From contig NZ_JACCBB010000001.1 of assembly GCF_013409345.1 (NCBI RefSeq), positions 3,658,001-3,722,000 on the forward strand: 64,000 nucleotides of DNA. The letters run 5' to 3'. How positions within the stretch are numbered: position 1 is the first letter of the stretch; each line of letters opens with the position of its first letter. Under the pieces are notes generated by a model. It was given only the letters and a program-made list of their open reading frames with translations, was not told the origin of the DNA and made no database searches. The position numbers were made by a program, and so were the translations under genes. This DNA comes from Kineococcus aurantiacus. GTDB lineage: Bacteria; Actinomycetota; Actinomycetes; Actinomycetales; Kineococcaceae. Positions 1 to 64,000 of this stretch are shown here, piece by piece.

Positions 1-1011
1 GCCCCGCAGCACGTCCCGCATGAGCACCCCGCCGCCGAGGACCCACGCGACCCGCACCAGCACGACGGCGGCCAGGACGACCAGGCCGGCGCCCAGCAGC
101 GACCAGGTGCGCGAGCCGCCCGCCGCGGCGTCGGCCAGCAGGGAGTGGAACTGCAACCCCAGGTAGGCGAACACGAACGCCTCCAGCAGCACGTCGACGG
201 CGTTCCACACCTCGCGCTCGGCCAGCCGCGTCGCGTACGCCGCCGACAGCGAGTGCCGCGACAGCACGAAACCGGCCGTCACGACGGCGAGCACCCCCGA
301 CCCCTCCACGACCTCGGCCAGGGCGTACGCGGCGAAGGGCAGCAGCACGGCGAACGCGGTCATCAGCGAGGCGTCGGTGAGCTTCGCGCGGACCGCCGCG
401 GCGAGGTGGCCCAGGGCGAAGCCCACCGCGACCCCGATGGCCGAGGTCAGCAGGAAGAAGAGGACGGGGTTCGCCGGCAGCGGCCCCTCGCCCCCGTCGC
501 GGGTCGCCGAGGCGATCGTCACGGAGAACAGCGTCAGGGCCGCCGCGTCGTTGACCAGGCTCTCGCCCTTGAGCGTGTTCAGCACCCGCGACGGCAACCC
601 GAGCCGGCCGCCGATCGCGACGGCCGTCACCGCGTCCGGCGGTGAGACGACGGCGGCCAGGACCAGCGCCATCGACAGCGTGACCCACGGGACCACCAGG
701 CTCGCGACCAGCCCCACGACGGCGGTCGTCACGACGACCAGCAGCACCCCGAGGTTGGTGATCGAGCGCCAGCGCCGCGCGAACCCGCTGAGGGGGAAGT
801 CCTGCGTCGTGGAGAACAGCAGGGGCGGCAGGACGACCGACAGGATCGCCTCGGGGGACAGCTCGACGTCGGGCACGCCGGGGACGAAGGAGACGGCCGC
901 CCCGGCGACGGCCAGCAGCAGCGGCGGCTGCCAGCCCCGCCGGGCCGCGACGATGGTCAGGGCGAGGGCGGCGAAGACGACGACGAGCAGCTGGGCGAAC
1001 ACCCGGCCCAT
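1..1011 (-). CDS. NhaP-type (CPA1) Na+/H+ antiporter, 3' end outside window
   Basis: Inner-membrane cation/proton exchanger for pH and sodium homeostasis. The visible 337 residues start at an ATG (MGRVFAQLL) and run open through the left edge, so the C-terminus is missing. The protein is a succession of hydrophobic helices. The CPA1 hallmarks are a VSPPDAVTAVAI stretch (about residue 110, the usual S/T-D-P-type unwound helix) and GESLVNDAAALTLF about 25 residues later, which holds the Asn-Asp pair expected at the ion site. It lies downstream of fumC on the same strand, separated by a strong hairpin, so it is probably transcribed independently. The substrate ion (Na+ or K+) cannot be told from sequence. 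Confidence 0.85.
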   Translation of the reverse strand, partial: MGRVFAQLLVVVFAALALTIVAARRGWQPPLLLAVAGAAVSFVPGVPDVELSPEAILSVVLPPLLFSTTQDFPLSGFARRWRSITNLGVLLVVVTTAVVGLVASLVVPWVTLSMALVLAAVVSPPDAVTAVAIGGRLGLPSRVLNTLKGESLVNDAAALTLFSVTIASATRDGGEGPLPANPVLFFLLTSAIGVAVGFALGHLAAAVRAKLTDASLMTAFAVLLPFAAYALAEVVEGSGVLAVVTAGFVLSRHSLSAAYATRLAEREVWNAVDVLLEAFVFAYLGLQFHSLLADAAAGGSRTWSLLGAGLVVLAAVVLVRVAWVLGGGVLMRDVLRG

Positions 1012-1018
1012 CCAACCC

Positions 1019-1065
1019 GAGCCCGCCGGGGGACCGCGCGGCCTCGCGCGGCCCCCGGCGGGCTC
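1019..1065 (-). terminator. Hairpin terminator downstream of fumC
   Basis: A near-perfect inverted repeat with arms of about 21 bases (GAGCCCGCCGGGGG... pairing with ...CCCCCGGCGGGCTC) and one bulged A. It lies between the fumC stop and the antiporter start. No U-tract follows, as is common in high-GC actinobacteria. Confidence 0.7.
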
Positions 1066-1091
1066 ACCGCGGGGTCACCGGCGGGGGGACG

Positions 1092-2498
1092 TCACGGGTG
1101 GGTCATGGACATGACGTCGAGGGCCCGGTCGAGCTGCTCCTCGCTGACTTCGCCGCGCTCGACGAAGCCGAGGGACACGACGGCCTCGCGCACCGTCGAG
1201 CCCGTCGCGACGGCGTGCTTGGCGACCTTGGCGGCCGCCTCGTAGCCGATGACCCGGTTCAGCGGGGTCACGATCGAGGGGGAGGACTCGGCGAACCGGC
1301 GGCACGCCTCCACGTCGGCCTCCAGCCCCTCGACCGTGCGGTCGGCCAGCAGCTTCGCGGCGTTGCCCAGCAGGCGCGCCGACTCCAGCACGTTGCGGGC
1401 CATGACGGGGATCTGGACGTTCAGCTCGAAGGAGCCGCTGGCCCCGGCCCAGGCCACGGTGGCGTCGTTGCCGACGACCTGCGCGCACACCATGAGCGTC
1501 GCCTCGGGCACGACCGGGTTGACCTTGCCCGGCATGATCGAGGACCCGGGTTGCAGGTCGGGCAGGCGCAGCTCGCCCAGGCCGGTGCGCGGGCCCGAGC
1601 CCATCCAGCGCAGGTCGTTGCAGATCTTGGTGAGGCTGACGGCCACGACCTTCAGCGCCCCGGACAGCTCCACGAGCGCGTCGCGCGCGCCCTGCGCCTC
1701 GAAGTGGTCCGCGGCCTCGGTCAGCGGCAGGCCCGTGTCGGCGGCCAGCAGCTCGATGACGCGCTGGGGGAAGCCGGGCGGGGTGTTGATGCCCGTGCCG
1801 GTGGCGGTCCCGCCCAGCGGCACCTCCGCGACGCGCACGACGGTGGCCTCGACGCGCTCGACGCCGCGCGTGAGCTGCTGGGCGTACCCGGCGAACTCCT
1901 GGCCCAGGGTCACGGGGGTGGCGTCCATGAGGTGGGTGCGCCCCGACTTCACCACGTCGGCCCACAGGTCCGCCTTGGCGCGCAGCGCCGCCTCCAGGTG
2001 CCTCAGCGCCGGGACCAGCTCGTTGACGACGGCGCTGGTCGCGGCCACGTGCACCGACGTCGGGAAGACGTCGTTGGAGGACTGCGAGGCGTTGACGTGG
2101 TCGTTGGGGTGGACGGGGGAGCCGAGCCGCTCCGTGGCCAGCGTCGCGATGACCTCGTTGGCGTTCATGTTCGAGCTCGTGCCCGACCCGGTCTGGAAGA
2201 TGTCGACGGGGAACTCGGCGTCCCAGCGGCCCGTGGCGACCTCCTCGGCGGCGTCGGCGACGGCCTGGGCGAGGTCGCGCTCCAGCACGCCCAGCTCGGC
2301 GTTGGCCAGGGCGGCGGCCTTCTTGATGCGGGCGAGGGCCTCGATGTGGGCGCGCTCCAGCGGGGTCCCGGAGATCGGGAAGTTCTCCACGGCCCGCTGC
2401 GTCTGCGCGCGGTACTTCGCGGCGGCGGGGACCCGGACCTCCCCCATGGTGTCGTGCTCGATGCGGAAGTCTGCTGCTGCGGGGGCTTCACTGGCCAT
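1092..2498 (-). CDS. fumC: Class II fumarate hydratase
   Basis: Iron-independent fumarase of the TCA cycle that interconverts fumarate and L-malate in the cytoplasm. The 468-residue product has the usual class II length. It carries the fumarase/aspartase superfamily signature [11 protein letters not shown], the N-terminal [13 protein letters not shown] segment and the HPNDHVN/SQSSND loop that contribute to the active site. The start [11 protein letters not shown] is chosen because AGGA lies 8 bases upstream. The open frame extends 13 codons further to another ATG, and an ATG three codons upstream is also possible. It is transcribed away from the sugar ABC operon. Confidence 0.95.
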
Positions 2499-2659
2499 GG
2501 CGCCCATCCTGCCAAGCGGGGCCCCCGCGCGGTGCACCCGGTGGCGCGCATCACGACCAGCTCACGATCCGTTCCCGTGCCTTTCCCCAGGGTGCGCTGT
2601 GAGAACGACGGGTGTAGGCATGGCGGACAGCAGCACACGACCTAGTCCAAGGAGGGGCT

Positions 2660-3961
2660 GTGGCTGGCCGATGGCGAACCCGGCTGGGGATCCTGAGCGC
2701 AGCGACGGTGCTCGCCGGGGGTCTCACCGCCTGCGGGGGTTCGAGCACCGCGTCGGGGACCCCGACGCTCAACTGGTACGTGAACCCCGACAACGGGGGA
2801 CAGCAGGAGATCGCCGAGAAGTGCAGCGCCGCCTCGGGCGGCGCGTACGCCATCGACGTCTCCATCCTGCCCAGCGACGCCGCTGCGCAGCGCGAGCAGC
2901 TGATGCGTCGGCTCGCGGGCAACGACACCTCGATCGACCTCATGAGCCTGGACCCGGTGTTCGTCCCCGAGACCTCCGAGGCCGGGTTCCTGGCCCCGGT
3001 CCCGGCCGACCTGCAGCAGCAGTGGTCCGAGGGCGTCGTCGACGGCGCCGTGCAGGGGGCCACCTGGAAGGACGAGCTCGTGGCGGCCCCGTTCTGGGCC
3101 AACACCCAGCTGCTCTGGTACCGCAAGTCGGTCGCCGAGGCGGCCGGGCTCGACGTCACGAAGCCCGTCACCTGGGAGCAGCTCGTCGAGGCCGCGAAGA
3201 GCCAGGGCACCGCGATCGGCGTCCAGGGCCAGCGGGCGGAGTCCATGACGGTCTGGGTCAACGCGATGATCGCCTCCGCCGGCGGTGAGGTCATCGAGAA
3301 CCCCGACGCCAAGGGCCCCGACATCCGGCTCGGGCTCGACTCCGACGCCGGGCGGGCCGCGGCGCAGGTCATGCGGGACATCACCGCCGCCGGCGTCGGG
3401 GGCCCGGGCATCGACAACCGCGACGAGGCCGCGACCGCGAACCTGTTCCAGCAGGGCGGGGCCGCGTTCATGGTCAACTGGCCGTTCGTCTACGCCCAGG
3501 GCAAGTCCGCGGCCGAGGAGGGCACGATGGACCGGGCCGTCTTCGACGACTACGGCTGGTCGACCTACCCGGCGATGAGCGAGGGGCAGGAGGCCAAACC
3601 CCCGCTGGGCGGCATCGACATCGGGGTCAGCGCCTTCAGCGAGCACCGCGACCTGGCGTTCCAGGCCGTCTCGTGCATCGTCTCGGCGGAGAACCAGGCC
3701 GCCTACATGATCTCCGACGGCAACCCCGCCGCGGCCGAAGCGGTCTACGACGACCCGCAGGTCCAGGAGGCGTACCCCATGTACGACACCATCCGGGCCT
3801 CCCTGCAGGCCGCCTCGCCGCGGCCGCAGACGGCCTACTACAACGAGGTCAGCCAGGGCATCGCCGACCAGTGGCAGCCCGTCTCCAGCGTCGGCGAGCA
3901 GACGCCGGCCACGTCGCAGGAGTACATCGGCGACGTCCTGCGAGGGGAGAAGCTGTTGTGA
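2660..3961 (+). CDS. Sugar ABC transporter, substrate-binding lipoprotein
   Basis: Extracellular solute-binding protein of the family 1 (SBP_bac_1, maltose/oligosaccharide) type, 433 residues. A signal peptide ends in a lipobox (GGLTAC, Cys25), so it should be lipid-anchored on the outer face of the membrane. The GTG start is supported by AAGGAGG 6 bases upstream. It is the first gene of a four-gene importer operon, and its stop overlaps the GTG of the first permease (GTGA). The sugar is unknown. The family and the MalK-type ATPase downstream suggest an alpha-glucoside or other oligosaccharide. Confidence 0.9.
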   Translation: MAGRWRTRLGILSAATVLAGGLTACGGSSTASGTPTLNWYVNPDNGGQQEIAEKCSAASGGAYAIDVSILPSDAAAQREQLMRRLAGNDTSIDLMSLDPVFVPETSEAGFLAPVPADLQQQWSEGVVDGAVQGATWKDELVAAPFWANTQLLWYRKSVAEAAGLDVTKPVTWEQLVEAAKSQGTAIGVQGQRAESMTVWVNAMIASAGGEVIENPDAKGPDIRLGLDSDAGRAAAQVMRDITAAGVGGPGIDNRDEAATANLFQQGGAAFMVNWPFVYAQGKSAAEEGTMDRAVFDDYGWSTYPAMSEGQEAKPPLGGIDIGVSAFSEHRDLAFQAVSCIVSAENQAAYMISDGNPAAAEAVYDDPQVQEAYPMYDTIRASLQAASPRPQTAYYNEVSQGIADQWQPVSSVGEQTPATSQEYIGDVLRGEKLL

Positions 3962-4914
3962 GCCAGCAGACGCAGACCCGCACGGCGGGGGACGTGTCGG
4001 TCTCCCGCCCGGTGCGCGGACGGGCCCGGGGCTCGGACAAGGCCCGGGCCGAGGCCCGCCTCGGCTGGTACTTGGCCGGGCCCGCGTTCGTCATCCTCGT
4101 GGCCGTCACGGGATACCCCATCCTGCAGGCCCTCTACGAGTCGCTGTTCAGCTACCGGCTCACCGCGCCGGCCGACCGCGCGTTCGTGGGCCTGAAGAAC
4201 TACGGCGTGATCCTCACCGACAGCCTGTGGTGGAGCGCCCTGCTCAACACCGCGATGATCACCGTGGTGACCGTCGCGGTGGAGCTGGTCATCGGCTTCG
4301 CGCTGGCCATGGTGATGCACAAGGTCCTGGGGTGGCTGCGGCCGATCGTGCGCACCGCCATCCTCATCCCCTACGCGGTCATCACCGTCGTCTCGGCCTA
4401 CGCCTGGCAGTACGCGTTCGGCCTGACGACGGGTTTCATGAACGCGGTCCTCGGCCTGGACGACTTCGACGTCTTCGCGAACAAGTGGAGCGCGCTCGCG
4501 GTCATCTGCCTGTCCGAGATCTGGAAGACGACGCCGTTCATCTCCCTGCTGCTGCTCGCGGGTCTGGCGCAGGTCCCCTCGGACATGACCGAGGCGGCCA
4601 AGGTCGACGGCGCGACGGCGTGGGAGCGGCTGTGGCGGGTGACGCTGCCGAACATGAAGGCCTCCATCATGGTGGCCCTGCTGTTCCGCGCGCTCGACGC
4701 GTTCCGCATCTTCGACAACGTCTACATCATGACCAACGGGGCCGCCGGGACCGAGACGGTCTCCTCGCTGGCCTACAACCAGACCATCTCCCGGCTGGAG
4801 ATCGGGCTGGGGTCGGCGGTGTCGGTGCTGCTGTTCGTGTGCGTCCTGGCGATCTGCTTCATCGCCATCAAGGTGTTCAAGGTCGACCTGGCCCGGGCGA
4901 GAGGTGAAGGCTGA
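3958..4914 (+). CDS. Sugar ABC transporter permease (MalF/UgpA type)
   Basis: First integral-membrane subunit of the sugar importer, 318 residues with about six membrane helices. The cytoplasmic coupling (EAA) loop reads EAAKVDGATAWERLWRVTLP near residue 215. The GTG start overlaps the stop of the binding protein gene by 4 bases, with AGGGGAG upstream, which indicates translational coupling. A longer open frame upstream lies inside the binding-protein gene and is not coding. It pairs with the next gene to form the heterodimeric channel. Confidence 0.92.
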   Translation: MSQQTQTRTAGDVSVSRPVRGRARGSDKARAEARLGWYLAGPAFVILVAVTGYPILQALYESLFSYRLTAPADRAFVGLKNYGVILTDSLWWSALLNTAMITVVTVAVELVIGFALAMVMHKVLGWLRPIVRTAILIPYAVITVVSAYAWQYAFGLTTGFMNAVLGLDDFDVFANKWSALAVICLSEIWKTTPFISLLLLAGLAQVPSDMTEAAKVDGATAWERLWRVTLPNMKASIMVALLFRALDAFRIFDNVYIMTNGAAGTETVSSLAYNQTISRLEIGLGSAVSVLLFVCVLAICFIAIKVFKVDLARARGEG

Positions 4915-5756
4915 TGGGTGCGATGTCCACCAAGGAGAAGGCCGCCTGGTACGTCGGGGCGCTCGTCATCGTCCTGTACGCGATCGTGCCGGTCGTCTAC
5001 ATCGTCTCGATGAGCTTCAAGTCCGAGGGGGCGCTGGCCGAGAAGACGTTCTTCCCGACCACCGCGACGGGGGCGAACTACTCGGGGATCTTCGCCGGGA
5101 ACGGCTCGGACCTCTTCCTGCCCGCGCTGCGGAACTCCATCATCACCTGCCTCATCGCGACGTTCATCGCGGTGGTCCTGGCGATGTTCGCCGCGTACGC
5201 CATCGCCCGGCTGGACTTCCCGGGCAAGCGCCTGGTGCTCACCTCGGCCCTGGCCGTCGCGGTGTTCCCGGTGATCACCATGGTCACGCCGCTGTTCAAC
5301 CTGTGGCGGCAGGTCGGCCTCTACGACACCATCCCCGGCCTGATCATCCCGTACCTGGCCCTGACGCTGCCGATCTCCATCTGGACGATGTCGGCGTTCT
5401 TCCGCGGCATCCCCTGGGACATGGAGCAGGCCGCGCAGGTCGACGGCGCCACGAGCTGGCAGGCGTTCCGCAAGGTCATCGTCCCGCTCGCCGCGCCCGG
5501 GGTGTTCACGACGGCGATCATCGCGTTCTTCATCGCCTGGAACGACTTCGTGTTCGGCATCTCGCTGACCTCGACGTCGCGGGCCCAGCCCGTGCCGGCG
5601 GCGCTGTCCAGCTTCACCGGGTCCAGCTACTTCGTCCAGCCGACGGGGGCGATCTCGGCGGCCGCCGTCATCGTCACGATCCCCGTCGTGGTCCTGGCGC
5701 TGGTGTTCCAGCGCCGCATCGTCGCAGGCCTCACCAACGGCGCCGTGAAGGGTTGA
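4914..5756 (+). CDS. Sugar ABC transporter permease (MalG/UgpE type)
   Basis: Second channel subunit, 280 residues with six predicted helices. The EAA loop is EQAAQVDGATSWQAFRKVIVP. Its ATG shares a base with the TGA of the preceding permease (TGATG) and GAGAGGTG lies upstream. A second in-frame ATG (MSTKEK) three codons later is an alternative start. It acts with the preceding permease, the lipoprotein and the ATPase that follows. Confidence 0.92.
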   Translation: MGAMSTKEKAAWYVGALVIVLYAIVPVVYIVSMSFKSEGALAEKTFFPTTATGANYSGIFAGNGSDLFLPALRNSIITCLIATFIAVVLAMFAAYAIARLDFPGKRLVLTSALAVAVFPVITMVTPLFNLWRQVGLYDTIPGLIIPYLALTLPISIWTMSAFFRGIPWDMEQAAQVDGATSWQAFRKVIVPLAAPGVFTTAIIAFFIAWNDFVFGISLTSTSRAQPVPAALSSFTGSSYFVQPTGAISAAAVIVTIPVVVLALVFQRRIVAGLTNGAVKG

Positions 5757-5763
5757 TCTCGCA

Positions 5764-7020
5764 ATGGCTCGCATCGAACTGAAGAACATCGTCAAGCAGT
5801 ACGGCGACGGGTTCCCCGCGGTGAACGACGTCAGCCTGGACATCGCCGACGGCGAGTTCGTCATCCTCGTGGGCCCCTCGGGCTGCGGGAAGTCGACGCT
5901 GCTGCGCATGATCGTCGGGCTGGAGGACATCACCTCCGGGGACCTGCTCATCGACGGCAAGCGCGTCAACGACCTCGCCCCGCGCGACCGCGACCTGGCG
6001 ATGGTCTTCCAGAACTACGCCCTCTACCCGCACCTGACGGTGGGGGAGAACATCGCCTTCCCGCTGCGCCTGAACCACTCCAAGGTCCCCGAGAAGGAGG
6101 TGCGCGAACGGGTCCAGCGCGCCGCGGACATGCTGGAGCTCAACGAGCACCTCGACCGCAAACCGGCGAACCTGTCCGGCGGGCAGCGCCAGCGCGTGGC
6201 GATGGGGCGGGCCATCGTCCGGGACGCGAAGGCGTTCCTGTTCGACGAGCCGCTGTCGAACCTCGACGCCAAGCTGCGCGGTCAGATGCGCACCGAGATC
6301 GCCCGCATGCAGCGCTCCCTGGGCACCACCACGGTGTACGTCACGCACGACCAGACCGAGGCGATGACCCTGGGTGACCGCGTGGCCGTCCTGCGCAAGG
6401 GCGTGCTGCAGCAGGTCGCCAGCCCCCGCGAGCTGTACGAGCAGCCCGTCAACCTCTTCGTGGCCGGGTTCATCGGCGCGCCGCCGATGAACTTCCTCCC
6501 GGCGCGGGTCGCGGGGACGACGCTGCAGCTGCCGTTCTGCGAGGTGCCGCGGCCCGAGCAGGTCGACGGGTCCTACGAGGGCAAGCTGCTCATCGTCGGC
6601 GTGCGCCCGGAGCACTTCGACGACGCCGACGTCACCGACGCCCCGGCCGGGGCCGTCACCTTCTCGGCGCAGGTCGACGTCACGGAGTGGCTGGGCAACG
6701 AGCTGTACGCCTACATCCCGTTCGAGGCCGCCGACGAGACCCGCGAGCAGCTGGCGGAGCTGGACCGGGAGCTGGACGGGGAGAGCCTGCGGTCCCAGCT
6801 CGTCGTCACGCTGGACGCCATGAGCGGGGTGCGCGACGGGGACACCGCCAAGCTGTGGTTCGACCCCCGGCGCATGCACGTCTTCGACCCGACGACGGGG
6901 GTGAACCTCACGCGCGACGACGCCAAGGCCGCCAAGATCGGCGAGCAGTCCGAGGCGCTGCGCAAGCGGTCGCTGGAGCGGGCGCAGTCGGCGGCGGCCC
7001 GCACCCCGGCGCACGCCTGA
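5764..7020 (+). CDS. Sugar ABC transporter ATPase (MalK/MsmK/UgpC type)
   Basis: Nucleotide-binding subunit of the importer, 418 residues. It has Walker A GPSGCGKST (about residues 38-46), the Q-loop in VFQNYALYPHL, the ABC signature LSGGQRQR and Walker B FLFDEPLSNLD. A C-terminal TOBE/MalK-like regulatory extension begins near residue 240. ATPases of this type may serve several sugar importers, but here the gene is in the operon. The C-terminal extension is longer than in a minimal MalK. A strong terminator follows. Confidence 0.93.
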   Translation: MARIELKNIVKQYGDGFPAVNDVSLDIADGEFVILVGPSGCGKSTLLRMIVGLEDITSGDLLIDGKRVNDLAPRDRDLAMVFQNYALYPHLTVGENIAFPLRLNHSKVPEKEVRERVQRAADMLELNEHLDRKPANLSGGQRQRVAMGRAIVRDAKAFLFDEPLSNLDAKLRGQMRTEIARMQRSLGTTTVYVTHDQTEAMTLGDRVAVLRKGVLQQVASPRELYEQPVNLFVAGFIGAPPMNFLPARVAGTTLQLPFCEVPRPEQVDGSYEGKLLIVGVRPEHFDDADVTDAPAGAVTFSAQVDVTEWLGNELYAYIPFEAADETREQLAELDRELDGESLRSQLVVTLDAMSGVRDGDTAKLWFDPRRMHVFDPTTGVNLTRDDAKAAKIGEQSEALRKRSLERAQSAAARTPAHA

Positions 7021-7041
7021 CCCCTCCCCGTCCCGCGCTCG

Positions 7042-7074
7042 CCGAGGGCCCGACCGTCGCGGTCGGGCCCTCGG
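7042..7074 (+). terminator. Terminator of the sugar ABC operon
   Basis: A perfect 15-bp stem (CCGAGGGCCCGACCG with its complement) and a TCG loop, 21 bases after the ATPase stop. Confidence 0.85.
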
Positions 7075-7241
7075 TCGTGCGGCACCGGCGCCTGTCGGTC
7101 ATCGACCGTGACCGGTCGACGACGCTGCGTCGATAGTCCGGCGACGCGGGGGGAGGTTCCGCGTCCGTGTCGGACCCCGCGGCTAAGGTGCGCGCACGGG
7201 TCCTCCACACGGGGGGACCCCCGGTGCGGCGAAGGCGGTGG

Positions 7242-8555
7242 GTGGTGACGGACCTCGCGCTCCCGCCCCGTCCGACCTCCTCCGGCACCGGCCTGGAACT
7301 GGTCCGCGACCCCGCGCACGGGCTGTCCGTGACGGTGCGCCGCCACCTCGACAGCGCCCCCGTCCCCGAGTGGCGCGCGCTCGCCGCCCGCGCCGGGCAG
7401 TCGCCGTTCACGGGCCCGGACTGGCTGCGCGCCGTGCACGCCCACCTCGGCGCGGGCGAACCGCTGCTGGTCAGCGTCCGCCGCGACGGCCGGCTGCTCG
7501 CCTTCGGGGCCTTCGCCCTGCACGGCGGGCCGCGCCCCGTGCTGACGTTCCTGGGCGCCGGCGGCAGCGACTACGCCGCCGTGCTGGCCGACCCGGACAC
7601 CGGGATCCCCACCGGCCGCCTCGTCGCCGCCGTCCTCGACGGGGCGCTGCGCGAGGCCCCCGGCGCCCTGTTCGACCTGGAGCAGGTGCCCCTGGCCGAC
7701 GGGCAGGTCGAGCTCGTGAGCGACTGGGCGGCCCACCGCGGGTACGCGGTCCGCACCCTGCCGCAGGCCACCGTCCACGCCGTGCCGCTGCCGGCCACGG
7801 TCGCCGAGCACGACGCCGCCCTGGGCCGCCACGTGCGGCACGAGGAGCGCCGCCAGTGGCGCCGCCTCGCCGAGCTCGGGGAGCTCGTCGTCGCCGACGA
7901 CCTGCTCGAGGGCCTGGCCGAGCTGCGCGCCCGCGACCCCGAGGCCGCCGCGGACCGCCTCGAGGAGCTGGTCACCGAGCTCGCCGAGGTCGACGACGCC
8001 CACCCGCACGCCACGCACCGCCGCCGGCCCTGGCGGGGCGCCTCCGGTCGCACGCTCACCGAGGTCCTGTGGTCCGCCCCGGCCGGGACCGTCCAGCTGT
8101 CGGGGCTGCGCGTCGACGGCGAGCTCGTCGCCTACGCCCTGTGCCTGGCCGGCCCGCGCGCCCTGCACGGCTACGTCCAGTCCTACCGCGCCCGGTACTC
8201 CTCCACCGGCCCCGGGACGCTCCTGCTGCTGCGCCTGCGCCGGCGCGCCGTCGTCAGCGGCTACCGGGAGCTGGACCTCCTGCGCGGGGACGAGGCCTAC
8301 AAGAAGCGCCTCGAACCCGTGGCCCGCCGCACGGTGCGGCTCGTGCTGTTCCCCACCGGCCAGGACCTGCTGCCCGCGGTCGTCGACCGCCTCAGCCTGC
8401 TGCGGCGCACCTACCGCGACGAGCTGCGCCGCCACGAGCGCCTGGGCCGCTCCTACGACGCCGTGGCCGGGGCCGCCGAGCGCCTGCGCGAGCGGGCCGC
8501 CCGCCGCCGGGCCGCCCTGCCCGCGCCGCGGCTACCGCGCCTGCGCCGTCGCTGA
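7242..8555 (+). CDS. GNAT acetyltransferase of the CelD/BcsL (Acetyltransf_6) type
   Basis: About 437 residues resembling the double-GNAT, FemAB-like acyltransferases of the CelD/BcsL family, often found near polysaccharide genes. The N-terminal half has the pattern SPFTGPDWLRAVHAHL...SVRRDGRLLAFGAF. The C-terminal half has the substrate-type GNAT segment ending in the typical ELDLLRGDEAYKKRL (about residue 350). The C-terminus is rich in Arg. I place the start at GTG 7242 because AAGG lies 7 bases upstream. The frame is open from GTG 7167, which would add 25 residues that do not look coding. The last 24 bases overlap the convergent prsW-like gene. The substrate is unknown. Confidence 0.75.
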   Translation: MVTDLALPPRPTSSGTGLELVRDPAHGLSVTVRRHLDSAPVPEWRALAARAGQSPFTGPDWLRAVHAHLGAGEPLLVSVRRDGRLLAFGAFALHGGPRPVLTFLGAGGSDYAAVLADPDTGIPTGRLVAAVLDGALREAPGALFDLEQVPLADGQVELVSDWAAHRGYAVRTLPQATVHAVPLPATVAEHDAALGRHVRHEERRQWRRLAELGELVVADDLLEGLAELRARDPEAAADRLEELVTELAEVDDAHPHATHRRRPWRGASGRTLTEVLWSAPAGTVQLSGLRVDGELVAYALCLAGPRALHGYVQSYRARYSSTGPGTLLLLRLRRRAVVSGYRELDLLRGDEAYKKRLEPVARRTVRLVLFPTGQDLLPAVVDRLSLLRRTYRDELRRHERLGRSYDAVAGAAERLRERAARRRAALPAPRLPRLRRR

Positions 8556-9365
8556 CCCGCCCCCCACGGCCGCCGGCACCCGCCGGTGCGCCTGGTGCAC
8601 GAAGACGAACAGCACGACCAGGCCCACGGCCGCGACGACGACGTGCACGCCCTCGCTGCGCGACCCGTCCCACGTGGCGTGCAGCGCCACCGCCGCGACG
8701 TAGGTCAGCACGAACAGCGCCACGGCGCGGCCCCGGTGCCGCGCCGTCGGCACGCGCCACAGCACCGCGACCGTCATGCCCGTCCAGGCGATGTGGCAGG
8801 CCGGCGACAGCAGCCCGCGCAGCAGCAGCTCCTGGTGCACCGCGGCGATGCTCCCGGCCTGCAGCAGCGCCTGGAAGCCGTACCCCATGGTCTCCAGCAC
8901 GGCGAAGCCCATGCCCGCCGCGACGCCCACGACCACCCCGCCGCGCGGGTCCCGCGGGCGCCGCACGGCGAACACCACCAGCGGGACGATGAGCTTGGCG
9001 AACTCCTCGATGATCCCCACGAAGAGCATGGGGACCACGCCGAGCGTGCGCAGCGTGTCGAACTCCAGCGTGCCCGCGGTGGCCGTCCCCACGACGCCGC
9101 CGGCGATGGCGACCGTCGCGACCAGCCAGCCGCGCACGGCCGTCCCGCCCCGCCCGACCTCGGCGAAGGCCAGGACCGTCACCGGCACCGTGATGGCGCC
9201 GATGAGCAGCAGCGTCGGGAAGAAGTTGAGGTTCTGGGTGCGCACCATGACGCGCAGCACCACGACGTAGGCGACCACGCCGGCGAGCAGCACGGTCAGC
9301 CAGGAGAACCTGGCCAGCCGGCCCGGGGGCCGCGTGCGGGGCGCTCGGGTCAGCGTGTCGTCCAC
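8532..9365 (-). CDS. PrsW-family intramembrane metalloprotease
   Basis: A 277-residue multi-helix membrane protein of the PrsW (CPBP/Rce1-related) family. The family signature EEFAKL occurs in GIIEEFAKLIVPLVV about one third into the protein, with later conserved His residues (HQELLLRG, HIAWTG, ALHATWDG) that fit metal ligands. In Bacillus, PrsW cleaves an anti-sigma factor. No target can be assigned here, and many actinobacterial members are unassigned. GTG start. It lies 19 bases downstream of the pfkB stop on the same strand, so it is probably the last gene of the glpX-pfkB operon. Confidence 0.85.
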   Translation of the reverse strand: MDDTLTRAPRTRPPGRLARFSWLTVLLAGVVAYVVVLRVMVRTQNLNFFPTLLLIGAITVPVTVLAFAEVGRGGTAVRGWLVATVAIAGGVVGTATAGTLEFDTLRTLGVVPMLFVGIIEEFAKLIVPLVVFAVRRPRDPRGGVVVGVAAGMGFAVLETMGYGFQALLQAGSIAAVHQELLLRGLLSPACHIAWTGMTVAVLWRVPTARHRGRAVALFVLTYVAAVALHATWDGSRSEGVHVVVAAVGLVVLFVFVHQAHRRVPAAVGGGSATAQAR

Positions 9366-9384
9366 ACCCGACAGCGTGGGGGCC

Positions 9385-10311
9385 TCAGCCGCCGGCCGCG
9401 AGTTCAGCGCGCGTGGGCGGGTTGGCCCCCGCCCGTGAGCACGTGATGGACGCCGACCGGACCGCCGTGGTCACCAGGTCCTCGCACGTGCGCAGGTCCA
9501 GGTGCCGCAGCCGCGGCAGCGCCGCGCCGCCGAGGAGGCCGTGCTCGGCCAGGGCGTGCAGCAGGCCGGACATGAAGGCGTCGCCCGCCCCGACGGTGTC
9601 GACGACGTCGACCGCCGGGGCCGGCACGTGCAGGGTCGCCGCGCCGCAGACCGCCACCGCGCCCGCGCTGCCGCGGGTCACCACGACCAGCGCCGGCCCG
9701 CGCGCCTGCCAGCGGCGGGCCACGGCCTCGACGTCCTCACCGGGCAGCAGCCAGTCCAGGTCCTCGTCGGAGGCCTTGACGACGTCGGCGGCCTCGACGA
9801 ACTCCTCCACCCGGGCCAGGGCCTGCGCGGGGGAGTCGAAGAACGCCGGGCGCACGTTCGGGTCGTAGCTCGTCGTGGCCCGCCCGCGCACCGAGCGCAG
9901 CAGCTCCAGCGCCGAGTCCGCACCGGGGGCCACCGCCGCCCCGATCGACCCCGTGTGCACCAGCGCGACCCCCTCGGGCAGCGGCGTGTCCGGCAGCCGC
10001 CACACCAGGTCGAACTCGTACGTGGCCTTCCCCTCGGCGTCGACCTCGGCGCGGGCCGTCGACGTCGCCTCGCCGTCCACGGCCCCCGGCAGCAGGCGCA
10101 CCGAGCCGGCGGCCAGGTGCTCGCGCAGCAGCCGCCCGTGCGCGTCGTCCCCCAGCCGGGTCAGCAGCGCCACGTCGTGCCCGAGCCGGCCCAGGCCGTA
10201 GGCGACGTTGAGCGGCGACCCGCCGGGGTGCTCGGCGCTCGCGTCCTCGCCGGCGCGGTGGACGACGTCGACGAGGGCCTCGCCGACGACGACGCTCGAG
10301 GGGGCCCCCAT
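9385..10311 (-). CDS. PfkB-family carbohydrate kinase (fructokinase-like)
   Basis: A sugar kinase of the ribokinase/PfkB family, 308 residues. It has the N-terminal GGSPLNVAYGLGRLG sugar-binding motif and the C-terminal signature DTVGAGDAFMSG with the catalytic Asp. The ATG overlaps the glpX stop (TGATG), which fixes the start. The open frame runs far upstream through glpX, but that part is not coding. Fructose is the most likely substrate given the family and the neighbouring fructose-1,6-bisphosphatase gene, though ribose or another sugar is possible. The last 30 or so residues are an unusual tail (RTCEDLVTTAV...). Confidence 0.85.
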   Translation of the reverse strand: MGAPSSVVVGEALVDVVHRAGEDASAEHPGGSPLNVAYGLGRLGHDVALLTRLGDDAHGRLLREHLAAGSVRLLPGAVDGEATSTARAEVDAEGKATYEFDLVWRLPDTPLPEGVALVHTGSIGAAVAPGADSALELLRSVRGRATTSYDPNVRPAFFDSPAQALARVEEFVEAADVVKASDEDLDWLLPGEDVEAVARRWQARGPALVVVTRGSAGAVAVCGAATLHVPAPAVDVVDTVGAGDAFMSGLLHALAEHGLLGGAALPRLRHLDLRTCEDLVTTAVRSASITCSRAGANPPTRAELAAGG

Positions 10312-11345
10312 CAGCGCGGCCCGGTGAAGTCGATGGCCGAGTACGCCTGCAGCTTCGAGAGGCGGTGCTCGCTCTCGACCTTGCGGATCGTGCCGGACTT
10401 GGAGCGCATGACGATGCTGGAGGTGGTGATGGTGTCCCCCCGGTAGCGGACGCCGGAGACCAGCTCGCCGTCGGTGATGCCCGTCACGACGAAGTAGACG
10501 TTGTCGCTGGCGACGAGGGTCTGGGTGTCCAGCACCGCGTCCAGGTCGTGGCCGGCGTCGAGCGCCTTCTGCTTCTCCTCGTCGTCGCGCGGGGCCAGCC
10601 GGCCCTGGATCGCCCCGCCCAGGCAGTGCATGGCGCAGGCGCTGATGATCCCCTCGGGCGTGCCGCCGATGCCCAGCAGCAGGTCCACCCCGGTGCCCTC
10701 CCGGGCGGCCATCACGGCGCCGGCGACGTCGCCGTCGGAGATGAACTTGATGCGGGCGCCCGCGTCGCGGACCTCCTGGGCCAGCTGCGCGTGCCGGGGC
10801 CGGTCCAGGATGCAGACGGTGACGTCCTCGACCCAGCGCTTCTTGGCCCGGGCCAGGCGGCGGACGTTCTCGCGCACGGGCAGGCGGATGTCGACGACGT
10901 CGGCGGCCTCGGGCCCCACGGCGAGCTTGTCCATGTAGAACACCGCCGACGGGTCGTACATGGTGCCCCGCTCGGCGACGGCCAGGACGGCGACGGCGTT
11001 GGGCATGCCCCGCGCGGTCAGCGTGGTGCCGTCGATGGGGTCCACGGCCACGTCGCACTCGGCCCCGGAGCCGTCCCCGACGCGCTCGCCGTTGTAGAGC
11101 ATGGGGGCGTTGTCCTTCTCGCCCTCGCCGATGACGACGGTGCCGTTCATGGAGACGGTGCCGATGAGGGTGCGCATGGCGTTGACGGCGGCGCCGTCGG
11201 CCTTGTTCTTGTCCCCGCGCCCGACCCAGCGGCCGCCGGCCATGGCGGCGGCCTCGGTCACGCGGACCAGCTCCATCGCCAGGTTGCGGTCGGGGGCCTC
11301 GTCGCGGACGGCCAGGGCGGGGGGGAGCGCGGTGTGCTGGGACAT
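10311..11345 (-). CDS. glpX: Class II fructose-1,6-bisphosphatase
   Basis: Gluconeogenic phosphatase that converts fructose-1,6-bisphosphate to fructose-6-phosphate. The 344-residue GlpX-type protein shows the metal and substrate motifs [11 protein letters not shown] and AVDPIDGTT, and the GIGGTPEG loop. Actinobacteria generally rely on this class II enzyme. The ATG has AGGAGG upstream. It is the first gene of the glpX-pfkB-prsW operon and is divergent from the DUF4245 gene. Confidence 0.95.
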
Positions 11346-11454
11346 GGGCTGGGACCTCCTGGGGCGGTCGCCGTGCGCACGGCGGGCTTGCGGGATCCGG
11401 TGCCCCCGGGCGGGCCTCCGGCGACGGTCGTCGTCGGCTGCCGACTCTATCCGT

Positions 11455-11469
11455 CACCATGGGGGCGTG
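11455..11469 (+). promoter_or_regulatory. Probable leaderless -10 of the DUF4245 gene
   Basis: CACCAT lies exactly 6 bases before the GTG, the same arrangement and spacer (GGGGGC) as at ispH. An ATG inside it begins a three-codon frame whose TGA overlaps the GTG. Confidence 0.4.
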
Positions 11470-12108
11470 AGCACGACCGGTAGCCCCTCCGACCCCTCGC
11501 CCGCGCCCGCCGCCGCGACCGCGCCGGGGGAGGACGCCCGCGGCGTCCCCCGCCAGCGCCGCTCGGAGGGGAACGTGCAGTCGATGGTCATCTCGATGCT
11601 CGTGATCCTGGCGATGGTCGCCGTGGTCGTGTGGCTGCTGCCGCGGCCCAACGCCATCGAGCAGCCGGCCGTCGACGTCGCCAACGCGGCCTCCGGCGCG
11701 GTCTCCGAGCTGCCGTTCAACCCCGTCGTGCCCGACGGCCCGCAGGGCTGGACGGCGACCTCGGCGAACGTCAACCGCTCCACCGACGGCGTCACCACCT
11801 GGCACGTCGGCTACCGCACCGACGACGGGGACTACCTGGCGCTGGAGACGGCCCGCGACACCACGCGGACGTGGCTGCGGGCGCAGACGCAGAGCGGGGA
11901 GGCCGACGGTGAGCAGACCATCGGCGGCGAGGTCTGGCAGCGGTACCTGCAGGAGGACCGGGCCCGCTACTCCCTCGTGCGCACCCAGGACGGGCAGACG
12001 CTGCTCGTGACCGGGGAGGGCGGCTACGACGTGCTGGCCGAGCTGGTGACGGCGGCCGAGGCGGGGTGGGCCGCGGCGGGCACGCCCTGGGGCGTCAAGC
12101 CCGCCTGA
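11467..12108 (+). CDS. DUF4245 single-pass membrane protein
   Basis: A 213-residue protein with a Pro/Ala-rich cytoplasmic N-terminus, one membrane helix (MVISMLVILAMVAVVVWLL, about residues 40-58) and an extracytoplasmic domain typical of actinobacterial DUF4245 proteins. That domain has repeated W-containing segments (GWTATSANVN, TTWHVGYRT). Function is unknown. In actinobacteria it is commonly next to glpX and xseAB, as here. The GTG is preceded by a CACCAT-GGGGGC stretch, consistent with a leaderless start. Confidence 0.8.
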   Translation: MSTTGSPSDPSPAPAAATAPGEDARGVPRQRRSEGNVQSMVISMLVILAMVAVVVWLLPRPNAIEQPAVDVANAASGAVSELPFNPVVPDGPQGWTATSANVNRSTDGVTTWHVGYRTDDGDYLALETARDTTRTWLRAQTQSGEADGEQTIGGEVWQRYLQEDRARYSLVRTQDGQTLLVTGEGGYDVLAELVTAAEAGWAAAGTPWGVKPA

Positions 12109-12116
12109 CCACCACC

Positions 12117-12188
12117 GTGCTCGATCACCGCTGTGCTTGATCACCGCGGTTAGCCTTTCGGTGATCAAGCACTCCTGTGATCGAGCAC
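12117..12188. terminator. Nested four-part inverted repeat, likely bidirectional terminator
   Basis: Four related 12-base units: GTGCTCGATCAC, GTGCTTGATCAC, GTGATCAAGCAC and GTGATCGAGCAC. The outer pair and the inner pair are each perfect complements, separated by 4-base mismatched joints (CGCT/TCCT). The inner stem extends by CG, and the 12-base loop is CGGTTAGCCTTT. It lies between the convergent DUF4245 and xseB genes. Confidence 0.65.
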
Positions 12189-12216
12189 TCCCGGGGGCGG
12201 GTGCTGTCCGGGGCGC

Positions 12217-12441
12217 TCAGTCCTCGGCGGCCGGGTCCTCGCCGCGGGCGGCGTCCAGGCGCTCGCGGGCCCCGTCGAGCCACTGCTGGCAGCGGTCGGC
12301 GAGGGCTTCGCCGCGTTCCCACAGCGCCAGCGCCTCCTCCAGCCCCGTGCCCCCGGTCTCGAGCCGGCGCACCACGTCGGCGAGCTCGTCGCGGGCCTGC
12401 TCGTAGCTGAGTTCGGAGGGGGCGGTCGCTTCGTCGGGCAC
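12217..12441 (-). CDS. xseB: Exodeoxyribonuclease VII small subunit
   Basis: A 74-residue helical protein that joins XseA to form exonuclease VII, which degrades single-stranded DNA to oligonucleotides during repair. The family core [18 protein letters not shown]...[12 protein letters not shown] is present. It starts 9 bases after the xseA stop, so the two are co-transcribed. Length is normal for XseB. Confidence 0.92.
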
Positions 12442-12450
12442 CCGGCGAGG

Positions 12451-13713
12451 CTACCCAGCCTCCCCGGCCGTCGCGGCCACCTCCCCGTCGGGCAGCCGGA
12501 TCCGCAGCCGGGTCCCCTCGGGGGCGTCCTGCGGGGTGCGCACCAGGGAGCCGTCGGGGCGCTGGACGACGGCGTAGCCGCGCAGCAGCGTCGAGCGCGG
12601 GGACAGCGCCCGCACGCTGGCCCGCAGGTGGTCGACGTCGACGCGCGCCCGGTCCAGCCGGTGCCCCAGCCCCCGCCGGGCCCGTTCCCGCAGCGCGTCG
12701 ACCTCGTCCCGGCGCGCGTCGAGCAGGACGTGCGGGGCGGCCAGCACGGGCCGCGACCGCAGCGCGGCCAGGGCGTGCTCCTCCTGCTCCAGGCGGCCGG
12801 TGACCGCGCGGCGGGCCCGCGCCCGCAGCTGGCGCACTCCGGCGAGCTCCTCGGCCACGTCGGGCACGACGAGCCGGGCCGCGTCGGTGGGGGTGGAGGC
12901 GCGCACGTCGGCGACGAGGTCCAGCAGCGGGGAGTCGACCTCGTGCCCGATGGCGGACACGACCGGGGTGCGGGTGCCCGCCACGGCCCGCACGAGCGCC
13001 TCGTTGCTGAAGGGCAGCAGGTCCTCGACGCTGCCGCCGCCGCGGGCGATGACGACGACGTCGACGTCGGGGTCGGCGTCGAGCTCGGCGAGCGCCGCGA
13101 CGACCTCGGTGACGGCGTGCGGGCCCTGGACGGCGACCTCGCGGACCTCGAAGCGCACTGCGGGCCAGCGCAGCCGGGCGTTCTCCACGACGTCGCGCTC
13201 GGCGGCCGAGGCCCGCCCGCAGACCAGCCCGACGGTGCGCGGCAGGAACGGCAGCTCCTGCTTGCGCGAGGCGTCGAAGAGGCCCTCGCTGCGCAGGACG
13301 CGCTTGAGGTGCTCCAGCCGGGCCAGCAGCTCCCCGACGCCGACGGGGCGGACGTCGTCGGCGGCCAGGCTCAGCGACCCCCGCTTGGCGAAGAACTCCG
13401 GCTTGGCGTGCACGACGACGCGGGTGCCGTGGGCCAGGCCGTCGGGCAGGGTCTCGCGCAGCCGGCCCAGCACGCGGCGGGTGATGGTGACGGGCAGCGA
13501 CATGTCGGTGTCGGCGTCGCGCAGCGTGACGAAGACGACGGAGGCGCCGGGCCGGTCGTTGACCTGCACGACCTGCCCCTCGACCCACGTCCAGGGCATC
13601 CTGGCGATGTAGGCGTCCATCTTGGCCGCGAGCAGCCGCACGGGCCACGGGTTCTCCGCCGTCGTCTCCCCGGCGGAGGTCGGTCGGCGCACGGGCGGGT
13701 CAGCGGCGGGCAC
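12451..13713 (-). CDS. xseA: Exodeoxyribonuclease VII large subunit
   Basis: Catalytic subunit of exonuclease VII, 420 residues. It has the N-terminal OB-fold ([24 protein letters not shown], about residues 35-60). The catalytic core contains [16 protein letters not shown] and [24 protein letters not shown]. The C-terminal RGYAVVQ segment is typical of the family. The start is the GTG (VPAADPP) with GGAGGATG 7 bases upstream. The open frame continues much further but is not coding. It is followed by xseB and is divergent from ispH. Confidence 0.92.
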
Positions 13714-13776
13714 CGGCCCATCCTCCCAGCCGCCGGCCCGCTCCGGAGGCGCCCCGGCCCGGCGCCGGGGCCGACT

Positions 13777-13791
13777 TACCATGGGGGCGTG
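13777..13791 (+). promoter_or_regulatory. Leaderless promoter -10 of ispH
   Basis: TACCAT matches the TAnnnT -10 pattern and ends 6 bases before the GTG, so transcription should begin at or next to the start codon. No Shine-Dalgarno sequence is present. Confidence 0.5.
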
Positions 13792-14862
13792 ACCCGGACC
13801 GTGACGGACCCCGTGGCCCCCGCGGCCGACGACTGCAACGACACCGCGCTGCTGGGCGCCCCCGCGGCGCGGGCGGCCTGGGACGGCGGCAAGCGCGTCC
13901 TGCTCGCGGCGCCCCGGGGGTACTGCGCCGGGGTGGACCGCGCGGTCGTCGCGGTGGAGAAGGCGCTCGACCTCTACGGCGCGCCCGTCTACGTGCGCAA
14001 GGAGATCGTCCACAACAAGCACGTCGTCAGGACGCTGCAGGCCCGCGGGGCGGTCTTCGTCGACGAGACCGACGCGGTCCCCGAGGGCGCCCACCTCGTC
14101 TTCTCCGCCCACGGCGTGAGCCCGGCCGTGCGCGAGGCCGCGAAGGCCCGTTCGCTGCAGACCATCGACGCCACCTGCCCGCTGGTCACCAAGGTGCACA
14201 AGGAGGCCGTCCGCTTCGCCCGGCAGGACGCCGAGATCCTCCTCATCGGCCACACCGGCCACGAGGAGGTCGAGGGCACGGCGGGGGAGGCGCCCGACCA
14301 CATCACGATCGTCGACAACCCCGACGTCGCCGACCGCATCGAGGTCAAGGACCCCGACAACCTCGTGTGGCTGTCGCAGACGACGCTGAGCGTGGACGAG
14401 ACGATGGAGACCGTGCGCCGGCTGCGGCAGCGGTTCCCGAACCTGCAGGACCCGCCCAGCGACGACATCTGCTACGCCACGTCGAACCGGCAGGTCGCGG
14501 TCAAGAAGATCGCCCCCGAGGCGGAGCTGGTCATCGTCGTGGGCAGCGCGAACTCCTCGAACTCGGTGCGGCTGGCCGAGGTCGCCCTCGACGCCGGTGC
14601 CCGGGCCGCGCACCGCGTCGACGACGCCGGGGAGATCGACGACGCGTGGTTCGAGGGCGTGACGACCGTCGGGCTGACCTCGGGCGCCTCGGTGCCGGAG
14701 GTCCTGGTCCAGGAGGTGCTCGCGCACCTGCGCGAGCGCGGCTACGGCGCGGTCGAGGAGGTCACGACGGCGATGGAGGACCTGCAGTTCGCGCTGCCGA
14801 CGGACCTGCGCCGCGACCTCAAGGCGGGGGGCCGCCGCTCCCTGCCGGTCACCCCCGTCTGA
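13789..14862 (+). CDS. ispH: 4-hydroxy-3-methylbut-2-enyl diphosphate reductase (LytB)
   Basis: Last enzyme of the non-mevalonate isoprenoid pathway. It reduces HMBPP to IPP and DMAPP with a [4Fe-4S] cluster. The 357-residue product contains the three cluster cysteines in [25 protein letters not shown] and [11 protein letters not shown]. It also has the substrate-binding motifs SAHGV and TGHEEVEGT, and SANSSNS. The GTG start is chosen because TACCAT lies 6 bases upstream and there is no coding character before it. It is divergent from xseA, as in many actinobacteria. Confidence 0.95.
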
Positions 14863-14868
14863 CCGGCC

Positions 14869-14889
14869 CGGCCGCCGCCCCGGCGGCCG
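14869..14889 (+). terminator. Terminator of ispH
   Basis: A 9-bp perfect stem (CGGCCGCCG) with a CCC loop, directly after the ispH stop. Confidence 0.6.
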
Positions 14890-15275
14890 CCGAAGCCTCT
14901 GCCGGGACGGGCGCGACGACGACGTCGAGAGCCCGTGCACGCCCCGGTCGCCGGCCGCGGCCGGTCCGACGACGCCCCGCACGGTCGCGGAGCGTCGTCG
15001 ACTGCTCCGGACGGGTGGAACCGCCCGGGGTTCCCCGGTGTCCGCCGTGGCCCCGTGATCGACCCCTTCCTCACGCTGAGTGATGATTCAGGACGCTTAG
15101 TCACCAAGTTGAGGGTTCGAGTTCTCCCCCTGCGCGCCAACGCTTCCCGCCCCTCGACGCCCACGGCGGGAGGGTGTTCGCTGGTGTCGCACGGACGGCG
15201 CGCCGTCGGTGGGGGGCGGCGGGGCCGGGTCCGGTCCCGGCTACAGTGACGCCACGTGAGAGTTGACGCGGGGCG
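14890..15275. other. Intergenic region with a tRNA 3'-end-like fragment
   Basis: About 385 bases with no convincing gene. Positions 15105-15139 look like the T-arm and 3' end of a tRNA (GGGTTCGAGTT followed by a stretch ending GCGCGCCA). No matching 5' acceptor half or full cloverleaf is found upstream. It may be a relic tRNA or an old integration scar. A TACAGT near 15242 may be a -10 element for the downstream acyltransferase operon. Confidence 0.3.
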
Positions 15276-15920
15276 ATGACGGGGGGCGACGTGGGGCACG
15301 ACAGTCGAGGCGGTCTGCGGCACGGCGTGGGAGCGGCGGAGGCGGCCAGCACGGCACCGCTGCGCACGCTGCTGCGCGAGGACTTCGAACGCCACTCCCG
15401 GTCCCTGGTGCACCCGGGCCTGCACGCCCTCGTCGTCCACCGCATCGGGTTCTGGGGCCTGTCCCAGCCCGCGCCCGTGCGCCGGGCGGTCAAGGTGGCG
15501 CACCGGCTCGTCAACCGGCTCGTCATCCAGAACCTCTACGGCACCGAGATCGCCGACGAGGCGATCATCGGCCGGCGGGTCGCCATCGGCCACCACCAGG
15601 CCGTGCAGATCCCCGCGTTCGCCGTGATCGGCGACGACTCGACCCTGCGGTCGGGCATCACCATCGGGTTCACCGACGGCGCCGAGACCCGGCGCGAAGC
15701 CGTCCCGCACATCGGCCGCGACGTCTCCATCGGGCCCGGTGCGGTCCTCGTCGGGGCCATCACCGTCGGCGACGGCGCCCAGATCGGGCCCAACGCCAAC
15801 GTCAGCACGGACGTGCCGGCCGGGGCCACGGCCTTCGCCCCGCCCGCCCGCATCCTGCGACCGCAGGCGCGCGCCCAGGGAGCGCAGCGCGCCGAACCGG
15901 ACCACACGCGCACCGCCTGA
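15276..15920 (+). CDS. Left-handed beta-helix (hexapeptide) acyltransferase, serine O-acetyltransferase-like
   Basis: A 214-residue protein with an N-terminal helical part (LLREDFERHSRS) and a hexapeptide-repeat C-terminal half (IGRRVAIGHHQAVQIPAFAVIG...IGRDVSIGPGAVLVGAITVGDGAQIGPNANV). This is the CysE/serine acetyltransferase-like fold used by acetyl and acyl transferases. True CysE would be linked to cysteine genes. Here it precedes an FkbH-like protein and an acyl carrier protein, so it may instead move an acyl group in a small biosynthetic cassette. The ATG start is the first in frame but its ribosome site is weak, and GTG 15291 is an alternative. Confidence 0.7.
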   Translation: MTGGDVGHDSRGGLRHGVGAAEAASTAPLRTLLREDFERHSRSLVHPGLHALVVHRIGFWGLSQPAPVRRAVKVAHRLVNRLVIQNLYGTEIADEAIIGRRVAIGHHQAVQIPAFAVIGDDSTLRSGITIGFTDGAETRREAVPHIGRDVSIGPGAVLVGAITVGDGAQIGPNANVSTDVPAGATAFAPPARILRPQARAQGAQRAEPDHTRTA

Positions 15921-15964
15921 GCCCTGACCGCGTCAGGGCGCACGGCCACGAGGGGGGACCAACG

Positions 15965-17959
15965 ATGACGCGCGACGCGATCCGGGACGCGCTGGCCGCC
16001 GTGGGGACCACACCGGTCCCGGCGGCCCGCGCGTGCCTGGACCTGGCCAGGGCCTTCGCCGACGCCGGCGAGCCGCGCCGCGCGGCGCAGTGGGCGTTCG
16101 CGGCCACCGACGCCGCCGTGACGGGGGCCGGTTCCGACTTCGCCACCTGGCTCGGCGCGAACCGGGTCTGGCGGTCGGTGCGCGCCGACCTCCCACCGGC
16201 CCCGCGCCGGGCGAAGGTCGCCGTGCTCGGCAGCTACACCACGACCCAGCTCACCCAGCTGCTGCCGCTGGCCTGCGCCCGCGCCGGGGTCGAGGTGGAG
16301 GTCCACGAGTGCGGGTACGGGCAGTTCCGCACCGAGCTCCTCGACCCCACCAGCGCGCTGCACGCGTTCGACCCCGACGTCGTCGTCCTCGCCGTCGACG
16401 CCGCCGCGGTCGACCTGCCGGCGACGAGCGAGGACCCCGAGGCCGCCGTCGAGGCCGAGCTGGCGAACTGGACGAGGCTGTGGGACCTGGCCACCGCGCG
16501 CTTCGGCGCCCGCGTCGTCCAGCACGGCGTCGTCCTGCCCGCCGACGTCGCCCTCGGGCACCTGGCCGTCAGGACCCCCGGTTCGCGCTACGCCGTGCTC
16601 CAGCGCTTCGCCCGGCGCCTCGGTGAGGAAGCCGGGGCCCGGGCGGCGCAGGGGATCGGCGTCGTCGACTGCGAGCGCCTGGCGGCCACGGTCGGCAAGC
16701 GGAACTGGACCGACCCGCGGTACGTGCACGCCGCCAAGCAGTCCGTGGCCCTCGGGGCGGTCCCGCTGCTGGCCCAGCACACCGCCGCCGTCATCGGCGC
16801 GCAGCTCGGCCGGTCCCGCAAGTGCCTCGTCCTCGACCTCGACGGCACGCTGTGGGGCGGGGTCCTCGGTGAGGTCGGGCCGCACGGCATCGAGGTCGGC
16901 CACGGCGCCCGCGGGGAGGCGTTCAGCGCCTTCCAGCGCTACGTCCTCGACCTCAAGGCCAAGGGCGTCGTCCTCGCCGTCAGCTCCAAGAACGACGAGG
17001 CCCACGTGCGGGAGGCGTTCGAGCGCAACCCCGACGTGCTCGTGCGCCTCGACGACATCGCCGTCCTGAAGGCGAACTGGGACGACAAACCCACCGCAGT
17101 GCGCGAGATCGCCGCGACCCTGGGCATCGGCGAGGACGCGCTCGTGTTCGTCGACGACAACCCCGCCGAGCGCGAGGCCGTGCGCGACCTGGTGCCCGGC
17201 GTCGACGTCGTCGCCCTGCCCGCCGAACCCTCCGGGTACGTCGCGGCGCTCGCGGCGTACCCGTTCTTCGAGACCGACGCCCTGACCGCGGAGGACACCG
17301 CCCGCACGGCGCAGTACCGGGCACGGGCCCGGGCCGTGCAGGCCCGGGAGCAGGCCGGGACCCTGGAGGAGTACCTGGCCTCCCTCGACATGCACGCCGA
17401 GGTCAGCGCGCTCGGCCCGGAGAACCTCGCCCGGGTCGTCCAGCTGCTCGGCAAGACCAACCAGTTCAACCTCACGACGCGCCGGCACTCGCACGCCGAC
17501 GTCGAGGCGGTGGCCGCCGACCCCGCGTGGACCACGTTCGTCGTGCGCGTGCGCGACCGCTTCGCCGACCACGGGATCGTCGCGGTGCTGCTCGCGCGCC
17601 GGGAGGGCGACGTGCTCGACGTCGACTCCTGGCTCATGAGCTGCCGCGTCATCGGGCGCACGCTCGAGGACGAGGTCTTCGCGGTCCTCGTCGGGGCCGC
17701 GGAGGCGTCGGGGGCGAGGACCGTGCGGGGGACGTACGTCCCGACCGCGAAGAACGCGCAGGTCGCCGGGCTCTACGAACGGCTCGGCTGCCGGCTCGTG
17801 GGACGGGACGAGGACGGGACGACGCACTGGGAGCTGGCGCTGCCGGCCACGGTCGCGACGCCCGGCCTGGTCGCCGTCGAACGGGTCGTCGACCTGCACG
17901 GACCGGCCGTGCCGACCGCACGGGACCAGCAGGGCGAGACGGTGAGGAGCGCACGGTGA
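15965..17959 (+). CDS. FkbH-like HAD-family protein with GNAT-like C-terminus
   Basis: A 664-residue member of the FkbH family, which in polyketide pathways takes 1,3-bisphosphoglycerate, dephosphorylates it and loads a glyceryl group onto an acyl carrier protein. The HAD nucleophile motif LDLDGTLWGGVLGE is near residue 290, and FVDDNPAEREAV (later HAD Asp residues) near 395. A GNAT-like C-terminal segment (residues about 500-620) holds LLGKTNQFNLTTRRH, a motif highly typical of FkbH. The N-terminal 270 residues resemble the extra domain of long FkbH forms. Its stop overlaps the GTG of the ACP gene, which supports ACP as partner. The ATG is preceded by GAGGGGGG. No polyketide synthase lies nearby. 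Confidence 0.88.
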   Translation: MTRDAIRDALAAVGTTPVPAARACLDLARAFADAGEPRRAAQWAFAATDAAVTGAGSDFATWLGANRVWRSVRADLPPAPRRAKVAVLGSYTTTQLTQLLPLACARAGVEVEVHECGYGQFRTELLDPTSALHAFDPDVVVLAVDAAAVDLPATSEDPEAAVEAELANWTRLWDLATARFGARVVQHGVVLPADVALGHLAVRTPGSRYAVLQRFARRLGEEAGARAAQGIGVVDCERLAATVGKRNWTDPRYVHAAKQSVALGAVPLLAQHTAAVIGAQLGRSRKCLVLDLDGTLWGGVLGEVGPHGIEVGHGARGEAFSAFQRYVLDLKAKGVVLAVSSKNDEAHVREAFERNPDVLVRLDDIAVLKANWDDKPTAVREIAATLGIGEDALVFVDDNPAEREAVRDLVPGVDVVALPAEPSGYVAALAAYPFFETDALTAEDTARTAQYRARARAVQAREQAGTLEEYLASLDMHAEVSALGPENLARVVQLLGKTNQFNLTTRRHSHADVEAVAADPAWTTFVVRVRDRFADHGIVAVLLARREGDVLDVDSWLMSCRVIGRTLEDEVFAVLVGAAEASGARTVRGTYVPTAKNAQVAGLYERLGCRLVGRDEDGTTHWELALPATVATPGLVAVERVVDLHGPAVPTARDQQGETVRSAR

Positions 17960-18192
17960 ACGACGTCGACGACCGCATGCTGCAGGTGTTCCGGGAGGTG
18001 CTCGGCCGCGACGAGGTCGAGCTCACCGACTCCACGACCGCCGCGGACGTGCCGGGCTGGGACTCCCTGGCCCACATCAACATCATGTACTCCCTGGAGG
18101 CGGAGTTCGGGGTGCGGTTCTCCGACGAGCAGCTCACCTCGTTCCAGGACGTGGGGCAGCTGCGGCGCTTCCTCGTCGCCGAGGCCGGGTGA
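17956..18192 (+). CDS. Acyl carrier protein
   Basis: A 78-residue stand-alone carrier protein. The phosphopantetheine attachment site is Ser37 in GWDSLAHINI. The GTG overlaps the FkbH-like stop (GTGA), so the two are translationally coupled. It is not the fatty-acid AcpP, because no fab genes are near. The likely cargo is a glyceryl or similar three-carbon unit supplied by the upstream FkbH-like protein, possibly passed on to the hexapeptide acyltransferase. Confidence 0.85.
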   Translation: MNDVDDRMLQVFREVLGRDEVELTDSTTAADVPGWDSLAHINIMYSLEAEFGVRFSDEQLTSFQDVGQLRRFLVAEAG

Positions 18193-18202
18193 GCGCAGAC
18201 GG

Positions 18203-18220
18203 TAGGCTCCTGTTCCCGTG
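18203..18220 (+). promoter_or_regulatory. Probable -10 of ychF
   Basis: TAGGCT ends 9 bases before the GTG, so the transcript would have a leader of only a few bases. Confidence 0.4.
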
Positions 18221-19303
18221 GCTCTCACCATCGGCATCGTCGGACTGCCCAACGTCGGCAAGTCCACGCTCTTCAACGCCCTGACCAAGAACGACGTGCT
18301 CGCGGCGAACTACCCGTTCGCCACCATCGAGCCCAACGTCGGGGTCGTGGCGCTGCCCGACCCGCGGCTGGACAGGCTCGCGGAGGTCTTCTCCAGCGAG
18401 AAGACCGTGCCCGCGACGGTGTCCTTCGTCGACATCGCCGGGATCGTCAAGGGCGCCAGCGAGGGTGAGGGGCTGGGCAACAAGTTCCTCGCCAACATCC
18501 GCGAGGCCGACGCGATCTGCCAGGTGACGCGCGCGTTCGCCGACCCCGACGTCGTGCACGTCGCCAACCGGGTGGACCCGGCCGACGACATCGCCACGAT
18601 CCACACCGAGCTGGTGCTGGCCGACCTGCAGACCCTCGAGCGCGCCGTCCCGCGCCTGGAGAAGGAGGTCAAGGGCAAGAAGACCGACGCGGCCGTGCTC
18701 AAGGCCGCCGAGGCCGCGTCCAAGGTCCTGGACTCCGGCCGTCCCCTGTCGGCCGCGACGAAGGCCGACGACGTCGACGTGGCGCTCCTGAAGGAGCTGG
18801 GGCTGCTGACCACCAAGCCGTTCATCTACGTCTTCAACGTCGACGAGACCGTCCTGGGCGACGAGGCCCGCAAGCAGGAGCTGCGCGACCTGGTGGCCCC
18901 GGCCGAGGCCGTGTTCCTCGACGCCAAGCTGGAGTCCGAGCTCGTGGAGCTGTCCGCCGAGGAGGCCGCCGAGCTGCTGGAGTCGGTGGGGCAGAACGAG
19001 TCCGGCCTGGACCAGCTCGCCCGCGTCGGCTTCGCCACGCTGGGTCTGCAGACCTACCTGACGGCCGGCCCGAAGGAGTCGCGGGCCTGGACCATCCGCA
19101 AGGGGTGGACCGCCCCGCAGGCCGCGGGCGTCATCCACACCGACTTCCAGCGCGGGTTCATCAAGGCCGAGGTCGTCTCCTTCGACGACCTGGTCGCCGC
19201 GGGGTCGATGGCCGAGGCCAAGGCCGCCGGCAAGGTGCGCATCGAGGGCAAGGAGTACGTCATGGCGGACGGGGACGTCGTGGAGTTCCGCTTCAACGTC
19301 TGA
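18218..19303 (+). CDS. ychF: Redox-/ribosome-associated GTPase/ATPase YchF (EngD/Ola1)
   Basis: A universally conserved Obg-family P-loop protein, 361 residues, that binds ribosomes and hydrolyses ATP in preference to GTP. The G1 motif GLPNVGKST (residues 7-15), DIAGIVKGASEGEGLGNKFL (G3 region) and a C-terminal TGS domain ending in EFRFNV are all present. The last codons coincide with the left direct repeat of the integrated element downstream. The element therefore inserted precisely at the stop and left the protein intact, but it moved the gene's native downstream sequence 4.6 kb away. Confidence 0.95.
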   Translation: MALTIGIVGLPNVGKSTLFNALTKNDVLAANYPFATIEPNVGVVALPDPRLDRLAEVFSSEKTVPATVSFVDIAGIVKGASEGEGLGNKFLANIREADAICQVTRAFADPDVVHVANRVDPADDIATIHTELVLADLQTLERAVPRLEKEVKGKKTDAAVLKAAEAASKVLDSGRPLSAATKADDVDVALLKELGLLTTKPFIYVFNVDETVLGDEARKQELRDLVAPAEAVFLDAKLESELVELSAEEAAELLESVGQNESGLDQLARVGFATLGLQTYLTAGPKESRAWTIRKGWTAPQAAGVIHTDFQRGFIKAEVVSFDDLVAAGSMAEAKAAGKVRIEGKEYVMADGDVVEFRFNV

Positions 19304-19304
19304 C
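19285..19304 (+). repeat. attL: 20-bp direct repeat at the ychF stop
   Basis: GTTCCGCTTCAACGTCTGAC encodes the last residues of YchF (FRFNV plus stop). It is identical to the copy at 23890-23909. Confidence 0.9.
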
Positions 19305-19343
19305 TGAGGGCCTCCGTGGGCTTCTGACCTGCAGCGATGCTTG

Positions 19344-20441
19344 TCAGGCGCTCGCGGAGGCCGTCCCCAGGCCGTCGAGCACCTCAGACCAGGCGTCGTC
19401 GACCGCTTTCCGGGTCCTTGCTTCGCTGTTGGGCATGAGGTGACCGTAGGTCGTCATGACCAGGGTCGCGTTCTCGTGCCCCAAGCGTTCCGCGACGGCG
19501 ACCAGGCTCTCTCCGCGCTCGATGAGCACGGAGGCGTAGTGGTGGCGGAGGTCGTGGGACGTCGTCCCCTTCGGCAGCCCCGCCTTGTGGACGGCCTTCT
19601 TGAAGATCGTCGTTCCGTAGTAATCCCGGCGGTAGAACTGACCGAACCGCGTGTGGAACAGCGTGCCGTCCTCCGCGGGAGGAAAGGTGGCGATGTGCCG
19701 GCTCAGCGCTTCCGCGACCACACGGGGGAGCGGGATCGTTCGGTGCGACGTCGGGGTCTTCACGTCCACCAGCGATCGCGTCTCGTCGTCCGTCTGCCAG
19801 TCGATGCGTACGGTCTGGTGGAGGAAGTCGACGTCCTCGAGGCGCAGGGCCAGCAGTTCCCCGATCCGGAGACCAAGACCCGCCTGCACCAGCACCATGG
19901 CCTCGTTGCGGGGCGGCATGGCGCTGGCGAGACCGACCACCTGCTGCACGGTCAAGGGCACGACCCGTTCAGGACGGGACGCGGGCAGAGTCAGCTTGAT
20001 CGCAGGCGACGTCCCGATGAGCCGGTCCTGCGCCGCTGCGGTGAACACGCTGCGGATGAGGCTGACGAGGTTGTCCAAGGTGGACGGGGCGAGCCTGGCG
20101 GCCCGGTCGCTGACCCACGCCTGCACGTCGGAGGGTAGGACGGAGGCCAGCCGGCGTTCCCCGAGGGCCGTTCCGGCGATGTGGTTGTTGATGTTGCTCG
20201 CCGTCCGTCGTGCGCTGGTCGGACGGTGAGGTCTGCCTTCCGCCCACTGCCGCGCGTACTCCAGCACCGTGGTCTTGTCGTGCGGATCGACGTACTGTCC
20301 GCGGAGCTGGTCGGCGTCGACCGTCGCGAGGAACTTGACCGCGTCCGTCTTCCGCTCGAAGGTCTTGGACCGTTCCCGTCCACCCGGCTCGTTCCAGCGC
20401 GCGCGGTAGCGCCCGGGTCCGCGCTTCTCGATGTGCGACAT
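19344..20441 (-). CDS. int: Tyrosine-type site-specific integrase
   Basis: A 365-residue phage-type integrase. The N-terminus has an AP2-like/SAM-like arm-binding and core-binding part (RYRARWNEPGGRERSKTFERK, then EYARQWAEG). The catalytic domain has Arg in AGLGLRIGELLALR (about residue 190), HDLRHHYASVL (His and second Arg), GHENATLVMTTYGHL and the nucleophile Tyr in TTYGHL. The ATG overlaps the stop of the XRE regulator gene (ATGA), which fixes the start. Its 3' end faces the left attachment site 40 bases away, the usual position for an integrase gene. Confidence 0.95.
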   Translation of the reverse strand: MSHIEKRGPGRYRARWNEPGGRERSKTFERKTDAVKFLATVDADQLRGQYVDPHDKTTVLEYARQWAEGRPHRPTSARRTASNINNHIAGTALGERRLASVLPSDVQAWVSDRAARLAPSTLDNLVSLIRSVFTAAAQDRLIGTSPAIKLTLPASRPERVVPLTVQQVVGLASAMPPRNEAMVLVQAGLGLRIGELLALRLEDVDFLHQTVRIDWQTDDETRSLVDVKTPTSHRTIPLPRVVAEALSRHIATFPPAEDGTLFHTRFGQFYRRDYYGTTIFKKAVHKAGLPKGTTSHDLRHHYASVLIERGESLVAVAERLGHENATLVMTTYGHLMPNSEARTRKAVDDAWSEVLDGLGTASASA

Positions 20442-21076
20442 CAGCTCTCCCTCTCGGTCAGGCGTACGAGTTCCTCCTGGAGTCCCGCCAGGGCGCGGTG
20501 AGCCGCCTTGAGGCGGTTCTTCACGGACGTGCTCTCCATGCGGATGACGAGGTGGTCCGGCAGCACCGTGTTCTTCCACAGCACACGGGTGAGGGAGAGG
20601 ATCTGCTCCTGCAGCGAGGTGAACCACTGCATCAGCGGTTCGCGGTCCAGTGCCCGCCACCACACGGGACGCTCGGCGTCGAAGTCGAGCCGGGACCGGA
20701 CGATCTCCGTCTCGCCCCGCGCCTCGGCAGGAGTCCGCAGCGGTTCCACGCCCGTGGCCCACTGCCAGGCGGACCACGCCCAGACCTCGCACGCCGGGGT
20801 GACGGCGAACAGCTCGGACTCGTCGTCGGCGTCGGGCACCATCAGCCGCGCCGGGGACACGTTGAGCGCGACGGCGAAGGCGGCGAAGTCGTCGACGTCC
20901 ACGCGACGGTCGCCGTTCTCCACCTTGGCGATGGCCGACGCGGCGAGGGGGCGTCCCAGCTCGGCCAGGCGGCCGGCGAGCTGCTGCTGCGACCATCCCC
21001 GGCGCTCGCGGACGGCTCGAATGTTCGTCGCGACCGTCGTGGCGACGGCCCCTTTCTCCACTGGCCTTGTACCCAT
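20441..21076 (-). CDS. XRE-family transcriptional regulator of the element
   Basis: About 211 residues with an N-terminal helix-turn-helix (NIRAVRERRGWSQQQLAGRL...SAIAKVENGDRRV, residues about 12-60). A longer C-terminal region has Trp-rich and helical segments of unknown role. It is co-transcribed with int and divergent from the excisionase-like gene, so it probably acts as the maintenance repressor. I choose the ATG at 21076 because it lies in a perfect CATGTT/AACATG repeat just downstream of -35/-10-like boxes (leaderless). The frame is open for 25 more codons to another ATG. Confidence 0.8.
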   Translation of the reverse strand: MGTRPVEKGAVATTVATNIRAVRERRGWSQQQLAGRLAELGRPLAASAIAKVENGDRRVDVDDFAAFAVALNVSPARLMVPDADDESELFAVTPACEVWAWSAWQWATGVEPLRTPAEARGETEIVRSRLDFDAERPVWWRALDREPLMQWFTSLQEQILSLTRVLWKNTVLPDHLVIRMESTSVKNRLKAAHRALAGLQEELVRLTERES

Positions 21077-21112
21077 GTTGGAAACATGCCATTCCTTCTT
21101 GACATGAGTCAA
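21074..21112. promoter_or_regulatory. Divergent control region with two palindromes
   Basis: A perfect inverted repeat CATGTT-N3-AACATG (21074-21088) overlaps the regulator's start codon. TTGACATGAGTCAA (21099-21112) is a near-palindrome that gives a TTGAC -35 box on both strands. A repressor bound here could shut off both int/regulator and xis/rep transcription. Confidence 0.5.
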
Positions 21113-21168
21113 CACCTGCGATCGACTGTGGTCATCTTCGGAGCACCGCACACCAACTTGGAGATTCC

Positions 21169-21360
21169 GTGGCTGACGACGTCCTCATGAGCCCGCAGCA
21201 GGTGGCCAGCTACCTGCAGATCCCCGTGACCACGCTGTACCAGTGGCGCCACCGTGGCGACGGTCCGCCCGCCGCGCGGGTCGGTCGCTACCTGCGCTAC
21301 CGGGAGACCGACGTCCGCCGGTGGCTGGAGCAGCGGGTCCAGGCGTCGAACACCAGGTGA
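21169..21360 (+). CDS. Excisionase/AlpA-like helix-turn-helix protein
   Basis: A 63-residue MerR-type winged HTH protein with the excisionase-family pattern MSPQQVASYLQIPVTTLYQWRH...GRYLRYRETDVRRWLEQ. Small proteins of this kind direct integrase toward excision or activate element genes. GTG start with GGAG 6 bases upstream. Its stop overlaps the next gene's GTG (GTGA), so it forms one operon with the possible replication gene. The same pairing of xis and rep occurs in pSAM2-type elements and phage satellites. Confidence 0.85.
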   Translation: MADDVLMSPQQVASYLQIPVTTLYQWRHRGDGPPAARVGRYLRYRETDVRRWLEQRVQASNTR

Positions 21361-22415
21361 GCACGGACACCGCCGTCTACCGCGCCTCGTCCGCCAGTCC
21401 CACTGACAGAAGGCAGCTCTCCCCAGCATCCGGGGTAGCGCTCGACACGGTCACGGTCGTCGGAGCGACCACCACCAAGTTGGTCAGGGAGCTGGAGAAC
21501 CACGGCCGGTCCCGGCTCGGGCACGAGTGGGGCAGCGAGTACGTGCTGATCGGTGACGGCCGTGCGCACCTCTCAGCGACGACCAGGGGCGAGACCCCCA
21601 CCGTCCGGTTGGAGTGGTCCGTCGCGGAGATGCTCGACGGGCACAACATCTACCCGATGGAGGCCGCGCTCCTCCCCGATGCCGTCGACGCAGCTCTGAC
21701 CGACCTCGGTCGGCGGTTCCCGGACGTCCCGGTCATCGACGACGTCGAGCTGTACCGGATCGACATCTCCAAGAACTACGTCGTGGAGTCCACGTCGACC
21801 ACCATGGCCAACATCGCCCGCGTCCCCCTCGTGTTCGCCAAGTACGACAGCCGCCACTACCGCGACGGATGCCTGCAGTCCATGAGCAGGGGCAGCAAGA
21901 CCCAGTGGATCGCCCGCACGTACAACAAGGGCGTGCAGATGCGTGAGAAGGCGGCGATCACCCAGGACAAGACGCAGGCCGCCGTCCTGTTGGCGCTCGC
22001 GGACGTCATGGACGAGGTCCTGCGCGTGGAGCTGCAGGCGCGGCGCGGTGTCTTGCTGCGACGCCGCATCCAACGGATCATGGATGCGACACCGCAGGCG
22101 CTGGACGCGCTGGCGCGAGAGCTGTTCACCAACGGCAGGCTGGACGTCACGACGGGGGGCAAGCTCGTGCTCGCGCAGAGGCTGCTGGAAATCGGCCCGG
22201 AGCTGACGGACGCGCAGATGCGAGCCGTGCAGCTCTACCTCTTCCACCGCACGACCGGGACCCCGTTCCCCGGCTGCCGGCACAGCTACGAGGACGGGCG
22301 TCGCTTCGCGAACAAGTACAACCTGCTCGCCCTGTCCATGATCGAGGACATCGAGCCTCACCGACTCGTCTGGGACGATGGGGTCGAGCTGGTCGGGAGT
22401 GCCGCACTCGCCTGA
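21357..22415 (+). CDS. Putative replication initiator of the element
   Basis: A 352-residue protein I cannot place firmly. Features that recall phage/plasmid II/X-type rolling-circle initiators are an acidic strand (VELYRIDISKNYV, about residue 140) and SRGSKTQWIARTYNKGVQM, followed by RVELQARRGVLLRRR. A C-terminal segment starts ELTDAQMRAVQLYLFHRTTG. A clear HUH motif is not evident, so the activity is an inference. Its position straight after xis, in an element with an integrase, supports a replication role. It overlaps the excisionase-like gene by 4 bases. Confidence 0.5.
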   Translation: MSTDTAVYRASSASPTDRRQLSPASGVALDTVTVVGATTTKLVRELENHGRSRLGHEWGSEYVLIGDGRAHLSATTRGETPTVRLEWSVAEMLDGHNIYPMEAALLPDAVDAALTDLGRRFPDVPVIDDVELYRIDISKNYVVESTSTTMANIARVPLVFAKYDSRHYRDGCLQSMSRGSKTQWIARTYNKGVQMREKAAITQDKTQAAVLLALADVMDEVLRVELQARRGVLLRRRIQRIMDATPQALDALARELFTNGRLDVTTGGKLVLAQRLLEIGPELTDAQMRAVQLYLFHRTTGTPFPGCRHSYEDGRRFANKYNLLALSMIEDIEPHRLVWDDGVELVGSAALA

Positions 22416-22595
22416 CCCCCCCGTTTACCGGGGTGCCGCTCCTGGTCGGAGGGGGCTCCTACGGCTGGTGCTCTCTCGCGATGCCGCCGCTCGAAAAAAG
22501 TGCCGCGTTAACGCCCGTTGCCGCGGTACGCGGCATCTCGGGCCTTCGTCCGGTTGGTGCTGCCGCCCCGCAGCACGACAGGTCAGGATGGCGGG
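22416..22595. other. Inverted-repeat-rich gap inside the element
   Basis: A short non-coding stretch with CCCCG-TTTAC-CGGGG just after the rep-like stop, an AAAAAA run with CGCGTTAACGC, and TGCCGCG-GTA-CGCGGCA at 22519-22535. It could hold a terminator for xis-rep, the promoter of the next gene, or an origin. The sequence does not decide between these. Confidence 0.35.
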
Positions 22596-23747
22596 GTGTG
22601 GGACACGTGGCAGGAGGAGATGGAGCACTGGAGTCAGCAGCGGTGGGGGCAATGGTTCGACGAGCACGAGCAGCAGAGGGTGGCGGAGCGGGAGCGGTCA
22701 CGACGCGAGGCTGTCGAGCGGAGGTTGCGGATCGAGCAGCGGTGGACGCCGTCGGGCGATCCGGAGCGCGACGCCCAACAGCGCTCGGAGCTGTATCACC
22801 AGGACCGGCTGGAACACCCCCACAGCATTCGGCGTGAGTGGGAGGAGCAGCAGGCGCTGCGCCGGCAAGAGGTGCTCACCTACCCCACGCTTCCTCTGCG
22901 CCACCACACCGACCTGCAACGCCCCGAGGGCGTCCCCGAGCAGCAGGACCCTCGGACGGTCGGCTTCGGCCCCAGCGGAGAGGCCCTAGCCCTGTGGGGG
23001 GAGACCAGCGAAAGGGCAACGCACCTCAGCCGGTACGACTGCGACGGTCAGCTCAGCGCGAGCATGCCGTTGGAGACGGTGCCCTGGGCCTTCCACGTGC
23101 AGCCGCTGCCGCACGGGCAGGTGCTGGTCGTCGAAGCCGGTGGTCCCCGCGCCGCTGTCCACGACGGGGTGGGCCGTCTGGTGCGGACCATCGATGTCGG
23201 TCGCGGCGTGACCCGCGTGCTCAGCACCGTCGAGGGCCAGGTGTGGATCGGCTACGACAAGGAGTCCCCGCGCGATCACTACTTCAGCCAACACGGCTTG
23301 GTCCGCTTCGGCGCCGACCTGACTCCCCACTGGCGCTATCCCCTGAGCACTGCGCTGCCGGACATCTACGACTGCCTCGTCCTCAATGTCGACGGCGAGG
23401 CGGCGTGGACGTACAGCTGGACCTCCTTCCACCTCGTTGGTGTCCACGCTGGGCAGGCTCAGGATCATGGCCGTGTCCCGGTCGACCACGCCCGTGCGGT
23501 GCTCGTTGCCGATGACCAGGCTGCGACGATCAGCGGCTACGGCGGTGAGGACGACGTCCTCACCCCGCTCCGGCTCGCCACGGATTCCATCTGGTTGGCG
23601 GGGTCACCGGCGCGGCTGGTGCTGCCAGGTGGCGCGGACCTGCCCCGGGCGCGGTACACCAGCCGCGGCCCCGACCTGCACGCCGTGATCGGCACTGCTT
23701 GGTACCGCCTGAGCCTGGATGACGTCGGGAGCAGGTGGGTGATCTGA
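22596..23747 (+). CDS. Unknown cargo protein with charged N-terminus and beta-rich, propeller-like body
   Basis: A 383-residue protein I do not recognise. Residues 1-110 are helical and strongly charged (repeated E, Q and R, for example ERERSRREAVERR), compatible with a coiled coil. The rest consists of repeated strands with a W-x-G/GQVWIGYD, VPWAFHVQPLP and DSIWLAG character that suggests a beta-propeller. It has no signal peptide and no catalytic motif that I can name. GTG start with AGGATGGCGG upstream. As the only gene of the element without a mobility role, it is the likely cargo (defence, host interference or fitness function unknown). Confidence 0.6.
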   Translation: MWDTWQEEMEHWSQQRWGQWFDEHEQQRVAERERSRREAVERRLRIEQRWTPSGDPERDAQQRSELYHQDRLEHPHSIRREWEEQQALRRQEVLTYPTLPLRHHTDLQRPEGVPEQQDPRTVGFGPSGEALALWGETSERATHLSRYDCDGQLSASMPLETVPWAFHVQPLPHGQVLVVEAGGPRAAVHDGVGRLVRTIDVGRGVTRVLSTVEGQVWIGYDKESPRDHYFSQHGLVRFGADLTPHWRYPLSTALPDIYDCLVLNVDGEAAWTYSWTSFHLVGVHAGQAQDHGRVPVDHARAVLVADDQAATISGYGGEDDVLTPLRLATDSIWLAGSPARLVLPGGADLPRARYTSRGPDLHAVIGTAWYRLSLDDVGSRWVI

Positions 23748-23750
23748 CGA

Positions 23751-23783
23751 CGCCAGGCCGTCGCCAGGCCGTCGCCAGGCCGT
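23751..23783 (+). repeat. Three tandem 11-bp repeats near the right end of the element
   Basis: CGCCAGGCCGT occurs three times head to tail directly after the cargo gene. The same CCAGGCCGTCG core occurs once near the left end at 19367-19377. These may be integrase arm-binding sites. Confidence 0.55.
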
Positions 23784-23889
23784 GAGACGCACCTAAGCCG
23801 TGGCAGACGTCGACAAGCGCTGCGCAACGTTCTTGCAGGTCAGGCGGTAGGTCAGAGGATCACCGCAGGTGAGGCCGGCCGAGCCCCGT

Positions 23890-23909
23890 GTTCCGCTTCA
23901 ACGTCTGAC
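23890..23909 (+). repeat. attR: 20-bp direct repeat
   Basis: A second copy of the ychF terminal sequence (FRFNV-stop codons). It is followed by CGGGGTCCCCG, which probably was the native sequence after ychF before integration. Confidence 0.9.
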
Positions 23910-24004
23910 CGGGGTCCCCGCGGGCCTGCGGCGTGCCGGCGGGTCGCGGCACCGCCCAGCTCCGGCGCGCGGGCACACGGAGCGCCGCTCGAAGGTGACA
24001 GACT

Positions 24005-25408
24005 GTGGCAGTGGGGAGCGTGACCAGTGGCGGCGCAGGGCGGCCGTGCAGCCACCGGCTGACGCTGGAACCCGACCCGGGTGCGGCCCGCCGGGCCCGC
24101 CGCTTCGTCCGGGAGTCCCTGGCCGCGGCCGGGCGGCCGGAGTGGGTCGACGCCGGGGAGCTGGCGGTCAGCGAGCTGGTGACCAACGCGGCCCTGCACG
24201 CCCGCACGACCGTCGAGGTCGGCGTCGAGGTGCACCCCGACCACGCGCGGGTCGAGGTCCGCGACTTCAACCTCACCCAGCCGTCGCAGCGCCACTACGG
24301 GCAGCAGGCCACCACCGGGCGCGGCATGGCGCTGGTGGCCTCGGTGAGCAGCGGGTGCGGCACCACCAGCCTGCCCGACGGCAAGGTGGTCTGGTTCGAA
24401 CTGCGCACCCCGGACCACGAGCCGTCCGAGGAGGACCTGCTCGCGGCCTGGGACGAGGAGCAGTGGGACGTCGCCGACGGGTTCACGGCCCGCGCCGCCG
24501 ACGGGGACCGGCCCGAACCCGACGCGTCGCCGCGGCGGGTCCAGCTGGTGGGGATCCCGCCCACGCTGTGGCTGGCCGCCCGCGAGCACCACGACGCGCT
24601 GCTGCGGGAGCTGACGCTCTACCTGGCCACCCACGCCGAACCCGTCGTCGACCTGGCCGCGGTGGAGGGGGCCCGCCAGTCCTTCTCCAACGCGGTGCTC
24701 GCCGCCGCCGAGCAGGCCCGGCGCACCGCGCCGGACCCCGTGCGGCTCAGCGGGCTGCCCGTCGCGCTGGAGGCCGTCGACCTGGACCTGCAGCTGCCGC
24801 CGTGGACGGGCCCGGCCGCCGCGGCCCTGCAGGACGCCCTGGACGCCGCCGAGGAGCTGGCCCGGCAGGGGCTGCTGCTGGCCCTGCCCGGCCAGGCCGA
24901 GGTCGTCGCCGTGCGGGACTGGGTGTGCGAGCAGGTGCAGAGCCAGTTGCAGGGCGCTCCCGCCCGCGCCTGGCAGGGGGCCCGGCACGAGCGGTTCGAG
25001 ATCCCCGGGCACGAGCTGGCCCCGGAGGCCGCCGCGGCACTGGAGGAGGCCCTCACCGCCGTGCGCGAGGCCGCCGTGCGCAGCGGCCGGGGGTTCGTCG
25101 CCATCGACGCCGGCAGCCGCGTCCTGGCCGTCGACGACGCCCTGGCCGCCGCACTGGGCTGGGAGGTGGCCGAACTCGTGGGGCGCCGCGTGGTGGCGAT
25201 CATCCCCCCGGCCCTGCGCGAGGCCCACGTCGCCGGGTTCAGCCGGCACCTGGGCACGGGGGAGTCCCGCGTCCTGGGCGCACCGCTGGTGCTCCCGGTC
25301 CTGCACGCCGACGGCCGCGAGATCCCCTGCGGGTTCCTCATCGAGCGCCGGCCGACGGCCGCGGGGCACTGGCTCTACCTGGCCTGGATCGAGCCCGTCG
25401 GCGCCTGA
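24005..25408 (+). CDS. Histidine-kinase-like ATPase (RsbW type) fused to a C-terminal PAS domain
   Basis: A 467-residue cytoplasmic regulator. Residues about 15-140 form an RsbW/SpoIIAB-like ATPase: N-box ELAVSELVTNAALHA, a G1-like VEVRDFN and the G2 loop TGRGMALVASVS. A helical middle region (about 170-345) has no match I know. Residues about 350-460 form a PAS-like sensor (RGFVAIDAGSRVLAVDDALAAALGWEVAELVGRRV). Such ATPases bind and inhibit sigma factors or anti-anti-sigma proteins. The ATPase-first, PAS-last order is unusual. GTG start with GAAGGTGA upstream. It precedes the manganese catalase gene after a terminator, suggesting a stress role but not a shared transcript. Confidence 0.75.
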   Translation: MAVGSVTSGGAGRPCSHRLTLEPDPGAARRARRFVRESLAAAGRPEWVDAGELAVSELVTNAALHARTTVEVGVEVHPDHARVEVRDFNLTQPSQRHYGQQATTGRGMALVASVSSGCGTTSLPDGKVVWFELRTPDHEPSEEDLLAAWDEEQWDVADGFTARAADGDRPEPDASPRRVQLVGIPPTLWLAAREHHDALLRELTLYLATHAEPVVDLAAVEGARQSFSNAVLAAAEQARRTAPDPVRLSGLPVALEAVDLDLQLPPWTGPAAAALQDALDAAEELARQGLLLALPGQAEVVAVRDWVCEQVQSQLQGAPARAWQGARHERFEIPGHELAPEAAAALEEALTAVREAAVRSGRGFVAIDAGSRVLAVDDALAAALGWEVAELVGRRVVAIIPPALREAHVAGFSRHLGTGESRVLGAPLVLPVLHADGREIPCGFLIERRPTAAGHWLYLAWIEPVGA

Positions 25409-25410
25409 GG

Positions 25411-25443
25411 GGAGCGCCCGCCGTCGTGACCGGCGGGCGCTCC
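25411..25443 (+). terminator. Terminator of the ATPase-PAS gene
   Basis: A perfect 13-bp stem (GGAGCGCCCGCCG) with a 7-base loop, 3 bases after the stop. Confidence 0.8.
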
Positions 25444-25526
25444 GGGTCGCGGCCGGCGTGGGGGAGGGGCAGGGTCGGGACTGCTGAACCGCAGCGCCGC
25501 GCACGTCCGACGTCGAGGAGGCCCCC

Positions 25527-26486
25527 GTGTACCTGCACGTCCAGAAGCTCATCCACGAGATCGCCGAGGACGAGCCGGACCCCGCGGCCGCCAACGCCCT
25601 GCAGGAGGGGCTCGGCGGTCAGTTCGGCGAGATGCGCACGATGATGCAGTACCTGTTCCAGTCGATGAACTTCCGCGGCCCGCAGGCCAAGCCGTACAAG
25701 GACCTGCTGCAGGGCATCGGCACCGAGGAGATCAGCCACGTCGAGCTGATCGGCACCACCATCGCGCGCCTGCTGGACGGGTCCCCCCGCTACCAGGGCA
25801 AGGACACCGACCCGCTGGACACCCCCGGCGCCGGTGGGGCGACCCCGCTGCAGAACGCGTTGAGCGACAGCAACATCCACCACTACCTCGTGGGTGCGCA
25901 GGGGGCGCTGCCGGTCGACGCGGCGGGCAACCCGTGGAGCGGCAGCTACGTGTACAACTCCGGCAACCTCGTGCTGGACCTGCTGTACAACCTGATGCTG
26001 GAGTCCACCGGCCGGCTGCAGAAGTGCCGCATCTACGAGATGAGCGCGAACAAGACGCTGCGCTCGACGGTGTCCTACCTCATCGTGCGCGACCAGGCGC
26101 ACGAGAACGGCTACGCCAAGGCCCTGGAGACCCTGGGGGTGGACTGGCGCAAGCTGCTGCCGATCCCCAAGACCAACGCCGAGCGCTTCCCCGAGGTCAA
26201 GCAGATGGTGGACCTGGGCTGGCAGTCCAAGCAGTACACCTTCGACCTGACCGGGGCCTCGGAGGCGGCGAAGATCTACCGGGGCGCGTCGCCGTCGAAG
26301 GACGGCACCGAGCTGGACGGGACCGAGCAGGCCCCCGAGGGGGCTCCGCTGACCATCGCGCCCGAGCGGTACGAGGAGTTCGCCCCCGGGCTGGACCCCG
26401 AGCTCATCGAGCTGATCCAGGCCACGGCGGACCTGGAGATGGCCGAGCCGGTCATGACGTACGGACCGCTGGAGCAGGGGGCCTGA
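25527..26486 (+). CDS. Manganese (non-haem) catalase
   Basis: A 319-residue ferritin-like enzyme that dismutates hydrogen peroxide at a dimanganese centre. The ordered features of the family are present: YLHVQKLIHEIAEDEPD at the N-terminus, the helix FGEMRTMMQYLFQSMNFRG, TEEISHVELIGTTIARLLDG and later NLMLESTGRLQKCRIYEM and VRDQAHENGYAKAL, which supply the Glu and His ligands. It has the C-terminal extension seen in actinobacterial members. GTG start preceded by GAGGAGG. It is probably a single-gene unit. Confidence 0.93.
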   Translation: MYLHVQKLIHEIAEDEPDPAAANALQEGLGGQFGEMRTMMQYLFQSMNFRGPQAKPYKDLLQGIGTEEISHVELIGTTIARLLDGSPRYQGKDTDPLDTPGAGGATPLQNALSDSNIHHYLVGAQGALPVDAAGNPWSGSYVYNSGNLVLDLLYNLMLESTGRLQKCRIYEMSANKTLRSTVSYLIVRDQAHENGYAKALETLGVDWRKLLPIPKTNAERFPEVKQMVDLGWQSKQYTFDLTGASEAAKIYRGASPSKDGTELDGTEQAPEGAPLTIAPERYEEFAPGLDPELIELIQATADLEMAEPVMTYGPLEQGA

Positions 26487-27114
26487 CCCCCGCCGCGGGC
26501 GCGGCCGCGCCGTCGTGGCCGGCCGCGTCCCGCCCCAGCCCGACCCGTGGACCCCGCGGGCTCCGGGCCCGTTCCCACACCCGACCCGGTCCGGCCCGGC
26601 CCGTTCGGGTCCGTCGCGGAAACGATCAGGTCTCGATCCGGTGTCCGGTGGGGTGCGGTGGTGGGCCGGAGGGGTGGGGTGCGGGATGCTGCGCGGGCGG
26701 TGGGGTCGACGGGGATCCCACCGCTCCAGCCGTCCCGGCACCCCACCGGGTACCGTCGTGGGGGGTCGACGCGGCCCGTGACGATCCGCGAGGATCCACG
26801 ACGACACGCGACGACGTTGCAACGACATCGTTACCTGCGGCCCCCAGCGGGCCGTCCGGGGCGCTGACCTGCGACGTCACCCTCCCGGCCCGTCGCAGAG
26901 CGTGATCCTTCGTGCGCGGAGAGCCTCCGGGTGGGGGGACACTGGGGGAGGGTGCGCTGCGCGGGCGGGGATCGCCGTTCACGTGCGTCAGGATTCGGGT
27001 TGACCGGGTGTTAACGTGCTGCCCGACCTGTAGCGGTGGACATCCTGCTCGTCAGGAGTCGCCTCAGATGGGCATCGTGCCCACCCAGTCACGCGTGCGA
27101 GGAGGAGTTCCACC
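26487..27114. other. 628-base intergenic region before the peptide importer operon
   Basis: No gene is visible. It holds clustered GACGACG-type short repeats, an AACGA-CA-TCGTT inverted repeat (26821-26832) next to GTTGCAAC, and a TTGACC box at 27000. It ends in the leader of the peptide-binding protein gene. The length suggests regulated transcription, but no binding site can be named. Confidence 0.3.
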
Positions 27115-28818
27115 TTGAGCAGCTTCGAGAAGGACGACCAGCCGGGCCAGCGCATCGGCGTCGTCACGGGGTCCGCGTTCAGCCGGCGCAACGGCCTGAA
27201 GGGCGTCCTGGGCATCGCGGCCCTGGCGACCCTGGCGGCGTGCGGCGGCAACGACGAGGACCAGGGTGGCTCCGGCGGTGGCGGCGGGACCGGCGGGACC
27301 GGTGGCGACGTCGTCGTCAACGGCGGTGAGCCGCAGAACAAGCTCATCCCCACCAACACCAACGAGGTCAACGGCGGCCGCCTGCTCGACTCGCTGTGGG
27401 CCGGTCTCGTCTACTACAAGGCCGACGGCACCCCCGAGAACGACATCGCCGAGTCGATCTCCTCCACCGACGCGCAGACCTACACCATCAAGATCAAGTC
27501 CGGCACGAAGTTCTCCGACGGCACCCCCGTGGCCGCCAAGAACTTCGTCGACGCCTGGAACTACGGCGCGCTGGGCACCAACACGCAGCTCTCCAGCTAC
27601 TTCTTCCAGCCCATCGAGGGCTTCGACGCGGTCCAGTCCGACCCGCCCACCGCGCAGACGCTGTCGGGGCTGGCCGTCGTCGACGACACGACCTTCACGG
27701 TCAAGCTGGTCCAGCCGCAGTCCGACTTCCCGCTGCGCCTGGGCTACTCGGCCTTCTACCCGCTGCCGGACAACGCCTACGACGACATCGAGGCCTACGG
27801 CGAGAACCCCGTCGGCAACGGGCCGTACAAGCTCAAGGCCGAGGGCGCCTGGCAGCACAACGTCCGCATCGACTTCGTGCCGAACGAGAACTACGACGGC
27901 CCGCGCAAGGCGCAGAACGATTCCCTCGCCTTCGTCTTCTACGAGACCTACGACGCGGCCTACGCGGCGCTGCAGTCCGGCGACCTCGACGTCCTCGACA
28001 ACATCCCGCCGTCGGCGCTGGCGACCTTCCAGGACGAGCTCGGCGACCGGGCCGTCAACCAGCCCTCCGCCGTCTTCCAGTCCTTCACCATCCCGCAGAA
28101 GCTCGCGCACTTCGAGGGCGAGGAGGGCAAGCTGCGCCGCCAGGCGATCAGCTACGCCATCGACCGCGCCGCCATCTGCAAGAGCGTCTTCAGCGACACC
28201 CGCACCCCGGCCAAGGACTTCACGTCCCCCGTCATCGCGGGGTACTCCGAGACGGTCCCCGGCAACGAGGTCCTGACGGCCGACGCGGCCAAGGCCAAGC
28301 AGCTGTGGCAGCAGGCCGACGCCATCTCCCCGTACACCGACACCTTCACCATCGGCTACAACGCCGACGGTGGTCACCAGGAGTGGGTCGACGCGGTGAC
28401 GGCGCTGCTGCGCCAGACCCTGGGCATCAAGGCCGAGGGCGCGCCTTACCCGACGTTCGCCGCGCTGCGCACCGACGTCACCGACCGCACCATCAAGGGC
28501 GCCTTCCGCAGCGGCTGGCAGGCCGACTACCCGGGTCTGTTCAACTTCATCGGGCCCCTGTACGCCACGGGCGCGGACTCCAACGACGGGGACTACTCCA
28601 ACCCCGAGGTCGACGCCAAGCTCAGCCAGGCCGAGTCGACCACCGACCAGGACGCGGCGAACAAGATCCTGCAGGAGGTCCAGACCATCCTGTTCGCGGA
28701 CCTGCCGGCGATCCCGCTGTGGTACTCCAACGCCAGCGGCGGGTACGCCGAGAGCGCCTCGAACGTCGAGTTCGGCTGGAACAGCGTCCCGCTGTACTAC
28801 CAGGTCACCAAGTCCTGA
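27115..28818 (+). CDS. Peptide/oligopeptide ABC transporter substrate-binding lipoprotein (family 5)
   Basis: A 567-residue SBP_bac_5 protein (DppA/OppA type). TTG start with GAGGAGG upstream. The N-terminus has both a twin-arginine-like motif (FSRRNGLKG) and a lipobox (LATLAAC, about Cys42), so it may be a Tat-exported lipoprotein. Family segments include YTIKIKSGTKFSDGTPVAAKNFVDAWN and GNGPYKLKAEGAW. It is the first gene of a four-gene importer, with a hairpin before the permease genes that would keep its expression higher than theirs. Oligopeptide is the likely substrate. Family 5 also includes nickel and sugar binders. Confidence 0.9.
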   Translation: MSSFEKDDQPGQRIGVVTGSAFSRRNGLKGVLGIAALATLAACGGNDEDQGGSGGGGGTGGTGGDVVVNGGEPQNKLIPTNTNEVNGGRLLDSLWAGLVYYKADGTPENDIAESISSTDAQTYTIKIKSGTKFSDGTPVAAKNFVDAWNYGALGTNTQLSSYFFQPIEGFDAVQSDPPTAQTLSGLAVVDDTTFTVKLVQPQSDFPLRLGYSAFYPLPDNAYDDIEAYGENPVGNGPYKLKAEGAWQHNVRIDFVPNENYDGPRKAQNDSLAFVFYETYDAAYAALQSGDLDVLDNIPPSALATFQDELGDRAVNQPSAVFQSFTIPQKLAHFEGEEGKLRRQAISYAIDRAAICKSVFSDTRTPAKDFTSPVIAGYSETVPGNEVLTADAAKAKQLWQQADAISPYTDTFTIGYNADGGHQEWVDAVTALLRQTLGIKAEGAPYPTFAALRTDVTDRTIKGAFRSGWQADYPGLFNFIGPLYATGADSNDGDYSNPEVDAKLSQAESTTDQDAANKILQEVQTILFADLPAIPLWYSNASGGYAESASNVEFGWNSVPLYYQVTKS

Positions 28819-28827
28819 CGTGAGGTC

Positions 28828-28859
28828 CGGGGGTGGGTCGGAGGTCCGGCCCACCCCCG
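28828..28859 (+). terminator. Intercistronic hairpin after the peptide-binding gene
   Basis: A 10-bp stem (CGGGGGTGGG) with a 12-base loop, 9 bases after the stop. It is likely a partial terminator or mRNA stabiliser inside the operon. Confidence 0.6.
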
Positions 28860-28948
28860 TTCGCGCGTGCAGGTCCGGGCGCGACACTGAACACCGACGT
28901 TGACCGCCGGGCCGGCCCAGGGAGGCCGGTCCCCCGAGGAGGCTCGTG

Positions 28949-29875
28949 ATGGGTTGGTACATCGGGCGCCGTCTGCTGCAGATGGTGCCCGTCTTCTTCG
29001 GAGCGACGCTCCTCATCTACGCCCTGGTGTTCGCCCTCCCCGGCGACCCCATCCGGGCCCTGTTCGGCGACAAGCCCGTCAGTCCCACGGCGCTGACGCT
29101 GCTGCGCGAGCAGTACCACCTGGACCAGCCGTTCTTCGTCCAGTACCTGTACTTCCTCAAGGGCGTCTTCACCCTCGACTTCGGGACCTCCTTCTCAGGC
29201 CAGCCCGTCATCAGCCAGATCGCCCGGGCGTTCCCGGTCACGATCAAGCTGGCCGTCGTCGCCCTCGCCATCGAGGCGGTGTTCGGGATCGTCTTCGGCT
29301 TCCTCGCCGGCCTGCGCCGCGGTGGGGTCTTCGACTCCACCGTGCTGTTCCTGTCCCTCGTCGTCATCGGCATCCCCGTCTTCGTGCTCGGCTTCGTCGG
29401 GCAGTACTTCATCGGGATCAAGTGGGGGATCGCCCGGGCCACCGTGGGCGGTGACCCGGCCTGGGCCGACCTGATCCTGCCCGGGGCCGTGCTCGGGGCG
29501 TTGTCGTTCGCGTACGTGCTGCGCCTGACCCGCAACTCCGTGGCCGAGGGCCTGTCGGCCGACCACGTGCGCACCGCGACGGCCAAGGGGCTCTCCCGGC
29601 CGCGGGTCATGACCGTGCACGTCCTGCGCAACTCCCTCATCCCCGTCGTCACCTTCCTCGGGACCGACCTCGGCGCGCTCATGGGCGGGGCCGTCGTCAC
29701 CGAGGGCATCTTCAACGTCCCCGGGGTGGGGAACCTGCTGTACCAGTCCGTCATCCGGCAGGAAGGCCCGACGGTCGTGTCGGTCGTGACGATCCTGGTG
29801 CTCGTGTACCTGGTCGCCAACCTCGTCGTCGACCTGCTCTACGCCGTCCTGGACCCGAGGATCCGTTATGTCTGA
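28949..29875 (+). CDS. Peptide ABC transporter permease (DppB type)
   Basis: A 308-residue membrane subunit that starts with the family pattern GWYIGRRLLQMVPVFFGATLL. It contains the large periplasmic loop with FGDKPVSPTALTLLREQYHLDQPFFVQY and about six helices. The ATG at 28949 is preferred over the GTG 3 bases earlier because AGGAGG is better spaced. It overlaps the next gene by 8 bases, which supports translational coupling. It forms the channel with the DppC-type subunit. Confidence 0.92.
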   Translation: MGWYIGRRLLQMVPVFFGATLLIYALVFALPGDPIRALFGDKPVSPTALTLLREQYHLDQPFFVQYLYFLKGVFTLDFGTSFSGQPVISQIARAFPVTIKLAVVALAIEAVFGIVFGFLAGLRRGGVFDSTVLFLSLVVIGIPVFVLGFVGQYFIGIKWGIARATVGGDPAWADLILPGAVLGALSFAYVLRLTRNSVAEGLSADHVRTATAKGLSRPRVMTVHVLRNSLIPVVTFLGTDLGALMGGAVVTEGIFNVPGVGNLLYQSVIRQEGPTVVSVVTILVLVYLVANLVVDLLYAVLDPRIRYV

Positions 29876-30839
29876 GAACACCGTGGGCAGGTCCGGCGGC
29901 ACCGCCGTCCGTCCCGGCCAGGAGCACTTCGTCGCCCCGCTGGAGGAGACCCCGCTCGCCGCGGTCGACGCGGTCGACGAGTCCGCGCCCAGCGGGGGCC
30001 TGTTCACCGAGGCCTGGCGCCAGCTGCGCAAGCGGCCGCTGTTCATCGTCCCGAGCCTGATCATCCTCGCGCTCGTCGTCGTCTCGGTCTTCCCGTCGTG
30101 GTTCACCTCCACCGACCCCCGGTTCGTGGACCTGGCCTCCTCGCTGGCCGGTCCCTCCGACGCCCACCCCCTGGGGGTCACCAAGGCCGGGACCGACGTC
30201 TACGCCCGGCTCGTCTACGGGGCCCGCGCCTCGGTGAGCGTCGGGATCCTCACGACGCTGCTGGTCGTGGTCATCGGCGGGGTCGTCGGGGCCCTGGCCG
30301 GCTTCTTCGGGGGCTGGCTCGACGCGGTCCTGTCCCGCGTCGGGGACATCTTCTTCGCCCTGCCGCTCATCCTGGGCGCGATCGTCCTGCTGCAGATGCT
30401 CGACAGCCGCAACGTGCTGACCGTCGCGCTCACCCTGGCCCTGTTCGGCTGGCCGCAGGTGGCCCGCATCATGCGCGGGGCCGTGCTGCAGGTGCGCTCG
30501 GCCGAGTACGTGACCGCCGCGAAGTCCCTGGGCCTGTCGCGGATGGCGACCCTCGTCAAGCACGTCGTGCCGAACGCCCTGGGCCCGGTCATCGTCGTCG
30601 CCACGATCTCGCTGGGGACGTTCATCGCGGCCGAGGCGACGCTGTCGTTCCTGTCCGTCGGGCTCCCGCCGAACATCGTGTCCTGGGGCGGTGACATCTC
30701 GCTGGCCCGCACGACCCTGCGCACCGACCCGTCGATCCTGCTGTGGCCCTCGCTCGGGCTGTCCCTGACGGTCCTGTCGTTCCTCATGCTCGGCGACGCC
30801 CTGCGCGACGCCCTCGACCCGAAGGGCCGCACCCGATGA
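29868..30839 (+). CDS. Peptide ABC transporter permease (DppC type)
   Basis: A 323-residue partner of the DppB-type subunit. The N-terminal cytoplasmic part is long (about 55 residues) before the first helix (RPLFIVPSLIILALVVVSVF). A typical DppC segment is HPLGVTKAGTDVYARLVYGARASV, and the coupling loop is SAEYVTAAKSLGLSRMATL. It starts inside the end of dppB. Its stop overlaps the ATG of the double ATPase. Confidence 0.92.
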   Translation: MSENTVGRSGGTAVRPGQEHFVAPLEETPLAAVDAVDESAPSGGLFTEAWRQLRKRPLFIVPSLIILALVVVSVFPSWFTSTDPRFVDLASSLAGPSDAHPLGVTKAGTDVYARLVYGARASVSVGILTTLLVVVIGGVVGALAGFFGGWLDAVLSRVGDIFFALPLILGAIVLLQMLDSRNVLTVALTLALFGWPQVARIMRGAVLQVRSAEYVTAAKSLGLSRMATLVKHVVPNALGPVIVVATISLGTFIAAEATLSFLSVGLPPNIVSWGGDISLARTTLRTDPSILLWPSLGLSLTVLSFLMLGDALRDALDPKGRTR

Positions 30840-32566
30840 GCCCGCTCACGCCGACCGTCGACCGGACCAAGCCGCTCCTGCAGGTGCGCGACCTCGAGGT
30901 CGACTTCACCTCCGGCGGCCGGGCCGTCCACGCCGTCCGCAAGGCGAACTTCACGGTCTACCCCGGTCAGACCGTCGCCATCGTGGGGGAGTCCGGGTCG
31001 GGCAAGTCCACCTCGGCGATGGCCGTCATCGGCCTGCTGCCGGGCACCGGCAAGGTCGTCGGCGGGCAGGTCCTGTTCGACGGCCAGGACATCGCCCACG
31101 CCTCCACGCGCGAGTACGTCAACCTGCGCGGCAAGCACATCGGCCTCGTCCCCCAGGACCCGATGTCGAACCTGAACCCCGTGTGGAACATCGGGTTCCA
31201 GGTCAAGGAGGCCATCGAGGCCAACGGCATCGCCCGCGGGGCGGCGGCCAAGCGGCGCGCCATCGAGGTCCTCGGGGAGGCCGGGCTCGGCGACGCCGCC
31301 CGCCGGTACAAGCAGTACCCGCACGAGTTCTCCGGCGGCATGCGCCAGCGCGCCCTCATCGGCATCGGGCTGGCCTCCCGCCCCCGGCTGCTCATCGCCG
31401 ACGAGCCGACCTCGGCGCTGGACGTGACCGTCCAGCGGGGCATCCTGGACCACCTCGACTCCCTGACCTCCGACCTGGGCACCGCGGTCCTGCTCATCAC
31501 CCACGACCTGGGGCTGGCCGCCGAGCGCGCCGAGCACCTCGTGGTCATGTACAAGGGGCAGGTCGTGGAGTCGGGACCGGCGCTGCAGATCCTCCAGGCG
31601 CCGCAGCACCCCTACACGCAGCGGCTCGTCTCGGCCGCCCCGTCCCTGGCCTCGCGGCGCATGCAGTCGCAGCACCGCGCCCAGATCGTCGAGCAGGCCG
31701 AGGCGAAGGCCGAGGCCGTCCACGCGCTCGTCGCGTCCGAGACCCCCGTCGCGGTCCCGGACGAGGCCACGGCCGACGTCATCGAGGTCCGGAACCTCAC
31801 CAAGGAGTTCGTCATCCGCGGGGCCGGCCCGCGCGGGGAGAAGCTCCTGGCCGTCGACGACGTCAGCTTCTCGGTGCGCCGCGGCACGACCCTGGCCGTC
31901 GTCGGGGAGTCCGGGTCGGGCAAGTCCACCGTCGCGCAGATGGTGCTGAACCTGCTGCCGGCCACCAAGGGGGAGGTGCTGTTCGACGGGGTCGACATCA
32001 CGACCCTGGACCGCAGGCAGCAGTTCGCCTTCCGGCGCCGCGTCCAGCCGATCTTCCAGAACCCCTACGGGTCGCTGGACCCCAGCTGGAGCATCTTCTC
32101 CTCGATCGAGGAGCCCCTGCGGGTGCACCGGGTCGGGGACGCCAAGAGCCGCGAGGCCCGCGTGCGGGACCTGCTCGACAAGGTGTCCCTGCCGCAGAGC
32201 TCGCTGCGGCGCTACCCCAACGAGCTGTCCGGCGGTCAGCGCCAGCGCGTCGCCATCGCCCGCGCCCTGGCCCTGCAGCCGGAGGTCGTCGTGTGCGACG
32301 AGGCCGTCTCGGCGCTCGACGTCCTGGTGCAGGGGCAGATCCTGCACCTGCTCAACGACCTGCAGGCCGAGCTGGGGCTGACGTACCTGTTCATCACGCA
32401 CGACCTGGCCGTCGTCCGGGAGATCGCCGACGACGTCGTGGTCATGCAGCGGGGGCGCCTCGTCGAGCACGCCAGCGTCGACGAGGTCTTCACCAGCCCG
32501 CAGCAGGACTACACGCGGGCCCTGCTCGAGGCGATCCCCGGCGGCAGCATCCAGCTCGGCGCCTGA
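30836..32566 (+). CDS. Peptide ABC transporter fused double ATPase (DppD-DppF type)
   Basis: A single 576-residue protein containing both nucleotide-binding halves of a peptide importer. The first half has Walker A GESGSGKST (about residue 50), FSGGMRQRALIGIGLA and LLIADEPTSALD. The second has Walker A GESGSGKST again (about residue 360), LSGGQRQRVAIARALA and VVCDEAVSALD. Each half ends with the oligopeptide-transporter extension (HPYTQRLVSAAPS, QDYTRALLEAIPGG). The second half resembles OppF. Start ATGA overlap with the permease stop. The fused form is common in actinobacteria. Confidence 0.93.
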   Translation: MSPLTPTVDRTKPLLQVRDLEVDFTSGGRAVHAVRKANFTVYPGQTVAIVGESGSGKSTSAMAVIGLLPGTGKVVGGQVLFDGQDIAHASTREYVNLRGKHIGLVPQDPMSNLNPVWNIGFQVKEAIEANGIARGAAAKRRAIEVLGEAGLGDAARRYKQYPHEFSGGMRQRALIGIGLASRPRLLIADEPTSALDVTVQRGILDHLDSLTSDLGTAVLLITHDLGLAAERAEHLVVMYKGQVVESGPALQILQAPQHPYTQRLVSAAPSLASRRMQSQHRAQIVEQAEAKAEAVHALVASETPVAVPDEATADVIEVRNLTKEFVIRGAGPRGEKLLAVDDVSFSVRRGTTLAVVGESGSGKSTVAQMVLNLLPATKGEVLFDGVDITTLDRRQQFAFRRRVQPIFQNPYGSLDPSWSIFSSIEEPLRVHRVGDAKSREARVRDLLDKVSLPQSSLRRYPNELSGGQRQRVAIARALALQPEVVVCDEAVSALDVLVQGQILHLLNDLQAELGLTYLFITHDLAVVREIADDVVVMQRGRLVEHASVDEVFTSPQQDYTRALLEAIPGGSIQLGA

Positions 32567-32637
32567 GACGCCCCCGGGCGGCTCCCGGGACACCCGTGGG
32601 CCGCCCGGAAGGGCTGCACGGCAGGGGGTCGGAGGAC

Positions 32638-32652
32638 TACGGTGTTCCGGTG
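32638..32652 (+). promoter_or_regulatory. Leaderless -10 of the small membrane protein gene
   Basis: TACGGT ends exactly 6 bases before the GTG. Confidence 0.45.
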
Positions 32653-32808
32653 ACGTTCATCGCAGTGGTCGTCCTCGCCGTCGCCGCCGGGATCGCCGTC
32701 GTCTTCTGGCGGACCAGCCCGCGCCACCGCGTCGCCGCCGTCGCGCGCGCGGACCACGGGGACCGGGCCCGCCGGGCCCGGGAGGCAGCGCGCCGCCAGG
32801 ACGTGTGA
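32650..32808 (+). CDS. Small single-pass membrane protein
   Basis: A 52-residue protein with one N-terminal helix (TFIAVVVLAVAAGIAVVFW) followed by an Arg/Ala-rich cytoplasmic tail (RRAREAARRQDV). I do not recognise a family. A GTG start with a leaderless -10 (TACGGT, 6 bases before) and a GGAGG about 13 bases upstream support a real gene, though the length makes it less certain. It is unlikely to belong to the upstream transporter. Confidence 0.5.
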   Translation: MTFIAVVVLAVAAGIAVVFWRTSPRHRVAAVARADHGDRARRAREAARRQDV

Positions 32809-32925
32809 GGGGACTCACCCCCGGCGGGGTGGTCGCGGGTGAACCACCTCCGCGCCCGTACCGTTGCCCAGCAGGAGAGATCGCCACACCCGCCGTGGCG
32901 GCGTCACCACGACGGGAGTCAGCAC

Positions 32926-33552
32926 GTGCCTGAGAACAACGACCCGCGCCCCGCGCGCCAGGACCGCGCCGCGCGGGTCCAGGCCATGAAGCAGGCCGAG
33001 AGGGCCCGCGCCCGGCGCCGGCGCGCGCTCGTCGTGGCGATCCCCACGGTCGTCGTGCTCGCCGTGGCCGCGGGCGTCACCGCGGTCTTCCTCAACCGCC
33101 CGGAGCCGCCGTCGCTGGACGCGGTCCGCACGTTCTCCTACACCAGCGGCGCGCACAGCACCGAGCCGCAGACGTACACCGAGAACCCGCCGGTCGGCGG
33201 CACGCACGACCCCGTGTGGCTCAACTGCGGTGTCTACGACGCGCCGGTGCGCAGCGAGAACGCCGTGCACAGCATGGAGCACGGGGCCGTGTGGATCACC
33301 TACCGGCCCGACCTCCCCCAGGAGCAGGTCGAGCAGCTGGAGCAGGACGTGGCGGGGGAGACCTACACCGTCCTCTCGCCCTACGAGGGGCTGCCCTCGC
33401 CCGTCGTCCTGTCGGCCTGGAACAACCAGCTGGCGGTCGAGGACGCCGACGACCCGCGGGTCGAGGCCTTCCTGGCGAAGTTCGTCCAGGGCGCCCAGAC
33501 GCCCGAACCGGGCGCGCTGTGCTCCAACGGCACGGGGACGCCGACGGGCTGA
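32926..33552 (+). CDS. DUF3105 membrane-anchored protein
   Basis: A 208-residue protein with a basic cytoplasmic N-terminus, one helix (ALVVAIPTVVVLAVAAGVTAVF, about residues 30-50) and an extracytoplasmic DUF3105 domain. The domain is recognised by YTENPPVGGTHDPVWLNCGVYD and ENAVHSMEHGAVWITYRPD. The conserved His/Cys/Met residues suggest metal binding, though no function is established. It forms an operon with the DUF305 gene downstream (TGATG overlap), a pairing common in actinobacteria and often linked to copper or redox homeostasis. GTG start with GGGAG upstream. Confidence 0.85.
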   Translation: MPENNDPRPARQDRAARVQAMKQAERARARRRRALVVAIPTVVVLAVAAGVTAVFLNRPEPPSLDAVRTFSYTSGAHSTEPQTYTENPPVGGTHDPVWLNCGVYDAPVRSENAVHSMEHGAVWITYRPDLPQEQVEQLEQDVAGETYTVLSPYEGLPSPVVLSAWNNQLAVEDADDPRVEAFLAKFVQGAQTPEPGALCSNGTGTPTG

Positions 33553-34196
33553 TGCGGGCGCTGACGGGCCGGGGGGCCCTGCTGGCGGCGGTGGGGCTGC
33601 TGCTGGCGCTGGTGCTCGGCGTCCTCGCCGGGCGGGCGCTGCCCACGGCCCCCGGGGCGAACTCCGTCGACGTCGGGTTCGCCCGCGACATGGCCACCCA
33701 CCACGCCCAGGCCGTCGCGATGGCCTACACGGCCGTCCAGACCGCCCCGAGCGCCGAGGTGCGGCAGCTGGCCGTCGACATCGCCTCCACCCAGGGCAAC
33801 CAGGCCGGGCGCATGCAGCAGCTGCTGCTGTCGTGGGGGCAGCCCCTGTCCCGGGCCGGCACCCCCGTCATGGCGTGGATGGCCGGCACCGACCTGCACG
33901 CCCGGCACGAGGTCGAGCAGGCGCAGGGCCGGCCCATGCCGGGCATGGCCACGGCGGCCGAGGTGGCGCGGCTGGGCACCGAGACGGGACGGACCTTCGA
34001 GGTCGACTTCCTGCAGCTGATGCTGCGACACCACGAGGGGGGCGTCGAGATGGCGCAGTACGGCGCCGAGCACGCCACGACGCAGGAGGTCCGCGACCTG
34101 GCGCGGGCCATCGCGGCGAGCCAGCGGGCGGAGTCGGAGGTGCTCACCGGCTACCTCGCCGCGCGCGGCGCCCAGCCCCTGCCGCAGGGGGCCTGA
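33552..34196 (+). CDS. DUF305 (ferritin-like, CopM/YkoL type) protein
   Basis: A 214-residue secreted or membrane-anchored protein with an N-terminal hydrophobic segment (LLAAVGLLLALVLGVLAG) and two copies of the DUF305 pattern. The first is VGFARDMATHHAQAVAMA. The second is VDFLQLMLRHHEGGVEMAQYG. The His-His and Met residues in each match proteins suspected of binding copper. It starts at the ATG that overlaps the DUF3105 stop. The Nudix gene follows one base later. Confidence 0.88.
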   Translation: MRALTGRGALLAAVGLLLALVLGVLAGRALPTAPGANSVDVGFARDMATHHAQAVAMAYTAVQTAPSAEVRQLAVDIASTQGNQAGRMQQLLLSWGQPLSRAGTPVMAWMAGTDLHARHEVEQAQGRPMPGMATAAEVARLGTETGRTFEVDFLQLMLRHHEGGVEMAQYGAEHATTQEVRDLARAIAASQRAESEVLTGYLAARGAQPLPQGA

Positions 34197-34197
34197 C

Positions 34198-34593
34198 GTG
34201 CGGCTGGTGGTGGGGGCGGCGATCGTCGACGACCTGCGCGCGCCGACGCGGCTGCTCGCCGCGCGGCGCAGCGCCCCGCCGGCGCTGGCCGGCCGCTGGG
34301 AGCTGCCCGGGGGGAAGGTCGAGCCGGGGGAGTCCCCGCAGGAGGGCCTGCACCGGGAGCTGCGGGAGGAGCTGGGGGTCACGGCGCGGCTGGGGGCCGA
34401 GGTGGTGCACCCCGACGGGGCGTGGCCGCTGACGCCGCAGCTGCGGATGCGCGTGTGGTGGGCCGTCGTGGACGGGGAGCCGCAGCCGCTGGAGGACCAC
34501 GACGAGCTGCGGTGGCTGCCGCGCGGGCAGTGGTCCTCGGTCGACTGGCTGCCCGGCGACGTCGCGCTCATCGCGCAGCTGGAGCGCTCCTGA
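34198..34593 (+). CDS. Nudix hydrolase (MutT-like)
   Basis: A 131-residue pyrophosphohydrolase. The Nudix box is complete: GGKVEPGESPQEGLHRELREELGV (reported here as its key residues G38-x5-E-x7-R-E-x2-E-E-x-G). Such small proteins clean up oxidised nucleotides such as 8-oxo-dGTP, but the substrate is not certain. The GTG begins one base after the DUF305 stop, so all three genes are probably one transcript. Confidence 0.88.
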   Translation: MRLVVGAAIVDDLRAPTRLLAARRSAPPALAGRWELPGGKVEPGESPQEGLHRELREELGVTARLGAEVVHPDGAWPLTPQLRMRVWWAVVDGEPQPLEDHDELRWLPRGQWSSVDWLPGDVALIAQLERS

Positions 34594-34597
34594 GGCA

Positions 34598-34639
34598 CCC
34601 CGGGGGCCCACCCGCGAGCTGGCGGGCGGGCCCCCGGGG
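34598..34639. terminator. Bidirectional terminator between the Nudix and BCCT genes
   Basis: A long GC stem (CCCCGGGGGCCC...GGGCCCCCGGGG) with a short internal mismatch and loop, between convergent genes. Confidence 0.8.
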
Positions 34640-34645
34640 GGCGGG

Positions 34646-36334
34646 TCAGCGGTCGGCGCCCGGGACGGGGCTGTGCCAGTCGTGGTCGACCGCGGTGACG
34701 CGGGGGTCCCGGCGGTCGCCGCTGCGCCGCTTCGGCATCGTCATCTTGGGGTCGCGCGCGAGGTCCTTGACCAGGGCCGCCGCCATCAGCACCATGATCA
34801 CCAGGAAGGGCGCGGCGGCGATGATCGTGACGTCCTGCAGCGCCTCCAGGCCGCCGGCGAAGAACAGCACGATCGCCACGAGCCCCATGAGCGCCCCCCA
34901 CAGCGCGGTCAGCCACCTCCGCGGCTCGTCCACGCCGTAGGAGCTGAGGGACCCCATGACGATGCTGGAGGCGTCGGCCCCGGAGACGAAGAAGATCGCC
35001 ACGAGGACCACGACGAGGACCGAGGTGAACCCGGACCAGGGGAACTGGGCCAGGAACGTGAACATCTGCGACTCCTGGTCGGCGATCCCGGCGATGTCGG
35101 CGCCGCCGGTGCCCTCGATGAACCTGCGCTGCAGGTCGATCGCGGCGCCGCCGAGGACGGCGAACCAGACCAGGCTCACGGTGGTCGGGACGAGCATGAC
35201 GCCCACGACGAACTCGCGGATCGTGCGCCCCTTGGAGATCTTGGCCAGGAAGGCGCCGACGAAGGGCGTCCAGGACACCCACCACGCCCAGTAGAAGAGC
35301 GTCCACGCGCTGAGCCAGTCGGTGCCGCCGAAGGCGCCCGTGCGGAAGGCCATGTGCGGCAGCGCGGACAGGTAGTTGCCGGCCGAGGCGGGGATGAGGT
35401 CGAGCACGAAGACCGTCGGGCCCACGACGAAGAGGAAGAGCAGCAGGACCAGGGCCAGCACCATGTTCGTGTTGGACAGCCACTTGATGCCGCGGTCGAT
35501 GCCGCTGACCGCGGAGAGGATGAAGCACACGGTCAGGACGGCGATGATGACCGCCTTGACGGTCGTCGAGCTGGCGACCCCGAAGACCTCGGTGAGCCCG
35601 CCGTTCATCTGCGCCGCCCCCAGGCCCAGGCTGACGGCCGAGCCGAAGAGGGTCGCGAAGATCGCGAAGACGTCGATGACGCGGGCCGCGCCCCGGCCCC
35701 GGCGGCCGCGCAGCAGGGGCGCGAAGGCGGCCGAGAAGCCCCCCGCGCGCTCCTTGCGGTAGCTGGAGTACGCCAGCGCCAGCCCGACGACGGCGTAGAT
35801 CGCCCACGGGTGCAGGCCCCAGTGGAACAGCGAGTAGTTCATCGCCTCGCGCGCCGCGGCCTGCGACCCCGGTGCGGCGTCGTTCTGCGGGACCGTCACG
35901 AGGTGGGCGACGGGCTCGGCGACGCCGTAGAACATCAGGCCGATGCCCATGCCGGCGGAGAACATCATCGCGACCCAGGACGCCCGGGAGTGCTCGGGAC
36001 GGTCCTCGTCGCGGCCGAGGCGGATGCGGCCGAACCTGCTGAAGGCCAGGACGAGGGCGAGGACCACGAAGCCGGTCGCGCCGAGCACGAAGGCCCAGCC
36101 GAAGTCAGCGACGACGACGTCGAGGACGGCGTCCGCGCCGGCCTTCAGCCGGGTGGGCCACAGGGCCCCGACGAGGAGGAAGAGGACGACCAGCCCGGCG
36201 GCGACCACGAGGGTCGTGCGGTCGACGGGGGGCCGGGCCGGCACGCTCCCGGAGGGGCCCGGCGAGGGCGTGCCGGAGGGTCGTGACGGGGGTGTCGGGG
36301 ACGTGCCGGGCCGGTGCTCAGGTGGTGCGGACAT
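34646..36334 (-). CDS. BCCT-family betaine/choline/carnitine transporter
   Basis: A 562-residue sodium- or proton-coupled importer of quaternary amines such as glycine betaine, used for osmoprotection. It has 12 predicted helices. The BCCT signature region FSAGMGIGLMFYGVAEPVAHL is near residue 135, and the Trp-rich motif FYWAWWVSWTPFVGAFLAKIS near 345. Its long Pro/Ser-rich N-terminal extension (about 40 residues) is unusual and may be partly mis-started, but no better start is evident. It is convergent with the Nudix gene and divergent from typA. Confidence 0.93.
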   Translation of the reverse strand: MSAPPEHRPGTSPTPPSRPSGTPSPGPSGSVPARPPVDRTTLVVAAGLVVLFLLVGALWPTRLKAGADAVLDVVVADFGWAFVLGATGFVVLALVLAFSRFGRIRLGRDEDRPEHSRASWVAMMFSAGMGIGLMFYGVAEPVAHLVTVPQNDAAPGSQAAAREAMNYSLFHWGLHPWAIYAVVGLALAYSSYRKERAGGFSAAFAPLLRGRRGRGAARVIDVFAIFATLFGSAVSLGLGAAQMNGGLTEVFGVASSTTVKAVIIAVLTVCFILSAVSGIDRGIKWLSNTNMVLALVLLLFLFVVGPTVFVLDLIPASAGNYLSALPHMAFRTGAFGGTDWLSAWTLFYWAWWVSWTPFVGAFLAKISKGRTIREFVVGVMLVPTTVSLVWFAVLGGAAIDLQRRFIEGTGGADIAGIADQESQMFTFLAQFPWSGFTSVLVVVLVAIFFVSGADASSIVMGSLSSYGVDEPRRWLTALWGALMGLVAIVLFFAGGLEALQDVTIIAAAPFLVIMVLMAAALVKDLARDPKMTMPKRRSGDRRDPRVTAVDHDWHSPVPGADR

Positions 36335-36476
36335 GGCCCCGAGGGTGGCACGAAGTGACTAGTCCAAGCCAACCGGCGATGATCACAAAGGACCACCTCG
36401 GCGGCGTTCGCGCAGGTCAGCGCGGTGGTTCCCCGTTCAAGGACCGCGGGGCCGACAGGGTCGGCCCGGGCGCGGA

Positions 36477-36482
36477 TAGACT
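36477..36482 (+). promoter_or_regulatory. Possible -10 of typA
   Basis: TAGACT preceded by a CCGACA box 19 bases upstream. The transcript would have an 80-base leader. Confidence 0.35.
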
Positions 36483-36571
36483 GGGGTGTCAACCCTCCTG
36501 ACCCGGCTCCCGCACCCGTGCGCGCGGTGGCCCGGACACGTCGAGACTTCGAAGAGCGGATCGAGAACCTG

Positions 36572-38464
<1,893 letters not shown>

Positions 38465-38480
38465 CCCCCCGCACCGCCGC

Positions 38481-38518
38481 CGGAGCACCCCCGACCCACC
38501 GCGGGCGGGGGTGCTCCG
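38481..38518 (+). terminator. Terminator of typA
   Basis: A perfect 13-bp stem (CGGAGCACCCCCG) with a 12-base loop. Confidence 0.8.
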
Positions 38519-38540
38519 TGCGTGCGGGACGACGGGGGGC

Positions 38541-38555
38541 TTGGATGGGGGCATG
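38541..38555 (+). promoter_or_regulatory. Probable leaderless -10 of mshB
   Basis: TTGGAT lies 6 bases before the ATG, with the same GGGGGC spacer as at ispH and the DUF4245 gene. Confidence 0.4.
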
Positions 38556-39602
38556 ACGACGCAGCCCCCGCAGACCCCCGACGAACCCGGTGCCGCCGTG
38601 GCGGGCCGGGACCCCCTGGAGATCGCCCAGGACGTCGTGGACGACGTCGCGGGCGAGCTGGACCCCGCGGAGCTGGCCGCCCTGGAGGCGCTGGACCAGC
38701 CGCGGCGGGTGCTGTTCGTGCACGCCCACCCCGACGACGAGACCATCGGGACCGGGGCGACCATGGCCCGCTACGCCGAGGCCGGGGCCAGCGTGGTGCT
38801 GCTCACCCTGACCCGCGGCGAGCTGGGGGAGGTCATCCCCGCCGACCTGGCCCACCTGGACCCGCAGGGCCTGGCCGAGCACCGCGTCCACGAGCTCGCC
38901 ACCGCCATGGAGGCGCTGGGCGTGGAGGACCACCGCTTCCTGACCCGGCCCGACGGCTCGGCCTACCGGGACTCGGGCATGGTGTGGCTGGAGCCGGGCC
39001 GGGCCGCGGCGGGGGACGACGTGCACCCGCAGGCGCTCGCGGCCGCCGACCCCGAGGAGGTCGCGGCCCAGGTGGCGGCGGTCGTCCGCGAGGTCCGCCC
39101 CCAGGTCGTCGTGACCTACGAGCCCGGTGGGGGCTACGGGCACCCCGACCACGTGCGGGCCCAGGAGGCGACGGCGCGCGCGCTGGTGCTGGCCGCGGGG
39201 GACGGGACGGGCGTGCCGTGGCAGGTGGCGAAGGTCTACGAGATCGTCCAGCCCGAGTCGGCCGTCCGCGAGGCCCTGCGCGCGATCGCGGCCTCGGGGG
39301 CGCAGGGGGCCGCCGACCCCGAGGGGCCGCTGCCGAGCGTCGTGGTCCCCGACGAGGCCGTGACGACGGTCGTCGACGGGACGGGGCAGCTGCCCGCCAA
39401 GCTCGCCGCGCTGCGCGCCCACGCCACCCAGATCAGCCTCGACCTCGACGCCGCGCCGCCCCTCATGCGGCTGTCCAACGGCGTGCCGCAGCCGGTCTGG
39501 CCGGTCGAGCACTTCCGGCTCGTGCACGGGGTGGCCTCGGGGCCCTTCGACGCCGACGGCCGCGAGACCGACCTGTTCGCGGGGGTGGCGCCCTCGGCCT
39601 GA
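38553..39602 (+). CDS. mshB: N-acetyl-1-D-myo-inositol-2-amino-2-deoxy-alpha-D-glucopyranoside deacetylase
   Basis: Zinc deacetylase of mycothiol biosynthesis, which removes the acetyl group from GlcNAc-inositol. The 349-residue product has the LmbE/PIG-L motif VHAHPDDETIGTGAT (zinc His-Asp pair) near residue 58 and GGGYGHPDHVRAQEAT (third zinc His and base) near 190. The N-terminal extension of about 45 residues is longer than in most MshB proteins. The presence of mshB marks a mycothiol-using actinobacterium. Leaderless-type start. Confidence 0.9.
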   Translation: MTTQPPQTPDEPGAAVAGRDPLEIAQDVVDDVAGELDPAELAALEALDQPRRVLFVHAHPDDETIGTGATMARYAEAGASVVLLTLTRGELGEVIPADLAHLDPQGLAEHRVHELATAMEALGVEDHRFLTRPDGSAYRDSGMVWLEPGRAAAGDDVHPQALAAADPEEVAAQVAAVVREVRPQVVVTYEPGGGYGHPDHVRAQEATARALVLAAGDGTGVPWQVAKVYEIVQPESAVREALRAIAASGAQGAADPEGPLPSVVVPDEAVTTVVDGTGQLPAKLAALRAHATQISLDLDAAPPLMRLSNGVPQPVWPVEHFRLVHGVASGPFDADGRETDLFAGVAPSA

Positions 39603-39773
39603 GCCGCGGGCGGGGCGCCGCGGACCGGCTCGGTGATGACCCGATCACGGTCCGTTGCGCCGCTCGGGTGAACGCCATCGTCCGAACGCGTCACAGAGGG
39701 TGGCCCTGCGTGAACGGGCGGGGTTGGGTGGACGCACGTCCGGAACCGCCGGGCGGACCGAGAGGAGCCGCTC

Positions 39774-41708
39774 GTGGCCCACGACCAGCGCACGCCCGCG
39801 CCCCCCGCGCCCGTGGCGCGCCCCGCCCGCGACAGCGCCGACGTCGGCCGGGCGCGCGAGCGCAACCGCCGCCGCCGCACCCGGGCGCTGCTCCTGGCCG
39901 TCCTGGCCGCCGTGCTCCTCGTCGACGTGCGGCTGGCCCTCGGCGGCTCCCTCGTCCCCTCGCTGCCCGCCGTCGACCCGATCTACGTCATGGTCGGCGT
40001 CTTCTTCGCGCTGATGATCGCGCTGCTGCTGGGGCAGACGCTCGTCTCGGGCCGGTCCCCGCACGTCGTGTACCGGCCCGAGCAGATCGACGTCTCCCTC
40101 GACGACGTCGTGGGCCTGGACCCCGTCAAGGAGGACGTCGAGCGCAGCCTCGACCTGTTCCTGTCCGCCCGCACCTTCCGCACCCGCATGGGCGGCCGGC
40201 CCCGCCGCGGCCTGCTGTTCGAGGGCTCGCCCGGCACGGGCAAGACCCACATGGCCAAGGCCATGGCCCGCGAGGCCGGGGTCCCGTTCCTCTTCGTCTC
40301 CGCGACCAGCTTCCAGTCCATGTGGTACGGCGCGACGGCCCGCAAGCTGCGCTCCTACTTCAAGGCGCTGCGCAAGGCCGCCCGCCGCGAGGGCGGGGCC
40401 ATCGGGTTCATCGAGGAGATCGACGCGATCGCCGCCGCGCGCGGCGGGATGAGCGCCGCGACCGCGACGGTCCCGCCCGCCAGCTCCGTCGTGGGCTGCG
40501 GCGGGCTGACGAACCTGCCGATGGCCGGGCCCGCGGCGCAGACCCCCGCGCTGCACGTCGAGCGCCTCGCCTCCAGCGAGGGCGCCAGCGGCGTCGTCAA
40601 CGAGCTCCTCGTGCAGATGCAGTCCTTCGACGAGCCCACCACCTCCGAGCGGGTCGTCGGCTGGTTCGTCGACACCGCCAACCGGTTCCTGCCCGCCCAC
40701 CGCCGGCTGACGCGGCCCGTGAGCGAACCCGTCGAGGTCCTGCTCATCGCCGCGACCAACCGAGCCGACGCCCTCGACCCGGCCCTGCTGCGCCCGGGCC
40801 GCTTCGACCGCCGGATGAGCTTCGGCCTGCCGGACAAGAACGGCCGCCGCCAGCTCGTCGACCACTTCCTGGCCCGCAAGGCCCACGAACCGGCCCTCGA
40901 CGACGCCGAGCGGCGCGACGCCCTGGCCGGGATCACCAACGGCTACTCGCCCGTGATGATCGAGAACCTGCTCGACGAGGCCCTCGTCAACGCCGTCCGC
41001 CGCGACGGCGAGGGGATGAGCTGGGCCGACCTGGAGCACGCCCGCCTGGTCACCGAGGTGGGCCTGGGGCAGCCCGTCGCCTACACCGACCACGAGGCCC
41101 GGCTCATCGCCACCCACGAGGCCGGGCACGCGACCGTGGCCTGGCTCGTCGCCCCGCAGCGCCGGCTGGAGATCCTCACGATCGTCAAGCGCGCCGGCTC
41201 CCTCGGGCTGCTCGCCCACGGCGACGCCGAGGACGTCTACACCCGCTCGCGCACCGAGCTCGCCGGGATGATCAAGATCGCCTTCGGAGGGCAGGTGGCC
41301 GAGGAGCTGTTCTTCGGCGACGTGTCCACCGGCCCCGCCGGGGACCTGCAGTCCGCGACGTCGGTCGCCGCGCAGATGGTCGGCTCGGCCGGCATGGCCG
41401 GCACGCTGGTGTCCTTCGCCGCCGTCCAGCAGGGCGCCTTCGCCGACGGCAACCTCGTCTCCCGCGTCCTGGGCGACGGCGAGGGCCGCCGCCTCGTGGA
41501 GAACCTGCTGAGCGAGCAGAAGGAGTCCGTCCGCGAGCTCCTCGAGCGCAACCGGCACCTCGTGGCGGCCCTGCGCGACGCGCTGCTGGAGCGTCACGAG
41601 CTCGTCGGGCACGAGATCACCGACGTCCTGGAGGCGGCGCGGGCCGCGCACGCGGCCCCGGCCGTCATCGACCTGCGCGACCCGGCCCCGGTCCACCGGG
41701 ACCTGTGA
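39774..41708 (+). CDS. Divergent FtsH-like AAA+ ATPase with HExxH zinc protease domain
   Basis: A 644-residue membrane-anchored protein. Two helices near residues 38-55 and 70-88 are followed by an AAA domain (Walker A EGSPGTGKTHMAK, about residue 150) and a zinc protease motif HEAGHATVAW (about residue 446). It differs from housekeeping FtsH. Walker B reads FIEEID instead of FIDEID, the pore loop is MWYG, and about 60 extra residues rich in Ala/Gly/Pro lie between Walker B and the second region of homology (ATNRADALDPALLRPGRFDRR). A second, specialised FtsH paralogue is likely. GTG start with AGGAG upstream. The gene stands alone. Confidence 0.85.
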   Translation: MAHDQRTPAPPAPVARPARDSADVGRARERNRRRRTRALLLAVLAAVLLVDVRLALGGSLVPSLPAVDPIYVMVGVFFALMIALLLGQTLVSGRSPHVVYRPEQIDVSLDDVVGLDPVKEDVERSLDLFLSARTFRTRMGGRPRRGLLFEGSPGTGKTHMAKAMAREAGVPFLFVSATSFQSMWYGATARKLRSYFKALRKAARREGGAIGFIEEIDAIAAARGGMSAATATVPPASSVVGCGGLTNLPMAGPAAQTPALHVERLASSEGASGVVNELLVQMQSFDEPTTSERVVGWFVDTANRFLPAHRRLTRPVSEPVEVLLIAATNRADALDPALLRPGRFDRRMSFGLPDKNGRRQLVDHFLARKAHEPALDDAERRDALAGITNGYSPVMIENLLDEALVNAVRRDGEGMSWADLEHARLVTEVGLGQPVAYTDHEARLIATHEAGHATVAWLVAPQRRLEILTIVKRAGSLGLLAHGDAEDVYTRSRTELAGMIKIAFGGQVAEELFFGDVSTGPAGDLQSATSVAAQMVGSAGMAGTLVSFAAVQQGAFADGNLVSRVLGDGEGRRLVENLLSEQKESVRELLERNRHLVAALRDALLERHELVGHEITDVLEAARAAHAAPAVIDLRDPAPVHRDL

Positions 41709-41762
41709 GACCCGTCGCGCCCGGGGCCCGGAGGGGAGCCCCGGCCGCGACGTCAGCACCCG

Positions 41763-41787
41763 GCCACCCCGCGCGTCGCGGGGTGGC
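41763..41787 (+). terminator. Terminator of the FtsH-like gene
   Basis: A perfect 11-bp stem (GCCACCCCGCG) with a CGT loop. Confidence 0.75.
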
Positions 41788-41821
41788 TGGACCCGCGCGG
41801 GGGGCGTGTGGTTCGCTGGCG

Positions 41822-41925
41822 CCAGGTCATGAGCGCCAGCGCCAAGCCCCGGCTCGCTGGCCGGCAACCCTCCTCGTCGTGGGGTGCCCCGGGTGAAGAC
41901 CTGACCCTGGTGCCCCGGGCACGGG
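41822..41925 (+). ncRNA. SAM-IV riboswitch
   Basis: The sequence matches the actinobacterial SAM-IV consensus closely: GGTCATGAGCGCCAGCG, then CAAGCCCCGGCTCGCTGG, CCGGCAACCCTCC, and GGGGTGCCCCGGGTGAAGAC. A GTGCCC-C-GGGCAC hairpin follows at 41910-41922. The GGTC...GACC pairing closes the core. It senses S-adenosylmethionine and turns off sulfur-uptake or methionine-related genes when SAM is abundant. It lies in the 5' leader of the monooxygenase gene, about 70 bases before its ribosome site. Downstream CCTCC could pair with the GGAGG ribosome site, suggesting control of translation. Confidence 0.9.
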
Positions 41926-41991
41926 TAAGGACGAGCCGGTGCACGCCCTCCCGCCTCCGGGCGCCGACGCGTCCGCGACCGAGGAGGACCC

Positions 41992-43266
41992 TTGAGCACG
42001 ACCACCCTGGCCCCGACCACCCCGACCCCGAGCACCCGACCCGTGCGCGAGCGCTTCGCCCCGCTGCTGCAGCGCATCGCCGAGGGCGCGGTGGCCCGCG
42101 AGCAGGACCACGAGCTGCCGCGCGCCGCGGTCCGCGAGCTGCTCGACGCCGGGTTCGGCCGGCTGCGGCTGCCCGTGGCCGAGGGCGGTGAGGGGCTCGA
42201 CCTCGTCGAGCTCGCCGAGCTCCTCGTCGACCTGGCCACGGCCGACTCCAACCTGCCGCAGGTCTTCCGCGGGCACGTCGCGTGGGTCGAGCAGGTCCTG
42301 AGCCTGCCGCCGGGGGAGCACCGGGACCGCTGGGTGGAGCGCATCGTCGCCGGTGAGCTCGTGGGCAACTCCTGGAGCGAGGTCGGCGACGGCGTCACCG
42401 GCGAGCAGCAGACCGTCGTGACGACCCGCGAGGGGCGCACGAGCGTCACCGGCCGCAAGTACTACACGACGGGCACGATCTTCGCGGACTGGACCGACGC
42501 CACGGCCCGCCGGCTCCTGCCCGACGGCTCCTTCGAGGTCGTCACCGTCCTGGTCCCCGTGCGCGCGCCGGGCGTGGAGGTCTCCGACGACTGGGACGGC
42601 TTCGGCCAGCAGCTGACCGGCACGGGCACCCTGGTCCTGGACGACGTCGAGGTCGACCCCGCCGACGTCGCACCCTTCACCGACCGGTTCCGCTACCAGA
42701 CAGCCCTGTACCAGCTGGTCCTGCTGGCGGTGCACGCCGGGATCGCGGCCGCCGTCGAGCGCGACACCGCCCAGCAGGTGCGCGCGCGCACCCGCACCTA
42801 CACCCACGGCCTGGCCCCGCTGGTGCGCCACGACGCGCAGGTGCTCTCGGTGGCCGGGGAGATCTCCGCGACCGCCTTCACCGCCCGCGCCCTCGTGCGC
42901 GCGGCCGCCCAGGCCGTCCAGGCCGCGGCCGACACCGCCGGCGAACCGGGCACCGACCGGGACCGGGCCGCCAACGTGGAGGCGGAGATCCGCACCGCCC
43001 AGGCGCAGGTCGTGCTCTCCGAGGCCGTGCCGCGGGCCGCGACGCTGCTGTTCAACACCCTGGGCGCCTCCGGCACCTCCCGGGCCCGGGACCTGGACCG
43101 GCACTGGCGCAACGCCCGCACGGTCGCCTCGCACAACCCGGTGATCTACAAGCAGCGCATCGTGGGGGACTGGTCGGTCAACGGCACCGAGCCGCCGTTC
43201 GTGTGGGACATCGGCACCCACGCCTCGGTGGCCCGCGGCGCTCAGGCGGAGGGCGCCACCCGGTAG
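41992..43266 (+). CDS. SfnB/DszC-like acyl-CoA dehydrogenase-family flavin monooxygenase
   Basis: A 424-residue protein with the acyl-CoA dehydrogenase fold: helical N-terminal domain (RAAVRELLDAGFGRLRLPVAEGG), beta domain (GNSWSEVGDG, TSVTGRKYYTTGT, FADWTDATARR) and C-terminal helices. The missing catalytic Glu of true dehydrogenases and the GRKYYTTG motif fit the DszC/SfnB group, which uses FMNH2 and oxygen on sulfur compounds. A SAM-IV riboswitch controls it, which supports a role in obtaining sulfur from organosulfur compounds. TTG start with GAGGAGG. Its last 25 bases overlap the convergent GNAT gene. Confidence 0.82.
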   Translation: MSTTTLAPTTPTPSTRPVRERFAPLLQRIAEGAVAREQDHELPRAAVRELLDAGFGRLRLPVAEGGEGLDLVELAELLVDLATADSNLPQVFRGHVAWVEQVLSLPPGEHRDRWVERIVAGELVGNSWSEVGDGVTGEQQTVVTTREGRTSVTGRKYYTTGTIFADWTDATARRLLPDGSFEVVTVLVPVRAPGVEVSDDWDGFGQQLTGTGTLVLDDVEVDPADVAPFTDRFRYQTALYQLVLLAVHAGIAAAVERDTAQQVRARTRTYTHGLAPLVRHDAQVLSVAGEISATAFTARALVRAAAQAVQAAADTAGEPGTDRDRAANVEAEIRTAQAQVVLSEAVPRAATLLFNTLGASGTSRARDLDRHWRNARTVASHNPVIYKQRIVGDWSVNGTEPPFVWDIGTHASVARGAQAEGATR

Positions 43267-44246
43267 TGGTACGCGTGGTGCACGGCGAAGCCCTGCCCCG
43301 CGTACAGCGCCCGCGCGCCGGTGTTGTCGGCCTGCACCTGCAGGTACGTCGACGCCGCGCCGCGCGCGCGGGCCCAGTCGGCGACCTCGGCCAGCACCCG
43401 CCGGCCCAGCCCGCGCCGGCGGTGGGTGGGGGCCGTCTCCACGGCCGTCACCCCCGCCCAGCCGGGGGACAGCGAACCCCGCGCGATCGCCACCGTCCGC
43501 CCGTCGTCCACCACGCGGACGAACACCTGCTCGTCGGCGGAGACGAGGATCCGCCGGCCGGCCGCGGGCACGGTCGGGGAGCCCTGGTAGTGGTACTGCT
43601 CCAGCCACGCCCCGTCGGGGACGGCGGTGGTCACCACGTGCAGGCCGGCCGGCAGCGGGACGTCGTCGCGGCCCGGCAGGTCGTCGGTGGCCGCGGTCAT
43701 GACCACCGTCGGGGTCCGCACCGCCCAGCCCGCGGCGGCCAGCGCGTCGGCGGTGCCGGTGCCCTCGCCCAGGCCGCCGGCTCCGTGCGGGACGGCGACC
43801 AGCGCGGGCAGCCCGCGCTCGGCGTAGAACCGCTGCACGGCCGCGAGGGCCTGCGGCAGCGGCACACCGGGGTCGCCGACGGCCAGCGCCGAGTTGGCGC
43901 GGCCGGTGAAGCCGCCGCCCGCGCGCAGCCGCCAGCCGCCGAGGTCCACGCGCTCCAGGGGCCGCCAGTGCTCGGCCATGACGCGTTCGAGGTCGTCGAC
44001 ACCGACGGCCGTGTGCGGGGCGCCCCGGCGGGCCGGCGGCGGGGGGACGGGCTTGGCGGCCAGGACGTCGGCGCGGGCCACGACGACCTCGCCGCGGCGC
44101 GTCGCGACCGTCAGCGTCGCGGCGTCGGCGGCCACCAGGTCGCCCAGCGCGTCGGAGGCGGACCCGTCCGCCAGCCGGTGCCGCACCACCACGCGCGCAC
44201 CGACGGGGAGCTCGTGGACCACGTGCGTCGGGCGGGGGTCGGTCAC
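43242..44246 (-). CDS. GNAT acetyltransferase of the Rv0428c/CG3035 family
   Basis: A 334-residue protein with an N-terminal SH3-like beta domain (VGARVVVRHRLADGS...TVATRRGEVVVARADVLAAKPVP) and a C-terminal GNAT domain. The GNAT domain has the acetyl-CoA loop RRRGLGRRVLAEVADWA near residue 275 and LQVQADNTGARALYAGQGF near 305. This architecture is conserved in actinobacteria, and some members have been described as N-acetylglutamate synthase-like. The substrate is unproved. GTG start. It is divergent from fdxA. Confidence 0.85.
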   Translation of the reverse strand: MTDPRPTHVVHELPVGARVVVRHRLADGSASDALGDLVAADAATLTVATRRGEVVVARADVLAAKPVPPPPARRGAPHTAVGVDDLERVMAEHWRPLERVDLGGWRLRAGGGFTGRANSALAVGDPGVPLPQALAAVQRFYAERGLPALVAVPHGAGGLGEGTGTADALAAAGWAVRTPTVVMTAATDDLPGRDDVPLPAGLHVVTTAVPDGAWLEQYHYQGSPTVPAAGRRILVSADEQVFVRVVDDGRTVAIARGSLSPGWAGVTAVETAPTHRRRGLGRRVLAEVADWARARGAASTYLQVQADNTGARALYAGQGFAVHHAYHYRVAPSA

Positions 44247-44346
44247 GGGGATCCCTCCAGGGGTGGTGCGTGTGCCGTCTCCGGCGGGCGTCGGCGATAC
44301 TAGGGAGGGCGTCCGGCCGCCCGTCCGCCGGAGGAGGAGGACAACC

Positions 44347-44673
44347 GTGACCTACGTCATCGCGCAGCCCTGCGTCGACGTCAAGGACAAGGCCTGCATC
44401 GAGGAGTGCCCTGTCGACTGCATCTACGAGGGCAAGAGGTCCCTCTACATCCAGCCCGACGAGTGCGTCGACTGCGGGGCCTGCGAACCCGTGTGCCCGG
44501 TGGAGGCCATCTACTACGAGGACGACGTCCCCGAGCAGTGGTCGGCGTTCACGGCGGCCAACGTCGTGTTCTTCGACACCATCGGCTCCCCGGGCGGTGC
44601 CGCCAAGCTGGGGCGGATCGACGCCGACGCCGAGCTGGTCCGGGCCCTGCCGCCCCAGGGCGAGGGCCACTGA
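44347..44673 (+). CDS. fdxA: Seven-iron ferredoxin
   Basis: A 108-residue electron carrier with a [3Fe-4S]/[4Fe-4S] pair, indicated by PCVDVKDKACIEECPVDCIYEG and CVDCGACEPVCPVEAI. The first cluster lacks one Cys, giving the 7Fe type typical of actinobacterial FdxA. GTG start with GGAGGAGGAGG upstream. It precedes dapC with one base between the stop and that gene's GTG. The fdxA-dapC pairing is conserved in actinobacteria, although the functional link is unclear. Confidence 0.93.
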   Translation: MTYVIAQPCVDVKDKACIEECPVDCIYEGKRSLYIQPDECVDCGACEPVCPVEAIYYEDDVPEQWSAFTAANVVFFDTIGSPGGAAKLGRIDADAELVRALPPQGEGH

Positions 44674-44674
44674 G

Positions 44675-45856
44675 GTGAGCGCGCCGACCCAGCAGCCGGC
44701 CCGGCACCCAGGACGGCGCCGGGTCGGCGCGTCGCTGCCCGACTTCCCGTGGGACTCCCTCGCGGCCGCCAAGGCCCGCGCGGCGGCGCACCCGGGCGGC
44801 ATCGTGGACCTGTCGGTCGGGACGCCCGTCGACCCCACGCCGCAGGTCGTGGCCGACGCGCTGCGCTCGGCCGCCGACGCCCCCGGGTACCCGCAGACGT
44901 ACGGCACCGCGCCGCTGCGCGAGGCCGTCGCGGCCTGGTTCGCGCGCCGGCGCGGCGTGCCGTCGCTTGACCCCGACGGGGTCCTGCCGACCGTGGGGTC
45001 CAAGGAGCTCGTGGCCTGGCTGCCGTTCCTGCTGGGACTGGGCGAGGGCGACGTCGTCGCCCACCCGTCCGTGGCGTACCCGACGTACGACGTCGGGGCC
45101 CGGCTGGCGCGGGCGACGCCGCTGGGGGCCGACACCGTCGAGGAGCTGGAGGCCGCGTGGGCCGCCGGGGCCCGCGTCCGGCTGCTGTGGCTGAACTCGC
45201 CCGCCAACCCCACCGGCGCGGTCCGCTCGGCCGCCGAGCTGGCGGCCCTGGTCGCCTGGGCCCGCGCCCACGACGTCGTCGTGGCCTCCGACGAGTGCTA
45301 CGCCGAGCTGGGCTGGGGTCCCCGGCACGACACCACGGCCGGCGGCCTCGTCGCGTCCGTGCTCGACCCCAGGGTGTGTGGTGACGATCACACGGGTCTG
45401 CTCGTGGCGTACTCGACGTCCAAGCAGTCCAACCTGGCCGGCTACCGCGCGGCGTTCCTGGCCGGTGACGTGGCCCTGGTGCGCGAGCTGCTGGAACTGC
45501 GCAAGCACGCCGGGATGATCGTGCCCTGGCCCGTGCAGGTCGCGCTGCGGGCCGCCCTCAGCGACGACGAGCACGTCGCGGTCCAGCGCGAGCGGTACCG
45601 CGCGCGCCGCGACACGCTGCGAGAGGCGTTGCAGCGCGCCGGTTTCCGCATCGACGCCTCCGAGGCGGGCCTGTACCTGTGGAGCACCCGCGACGAGCCG
45701 GCGCGCACGACCGTGGACCTGCTGGCCGACCGCGGGGTCCTCGTGGCCCCCGGCGACTTCTACGGCCCGCCCGGCGCGCGGCACGTCCGGGTCGCCCTGA
45801 CCGGCAGCGACGAGCGCGTCGCCCAGGTGCCCGGGCGGCTGGCCGACCTCGCGTGA
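44675..45856 (+). CDS. dapC: Succinyldiaminopimelate transaminase
   Basis: PLP-dependent class I/II aminotransferase of the succinylase branch of lysine/diaminopimelate synthesis, 393 residues. The PLP lysine is in STSKQSNLAGYR (about residue 251), with NSPANPTGA (about 175) and the DECYAE motif (about 208). A short insertion around RVCGDDHTG occurs before the lysine. The DapC identity follows from the neighbours fdxA, dapD and dapE. GTG start one base after fdxA. Confidence 0.9.
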   Translation: MSAPTQQPARHPGRRRVGASLPDFPWDSLAAAKARAAAHPGGIVDLSVGTPVDPTPQVVADALRSAADAPGYPQTYGTAPLREAVAAWFARRRGVPSLDPDGVLPTVGSKELVAWLPFLLGLGEGDVVAHPSVAYPTYDVGARLARATPLGADTVEELEAAWAAGARVRLLWLNSPANPTGAVRSAAELAALVAWARAHDVVVASDECYAELGWGPRHDTTAGGLVASVLDPRVCGDDHTGLLVAYSTSKQSNLAGYRAAFLAGDVALVRELLELRKHAGMIVPWPVQVALRAALSDDEHVAVQRERYRARRDTLREALQRAGFRIDASEAGLYLWSTRDEPARTTVDLLADRGVLVAPGDFYGPPGARHVRVALTGSDERVAQVPGRLADLA

Positions 45857-45898
45857 GCGCGCGGCGGACCGGTGTTGGGCCCGGTCCACGGTGCCGGG

Positions 45899-45910
45899 TA
45901 CGGTCGCGAC

Positions 45911-45913
<3 letters not shown>
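45899..45913 (+). promoter_or_regulatory. Leaderless promoter of gltA
   Basis: TACGGT ends 6 bases before the ATG, with TTGGGC as a possible -35 at 45875, spaced 18 bases. Confidence 0.55.
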
Positions 45914-47193
<1,280 letters not shown>

Positions 47194-47197
<4 letters not shown>

Positions 47198-48123
47198 CCG
47201 CCCAGCCGGATCTGGACCCCGCCCCGGGGCACCCCGGTGGCGGTGGTCACCCAGCCCCGCCCCGAGGACGAGCGCGTCCAGCGCGACCCCTCGACGCTGA
47301 CCTCGGTGATGTCGTACGTCCCGGCGCTGGCCACGGCCCAGCCGCCCACGGCCCACGCCAGGCGCGAGGCGTCCTCGCCGTCGAGGGTGAACTCCAGCGC
47401 GCGCCCGCTCGTGCCCGCCACGACCGACGGGCGCGCCGTCGTGACCTGCGTCGCGGCCGCGTCGGCCACGCGCTGGGCCGTGGGGGTCAGCTGCTCGTCG
47501 CCGCCGGCCTCCTGGGGCGTCGTGACGTCGCGCAAGTGGCAGCTGAAACCGCCGGGGGTGAACCCGGTCAGCGCCGAGGCCACGAGCCGGGCCTCGGCCT
47601 CGTGGTCGCCGTAGGCCAGCGGGAACCCGCTGCGCTGCACCCGCTGCGCCGCGTCGGTGACCGGCAGGTCGCGGTAGCCGTCCACCTCCACCAGGGCGTC
47701 GTAGAAGGCGTTCGTGGCGAAGACCGGGTCCTGGACCTGCTCGGGCGTGCCCCAGCCCTGCGACGGGCGCTGCTGGAACAGGCCCAGGGAGTCGCGGTCG
47801 CCGTGGTCGAGGTTGCGCAGCCCCGACTCCTGCACGACCGTCGCGACCGCGATGGTCGCCGCGCGCGCGGGCAGCCCGCGGCGCACCGACAGCCCCACGA
47901 CCGTGGCCGCGTTCGCGGCCTGCTCGGGGGACATCGACGTCGACTCGCCGTCGACGGTGGCCGAGCAGCGCTCGACGACGACCGGGGCGTCGGGGGAGCG
48001 GGTGACCCACACGACGCCGCCGGTCACGACGACACCCGCGGCGAGCAGCGTCGTGAGCAGCCGCAGGCGGCGGGTGCGCCGGACGCCGGGGGGCGTGCGT
48101 CGCGTCCGGGGGCGGGTGGGCAC
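47194..48123 (-). CDS. Membrane-anchored lysozyme-like (lytic transglycosylase-type) protein
   Basis: A 309-residue protein with a basic N-terminus, one helix (LLTTLLAAGVVVTGGVVWV) and an extracytoplasmic domain. That domain contains VVQESGLRNLDHGDRDSLGLFQQRPSQGWGT. The Glu and the GLFQQRPSQGWG segment recall the goose-type lysozyme/transglycosylase fold, but a peptidoglycan activity is inferred. Streptomyces has similar proteins of unknown role. It starts one base after the dapD stop, so the two form an operon. Confidence 0.65.
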
Positions 48124-48124
48124 C

Positions 48125-49108
48125 TCAGTTGGCGTGCAGCGCCGCGTTGAGCTCGACCTTGACGCCCCTGCGCGGCAGCGCCTCGACCTGCCCGGTGAGG
48201 GAGTTGCGGCGGAACAGCAGCCCGTCCGAGCCCGACAGCGCGCGCGCGGACACGACCCGCTGCACGGTGCCGTCCTCGCCCAGCAGCGTCACCTTCGTGC
48301 CGGCCGTGACGTACGTGCCGGCCTCCACGACGCAGTCGTCGCCCAGGCTGATGCCGGTGCCCGAGTTCGCGCCCAGCAGCGTGCGCTCACCGATGCGCAC
48401 GACCTCCTTGCCGCCGCCGGACAGCGTGCCCATGATCGAGGCGCCGCCGCCGACGTCGGAGCCGTCCCCCACGACGACGCCCGCGGAGACGCGGCCCTCG
48501 ACCATGGAGACGCCGACCGTGCCGGCGTTGAAGTTCACGAACCCCTCGTGCATCACGGTGGTGCCCTCGGCCAGGTGCGCGCCCAGGCGGACGCGGTCGG
48601 CGTCGGCGATCCGGACGCCCGTGGGCGCCACGTAGTCGGTCATCCGCGGGAACTTGTCGATCCCGAACACCGTCACCGGGCCCACGTTGGCCCGCAGGGC
48701 CAGCCGGGTCCGCTCGAAGTCGGCGACCGCGCACGGGCCGTGGTTGGTCCACACGACGTTGGCCAGCACCCCGAACAGCCCGTCGAGGTTCGCCCCGTGC
48801 GGGGCGACGAGCCGGTGCGAGAGCAGGTGCAGGCGCAGGTAGGCGTCCGCGGTGTCGGCCGGGGGCGCGTCGAGGTCGATCTCGACGGTCACGACGCGCT
48901 GGCGGGTGCGGCGGTGGACGTCGTCGTCCTCCAGGGCCGCCAGCTCGGCCGGCACGCCGTAGGAGCTCGTGGAGGCCGGGTCGCCCAGGGCGGGGAAGGG
49001 GAACCAGACGTCGAGCACCGTGCCGTCCGCGGCGTACGTCGCCAGGCCGTGGCCCCAGGCGCGGCGGCCGCGGGCGGTGTGCGTCTGTCCGGTGCTCTGC
49101 TCGCTCAC
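48125..49108 (-). CDS. dapD: 2,3,4,5-tetrahydropyridine-2,6-dicarboxylate N-succinyltransferase
   Basis: Transfers succinyl from succinyl-CoA to tetrahydrodipicolinate on the lysine/diaminopimelate pathway. The 327-residue actinobacterial-type DapD has a left-handed beta-helix built from repeats ([52 protein letters not shown]). GTG start chosen because TAGGGT lies 7 bases upstream. The open frame adds 15 residues with no support. It is followed by a lysozyme-like gene on the same strand and is divergent from dapE. Confidence 0.95.
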
Positions 49109-49121
49109 CCGCCCGACCCTA
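49106..49121 (-). promoter_or_regulatory. Leaderless -10 of dapD
   Basis: On the minus strand TAGGGT (49116-49121) ends 7 bases before the dapD GTG. Confidence 0.5.
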
Positions 49122-49178
49122 CAAGCGGACGGCCCGCGGGCCCGACCGTCCACGAGGGGGTGCGCGCCCGCCCGTGGC

Positions 49179-49194
49179 TAGGGTGAGCGGCGTG
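49179..49194 (+). promoter_or_regulatory. Leaderless -10 of dapE
   Basis: TAGGGT ends 7 bases before the dapE GTG. It is the same motif and spacing as for the divergent dapD 80 bases away. Confidence 0.5.
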
Positions 49195-50316
49195 AGCGTG
49201 CCGACCCCCTCCCTGGACCTCGCCGACCCGGCGATCGACGTCGTGGAGCTGACCCGACGGCTGTGCGACATCCCCTCGGTCAGCGGTGACGAGCAGGCCC
49301 TGGCCGACGCCGTCGAGGCCGCGCTGCGGGCGCTGCCGGGCCTGGAGGTCACCCGCGACGGCGACGCCGTCGTGGCCCGCACCACCCTGGGCCGGCCCGA
49401 GCGGGTCCTGCTCGCCGGGCACCTGGACACCGTCCCGCTCACCGACCCGCCGAACCTGCCCGTGCGCCGCGAGCAGCACCCCGTCGACGGCGACGTGCTG
49501 GTGGGGCGCGGGACGTGCGACATGAAGGGCGGCGTCGGCGTGGCCCTGGCCCTGGCCCGCCGCGTCAGCGCCGCCGGGGCCGACGCCCGGCGCGACGTGA
49601 CCTTCGTGTTCTACGACCACGAGGAGGTCGAGGCGGCCCGCAACGGCCTGGGGCGCCTGGCGCGCAACGCCCCCCACCTCCTCGCGGCGGACTTCGCGGT
49701 CCTGCTCGAGCCGTCGTCGGCGATCGTGGAGGGCGGCTGCAACGGCACCCTGCGCGCCGAGGTCACCACCACGGGCAAGGCCGCGCACTCGGCCCGCCCG
49801 TGGCGCGGGCGCAACGCGATCCACGACGCCGCCCCCGTGCTGGCCCGGCTCGCGGCGTACACCCCCCGCGAGGTCGAGGTCGAGGGGCTGGTGTTCCGCG
49901 AGGCCCTCAACGCCGTGCTGGTCTCCGGCGGCGTGGCGACCAACGTCATCCCCGACCGCTGCGTCGTCACCGTCAACTACCGCTTCGCCCCCGCCGTCGA
50001 CGCCGCCGGGGCCGAGGCGCACGTGCGGGAGGTGCTCGACGGCTTCGACGTGCGGGTCGTCGACGCCGCCGACGGCGCCCGGCCCGGGCTGCACCTGCCC
50101 GCGGCCGCCGACTTCGTGGCCCGCACCGGGGCCGCGCCGCTGCCGAAGTACGGCTGGACCGACGTGGCGCGGTTCTCCGCCCTGGGGGTCCCGGCCGTCA
50201 ACTACGGCCCCGGCGACAACGCCACGGCCCACGCCGACGACGAGCGGTGCCGCACCGCGGAGATCGAGCAGTGCCTGCAGGTGCTCTCCGACTGGCTGGC
50301 GGGGGGTGTCGCGTGA
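49192..50316 (+). CDS. dapE: Succinyl-diaminopimelate desuccinylase
   Basis: Zinc-dependent M20 deacylase of lysine/diaminopimelate synthesis, 374 residues. Metal and catalytic residues appear in LLAGHLDTVPL (His, Asp), GRGTCDMKGG (Asp), FVFYDHEEVE (Glu base and ligand) and VNYGPGDNATAHADDE (His). GTG start with TAGGGT 7 bases upstream. An in-frame extension to an upstream start (49174) lies inside the promoter. Its stop overlaps the next gene (GTGA). The succinylase dap set here is dapC, dapD, dapE. Confidence 0.94.
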   Translation: MSVPTPSLDLADPAIDVVELTRRLCDIPSVSGDEQALADAVEAALRALPGLEVTRDGDAVVARTTLGRPERVLLAGHLDTVPLTDPPNLPVRREQHPVDGDVLVGRGTCDMKGGVGVALALARRVSAAGADARRDVTFVFYDHEEVEAARNGLGRLARNAPHLLAADFAVLLEPSSAIVEGGCNGTLRAEVTTTGKAAHSARPWRGRNAIHDAAPVLARLAAYTPREVEVEGLVFREALNAVLVSGGVATNVIPDRCVVTVNYRFAPAVDAAGAEAHVREVLDGFDVRVVDAADGARPGLHLPAAADFVARTGAAPLPKYGWTDVARFSALGVPAVNYGPGDNATAHADDERCRTAEIEQCLQVLSDWLAGGVA

Positions 50317-50948
50317 GCACGATCTGCCTGTACGGCAGCGCCTCCGGCGGCATCGACCCCGCGCACGTGGAGCTGGCCGCCACGGTGGGCCGGCTCATCG
50401 GCGAACGCGGCCACGACCTCGTCTACGGCGGGGGCGGGACGTCGGTCATGGGTGCGGCCGAGGCCGCCGCCCGCGCCGCCGGGGCGCGCACCACCGGCGT
50501 CATGCCCCAGGCCCTCATGGACCTGGAGCTGCCCCCGGCCGGGCTCGGCGAGCTCGTCGTCACCGCCGACATGCGCCAGCGCAAGGCCGAGATGGACGCC
50601 CGCGCCGACGCCTTCGTCGTCCTGCCCGGCGGGCTGGGGACCCTGGAGGAGCTGTTCGAGATCTGGGTGGCCCGCACCATCGGCCTGCACACCAAGCCGA
50701 TGGCCGTCCTCGACTGCGACGGCCACTACGCCGGGCTGCGCACCTGGCTGGAGGGCCTGGTCGAGCGCGGCTTCGCCCGGCCGCTGGTCTTCGACGTCGT
50801 CCTGTGGACCGACGACCCCGCCCAGGCGCTGGACTTCCTGGAGCGGGCCCCGCGCGAGCGCGTGACGCTGCCCAGCTCCGAGATCGTCGGCTCCTTCGCC
50901 GAGTACCCCACCGACGGGCCGGGCGGGCCGGGAGGGGGCGCGTCGTGA
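50313..50948 (+). CDS. LOG-family (TIGR00730) protein
   Basis: A 211-residue Rossmann protein of the LONELY GUY/cytokinin riboside 5'-monophosphate phosphoribohydrolase family. The hallmarks are YGGGGTSVMG near residue 43 and PGGLGTLEELFE near 108, with the catalytic Arg-Glu pair. Bacterial LOG proteins release adenine-type bases from nucleotides. A phytohormone role cannot be claimed here. GTG start overlapping the dapE stop, and the next gene overlaps its stop. It is therefore translationally coupled to lysine genes, as in other actinobacteria. Confidence 0.88.
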   Translation: MSTICLYGSASGGIDPAHVELAATVGRLIGERGHDLVYGGGGTSVMGAAEAAARAAGARTTGVMPQALMDLELPPAGLGELVVTADMRQRKAEMDARADAFVVLPGGLGTLEELFEIWVARTIGLHTKPMAVLDCDGHYAGLRTWLEGLVERGFARPLVFDVVLWTDDPAQALDFLERAPRERVTLPSSEIVGSFAEYPTDGPGGPGGGAS

Positions 50949-51226
50949 CGCTCGTGCTGCTGGTCCTCGTGCTGCTGGTCGTCGGGGCCGTGGCCGCCGT
51001 CGTCACCGGCCGCGTCAGCGGCGGCCTGGGGCCCGCCACCTCCACGCGCCCCTACCGGGGCCTGCCCGAGGGGCCCGTCGTGGCCGCCGACGTCGACGCC
51101 GTGCGCTTCTCCCTGGGGCTGCGCGGCTACCGGATGGACGAGGTCGACGCCGTCCTGGACCGGCTGCGCGAGGAGATCCGCGAACGCGACGACGAGCTCG
51201 CTGCCTGGCGCAGCGCGGAGGACTGA
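50945..51226 (+). CDS. DivIVA-domain small membrane protein
   Basis: A 93-residue protein with one N-terminal helix (TLVLLVLVLLVVGAVAAVV) and a C-terminal DivIVA-type coiled-coil start: FSLGLRGYRMDEVDAVLDRL. This GYRMDEVDAVLDR pattern is typical of actinobacterial DivIVA-domain proteins, which can mark cell poles or septa. The role of this small version is unknown. Start and stop are coupled to its neighbours (GTGA overlap upstream). Confidence 0.82.
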   Translation: MTLVLLVLVLLVVGAVAAVVTGRVSGGLGPATSTRPYRGLPEGPVVAADVDAVRFSLGLRGYRMDEVDAVLDRLREEIRERDDELAAWRSAED

Positions 51227-51229
51227 CCC

Positions 51230-51715
51230 GTGGCGCGCACCGTCGACTTCACCGCCTCCGCCGTCGTCACCGGCCGCGTGCGGCACGTCTTCGACGTCCT
51301 GACCGACTGGCCCCGCCAGACCGCGTGGGTGCCGGCCACCGTCGTCGTCCGCGTCCCCGGCACGCCCGTGCGCGCCGTGGGGGAGCGGTTCGTCGCCACC
51401 ACGGCGCTGGGCCCCCTCGCGCTCGTCGACTCCATGGAGGTGCGCCGCCTCGTCGTCCCCGACGGGTCCACCGGCGAACCCGGCCGGGTCGGGATCGTCA
51501 AGACCGGTGACGTCCTGGGCGGCACCGTCGAGCTCGTCGTGCGCCCCCTGGAGGACGGACGGGTCGGGATCGAGTGGACCGAGCACGTCCTCGTCCGCCC
51601 CCGCGGGCTGGCCCGGCTGGCCGCCCTGGGGGGCCCGCTGCCGGGCCTGGTGGGCAAGGTCGCGTTCGAGGCGGTCCTGCGGCGGGCGGCCGACGACCTG
51701 CGCTCGCCGTCGTGA
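51230..51715 (+). CDS. SRPBCC-family (START/polyketide-cyclase-like) protein
   Basis: A 161-residue soluble protein with a hydrophobic-ligand-binding fold: RTVDFTASAVVTGRVRHVFDVLTDWPRQTAWVPAT at the N-terminus and the long C-terminal helix (VAFEAVLRRAADDLRS). The family includes lipid or polyketide binders and stress proteins. The specific ligand is unknown. GTG start 3 bases after the DivIVA-domain gene. Its stop overlaps the next gene (GTGA). Confidence 0.8.
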   Translation: MARTVDFTASAVVTGRVRHVFDVLTDWPRQTAWVPATVVVRVPGTPVRAVGERFVATTALGPLALVDSMEVRRLVVPDGSTGEPGRVGIVKTGDVLGGTVELVVRPLEDGRVGIEWTEHVLVRPRGLARLAALGGPLPGLVGKVAFEAVLRRAADDLRSPS

Positions 51716-52947
51716 CGGCGCTGGCCACGGGCTCCCGGCCGTCGTGGCCGGCCCGGGCCCACCTGCGCTGGCTGCGCACCCCCGCCACCGTGCGGGTGCT
51801 CGTCGTCTACGCCCTCGCCCGGCTGTTCACCGCCGCCGTGCTGGCCGAGGTGGCCCGCTTCCAGCCCGCCAGCACCTGGACGACCGAGGACCCCGGCTAC
51901 GGCGGGATGCTCGGCATGTGGGACGCGGACTGGTACGGCCGCATCGCCGAGGAGGGGTACCCGCGCTCGGTCCCGCTGGGCCCGGCCGGCGACGTGCAGC
52001 AGTCGCAGCTGGCCTTCTACCCGCTGGCCCCGCTGCTGGCCCGGCTGCTCATGACCACGGGGCTGCCGTTCACCGCGGCCGGCGCGGTCGTGTCGCTGGT
52101 CGCCGGGGCCGCCGCGGCGTGCGGCGTGCACGCCCTGCTGCTGCGGGTGCTGGCCCGCCGCGCGGGGCCCGCGGTCGCGCGGCGCGGCGCGTGGGCGGCC
52201 GCGGTCCTGTTCTGCGTCTCCCCGCCGTCGCTGGTCTTCCAGGTCCCCTACACCGAGGGCCCGGCCCTGGCCCTGCTCGTGGCGTTCCTGCTGTGCCTGC
52301 ACGCGGGCCGCTACGGCCCGGCGGCGCTGGTGGCGGTCCTGCTGGGCCTGACCCGGCCCGTCGCCGTGCCGCTGTCCGTCGTCGTGGTCGTCCACCTGGG
52401 GCTGCGGGCGCTGGCCGGGTACCGCGCGGGGGCCCGCCTGGGCGGGCGCGAGGCCGTGCGCTGCCTGGGGCTGCTGGCCGCCTCCGGGGCCGCGGGGCTG
52501 CTGTGGCCCCTGCTGGCCTGGCAGCTGACGGGGCAGCGCGACGCCTACACCGCCACCATGGGCGCCTGGCGCGCCGGCGGGCGGGTCGTGCCCCTGGAGC
52601 CGTGGTGGGGCATCTCGCAGTACGTCCTGGGCCCGCTGGGGCCGCTGCTGCTGGCCGTGGCCCTGGGGCTGTACGCCTGGGGGGTGCTGTCGCGGCGCGC
52701 GCGGGTGCTCGGGCCCGAGCTGCGCGCGTGGTGCCTGGCCTACGTCGGGTACCTGCTGCTGGTCCTGGACCCCTTCACGAGCCTGTTCCGGTACCTGATC
52801 TTCCTCTTCCCCCTGGGGGCGCTCGTCGCCACGCGCCCGGGCCGCCGGTCGCCGCTGACGGCGTGGGTCGTGTGTTCGCTTGCGCTGCAGGTCGTCTGGA
52901 TCGCCTGGCTGTGGCGCTTCTCCCCGCCGGCCGACTGGCCGCCGTGA
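51712..52947 (+). CDS. PIG-V-like membrane mannosyltransferase
   Basis: A 411-residue multi-helix protein with about nine predicted helices. An early luminal/extracytoplasmic motif MWDADWYGRIAEEGYP (about residue 65) matches the PIG-V family (WD-x-WY-x-x-IA-x-x-GYP), which transfers mannose from polyprenyl-phosphate-mannose. It therefore probably helps build mannosylated lipids or glycoproteins at the outer side of the membrane. GTG start overlapping the SRPBCC stop. It is the last gene of the run that begins with dapE. Confidence 0.82.
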   Translation: MTALATGSRPSWPARAHLRWLRTPATVRVLVVYALARLFTAAVLAEVARFQPASTWTTEDPGYGGMLGMWDADWYGRIAEEGYPRSVPLGPAGDVQQSQLAFYPLAPLLARLLMTTGLPFTAAGAVVSLVAGAAAACGVHALLLRVLARRAGPAVARRGAWAAAVLFCVSPPSLVFQVPYTEGPALALLVAFLLCLHAGRYGPAALVAVLLGLTRPVAVPLSVVVVVHLGLRALAGYRAGARLGGREAVRCLGLLAASGAAGLLWPLLAWQLTGQRDAYTATMGAWRAGGRVVPLEPWWGISQYVLGPLGPLLLAVALGLYAWGVLSRRARVLGPELRAWCLAYVGYLLLVLDPFTSLFRYLIFLFPLGALVATRPGRRSPLTAWVVCSLALQVVWIAWLWRFSPPADWPP

Positions 52948-53090
52948 CCGGTGCGTGATCGTCGGCGTGCCCCTGAGCCCGATCGGGGTCGGCGGTGGGG
53001 GATGATGGACCCAACACGTCGGCCCTCCGGGTGCTCAGGCACCCGGTGGCGGGGTCCGGCGCGCACGAGACGACGAGAGGGAGCACGCCG

Positions 53091-53258
53091 ATGGCGGCCA
53101 TGAAGCCGAGGACCGGGGACGGTCCGCTGGAGGTCACCAAGGAAGGGCGCGGCATCGTCCTTCGGATGCCGCTGGAAGGCGGGGGCCGGCTCGTGGTGGA
53201 GATGACTCCGGACGAGGCCAAGGCGCTCGGAGAGGCCATCACCTCGGTGGTGGGCTGA
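53091..53258 (+). CDS. DUF3117 small protein
   Basis: A 55-residue protein highly conserved in actinobacteria: MAAMKPRTGDGPLEVTKEGR, followed by a strand-rich part. Function unknown. ATG with GAGAGGG upstream. Transcription from its own promoter is likely because a GGGTG-CTCAG-CACCC-type hairpin lies in the leader and a strong terminator follows. Confidence 0.88.
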   Translation: MAAMKPRTGDGPLEVTKEGRGIVLRMPLEGGGRLVVEMTPDEAKALGEAITSVVG

Positions 53259-53268
53259 GGGACCTCAG

Positions 53269-53299
53269 CGGGGCGGGCACCGGGTCGGTGCCCGCCCCG
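53269..53299 (+). terminator. Terminator of the DUF3117 gene
   Basis: A perfect 14-bp stem (CGGGGCGGGCACCG) with a GGT loop. Confidence 0.85.
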
Positions 53300-53351
53300 A
53301 GCCGTCTGCACGCACCACCCCCAGGACAGGCCACCAGAGTCAGGACGCACC

Positions 53352-54911
53352 GTGAGCACCTCTCCCGACACCCCGCCCGTGGCCGCGGCGGCGCCAGAGC
53401 TGCGCCGCCGGCCCGCCCCGACCGTCGAGGTGCGCCGCGCCGGCGCGGCCGCCGCCGACCTCACCGGCTTCGACGTGCTCGCGGTCCCGGTGGCCGCCGG
53501 GGAGGGCGAGGACGCACCCCTGCAGCCGCGCCCGGGCGCGGCCGACGCGGCGGTCCGCTACGGCGTCGACCTGGGCGCGGTGTGCGCGGCCGAGGAGGTC
53601 ACCGGCGCCGCCGCGACCGTGACGCGGCTGCCCGTGCCCGCCCCCGACGGCAGCCCCCGCCGGCTGCTCGTCGTGGGCGTGGGGGACTCCTCGGTCACGG
53701 CCCTGCGCCGCAGCGGCGCGGCCCTGGCCCGCGCCACCGGCAGCGCCGACGTGGCCACGACCCTCGCCGACGGCGTCGGGCCGGCCGGCACGCGCGCCTT
53801 CGTCGAGGGCTTCCTGCTGGCCTCGCACGCCCCGCCCGTCAGCGGCCGCCGGGCCGCGGCGGAGGTGGCCCCGCGCCGCCTCGCCCTGCTCGGCGACGTC
53901 GACGCCGCCGACGTGCGGCACGCGGAGGTGACCGCGGGCGCGACGGTCCTGACCCGCGACCTCGCGGCGACCCCCTCCAACCTCAAGGACCCGCAGTGGC
54001 TCACCGCGCAGGTCCACGAGCTCGCCGCGGGCCTGCGCCTGAAGGTCGACGTGCGCGACGAGGCCCGGCTGCGCCGGGAGGGCTTCGGCGGCCTGCTGGC
54101 CGTGGGGGCCGGCTCGGCCTCCTCCCCGGCGCTGGTCCAGGTCGGCTGGACCCCGCGCGCGACCCCGGGCGCCCCGCACGTGGTGCTGGTCGGCAAGGGC
54201 ATCACCTACGACACCGGTGGCCTGGGCATCAAGCCGCGCGAGTCGATGGTCGCCATGAAGACCGACATGGCGGGGGCGGCGGCCGTCCTGGCCGTGGTCC
54301 TGGCGGCCGCGCGCCTGAAGCTGCCCGTGAAGGTGACGGGGCTGCTGGCGCTGGCCGAGAACGCCTTCGGCGCCTCGTCCTACCGCCCCGGTGACGTCGT
54401 GACCCACTACGGCGGCCGGACCACCGAGGTCAACAACACCGACGCCGAGGGCCGGCTGGTGCTGGGCGACGCCCTCGCCTACGCCGACGCCGCGCTCGAC
54501 CCCGACGTCCTCGTCGACGTCGCGACCCTCACCGGCGCGGCCACCCTCGGCCTGGGCAAGCGGCACGCGCCGCTGTACTCGGCCGACCCGGCCCTGGTCC
54601 AGGAGCTGCTGGCCGCCTCGGCCGCCACGGGGGAGCGGCTGTGGCACATGCCGCTGGTCGAGGACTACGCCGCCTCGATCGACTCCGACGTCGCCGACGC
54701 CCGGCAGGTCACCACGACCCCCGGGCACGGGGCCGGTTCCATCGTCGCGGCCCTGTTCCTGCGGCCCTTCGCCGGCGCCCGCCGCTGGGCGCACCTGGAC
54801 ATCGCCGGCACCGGGCGCGCCGACGCCCCCGAGCACGAGGTCACCCGCGGCGCCACCGGCTTCGGCGCGCGGCTGCTGCTGGAGTGGCTGGAGACGTCGG
54901 TCGCCCGCTGA
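53352..54911 (+). CDS. pepA: Leucyl aminopeptidase (M17)
   Basis: A dimetal cytosolic aminopeptidase that removes N-terminal residues, 519 residues. The M17 hallmarks are GKGITYDTGGLGIKPRESMVAMKTDMAGAA (lysine and metal Asp) and the signature NTDAEGRL. GTG start. The N-terminal domain is longer than the minimal family. It is convergent with the O-methyltransferase gene. Confidence 0.94.
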   Translation: MSTSPDTPPVAAAAPELRRRPAPTVEVRRAGAAAADLTGFDVLAVPVAAGEGEDAPLQPRPGAADAAVRYGVDLGAVCAAEEVTGAAATVTRLPVPAPDGSPRRLLVVGVGDSSVTALRRSGAALARATGSADVATTLADGVGPAGTRAFVEGFLLASHAPPVSGRRAAAEVAPRRLALLGDVDAADVRHAEVTAGATVLTRDLAATPSNLKDPQWLTAQVHELAAGLRLKVDVRDEARLRREGFGGLLAVGAGSASSPALVQVGWTPRATPGAPHVVLVGKGITYDTGGLGIKPRESMVAMKTDMAGAAAVLAVVLAAARLKLPVKVTGLLALAENAFGASSYRPGDVVTHYGGRTTEVNNTDAEGRLVLGDALAYADAALDPDVLVDVATLTGAATLGLGKRHAPLYSADPALVQELLAASAATGERLWHMPLVEDYAASIDSDVADARQVTTTPGHGAGSIVAALFLRPFAGARRWAHLDIAGTGRADAPEHEVTRGATGFGARLLLEWLETSVAR

Positions 54912-54945
54912 GGGGGCGCGACCGGTGCGCTCCCGGCGGTGACCG

Positions 54946-55602
54946 TCAGCTGTTCTTGACCGCCAGGAGCAGGCCGTCCCCGGTGGGCAGGAGGGTGGGG
55001 AACCAGTTGCCGTCCTCCAGCACGACGCGGGCGACCTCGCGCAGCGCCGCGGTCGAGGTGTCGCGGACCGCGGGGTCGGTGACCCGGCCCTTCCACAGGG
55101 CGTCGTCGACGACGAGCAGCCCGCCGGGGCGCAGCAGCCGGTGGGCCTGCTCGAGGTAGGCGCCGTACTCGCGCTCGTCGCCGTCGAGCAGCACGAGGTC
55201 GTAGGCGCCGTCGGTGAGCCGGGGCAGCACCTCCAGGGCCCGGCCGTTGATGAACCGGGCGCGGTTGGGGCGGATGCCGTCGGCGGCGACGGCCTCGCGG
55301 GCCGCGCGCTGGGCCTCGCCGTCGGCGTCGATGGTGGTCACGACGCCGTCGTCGGCCATGCCGCGCAGCAGGCTGAGGGTGGACACCCCGGTGCCGGTCC
55401 CGACCTCGACGACGGTGCGGGCCCCGCCGGCCGCGGCGAGCACGGTGAGGGTCGCGGCGACACCGGTCGAGACGGGTTCGACGCCGAGGTCGGCCGCCCG
55501 GGCCCGGGCCCGTTCCAGGACGTCGTCCTCGGGCACGAACTGCTCGGCGTAGGCCCAGCTCGCGGGCTGCTTGCTGGTCGGGCGAGACGAAGACGTCGGC
55601 AC
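54946..55602 (-). CDS. SAM-dependent O-methyltransferase (MT3/caffeoyl-CoA-type)
   Basis: A 218-residue class I methyltransferase of the O-methyltransferase family 3. SAM motif I reads [16 protein letters not shown] (about residue 65), with VVTTIDAD as the acidic strand and the family-typical [37 protein letters not shown]. It is conserved next to sigE in actinobacteria. The substrate is unknown. Leaderless GTG with TAGATT 6 bases upstream. Confidence 0.88.
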
Positions 55603-55614
55603 GTCCGCAATCTA
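55600..55614 (-). promoter_or_regulatory. Leaderless -10 of the O-methyltransferase gene
   Basis: On the minus strand TAGATT (55609-55614) ends 6 bases before the GTG. Confidence 0.5.
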
Positions 55615-55720
55615 GTGCACGCCCCGATCTCACCCGACGTGCCGAGACGATCGCGCACCGTGCTGAAGCTCCGGGTCGGCTGCGCGGGAGCTGTGAACTC
55701 CCCGCGCGTCGCCCGACCGG

Positions 55721-55747
55721 GGAACCGTCGGGGTCAGACCTCCGTTG
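55721..55747 (+). promoter_or_regulatory. Probable ECF (SigE-type) autoregulatory promoter
   Basis: GGAACC at 55721-55726 followed by 16 bases and CGTT (55743-55746), the classic ECF -35/-10 arrangement. Transcription from here would run into sigE, so the gene is probably self-activating. Confidence 0.6.
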
Positions 55748-55874
55748 GACCCTGCGACGACGACCGGCTGGTTCTGCCGGCGCAGGCTGGCCGAGACGAG
55801 GGGAGTGGGAGACCATGGGAGCAGTGGCGGTGCCGTGCGCGGCCCCCTTCCCCGCCCGTTCCAGGAGGAACACC

Positions 55875-56516
55875 GTGAGCGACGACACCGGCGACACCGC
55901 CGGTCGTTCTGCCGTCCCCACCGTGGACCCGGCGACCCTGTCGCCGGCCGCGGCGGCCTCGACGTGGGTGCCCCCCACCTGGGAGGACGTGGTCCGCGAC
56001 CACTCCGCGCGCGTCTACCGGCTCGCCTACCGCCTCACCGGCAACCGCCACGACGCCGAGGACCTCACCCAGGAGGTCTTCGTCCGGGTCTTCCGATCCC
56101 TGTCGAACTACCAGCCGGGCACCTTCGAGGGCTGGCTGCACCGCATCACCACCAACCTCTTCCTCGACCAGGTCCGCCGCAAGCAGCGCATCCGCTTCGA
56201 CGCCCTCGCCGAGGACGCGGGCGACAAGCTCGCCAGCACCGACGTCGGGCCCGAGCGCGCCTACGAGCACCGCAACCTCGACGACGACGTGCAGCGCGCG
56301 CTCGACGCCCTGCCGCCGGACTTCCGCGCCGTCGTCGTGCTGTGCGACATCGAGGGCCTGTCCTACGAGGAGATCGCCGCGACGCTGGGCGTCAAGCTCG
56401 GCACCGTGCGCTCGCGCATCCACCGCGGCCGCGCCCAGCTGCGCGCTGCGCTGGCCCACCGCGCCCCCCGCCCGCAGGCCCCGACCCAGCTGGCCTACGG
56501 CGAGGACAACCGGTGA
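55875..56516 (+). CDS. sigE: ECF sigma factor, SigE-type
   Basis: RNA polymerase sigma factor for envelope and oxidative stress, 213 residues from this start. Region 2 reads [30 protein letters not shown] and region 4 reads [46 protein letters not shown] choose GTG 55875 because AGGAGG sits 6 bases upstream. An in-frame ATG at 55815, also preceded by a GGGAG box, would add 20 residues. Alternative starts are known in mycobacterial SigE. Its stop overlaps the anti-sigma gene (GTGA). Confidence 0.88.
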
Positions 56517-57127
56517 GCGGTCCGCACCTGGGACCGCGGGTGACGCCGCTGGTCGACGGGCGCCTGGCGGCCGACGCCGAGGCTCGCGCCGGGGAGCACC
56601 TGAGCGAGTGCGCCGAGTGCGCCGGGGCCGTGGAGTCCGAACGCCTCGTCCGGGCCCGCCTGCAGGCCATGGCGACGCCGGAGCCGTCCGGCGACCTGCT
56701 CGTGCGGCTGCTGGAGATCGGCGGCCCCAGCGGCCCGCTGCGCCCGCGGGACCTGCCGATCGCCAACCCCGCCCGGCCCGTCGTCGGTGTCGCCCCGCCC
56801 TCGCGGACCGACCCCGCCCACGGTCGCCGCGGCCCGGCCGGGCGCGCCGCGCGCCGGGTCCACCGCCGCCCCGTCTCGGCCGCGCTCGCCGGCACCTTCT
56901 CCCTCCTGGGGGCGGGGATCGTCGGCGTCCTCGTCCTGGGTGGCGTGCCGCACCTGGGCGACGCCCCCGTGGCCGAGCTGCGCACGACCCCGTCGGCCGC
57001 ACCCTCCTCGGCTCCCGCCTCGACGCCCGTGTCGACCCGCGTGACGACGCCCGTGTCGACCACCTCGCCCACCGGCAGCGCCGTGACGAGCGGCCCGGTC
57101 GGCGCCACGCCCACCGCGACCCCGTGA
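56513..57127 (+). CDS. Zinc-finger anti-sigma factor (RseA-type)
   Basis: A 204-residue protein that probably holds SigE inactive. The N-terminal zinc anti-sigma motif [10 protein letters not shown] (His-x3-Cys-x2-Cys) lies near residue 30. One helix near residue 125 ([20 protein letters not shown]) and a Ser/Thr/Pro-rich outer tail follow, so it is membrane-anchored. It overlaps sigE by 4 bases and precedes the HtrA gene with another overlap, the standard actinobacterial sigE-rseA-htrA-tatB order. It is regulated with sigE. Confidence 0.88.
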
Positions 57128-58446
57128 GCACGCCCCCGCCGCCCGGCGACGGGTGGTCGCGTCCCCGCCACGACGGGCCCGACCAGCCGGGCGGGTGGGC
57201 CGACCCGGCCGCCCCCGCCGACCCCTGGGCACCGCAGCGGCCCCAGCAGCCGCCGGCCGACGCGTGGTGGCAGCCGCAGCACCCGGCCGGTCACGACGCC
57301 TTCCCGCCGCCGGCCCCGCACGACCCGCACCCGCCGGCGCCCGCTCCCGCGCGCCGCGGCTCGCCCGCGCGCTGGATCGGCGCCGGGTCGCTGGCGCTCG
57401 TGCTGGGCGTCGCGGGCGGGTTCGCTGGCGGGCTGCTGCAGGACGAGCTCGCCGACCGCGGGACCAACCCCTCGGTCTCGCTGCCCTCGCCGTCGGCGGG
57501 GTCGACGCAGCGCCCGGCCGGCACGGTCGCCGCCATCGCCGCCGCGGCGCTGCCCAGCGTCGTGGCGCTGCAGGTGCAGGGCCAGGAGGGGTCCGGGACG
57601 GGCTCGGGGTTCGTCCTGGACGCCACCGGCGACGGCGGCACTTTCGTCCTCACCAACGACCACGTGGTCGCCGGGGCCTACCGCGACGGCGTGGTCGTCG
57701 TCTTCCAGGACGGCCGGCAGGCCCCCGGCACTGTCGTGGGGGCGGACACCTCCTACGACCTCGCCGTCGTCCGCGTCGAGCGCACGGACCTGACGGCCCT
57801 GCCGTTCGGGGACTCCGACGCCGTCGTCGTGGGTGACCCCGTCGTGGCGGTCGGCGCGCCCCTGGGGCTGCAGGGCACCGTCACCGAGGGCATCGTCTCG
57901 GCGCTGAACCGGCCCGTGACGGCCGGGGAGTCCGCCTCCGACGCCAGCTACATCCAGGCCATCCAGACCGACGCGGCCATCAACCCCGGCAACTCCGGCG
58001 GCCCGCTGCTGAACTCCGCGGGCCAGGTCATCGGGATCAACTCCGCCATCGCCGCGCTGCCCGGGGCCGACGGGCAGGCGGCCAGCGGCAGCATCGGGCT
58101 CGGCTTCTCGATCCCCTCGGAGCAGGCGCGCCGGACGGCTGAGCAGCTCATCCGCACCGGCCGCGCGGTGCACCCGGTCATCAAGGTGTCCCTGGACCGC
58201 ACCTACGAGGGCCAGGGCGTGCGGATCGTCGACGAGGCCGAGGCCGTGGAGCCCGGGGGTCCGGGGGACCGGGCGGGGCTGCGGCCCGGTGACGTCGTGC
58301 TGTCCATCGACGGGCGGCCGGTCACCGAACCGGCCGAGCTCATCGTCGACATCCGGGCCCGCGAACCCGGTGACGTGGTGACCCTGTCGGTCCGTCGGGG
58401 TGGAGAGACCGTGGACGTGCCCGTCACCCTCGAAGCCGACGGTTAG
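57124..58446 (+). CDS. htrA: HtrA/DegP-type membrane serine protease with PDZ domain
   Basis: A 440-residue protease. A Pro-rich cytoplasmic N-terminus of 80 residues is followed by a helix (residues about 84-105) and a trypsin-like domain. The catalytic triad is His in LTNDHVVAG, Asp in TSYDLAVVRV and Ser in GNSGGPLLN. A C-terminal PDZ domain starts near VRIVDEAEAVEPGG. It acts outside the membrane on misfolded proteins. GTG overlaps the anti-sigma stop, and tatB follows. Confidence 0.94.
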   Translation: MSTPPPPGDGWSRPRHDGPDQPGGWADPAAPADPWAPQRPQQPPADAWWQPQHPAGHDAFPPPAPHDPHPPAPAPARRGSPARWIGAGSLALVLGVAGGFAGGLLQDELADRGTNPSVSLPSPSAGSTQRPAGTVAAIAAAALPSVVALQVQGQEGSGTGSGFVLDATGDGGTFVLTNDHVVAGAYRDGVVVVFQDGRQAPGTVVGADTSYDLAVVRVERTDLTALPFGDSDAVVVGDPVVAVGAPLGLQGTVTEGIVSALNRPVTAGESASDASYIQAIQTDAAINPGNSGGPLLNSAGQVIGINSAIAALPGADGQAASGSIGLGFSIPSEQARRTAEQLIRTGRAVHPVIKVSLDRTYEGQGVRIVDEAEAVEPGGPGDRAGLRPGDVVLSIDGRPVTEPAELIVDIRAREPGDVVTLSVRRGGETVDVPVTLEADG

Positions 58447-58458
58447 GATCGCCCCGTG
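58444..58458 (+). promoter_or_regulatory. Leaderless -10 of tatB inside the htrA stop
   Basis: TAGGAT, whose first three bases are the htrA stop codon, ends 6 bases before the tatB GTG. The gene may also be read from the upstream operon. Confidence 0.5.
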
Positions 58459-58842
58459 TTCGGCATCAACGGGGGCGAGTTCCTCGTCCTCCTCGTCGTG
58501 GCGCTGGTGGTCCTCGGTCCCGAGCGGCTGCCGCACTACGCCGAGCAACTGGCAGGCCTGGTCAAGTCCGCGCGGCGCTTCGCCAAGGGCGCCCAGGCGC
58601 AGATGCGCGAGGAGCTCGGCCCGGAGTTCGACGACATCGACTGGCAGAAGCTCGACCCGCGCCAGTACGACCCCCGGCGCATCGTGCGGGAAGCCCTCAC
58701 CGAGGCGTGGAACGACGACGACGAGCCCACCGCGAAGAAGGGCGCCCCGACCGCGGTCGGCGGCGGTCTCGACCTGGGCAAGAAGTCCTCCGAGCCGGCG
58801 GCCAAGCCCGCCGCGGTCCCGTACGACGAGGACGCGACCTGA
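58456..58842 (+). CDS. tatB: Twin-arginine translocase subunit TatB
   Basis: A 128-residue receptor-side component of the Tat exporter. The start is the typical MFGINGGEFLVLLVVALVVLGPERLPHYAEQL: one short helix, the conserved Glu, the GPE/Pro hinge and an amphipathic helix. The acidic C-terminal tail is typical of actinobacterial TatB. The position after htrA is conserved. Confidence 0.92.
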   Translation: MFGINGGEFLVLLVVALVVLGPERLPHYAEQLAGLVKSARRFAKGAQAQMREELGPEFDDIDWQKLDPRQYDPRRIVREALTEAWNDDDEPTAKKGAPTAVGGGLDLGKKSSEPAAKPAAVPYDEDAT

Positions 58843-58847
58843 GCCCC

Positions 58848-58882
58848 GGGCCGTCCCCGGGGTGACCCCCGGCCGACGGCCC
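58848..58882. terminator. Bidirectional terminator between tatB and mrp
   Basis: GGGCCGT...ACGGCCC with an inner CCGGGG/CCCCCGG stem, between convergent genes. Confidence 0.6.
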
Positions 58883-58892
58883 GAGCGGCGGG

Positions 58893-60029
58893 TCAGGCGA
58901 CGCTGACCCCCAGCCGGCGCCCGGCCAGCCCGCGCGGGCGGTGGGCCAGGGTGCGCGCCAGGTCGCGCAGGACGACCGCGGCGGGGGAGTCGGGGTGCGA
59001 GAGCACCACGGGCCGGCCCGCGTCGCCGCCCTCGCGCAGCGCGACGTCCATGGGCACCTGCGCCAGCAGCGGCACGTCGGTCCCCAGCTTCTGCGACAGC
59101 GACGTCGCGACGACCTGCCCGCCGCCGGAGCCGAACACCTCCATCCGCTGCCCGTCGGGCAGCTCCAGCCAGCTCATGTTCTCCACGACGCCCACGACCC
59201 GCTGCTCGGTCTGGGCGGCGACCGACCCGGCGCGCTCGGCGACCTCGGAGGCGGCGACCTGCGGGGTCGTCACGACGACGATCTCGGCGCGCGGCAGCAG
59301 CTGACCGACGCTGATCGCGACGTCCCCGGTCCCCGGCGGCAGGTCCAGCAGCAGGACGTCCAGGTCGCCCCAGAACACCTCGGAGGCGAACTGCTGCAGC
59401 GCCCGGTGCAGCATCGGCCCGCGCCAGGCGACGGGCTGGTTGCCGGGGACGAACATGCCGATGGAGATGACCCGGACCCCGTTCGCGACGGGCGGGATGA
59501 TCATGTCCTCGACCTTGGTGGGCTTGCCCTGGACGTCCAGGAGCCGGGGGATGGAGAAGCCGTGCACGTCGGCGTCCAGCAGCCCGACGCGCAGGCCGTC
59601 GGCGGCCATGGCGGCGGCGAGGTTGGCCGTCACGCTGGACTTGCCGACGCCGCCCTTGCCGGAGGCCACGGCGTAGACGCGCGTCAGGTTGCCGGGGTCG
59701 TTGAACGGGATGGTCGGCGCGGCGCCGGTCGTGCCGCGGACCTTGGCGGTCAGCTCGCGGCGCTGCTCGGGCGTCATCTCCCCGAGGTGGACGCGGACCG
59801 AGCGCGCGCCCTCGACGGTGCGGACGGCGGCGGTGACGTCCCGGGTCAGGGTGTCGCGCATGGGGCAGCCGGCCGTCGTGAGCAGGACCTTGACGTCCAC
59901 GTGGCCCGCGTCGTCGACGTCGACACCGTCGACCATGCCCAGGTCGGTGATCGGGCGGTGCAGTTCGGGGTCGTCCACGGACGCCAGAGCCTGCAGGACT
60001 CCGGTACGCACGCTCTCGGGTCCAGGCAT
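58893..60029 (-). CDS. mrp: Mrp/ApbC-type iron-sulfur carrier ATPase
   Basis: A 378-residue P-loop ATPase that carries or assembles Fe-S clusters. The N-terminal DUF59/MIP18 domain (residues about 1-90) has the conserved TTAGCPMRDTL. The ParA/NBP35 core has the deviant Walker A SGKGGVGKSSV and LLDADVHGFSIP. The DUF59-ATPase fusion is the usual actinobacterial form. ATG start. It is convergent with tatB and divergent from the oxidoreductase gene. Confidence 0.93.
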   Translation of the reverse strand: MPGPESVRTGVLQALASVDDPELHRPITDLGMVDGVDVDDAGHVDVKVLLTTAGCPMRDTLTRDVTAAVRTVEGARSVRVHLGEMTPEQRRELTAKVRGTTGAAPTIPFNDPGNLTRVYAVASGKGGVGKSSVTANLAAAMAADGLRVGLLDADVHGFSIPRLLDVQGKPTKVEDMIIPPVANGVRVISIGMFVPGNQPVAWRGPMLHRALQQFASEVFWGDLDVLLLDLPPGTGDVAISVGQLLPRAEIVVVTTPQVAASEVAERAGSVAAQTEQRVVGVVENMSWLELPDGQRMEVFGSGGGQVVATSLSQKLGTDVPLLAQVPMDVALREGGDAGRPVVLSHPDSPAAVVLRDLARTLAHRPRGLAGRRLGVSVA

Positions 60030-60052
60030 GGCCCCAGCGTACGGGGCGGTGG

Positions 60053-60100
60053 TTGACCGTCCCGAACGGCGGTGACAGGGTAGGACGGAAAGCGCTTCCC
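60053..60100 (+). promoter_or_regulatory. Promoter and LacI-type operator of the Gfo/Idh/MocA gene
   Basis: TTGACC (60053) and CAGGGT (60076), spaced 17 bases, are a fair promoter. Just downstream lies GGAAAGCGCTTCCC (60087-60100), a palindrome with the AAGCGCTT core typical of LacI-family repressor operators. Confidence 0.6.
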
Positions 60101-60132
60101 TGCCGTTCGCCGCCCTTCGCCGTGGAGGAACC

Positions 60133-61494
60133 TTGTCCGCTCGTCGCTACGCGCTCGTCGGGACCGGGTCCCGGGCGAGCATGTACCTCGACGCCCTCGC
60201 CGGGGCCCACGCCGGCGACGGCGACCTCGTCGCCCTGGGGGACACCAACCCCGGTCGGGCGCAGGTCCACCAGCGGCGCGTCGTCGCCGCCGGCCTGGCC
60301 GCCCCGGAGCTGTTCGACCCGGCCGACCTCGCGGACGTCGTGCGGCGCCTGGGGATCGACCGCGTCATCGTCACGACCCCCGACCGCTTCCACGCCGACT
60401 ACGTCGTGGCCGCCCTCGACGCCGGCGCCGATGCCGTCGTGGAGAAGCCCCTGACCACCACCGAGGACGGCGTGCGCCGCATCGCCGAGGCGGTCGAGCG
60501 CACCGGGCGCGAGGTCCTGGTGACCTTCAACTACCGGTACGCCCCGCGCAACAGCGCCCTCAAGCGCGTCATCGCCGGAGGCGAGATCGGCGACGTCACC
60601 TCCGTCCACTTCGAGTGGGTCCTCGACACTGCCCACGGCGCGGACTACTTCCGCCGCTGGCACCGGCAGAAGGAGAACTCCGGCGGCCTGCTGGTCCACA
60701 AGAGCTCCCACCACTTCGACCTCGTGAACTGGTGGATCGCCGGGACGCCCACCCGGGTCTACGCCAGCGGCGGCCTGCGCTTCTACGGCGCCGAGAACGC
60801 CGCAGCCCGCGGCCTGGGGCCCCGGCCGCCGCGCGGGACGTCGGAGGCCGGGCGCGGCGACGCGTTCTCCCTCGACCTGGCCGCGAACGCGACGTACCGG
60901 GAGCTGTACCTGGAGAACGAGGGGTACGACGGGTACCTGCGCGACCGCGACGTCTTCGACGCCGGCATCACCATCGAGGACAACCTCGCCCTCGTCGTCG
61001 ACCACGCCGTGGCGCGCGGGACGGCGACCATGTCCTACGCGCTCAACGCCCACTCGCCGTGGGAGGGGTACGTCGTCAACGTCAACGGGACCCGCGGTCG
61101 CGCCGAGCTGACCGTGGTCGAGCGCGGGTCGGTGCCGCTGGCCGAGGGGGTCGTCGACCCGAGCATGCACCCCGAGGGCGTGGGGCAGGACGGGACCCGG
61201 CCGGTGTCCGAGCGGCTCGTCGTGCAGCAGCACTTCGCGCCCGCCCGGGAGGTCGAGATCCCCGCCGGCGAGGGCGGTCACGGCGGCGGGGACGCGCTGC
61301 TGCTGCGCGACGTCTTCGTCGGGCCGGGCCCGGACCCGCTGGGCCGCACCGCGTCCTGGCGCGACGGGGTGCGGTCGGTCGTCGTCGGGATCGCGGGGAA
61401 CGCCTCGCTGGCCTCGGGGCAGGCGGTCCGCACGGCCGACCTCGACCTGGGCCCCGGCGCGCTCGCCCTCGGCGGCGAGCTCACCGGCTCCTGA
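60133..61494 (+). CDS. Gfo/Idh/MocA-family sugar oxidoreductase
   Basis: A 453-residue NAD(P)-dependent dehydrogenase probably acting on a sugar or inositol derivative. The nucleotide-binding Rossmann fold is at the N-terminus (ALVGTGSRASMYLDAL). The family EKPLTTTEDGVRRI motif follows near residue 105. The conserved KSSHHFDLVNWWIAG is near residue 195. TTG start with GGAGG upstream. A LacI-type operator before it indicates sugar-controlled expression. No regulator gene is adjacent, so the inducer is unknown. Confidence 0.9.
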   Translation: MSARRYALVGTGSRASMYLDALAGAHAGDGDLVALGDTNPGRAQVHQRRVVAAGLAAPELFDPADLADVVRRLGIDRVIVTTPDRFHADYVVAALDAGADAVVEKPLTTTEDGVRRIAEAVERTGREVLVTFNYRYAPRNSALKRVIAGGEIGDVTSVHFEWVLDTAHGADYFRRWHRQKENSGGLLVHKSSHHFDLVNWWIAGTPTRVYASGGLRFYGAENAAARGLGPRPPRGTSEAGRGDAFSLDLAANATYRELYLENEGYDGYLRDRDVFDAGITIEDNLALVVDHAVARGTATMSYALNAHSPWEGYVVNVNGTRGRAELTVVERGSVPLAEGVVDPSMHPEGVGQDGTRPVSERLVVQQHFAPAREVEIPAGEGGHGGGDALLLRDVFVGPGPDPLGRTASWRDGVRSVVVGIAGNASLASGQAVRTADLDLGPGALALGGELTGS

Positions 61495-61525
61495 CCCGGC
61501 CTCCCCGCGTCCACCACCCCGCCTT

Positions 61526-61593
61526 CCCGCTCGAAGCACACGTCGAGCCCTCCGGGAACGCTCCCGGAGGGCTCGAGGTGTGCTTCGAGCGGG
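61526..61593. terminator. Long bidirectional terminator
   Basis: Arms of about 32 bases (CCCGCTCGAAGCACAC... to ...GTGTGCTTCGAGCGGG) with one mismatch and a 4-base loop, between convergent genes. Confidence 0.85.
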
Positions 61594-61603
61594 GGACGGG
61601 GGG

Positions 61604-62650
61604 TCAGAGCGAGGGGACGACCACGGCGCGGCCGGTCAGGGTCCCGGCGTGCAGGCGCTCGTAGGCCGCCGGGGCGTCGGCCATCGCGAACGTCTCGGTG
61701 TGCACGTCGAACACGCCCCGGTGGGCCAGTTCGACGAGCTCGATGAGCTCACCGCGCGTGCCCCAGTACGGGACCGTCACGGACGCCTCGTAGGCCTGCC
61801 GGAAGAACCCGACCTGCGCCGCGGCGGAGGTGCCGGTGATGCCCACGATCGTCACGTCCGACTCCACGCCGGCGACGGCCATCGCCGTGTCGATCGTCGG
61901 CTGCGCCCCCACGAAGTCCAGGACCAGCTGGGCCCCGCGCCCGCCCAGCAGCTGCTGGACGTTCGCGGCCGCGTCGGCGTCGGACAGGACGACGTCGTGC
62001 GCGCCGACGGCCGTCGCGAGCGCGAGCTTCTCCTCGGTCACGTCGAGGGCGACCACGCGGGCCGGTGACAGGGCGCGCAGGATCTGGATCGCCAGGTGCC
62101 CCAGGCCGCCCGTGCCGATGACGACGGCCGTCGAGCCCGCCCGCAGCTTGCCCAGCGACCGCTTGACCGCGTGGTACGGCGTGAGGCCCGCGTCGGTCAG
62201 CGGGACGGTCTTCACCGGGTCGAGGTCGCCGATGGGCACGAGGTGGCGCGGGGAGTCGACGACCATGAACTCCGCCAGCGCGCCGGGGGCGCCGAGCCCG
62301 GGCGGGTGGATGCCCAGCTCCGCCGCGCGCGGGCAGTAGTTCTCCTTGCCCTGCGCGCACGCGTGGCAGACGCCGCAGCCCCACGGGCCGTAGACGACGA
62401 CGTTCGTGCCGACCTCGACGCCCTCGGCCCCGGGCCCGAGCTCGACGACGCGACCGGCGCCCTCGTGCCCCAGGGTCAGCGGCAGCCCGTAGGTGTACTG
62501 CTCGGCCGGCAGGCTCATGACGAAGTCGTCGGAGTGGCAGATCCCGGCGGCCGTCACCTCCAGCAGGACCTGTCCCGGCCCCGGTGTCGGCCGGTCGATC
62601 TCCACGACCTCCGGGGCGCCCCCGATGGTCCGGTACTGGACTGCGCGCAC
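61604..62650 (-). CDS. Zinc-dependent alcohol dehydrogenase
   Basis: A 348-residue medium-chain dehydrogenase/reductase. Catalytic zinc ligands are in AAGICHSDD (Cys) and LGHEGAGRV (His-Glu). The structural zinc cysteines are in CGVCHACAQGKENYC, and the NAD-binding GTGGLG follows near residue 180. The close spacing and the GICHSDDFV motif suggest a primary or aldehyde-forming alcohol dehydrogenase. The substrate is unknown. GTG start with AGGAGG upstream. Confidence 0.92.
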   Translation of the reverse strand: MRAVQYRTIGGAPEVVEIDRPTPGPGQVLLEVTAAGICHSDDFVMSLPAEQYTYGLPLTLGHEGAGRVVELGPGAEGVEVGTNVVVYGPWGCGVCHACAQGKENYCPRAAELGIHPPGLGAPGALAEFMVVDSPRHLVPIGDLDPVKTVPLTDAGLTPYHAVKRSLGKLRAGSTAVVIGTGGLGHLAIQILRALSPARVVALDVTEEKLALATAVGAHDVVLSDADAAANVQQLLGGRGAQLVLDFVGAQPTIDTAMAVAGVESDVTIVGITGTSAAAQVGFFRQAYEASVTVPYWGTRGELIELVELAHRGVFDVHTETFAMADAPAAYERLHAGTLTGRAVVVPSL

Positions 62651-62717
62651 GGCAGCCTCCTCTCCTCGGCGAGTGGTGCGACGAGGAGCCTACGCCTGCT
62701 AGTTCGACACCTGTCGG

Positions 62718-64000
62718 TCAGCCCGCGGTGACGCGGATGACCTCCTCGAAGGTCGTCTCCCCGCGCATGGCCTTCGCCAGCGCCGACTGCCGCAGCGTCT
62801 TCATCCCGATCCGCTCGGCCTCGGCCAGCAGCGCCGACTCCGTCGCGTCGTGCATGAGGACCTTGCGCATGCTCGGCGTCACGTCGAGGACCTCGTACAC
62901 CGCCGTGCGGCCCCGGTAGCCGGTGCCGCCGCACTCCGGGCAGCCCGCGCCCTTCAGCGGCGTCGCGTCGAGGATGTCCTCGATCGTCAGGTCCAGCAGC
63001 GCCAGCGTGTCGTCGTCGGGGATGTACCCGTCCGCGCACGAGTCGCAGGGCTTGCGGACCAGGCGCTGGGCGATCGCGGCCGTCAGCGACGACGCGACGA
63101 GGAACGGCGCGGCCCCCATGTCCACCAGGCGCGTCAGGGCGCCGACGGCCGAGTTGGTGTGCAGGGTCGTCAGCACCAGGTGACCGGTCATCGACGCCTT
63201 GAGGGCCAGCTCGGCGGTCTCGGAGTCGCGGACCTCACCGATGAGGACGATGTCGGGGTCCTGGCGCAGCACCGAGCGCAGCCCCGCCGAGAACGTCATC
63301 CCCACCTTGGCGTGCACCTGCACCTGGGTGATGCCGGGCAGCTGGACCTCGACGGGGTCCTCGAGGGTGATGATGTTCTTCTCCGGCGACATCGTCGCGT
63401 GGATGGCCGCGTACAGCGTGTTCGTCTTGCCCGAACCCGTCGGCCCCGTGATGAGCACCAGGCCCTGCGGCACCGACAGCGCCTTCTCGAAGATCTCCAG
63501 CTGCTCGGGCTCGAAACCCAGCGACGGCAGCGACGGGACGTCGTCGCCGCGCGTCAGCAGGCGGATGACGACCTTCTCCCCGTGCAGGGCCGGCAGCGTC
63601 GAGACGCGGCAGTCGATGGCGGCGCCGTCGACCACCACGCGGGTGCGGCCGTCCTGGGGGATGCGGCGCTCGGAGATGTCCAGCCCGGAGATGATCTTGA
63701 TGCGGCTGATGACGCTCGGCGCGACCCGCTTGGGCGCGGACATGACGTCGCGCAGCAGGCCGTCGACGCGGAAGCGGACCCGCAGCTGGTCGCGCTGGGA
63801 CTCCAGGTGGATGTCCGAGCAGCGCAGCCGCACCGCGTCGGACAGGATCCGGTTGACGAGCTTGACGATGGGGGCGTCGTCGTCGACCGAGCCGTTCAGC
63901 GCGGCGAGCGGGTCCTCCTCGTCGTCGTCGGAGGCCTCCTCGACCATGCGCGAGACCTGCGAGGTGTCCTCGGTGAGGGACCACGCGCGCGCGAGCTGGT
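62718..64000 (-). CDS. GspE/PilB-type secretion/type IV pilus ATPase, 5' end outside window
   Basis: The C-terminal 427 residues of a type II/IV secretion ATPase that powers assembly of a pilus-like fibre. It has Walker A GPTGSGKTNTL (about residue 185), the Asp box (ITLEDPVE), Walker B RQDPDIVLIGEVRD and the zinc-type CxxC sites CDSC and CPEC. The N-terminal part and start are off the right edge, and the frame is open with coherent protein to 64000. Type IV pili are known in Kineosporiaceae, but this gene alone does not prove them. Confidence 0.9.
   Translation of the reverse strand, partial: QLARAWSLTEDTSQVSRMVEEASDDDEEDPLAALNGSVDDDAPIVKLVNRILSDAVRLRCSDIHLESQRDQLRVRFRVDGLLRDVMSAPKRVAPSVISRIKIISGLDISERRIPQDGRTRVVVDGAAIDCRVSTLPALHGEKVVIRLLTRGDDVPSLPSLGFEPEQLEIFEKALSVPQGLVLITGPTGSGKTNTLYAAIHATMSPEKNIITLEDPVEVQLPGITQVQVHAKVGMTFSAGLRSVLRQDPDIVLIGEVRDSETAELALKASMTGHLVLTTLHTNSAVGALTRLVDMGAAPFLVASSLTAAIAQRLVRKPCDSCADGYIPDDDTLALLDLTIEDILDATPLKGAGCPECGGTGYRGRTAVYEVLDVTPSMRKVLMHDATESALLAEAERIGMKTLRQSALAKAMRGETTFEEVIRVTAG

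Follow-up and report, generated by a model that had tools for sequence, protein, structure and literature searches.

The 3' end of ychF in Kineococcus aurantiacus recurs exactly 4605 bp further on, which raises the question of whether the DNA in between is a mobile element and, if so, of what kind. The window is the whole 64-kb stretch that we analyzed, and positions are counted from its first base. A sequence-only reading had proposed that two exact 20-bp repeats bracket int, an XRE regulator, xis, a rep-like gene and a cargo gene, the whole being an integrative element in the 3' end of ychF. The coordinates and genes were confirmed, and the core repeats and the same int-ychF arrangement in other genera agree with the interpretation. 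Judged from its sequence, the block is very probably a 4.6-kb non-conjugative integrative element.

The proposed attachment site at the end of ychF

The host gene ychF occupies 18218..19303 on the forward strand, and its product matches YchF-GTPase_C over profile positions 1-84 of 84 (Pfam). Its last codons and TGA stop form the first copy of the repeat GTTCCGCTTCAACGTCTGAC at 19285-19304 (attL); the second exact copy, on the same strand, is at 23890-23909 (attR). A hand estimate from base composition gives a chance expectation of about 0.001 20-mer pairs per 5.8 kb. Had the repeat been common elsewhere, the sequence-only reading would have been in difficulty; the 5.03-Mb genome holds just these two exact copies and one place with two mismatches. 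The YchF protein is unchanged by the insertion, as had been proposed. The description of ychF as essential is too strong in general, since its deletion is reported to leave growth unaffected in S. pneumoniae (PMC6375853).

All ten congeners have a ychF 87-95% identical to that of the window and, allowing for one C/G difference, one ychF-end site each. Seven of these ends have the same 18 bases and three have TTCCGG; the full 20 bases are found in two. The sequence downstream of ychF aligns with the window from about 26612 onward in three congeners, and in nine of the ten the gene next to ychF is the window gene at about 27.1 kb, which indicates that a further 2.7 kb or so (23910 to about 26611) is also extra here, outside the repeats. 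A precise empty site with the window's right flank was not found among the ten, so that the expected empty site is borne out for its left half, while the right flank differs.

The core also marks insertions in other genera. Among the best 80 of 313 int relatives, 14 are neighbors of the ychF 3' end and convergent with it as in the window, and a further three show the core but no ychF. A search for other elements with the same core, suggested by the earlier reading, found six relatives with both copies on one contig (in Blastococcus, Catellatospora, Microbispora, Streptosporangium and two Streptomyces). Their elements of 3-18 kb share at least TTCCGCTTCAACGT, the 14 bp common to all seven mapped ychF elements, whose core copies were sought with patterns of 14-16 bases. 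Streptomyces ISL-43, ISL-100 and NTH33 have several cores and were left out of the bracketed set, which required both copies, int and ychF on the same contig. In L164, L165 and L167 the two copies already diverge at the first base past the 14-bp core, and in L163, L165 and L167 they differ at the stop codon, which indicates that the terminal part of ychF comes from the element.

A wide host range had been predicted. Hosts of several families support this; the exact 18-bp core, however, is present in 30 of 296 genomes of the phylum and is not universal. K. aurantiacus alone among the 296 has two such cores, and occupied ychF sites are therefore uncommon at that sampling. Seventeen IMG/VR contigs carry the core; six of them have an int relative, and in five of these six int faces the core, the reverse of the window arrangement, which we read as independent use of the ychF site. 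The ychF end is thus no oddity as a docking site: predicted mobile elements in several actinobacterial genera use it, and it joins the known attachment sites used in Actinobacteria. One 14-bp core is common to prophage-like, relaxase-bearing, RepSA-bearing and G2P-Rep elements in several families.

Genes of the element and their relatives

The element has a G+C content of 68.6% against 74.2% in the flanks, and a GC3 of 0.86-0.92 against 0.97-0.98 in ychF and two right-flank genes. All five genes are open, gene overlaps are retained and matching repeats stand close to both ends. The tyrosine integrase gene int (19344..20441, reverse strand; 365 residues from ATG) matches PF00589 at 1e-21 and has all of the catalytic residues R193, K229, H297, R300, H323 and Y333, in the numbering of a 366-residue reading. 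Direct core repeats, one of which completes the host gene, and an integrase with the R-K-H-R-H-Y residues are what a tyrosine-integrase island at a gene 3' end should possess, and the element has both.

Several repeats are candidate arm-type sites. The motif GCAGGTCAG adjoins attL at 19324..19332 (reverse strand); picked after inspection of the data, it has an exact occurrence close to the stop of int in 35 of the best 80 of 313 relatives, versus 1.2% of 4222 control windows. Three similar motifs lie at 23835..23873 (forward strand; exact at 23835, one mismatch at 23847 and 23865). Direct repeats of the AGGCCGTC type in the int 3' end (19358..19377, forward strand) match the right-end set, where three tandem CAGGCCGT units with 11-bp spacing are found at 23754..23785 (forward strand).

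The regulator gene xre (20441..21076, reverse strand; HTH_31/HTH_3 in Pfam) overlaps int and is read from the ATG at 21076, with upstream starts possible. Two palindromes read by eye in the divergent start region (21074..21112), CATGTTGGAAACATG at 21074-21088 and TTGACATGAGTCAA at 21099-21112, are candidate operators. On the forward strand, xis (21169..21360) encodes an HTH_17 excisionase-type protein (TIGR01764, 35.6 bits against a cut-off of 28.8) that matches the excisionase family at 8e-13 and the terminase-small-subunit family at chance level (E 0.054). The last gene, the cargo (22596..23747, forward strand), has no family, its sole Pfam match being at E 0.32; the scans used 22584-23747, four residues longer. 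Its low-confidence model (mean pLDDT 51.6) has a helical N-terminus and a strand-rich C-terminus. As the earlier reading had noted, no transfer genes were found among the five genes (Pfam).

Between xis, which it overlaps, and the cargo lies rep (21357..22415, forward strand), whose product resembles G2P/Phage_CRI replication initiators (PF05144 at 22.9 bits, cut-off 21.7; E 1.3e-5 for phrog_702, 'replication protein') and is a probable rolling-circle initiator. Phage_CRI matches two of five Rep family members, at E values up to 10. Rep has no match in NCBIfam, and its profile found no solved structure and gave no alignment to the inovirus B5 Rep; its AlphaFold model has a mean pLDDT of 34.0. 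No Rep relative was found in phage and plasmid collections or in a first scan of genome contigs, and IMG/VR searches with Rep, cargo and Int returned no relative. Relatives do occur in elements mapped at both ends at tRNA-Pro (10.36 kb), tRNA-Lys (10.79 kb) and tRNA-Ser (5.66 kb), all three with int and rep and two with an HTH_17 gene; a fourth adjoins tRNA-Arg in an element interrupted by a contig end. With four Rep relatives beside tRNA genes, the window element looks like the same chassis with a swapped integrase module. The relatives in G204 and G200 have neither an int relative nor a tRNA gene in their short flanks. This type of Rep identifies a rare family of small predicted elements.

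The integrase belongs to a 24-row clade (SH-aLRT 99) with seven other ychF-type rows; the window row is on a long branch (0.53), and the 22-row fork that includes it has a support of 87. The family contains two clades at ychF, and parsimony, with a minimum of three changes, allows either two separate adoptions of ychF or a single one followed by switches, as does the fork between these clades. Other members sit at the ends of rnpB, sodN, xthA and further genes. The targets xthA, sodN, glnA, gyrB, prs and yajQ were confirmed with Pfam for one representative each, and rnpB with Rfam in L041 and L042 and in the other cases from its 3' motif. The name smr was assigned by eye, and 'tadA' matches part of T2SSE only below the cut-off, in a gene that may be interrupted. 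The tRNA scan covered 45 of the 80 relatives. Beside yajQ, L118 has a second int, 33% identical, and the integrase of Kineococcus siccus (L114) is the same as that of congener G007. The proposal that ychF is an unusual site compared with tRNA genes holds against actinomycete integrative and conjugative elements (AICEs), in which tyrosine integrases reportedly use tRNA ends in the vast majority of cases (PMC3218068), but not within this integrase family, with its two ychF clades and other gene ends.

Proposed mechanism and alternatives

In the mechanism that we propose, Int would recombine attP with attB inside the 14-bp core, which encodes F-R-F-N-V; the incoming copy would complete ychF and the old end would be shifted to the far side. 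Xis would switch Int to excision, Xre would repress the divergent xis-rep operon until induction, and Rep would initiate rolling-circle copying of the circle. We infer excision, replication and transfer from the gene content; as neither transfer nor packaging genes were found, the element would have to rely on DNA uptake, a phage or a conjugative element acting as helper. It shares its Rep with tRNA-side elements and its int module with a ychF clade including prophage-like and RepSA-bearing elements, so that an origin by module exchange appears most likely.

How such an element travels, if at all, is where the alternatives differ. Rolling-circle initiators of the NicK/MobT type can serve in mobilization, and Rep might double as a relaxase and be carried by a co-resident conjugative element; a Streptomyces element at the ychF site (L167) does bear a relaxase (PF03432). 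The five window genes nevertheless match no relaxase family (Pfam), no origin of transfer is known for the element and the region downstream of rep (22416-22590) has no unusual fold (z -0.28), and we consider this reading rather unlikely. The block could instead be the decayed integration module of a former prophage or larger element and no longer mobile. Some close int relatives keep such company (a tape measure gene in L072, a major head protein gene in L089, a RepSA fragment in L090), and the cargo is without family; yet the open genes, exact cores, retained overlaps and end repeats, together with the similar gene sets of the three tRNA-site elements, make decay improbable.

A phage satellite, excised and replicated on infection and packaged by a helper phage, would account for the small size, phage-type int, divergent regulators and rep, and for related int modules in prophage-like elements. 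It is somewhat less probable again, as Pfam and PHROGs showed no gene for TerS, a primase, capsid size or packaging interference, the terminase match of xis is at chance level and Rep has no relative in IMG/VR, phage or plasmid collections. That the repeat is a coincidence and the block ordinary chromosome would fit a right border without congener counterpart, but is already contradicted by a core that is unique in the genome and coincides with the ychF stop, and by the same int family at ychF with the same core in other genera.

Returning to the integrative element, we tentatively suggest, as something that may well prove wrong, a new family of minimal actinobacterial integrative elements of 4.6-10.8 kb, with int, a regulator, xis, an unusual Rep and variable cargo, and with no transfer gene seen. 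These would be integrated rolling-circle plasmids that swap integrase modules between tRNA genes and the ychF end, with Rep as relaxase for co-resident conjugative elements; ychF would be an actinobacterial island hot spot for two integrase clades and, in the opposite orientation, other phages. The window element draws attention to a rare class of very small elements, the presumed transfer of which can be tested. Its integrase family, with members at the ends of conserved genes for proteins and for RNAs apart from tRNAs, is useful for finding islands missed by tRNA-based searches and for choosing integration sites.

Comparison with known systems

The layout had been likened to phage-inducible chromosomal islands and pSAM2-type AICEs. 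The resemblance in layout stands, but not in gene content. Like AICEs, the element is small and site-specific and has Xis, a tyrosine Int and a probable rolling-circle Rep, and a RepSA fragment (PF20199) lies beside the ychF-type integrase of L090; in L091, RepSA was seen beside one by eye. Unlike AICEs, its five genes include no FtsK/SpoIIIE-type Tra or TraB (Pfam), its Rep matches Phage_CRI and not RepSA, RepAM or Prim-Pol, and its attB is ychF and not the usual, though not strictly required, tRNA gene; the 64-kb window contains no tRNA gene. It was rejected as an AICE on Tra, Rep type and site. Ghinet et al. 2011 list Phage_CRI among the further Rep families searched, with one extra element reported, which had Rep_2. 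Phage-inducible islands are similar in size, int and divergent regulators, and membership was rejected on the packaging, helper-interference and TerS genes and the primase-type rep, none of which was found (Pfam, PHROGs).

The likeness to inoviruses is confined to the window Rep, which resembles the G2P N-terminal family. The five genes include no coat, assembly or secretion gene, nor any other structural gene of an inovirus or prophage (Pfam, PHROGs); the Rep of the actinobacterial inovirus B5 is of the Rep_1 type. Streptococcal ICEs likewise use the 3' ends of conserved protein genes (rplL, rpsI, lysS, rpmG and guaA; Ambroset et al. 2016, PMC4701971), but are conjugative and belong to another phylum, and ychF is absent from the main text of that paper. 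In S. pneumoniae, a prophage and a satellite are described in the same host gene neighborhood, but their insertion site, an unrelated one of 14-26 bp, lies upstream of ychF (PMC6375853, PMC8637289, PMC10383233).

Element architecture and the ychF locus

The putative integrative element (19285-23909) is bracketed by two identical copies of the 20-bp core, at 19285-19304 (attL) and 23890-23909 (attR), with a spacing of 4605 bp; as the sequence-only reading had claimed, the first copy is the end of ychF. The core is not common elsewhere: there is no further exact copy in the organism's own genome and no third copy in the window, where the only other place with five or fewer mismatches is at 7156. 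Between the copies lie int and xre on the minus strand, followed by xis, rep and a cargo gene on the plus strand. The int/xre and xis/rep pairs overlap, and the ~90 bp separating these divergent pairs contain two palindromes. The element has a G+C content of 68.6%, versus 74.2% for the remainder of the window, and a GC3 of 0.86-0.92, versus 0.97-0.98 for ychF and two right-flank genes.

The 18-bp ychF end (TTCCGSTTCAACGTSTGA) is matched exactly once per genome in all ten congeners (other Kineococcus genomes), with the variant TTCCGC in seven and TTCCGG in three; it is absent from the sole other genome of the family examined. The single ychF end in all ten would be the left half of an empty site; their right flank is not comparable with that of the window. 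Sequence 3' of ychF in three congeners aligns to the window from ~26612 on, and the gene next to ychF in nine of the ten corresponds to ~27.1 kb; in the tenth (G005), ychF is followed by a different ~8-kb block. Outside the repeats, at 23910-26611, two genes (a HATPase/PAS protein and, by eye, a ferritin-like protein) lie between the element and the usual ychF downstream gene. Because the congener flanks resume at ~26612/~27.1 kb, these genes, at 24005 and 25527, are also additions at the ychF locus; their GC3 is native, which speaks against membership in this element.

Integrase relatives and their targets

A search with four integrases yielded 313 relatives, and the best 80, one of which (L114) duplicates a congener already examined, were analyzed. 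Several other genera show the same arrangement: in 14 of the best 80, int adjoins the ychF 3' end, convergent as in the window. The hosts are recorded as Blastococcus, Catellatospora, a Thermoleophilia MAG (on a 3.3-kb contig), Geodermatophilus, Microbispora, Micromonospora, Streptosporangium, six Streptomyces and a Frankiales MAG. The int and ychF stops are 21-109 bp apart in 13 of these loci; in the other, L091, the int frame continues and the match ends 52 bp from the ychF stop. Three more of the 80 (L099, L102 and L144) have the core without ychF. Neighbors in the remaining 63 are sodN (19), rnpB (13), xthA (12), tadA-like (2), prs, gyrB and smr-like genes (one each), with no gene named for 14; labels for L099, L102, L144 and L119 were assigned by eye, and representatives of the gene types were checked. 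The RNase P RNA 3' motif was recognized at 13 loci by script (12) or by eye (1). No tRNA gene was found next to int in the 45 loci scanned of the best 80; more distant integrases, from elements with a related Rep, do adjoin tRNA genes.

The nineteen sodN-type integrases (L129-L150) are all from Streptomyces, and Pfam identifies the adjoining gene as a nickel superoxide dismutase in one of them. The RNase P RNA gene 3' end adjoins int relatives in two congeners (L041 7500-7883 and L042 8344-8729; Rfam). In a congener (L043 8120-8330), a complete gene for glutamine synthetase has an int relative ending beside its stop codon and is likely another protein-gene integration site.

The 80-row int tree places the window in a clade of 24 rows (SH-aLRT 99), together with seven further ychF-type integrases, twelve of xthA type and four rows without a named target. 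A second clade (12 rows, SH-aLRT 99) holds ychF-type Streptomyces and Streptosporangium integrases, one gyrB-type and two without a named target.

Bracketed elements, core copies and end repeats

At six ychF loci of other genera a second core is present on the same contig, delimiting elements of 10.9 kb (Blastococcus), 3.0 kb (Catellatospora), 3.25 kb (Microbispora), 17.7 kb (Streptosporangium), and 11.9 and 15.9 kb (Streptomyces). Including the window, the core copies share 14-37 bp, and TTCCGCTTCAACGT is common to all. The base after TTCCGCTTCAACGT differs between copies in L164, L165 and L167, and the stop codon in L163, L165 and L167, so the element supplies its own ychF end. Site-specific integration sparing ychF is well supported. 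Gene content at ychF-type loci includes a tape-measure protein (L163), a MobA-type relaxase (L167; the match in L165 is below the cut-off), a RepSA fragment (L090), the RepAM domain DUF3631 (L165 and L089) and, in L089, in whose genome one core copy was found, a major head protein.

Cores of ychF type also occur in viral contigs. In IMG/VR contigs L056, L062, L066, L067 and L071 an integrase points to such a core, in the orientation opposite to that of the window; in L056 and L067 the core is followed by RelBE-like genes (by eye). In four IMG/VR contigs (L055, L059, L063 and L069), 22-55 residues of a ychF tail are present at the core, which would fit prophage edges at ychF; no int relative was found in their fetched stretches. 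In viral contig L057 (1947-2172), an integrase C-terminal fragment adjoins a ychF-type core in the window orientation, perhaps left over from a tandem insertion.

Both ends of the window element carry AGGCCGTC-type repeats (19358-19377 and 23755-23774; 95% over 20 nt) and GCAGGTCAG-type motifs (19324; 23835, 23847 and 23865), which would be integrase arm-type sites. Exact GCAGGTCAG occurs between -60 and +140 relative to the int stop in 35 of the 80 int relatives, many of them closely related, versus 1.2% of 4222 control windows, the motif having been picked post hoc. Allowing up to one mismatch, the excess over the whole window is modest (40 versus 25.7 expected, a count that 1 of 100 shuffles reached).

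The Rep chassis and comparison with known elements

Relatives of the Rep are rare: two of ten congeners, two of 295 other genomes of the class and two of 395 other genomes of the phylum (at 1e-6), with overlap between the samples. The two from the phylum sample have neither an int relative nor a tRNA gene in the fetched flanks. In four cases an integrase and a tRNA gene lie beside the Rep relative. The tRNA-Pro element (L039 953-11377) spans 10.36 kb between 70-bp repeats at 99% and carries the type I restriction genes HsdM and HsdR; the tRNA-Lys element (L171 8487-19302; 10.79 kb) carries arsenic-type genes (ArsR, LMWPc, SBF, flavoprotein and MFS). The tRNA-Ser element (5.66 kb) encodes a T5orf172 nuclease, with no xis identified, and the tRNA-Arg element ends at a contig edge, with xre, xis and a partial rep ordered as in the window. 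No transfer genes were found among the genes scanned, which are part of the gene content of these elements. Since these Rep relatives accompany tRNA-associated integrases, the window element is, judged by its sequence, this Rep combined with a ychF-type integrase module. We infer its excision, regulation, rolling-circle replication and transfer; the link of its Rep to G2P is weak.

The literature searched, supplementary island tables apart, gave no description of an attB at the ychF 3' end, so a database entry may exist; a term search of the main text of PMC12884075 gave no mention of ychF. Pneumococcal insertions, in the portions of PMC6375853, PMC8637289 and PMC10383233 consulted, lie upstream of ychF. 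Among AICEs, the vast majority of tyrosine integrases are found in tRNA ends, an exception being the pSLS sub-family, according to the relevant part of PMC3218068, and an excerpt of PMC9513070 describes an AICE integrated in rlmN.
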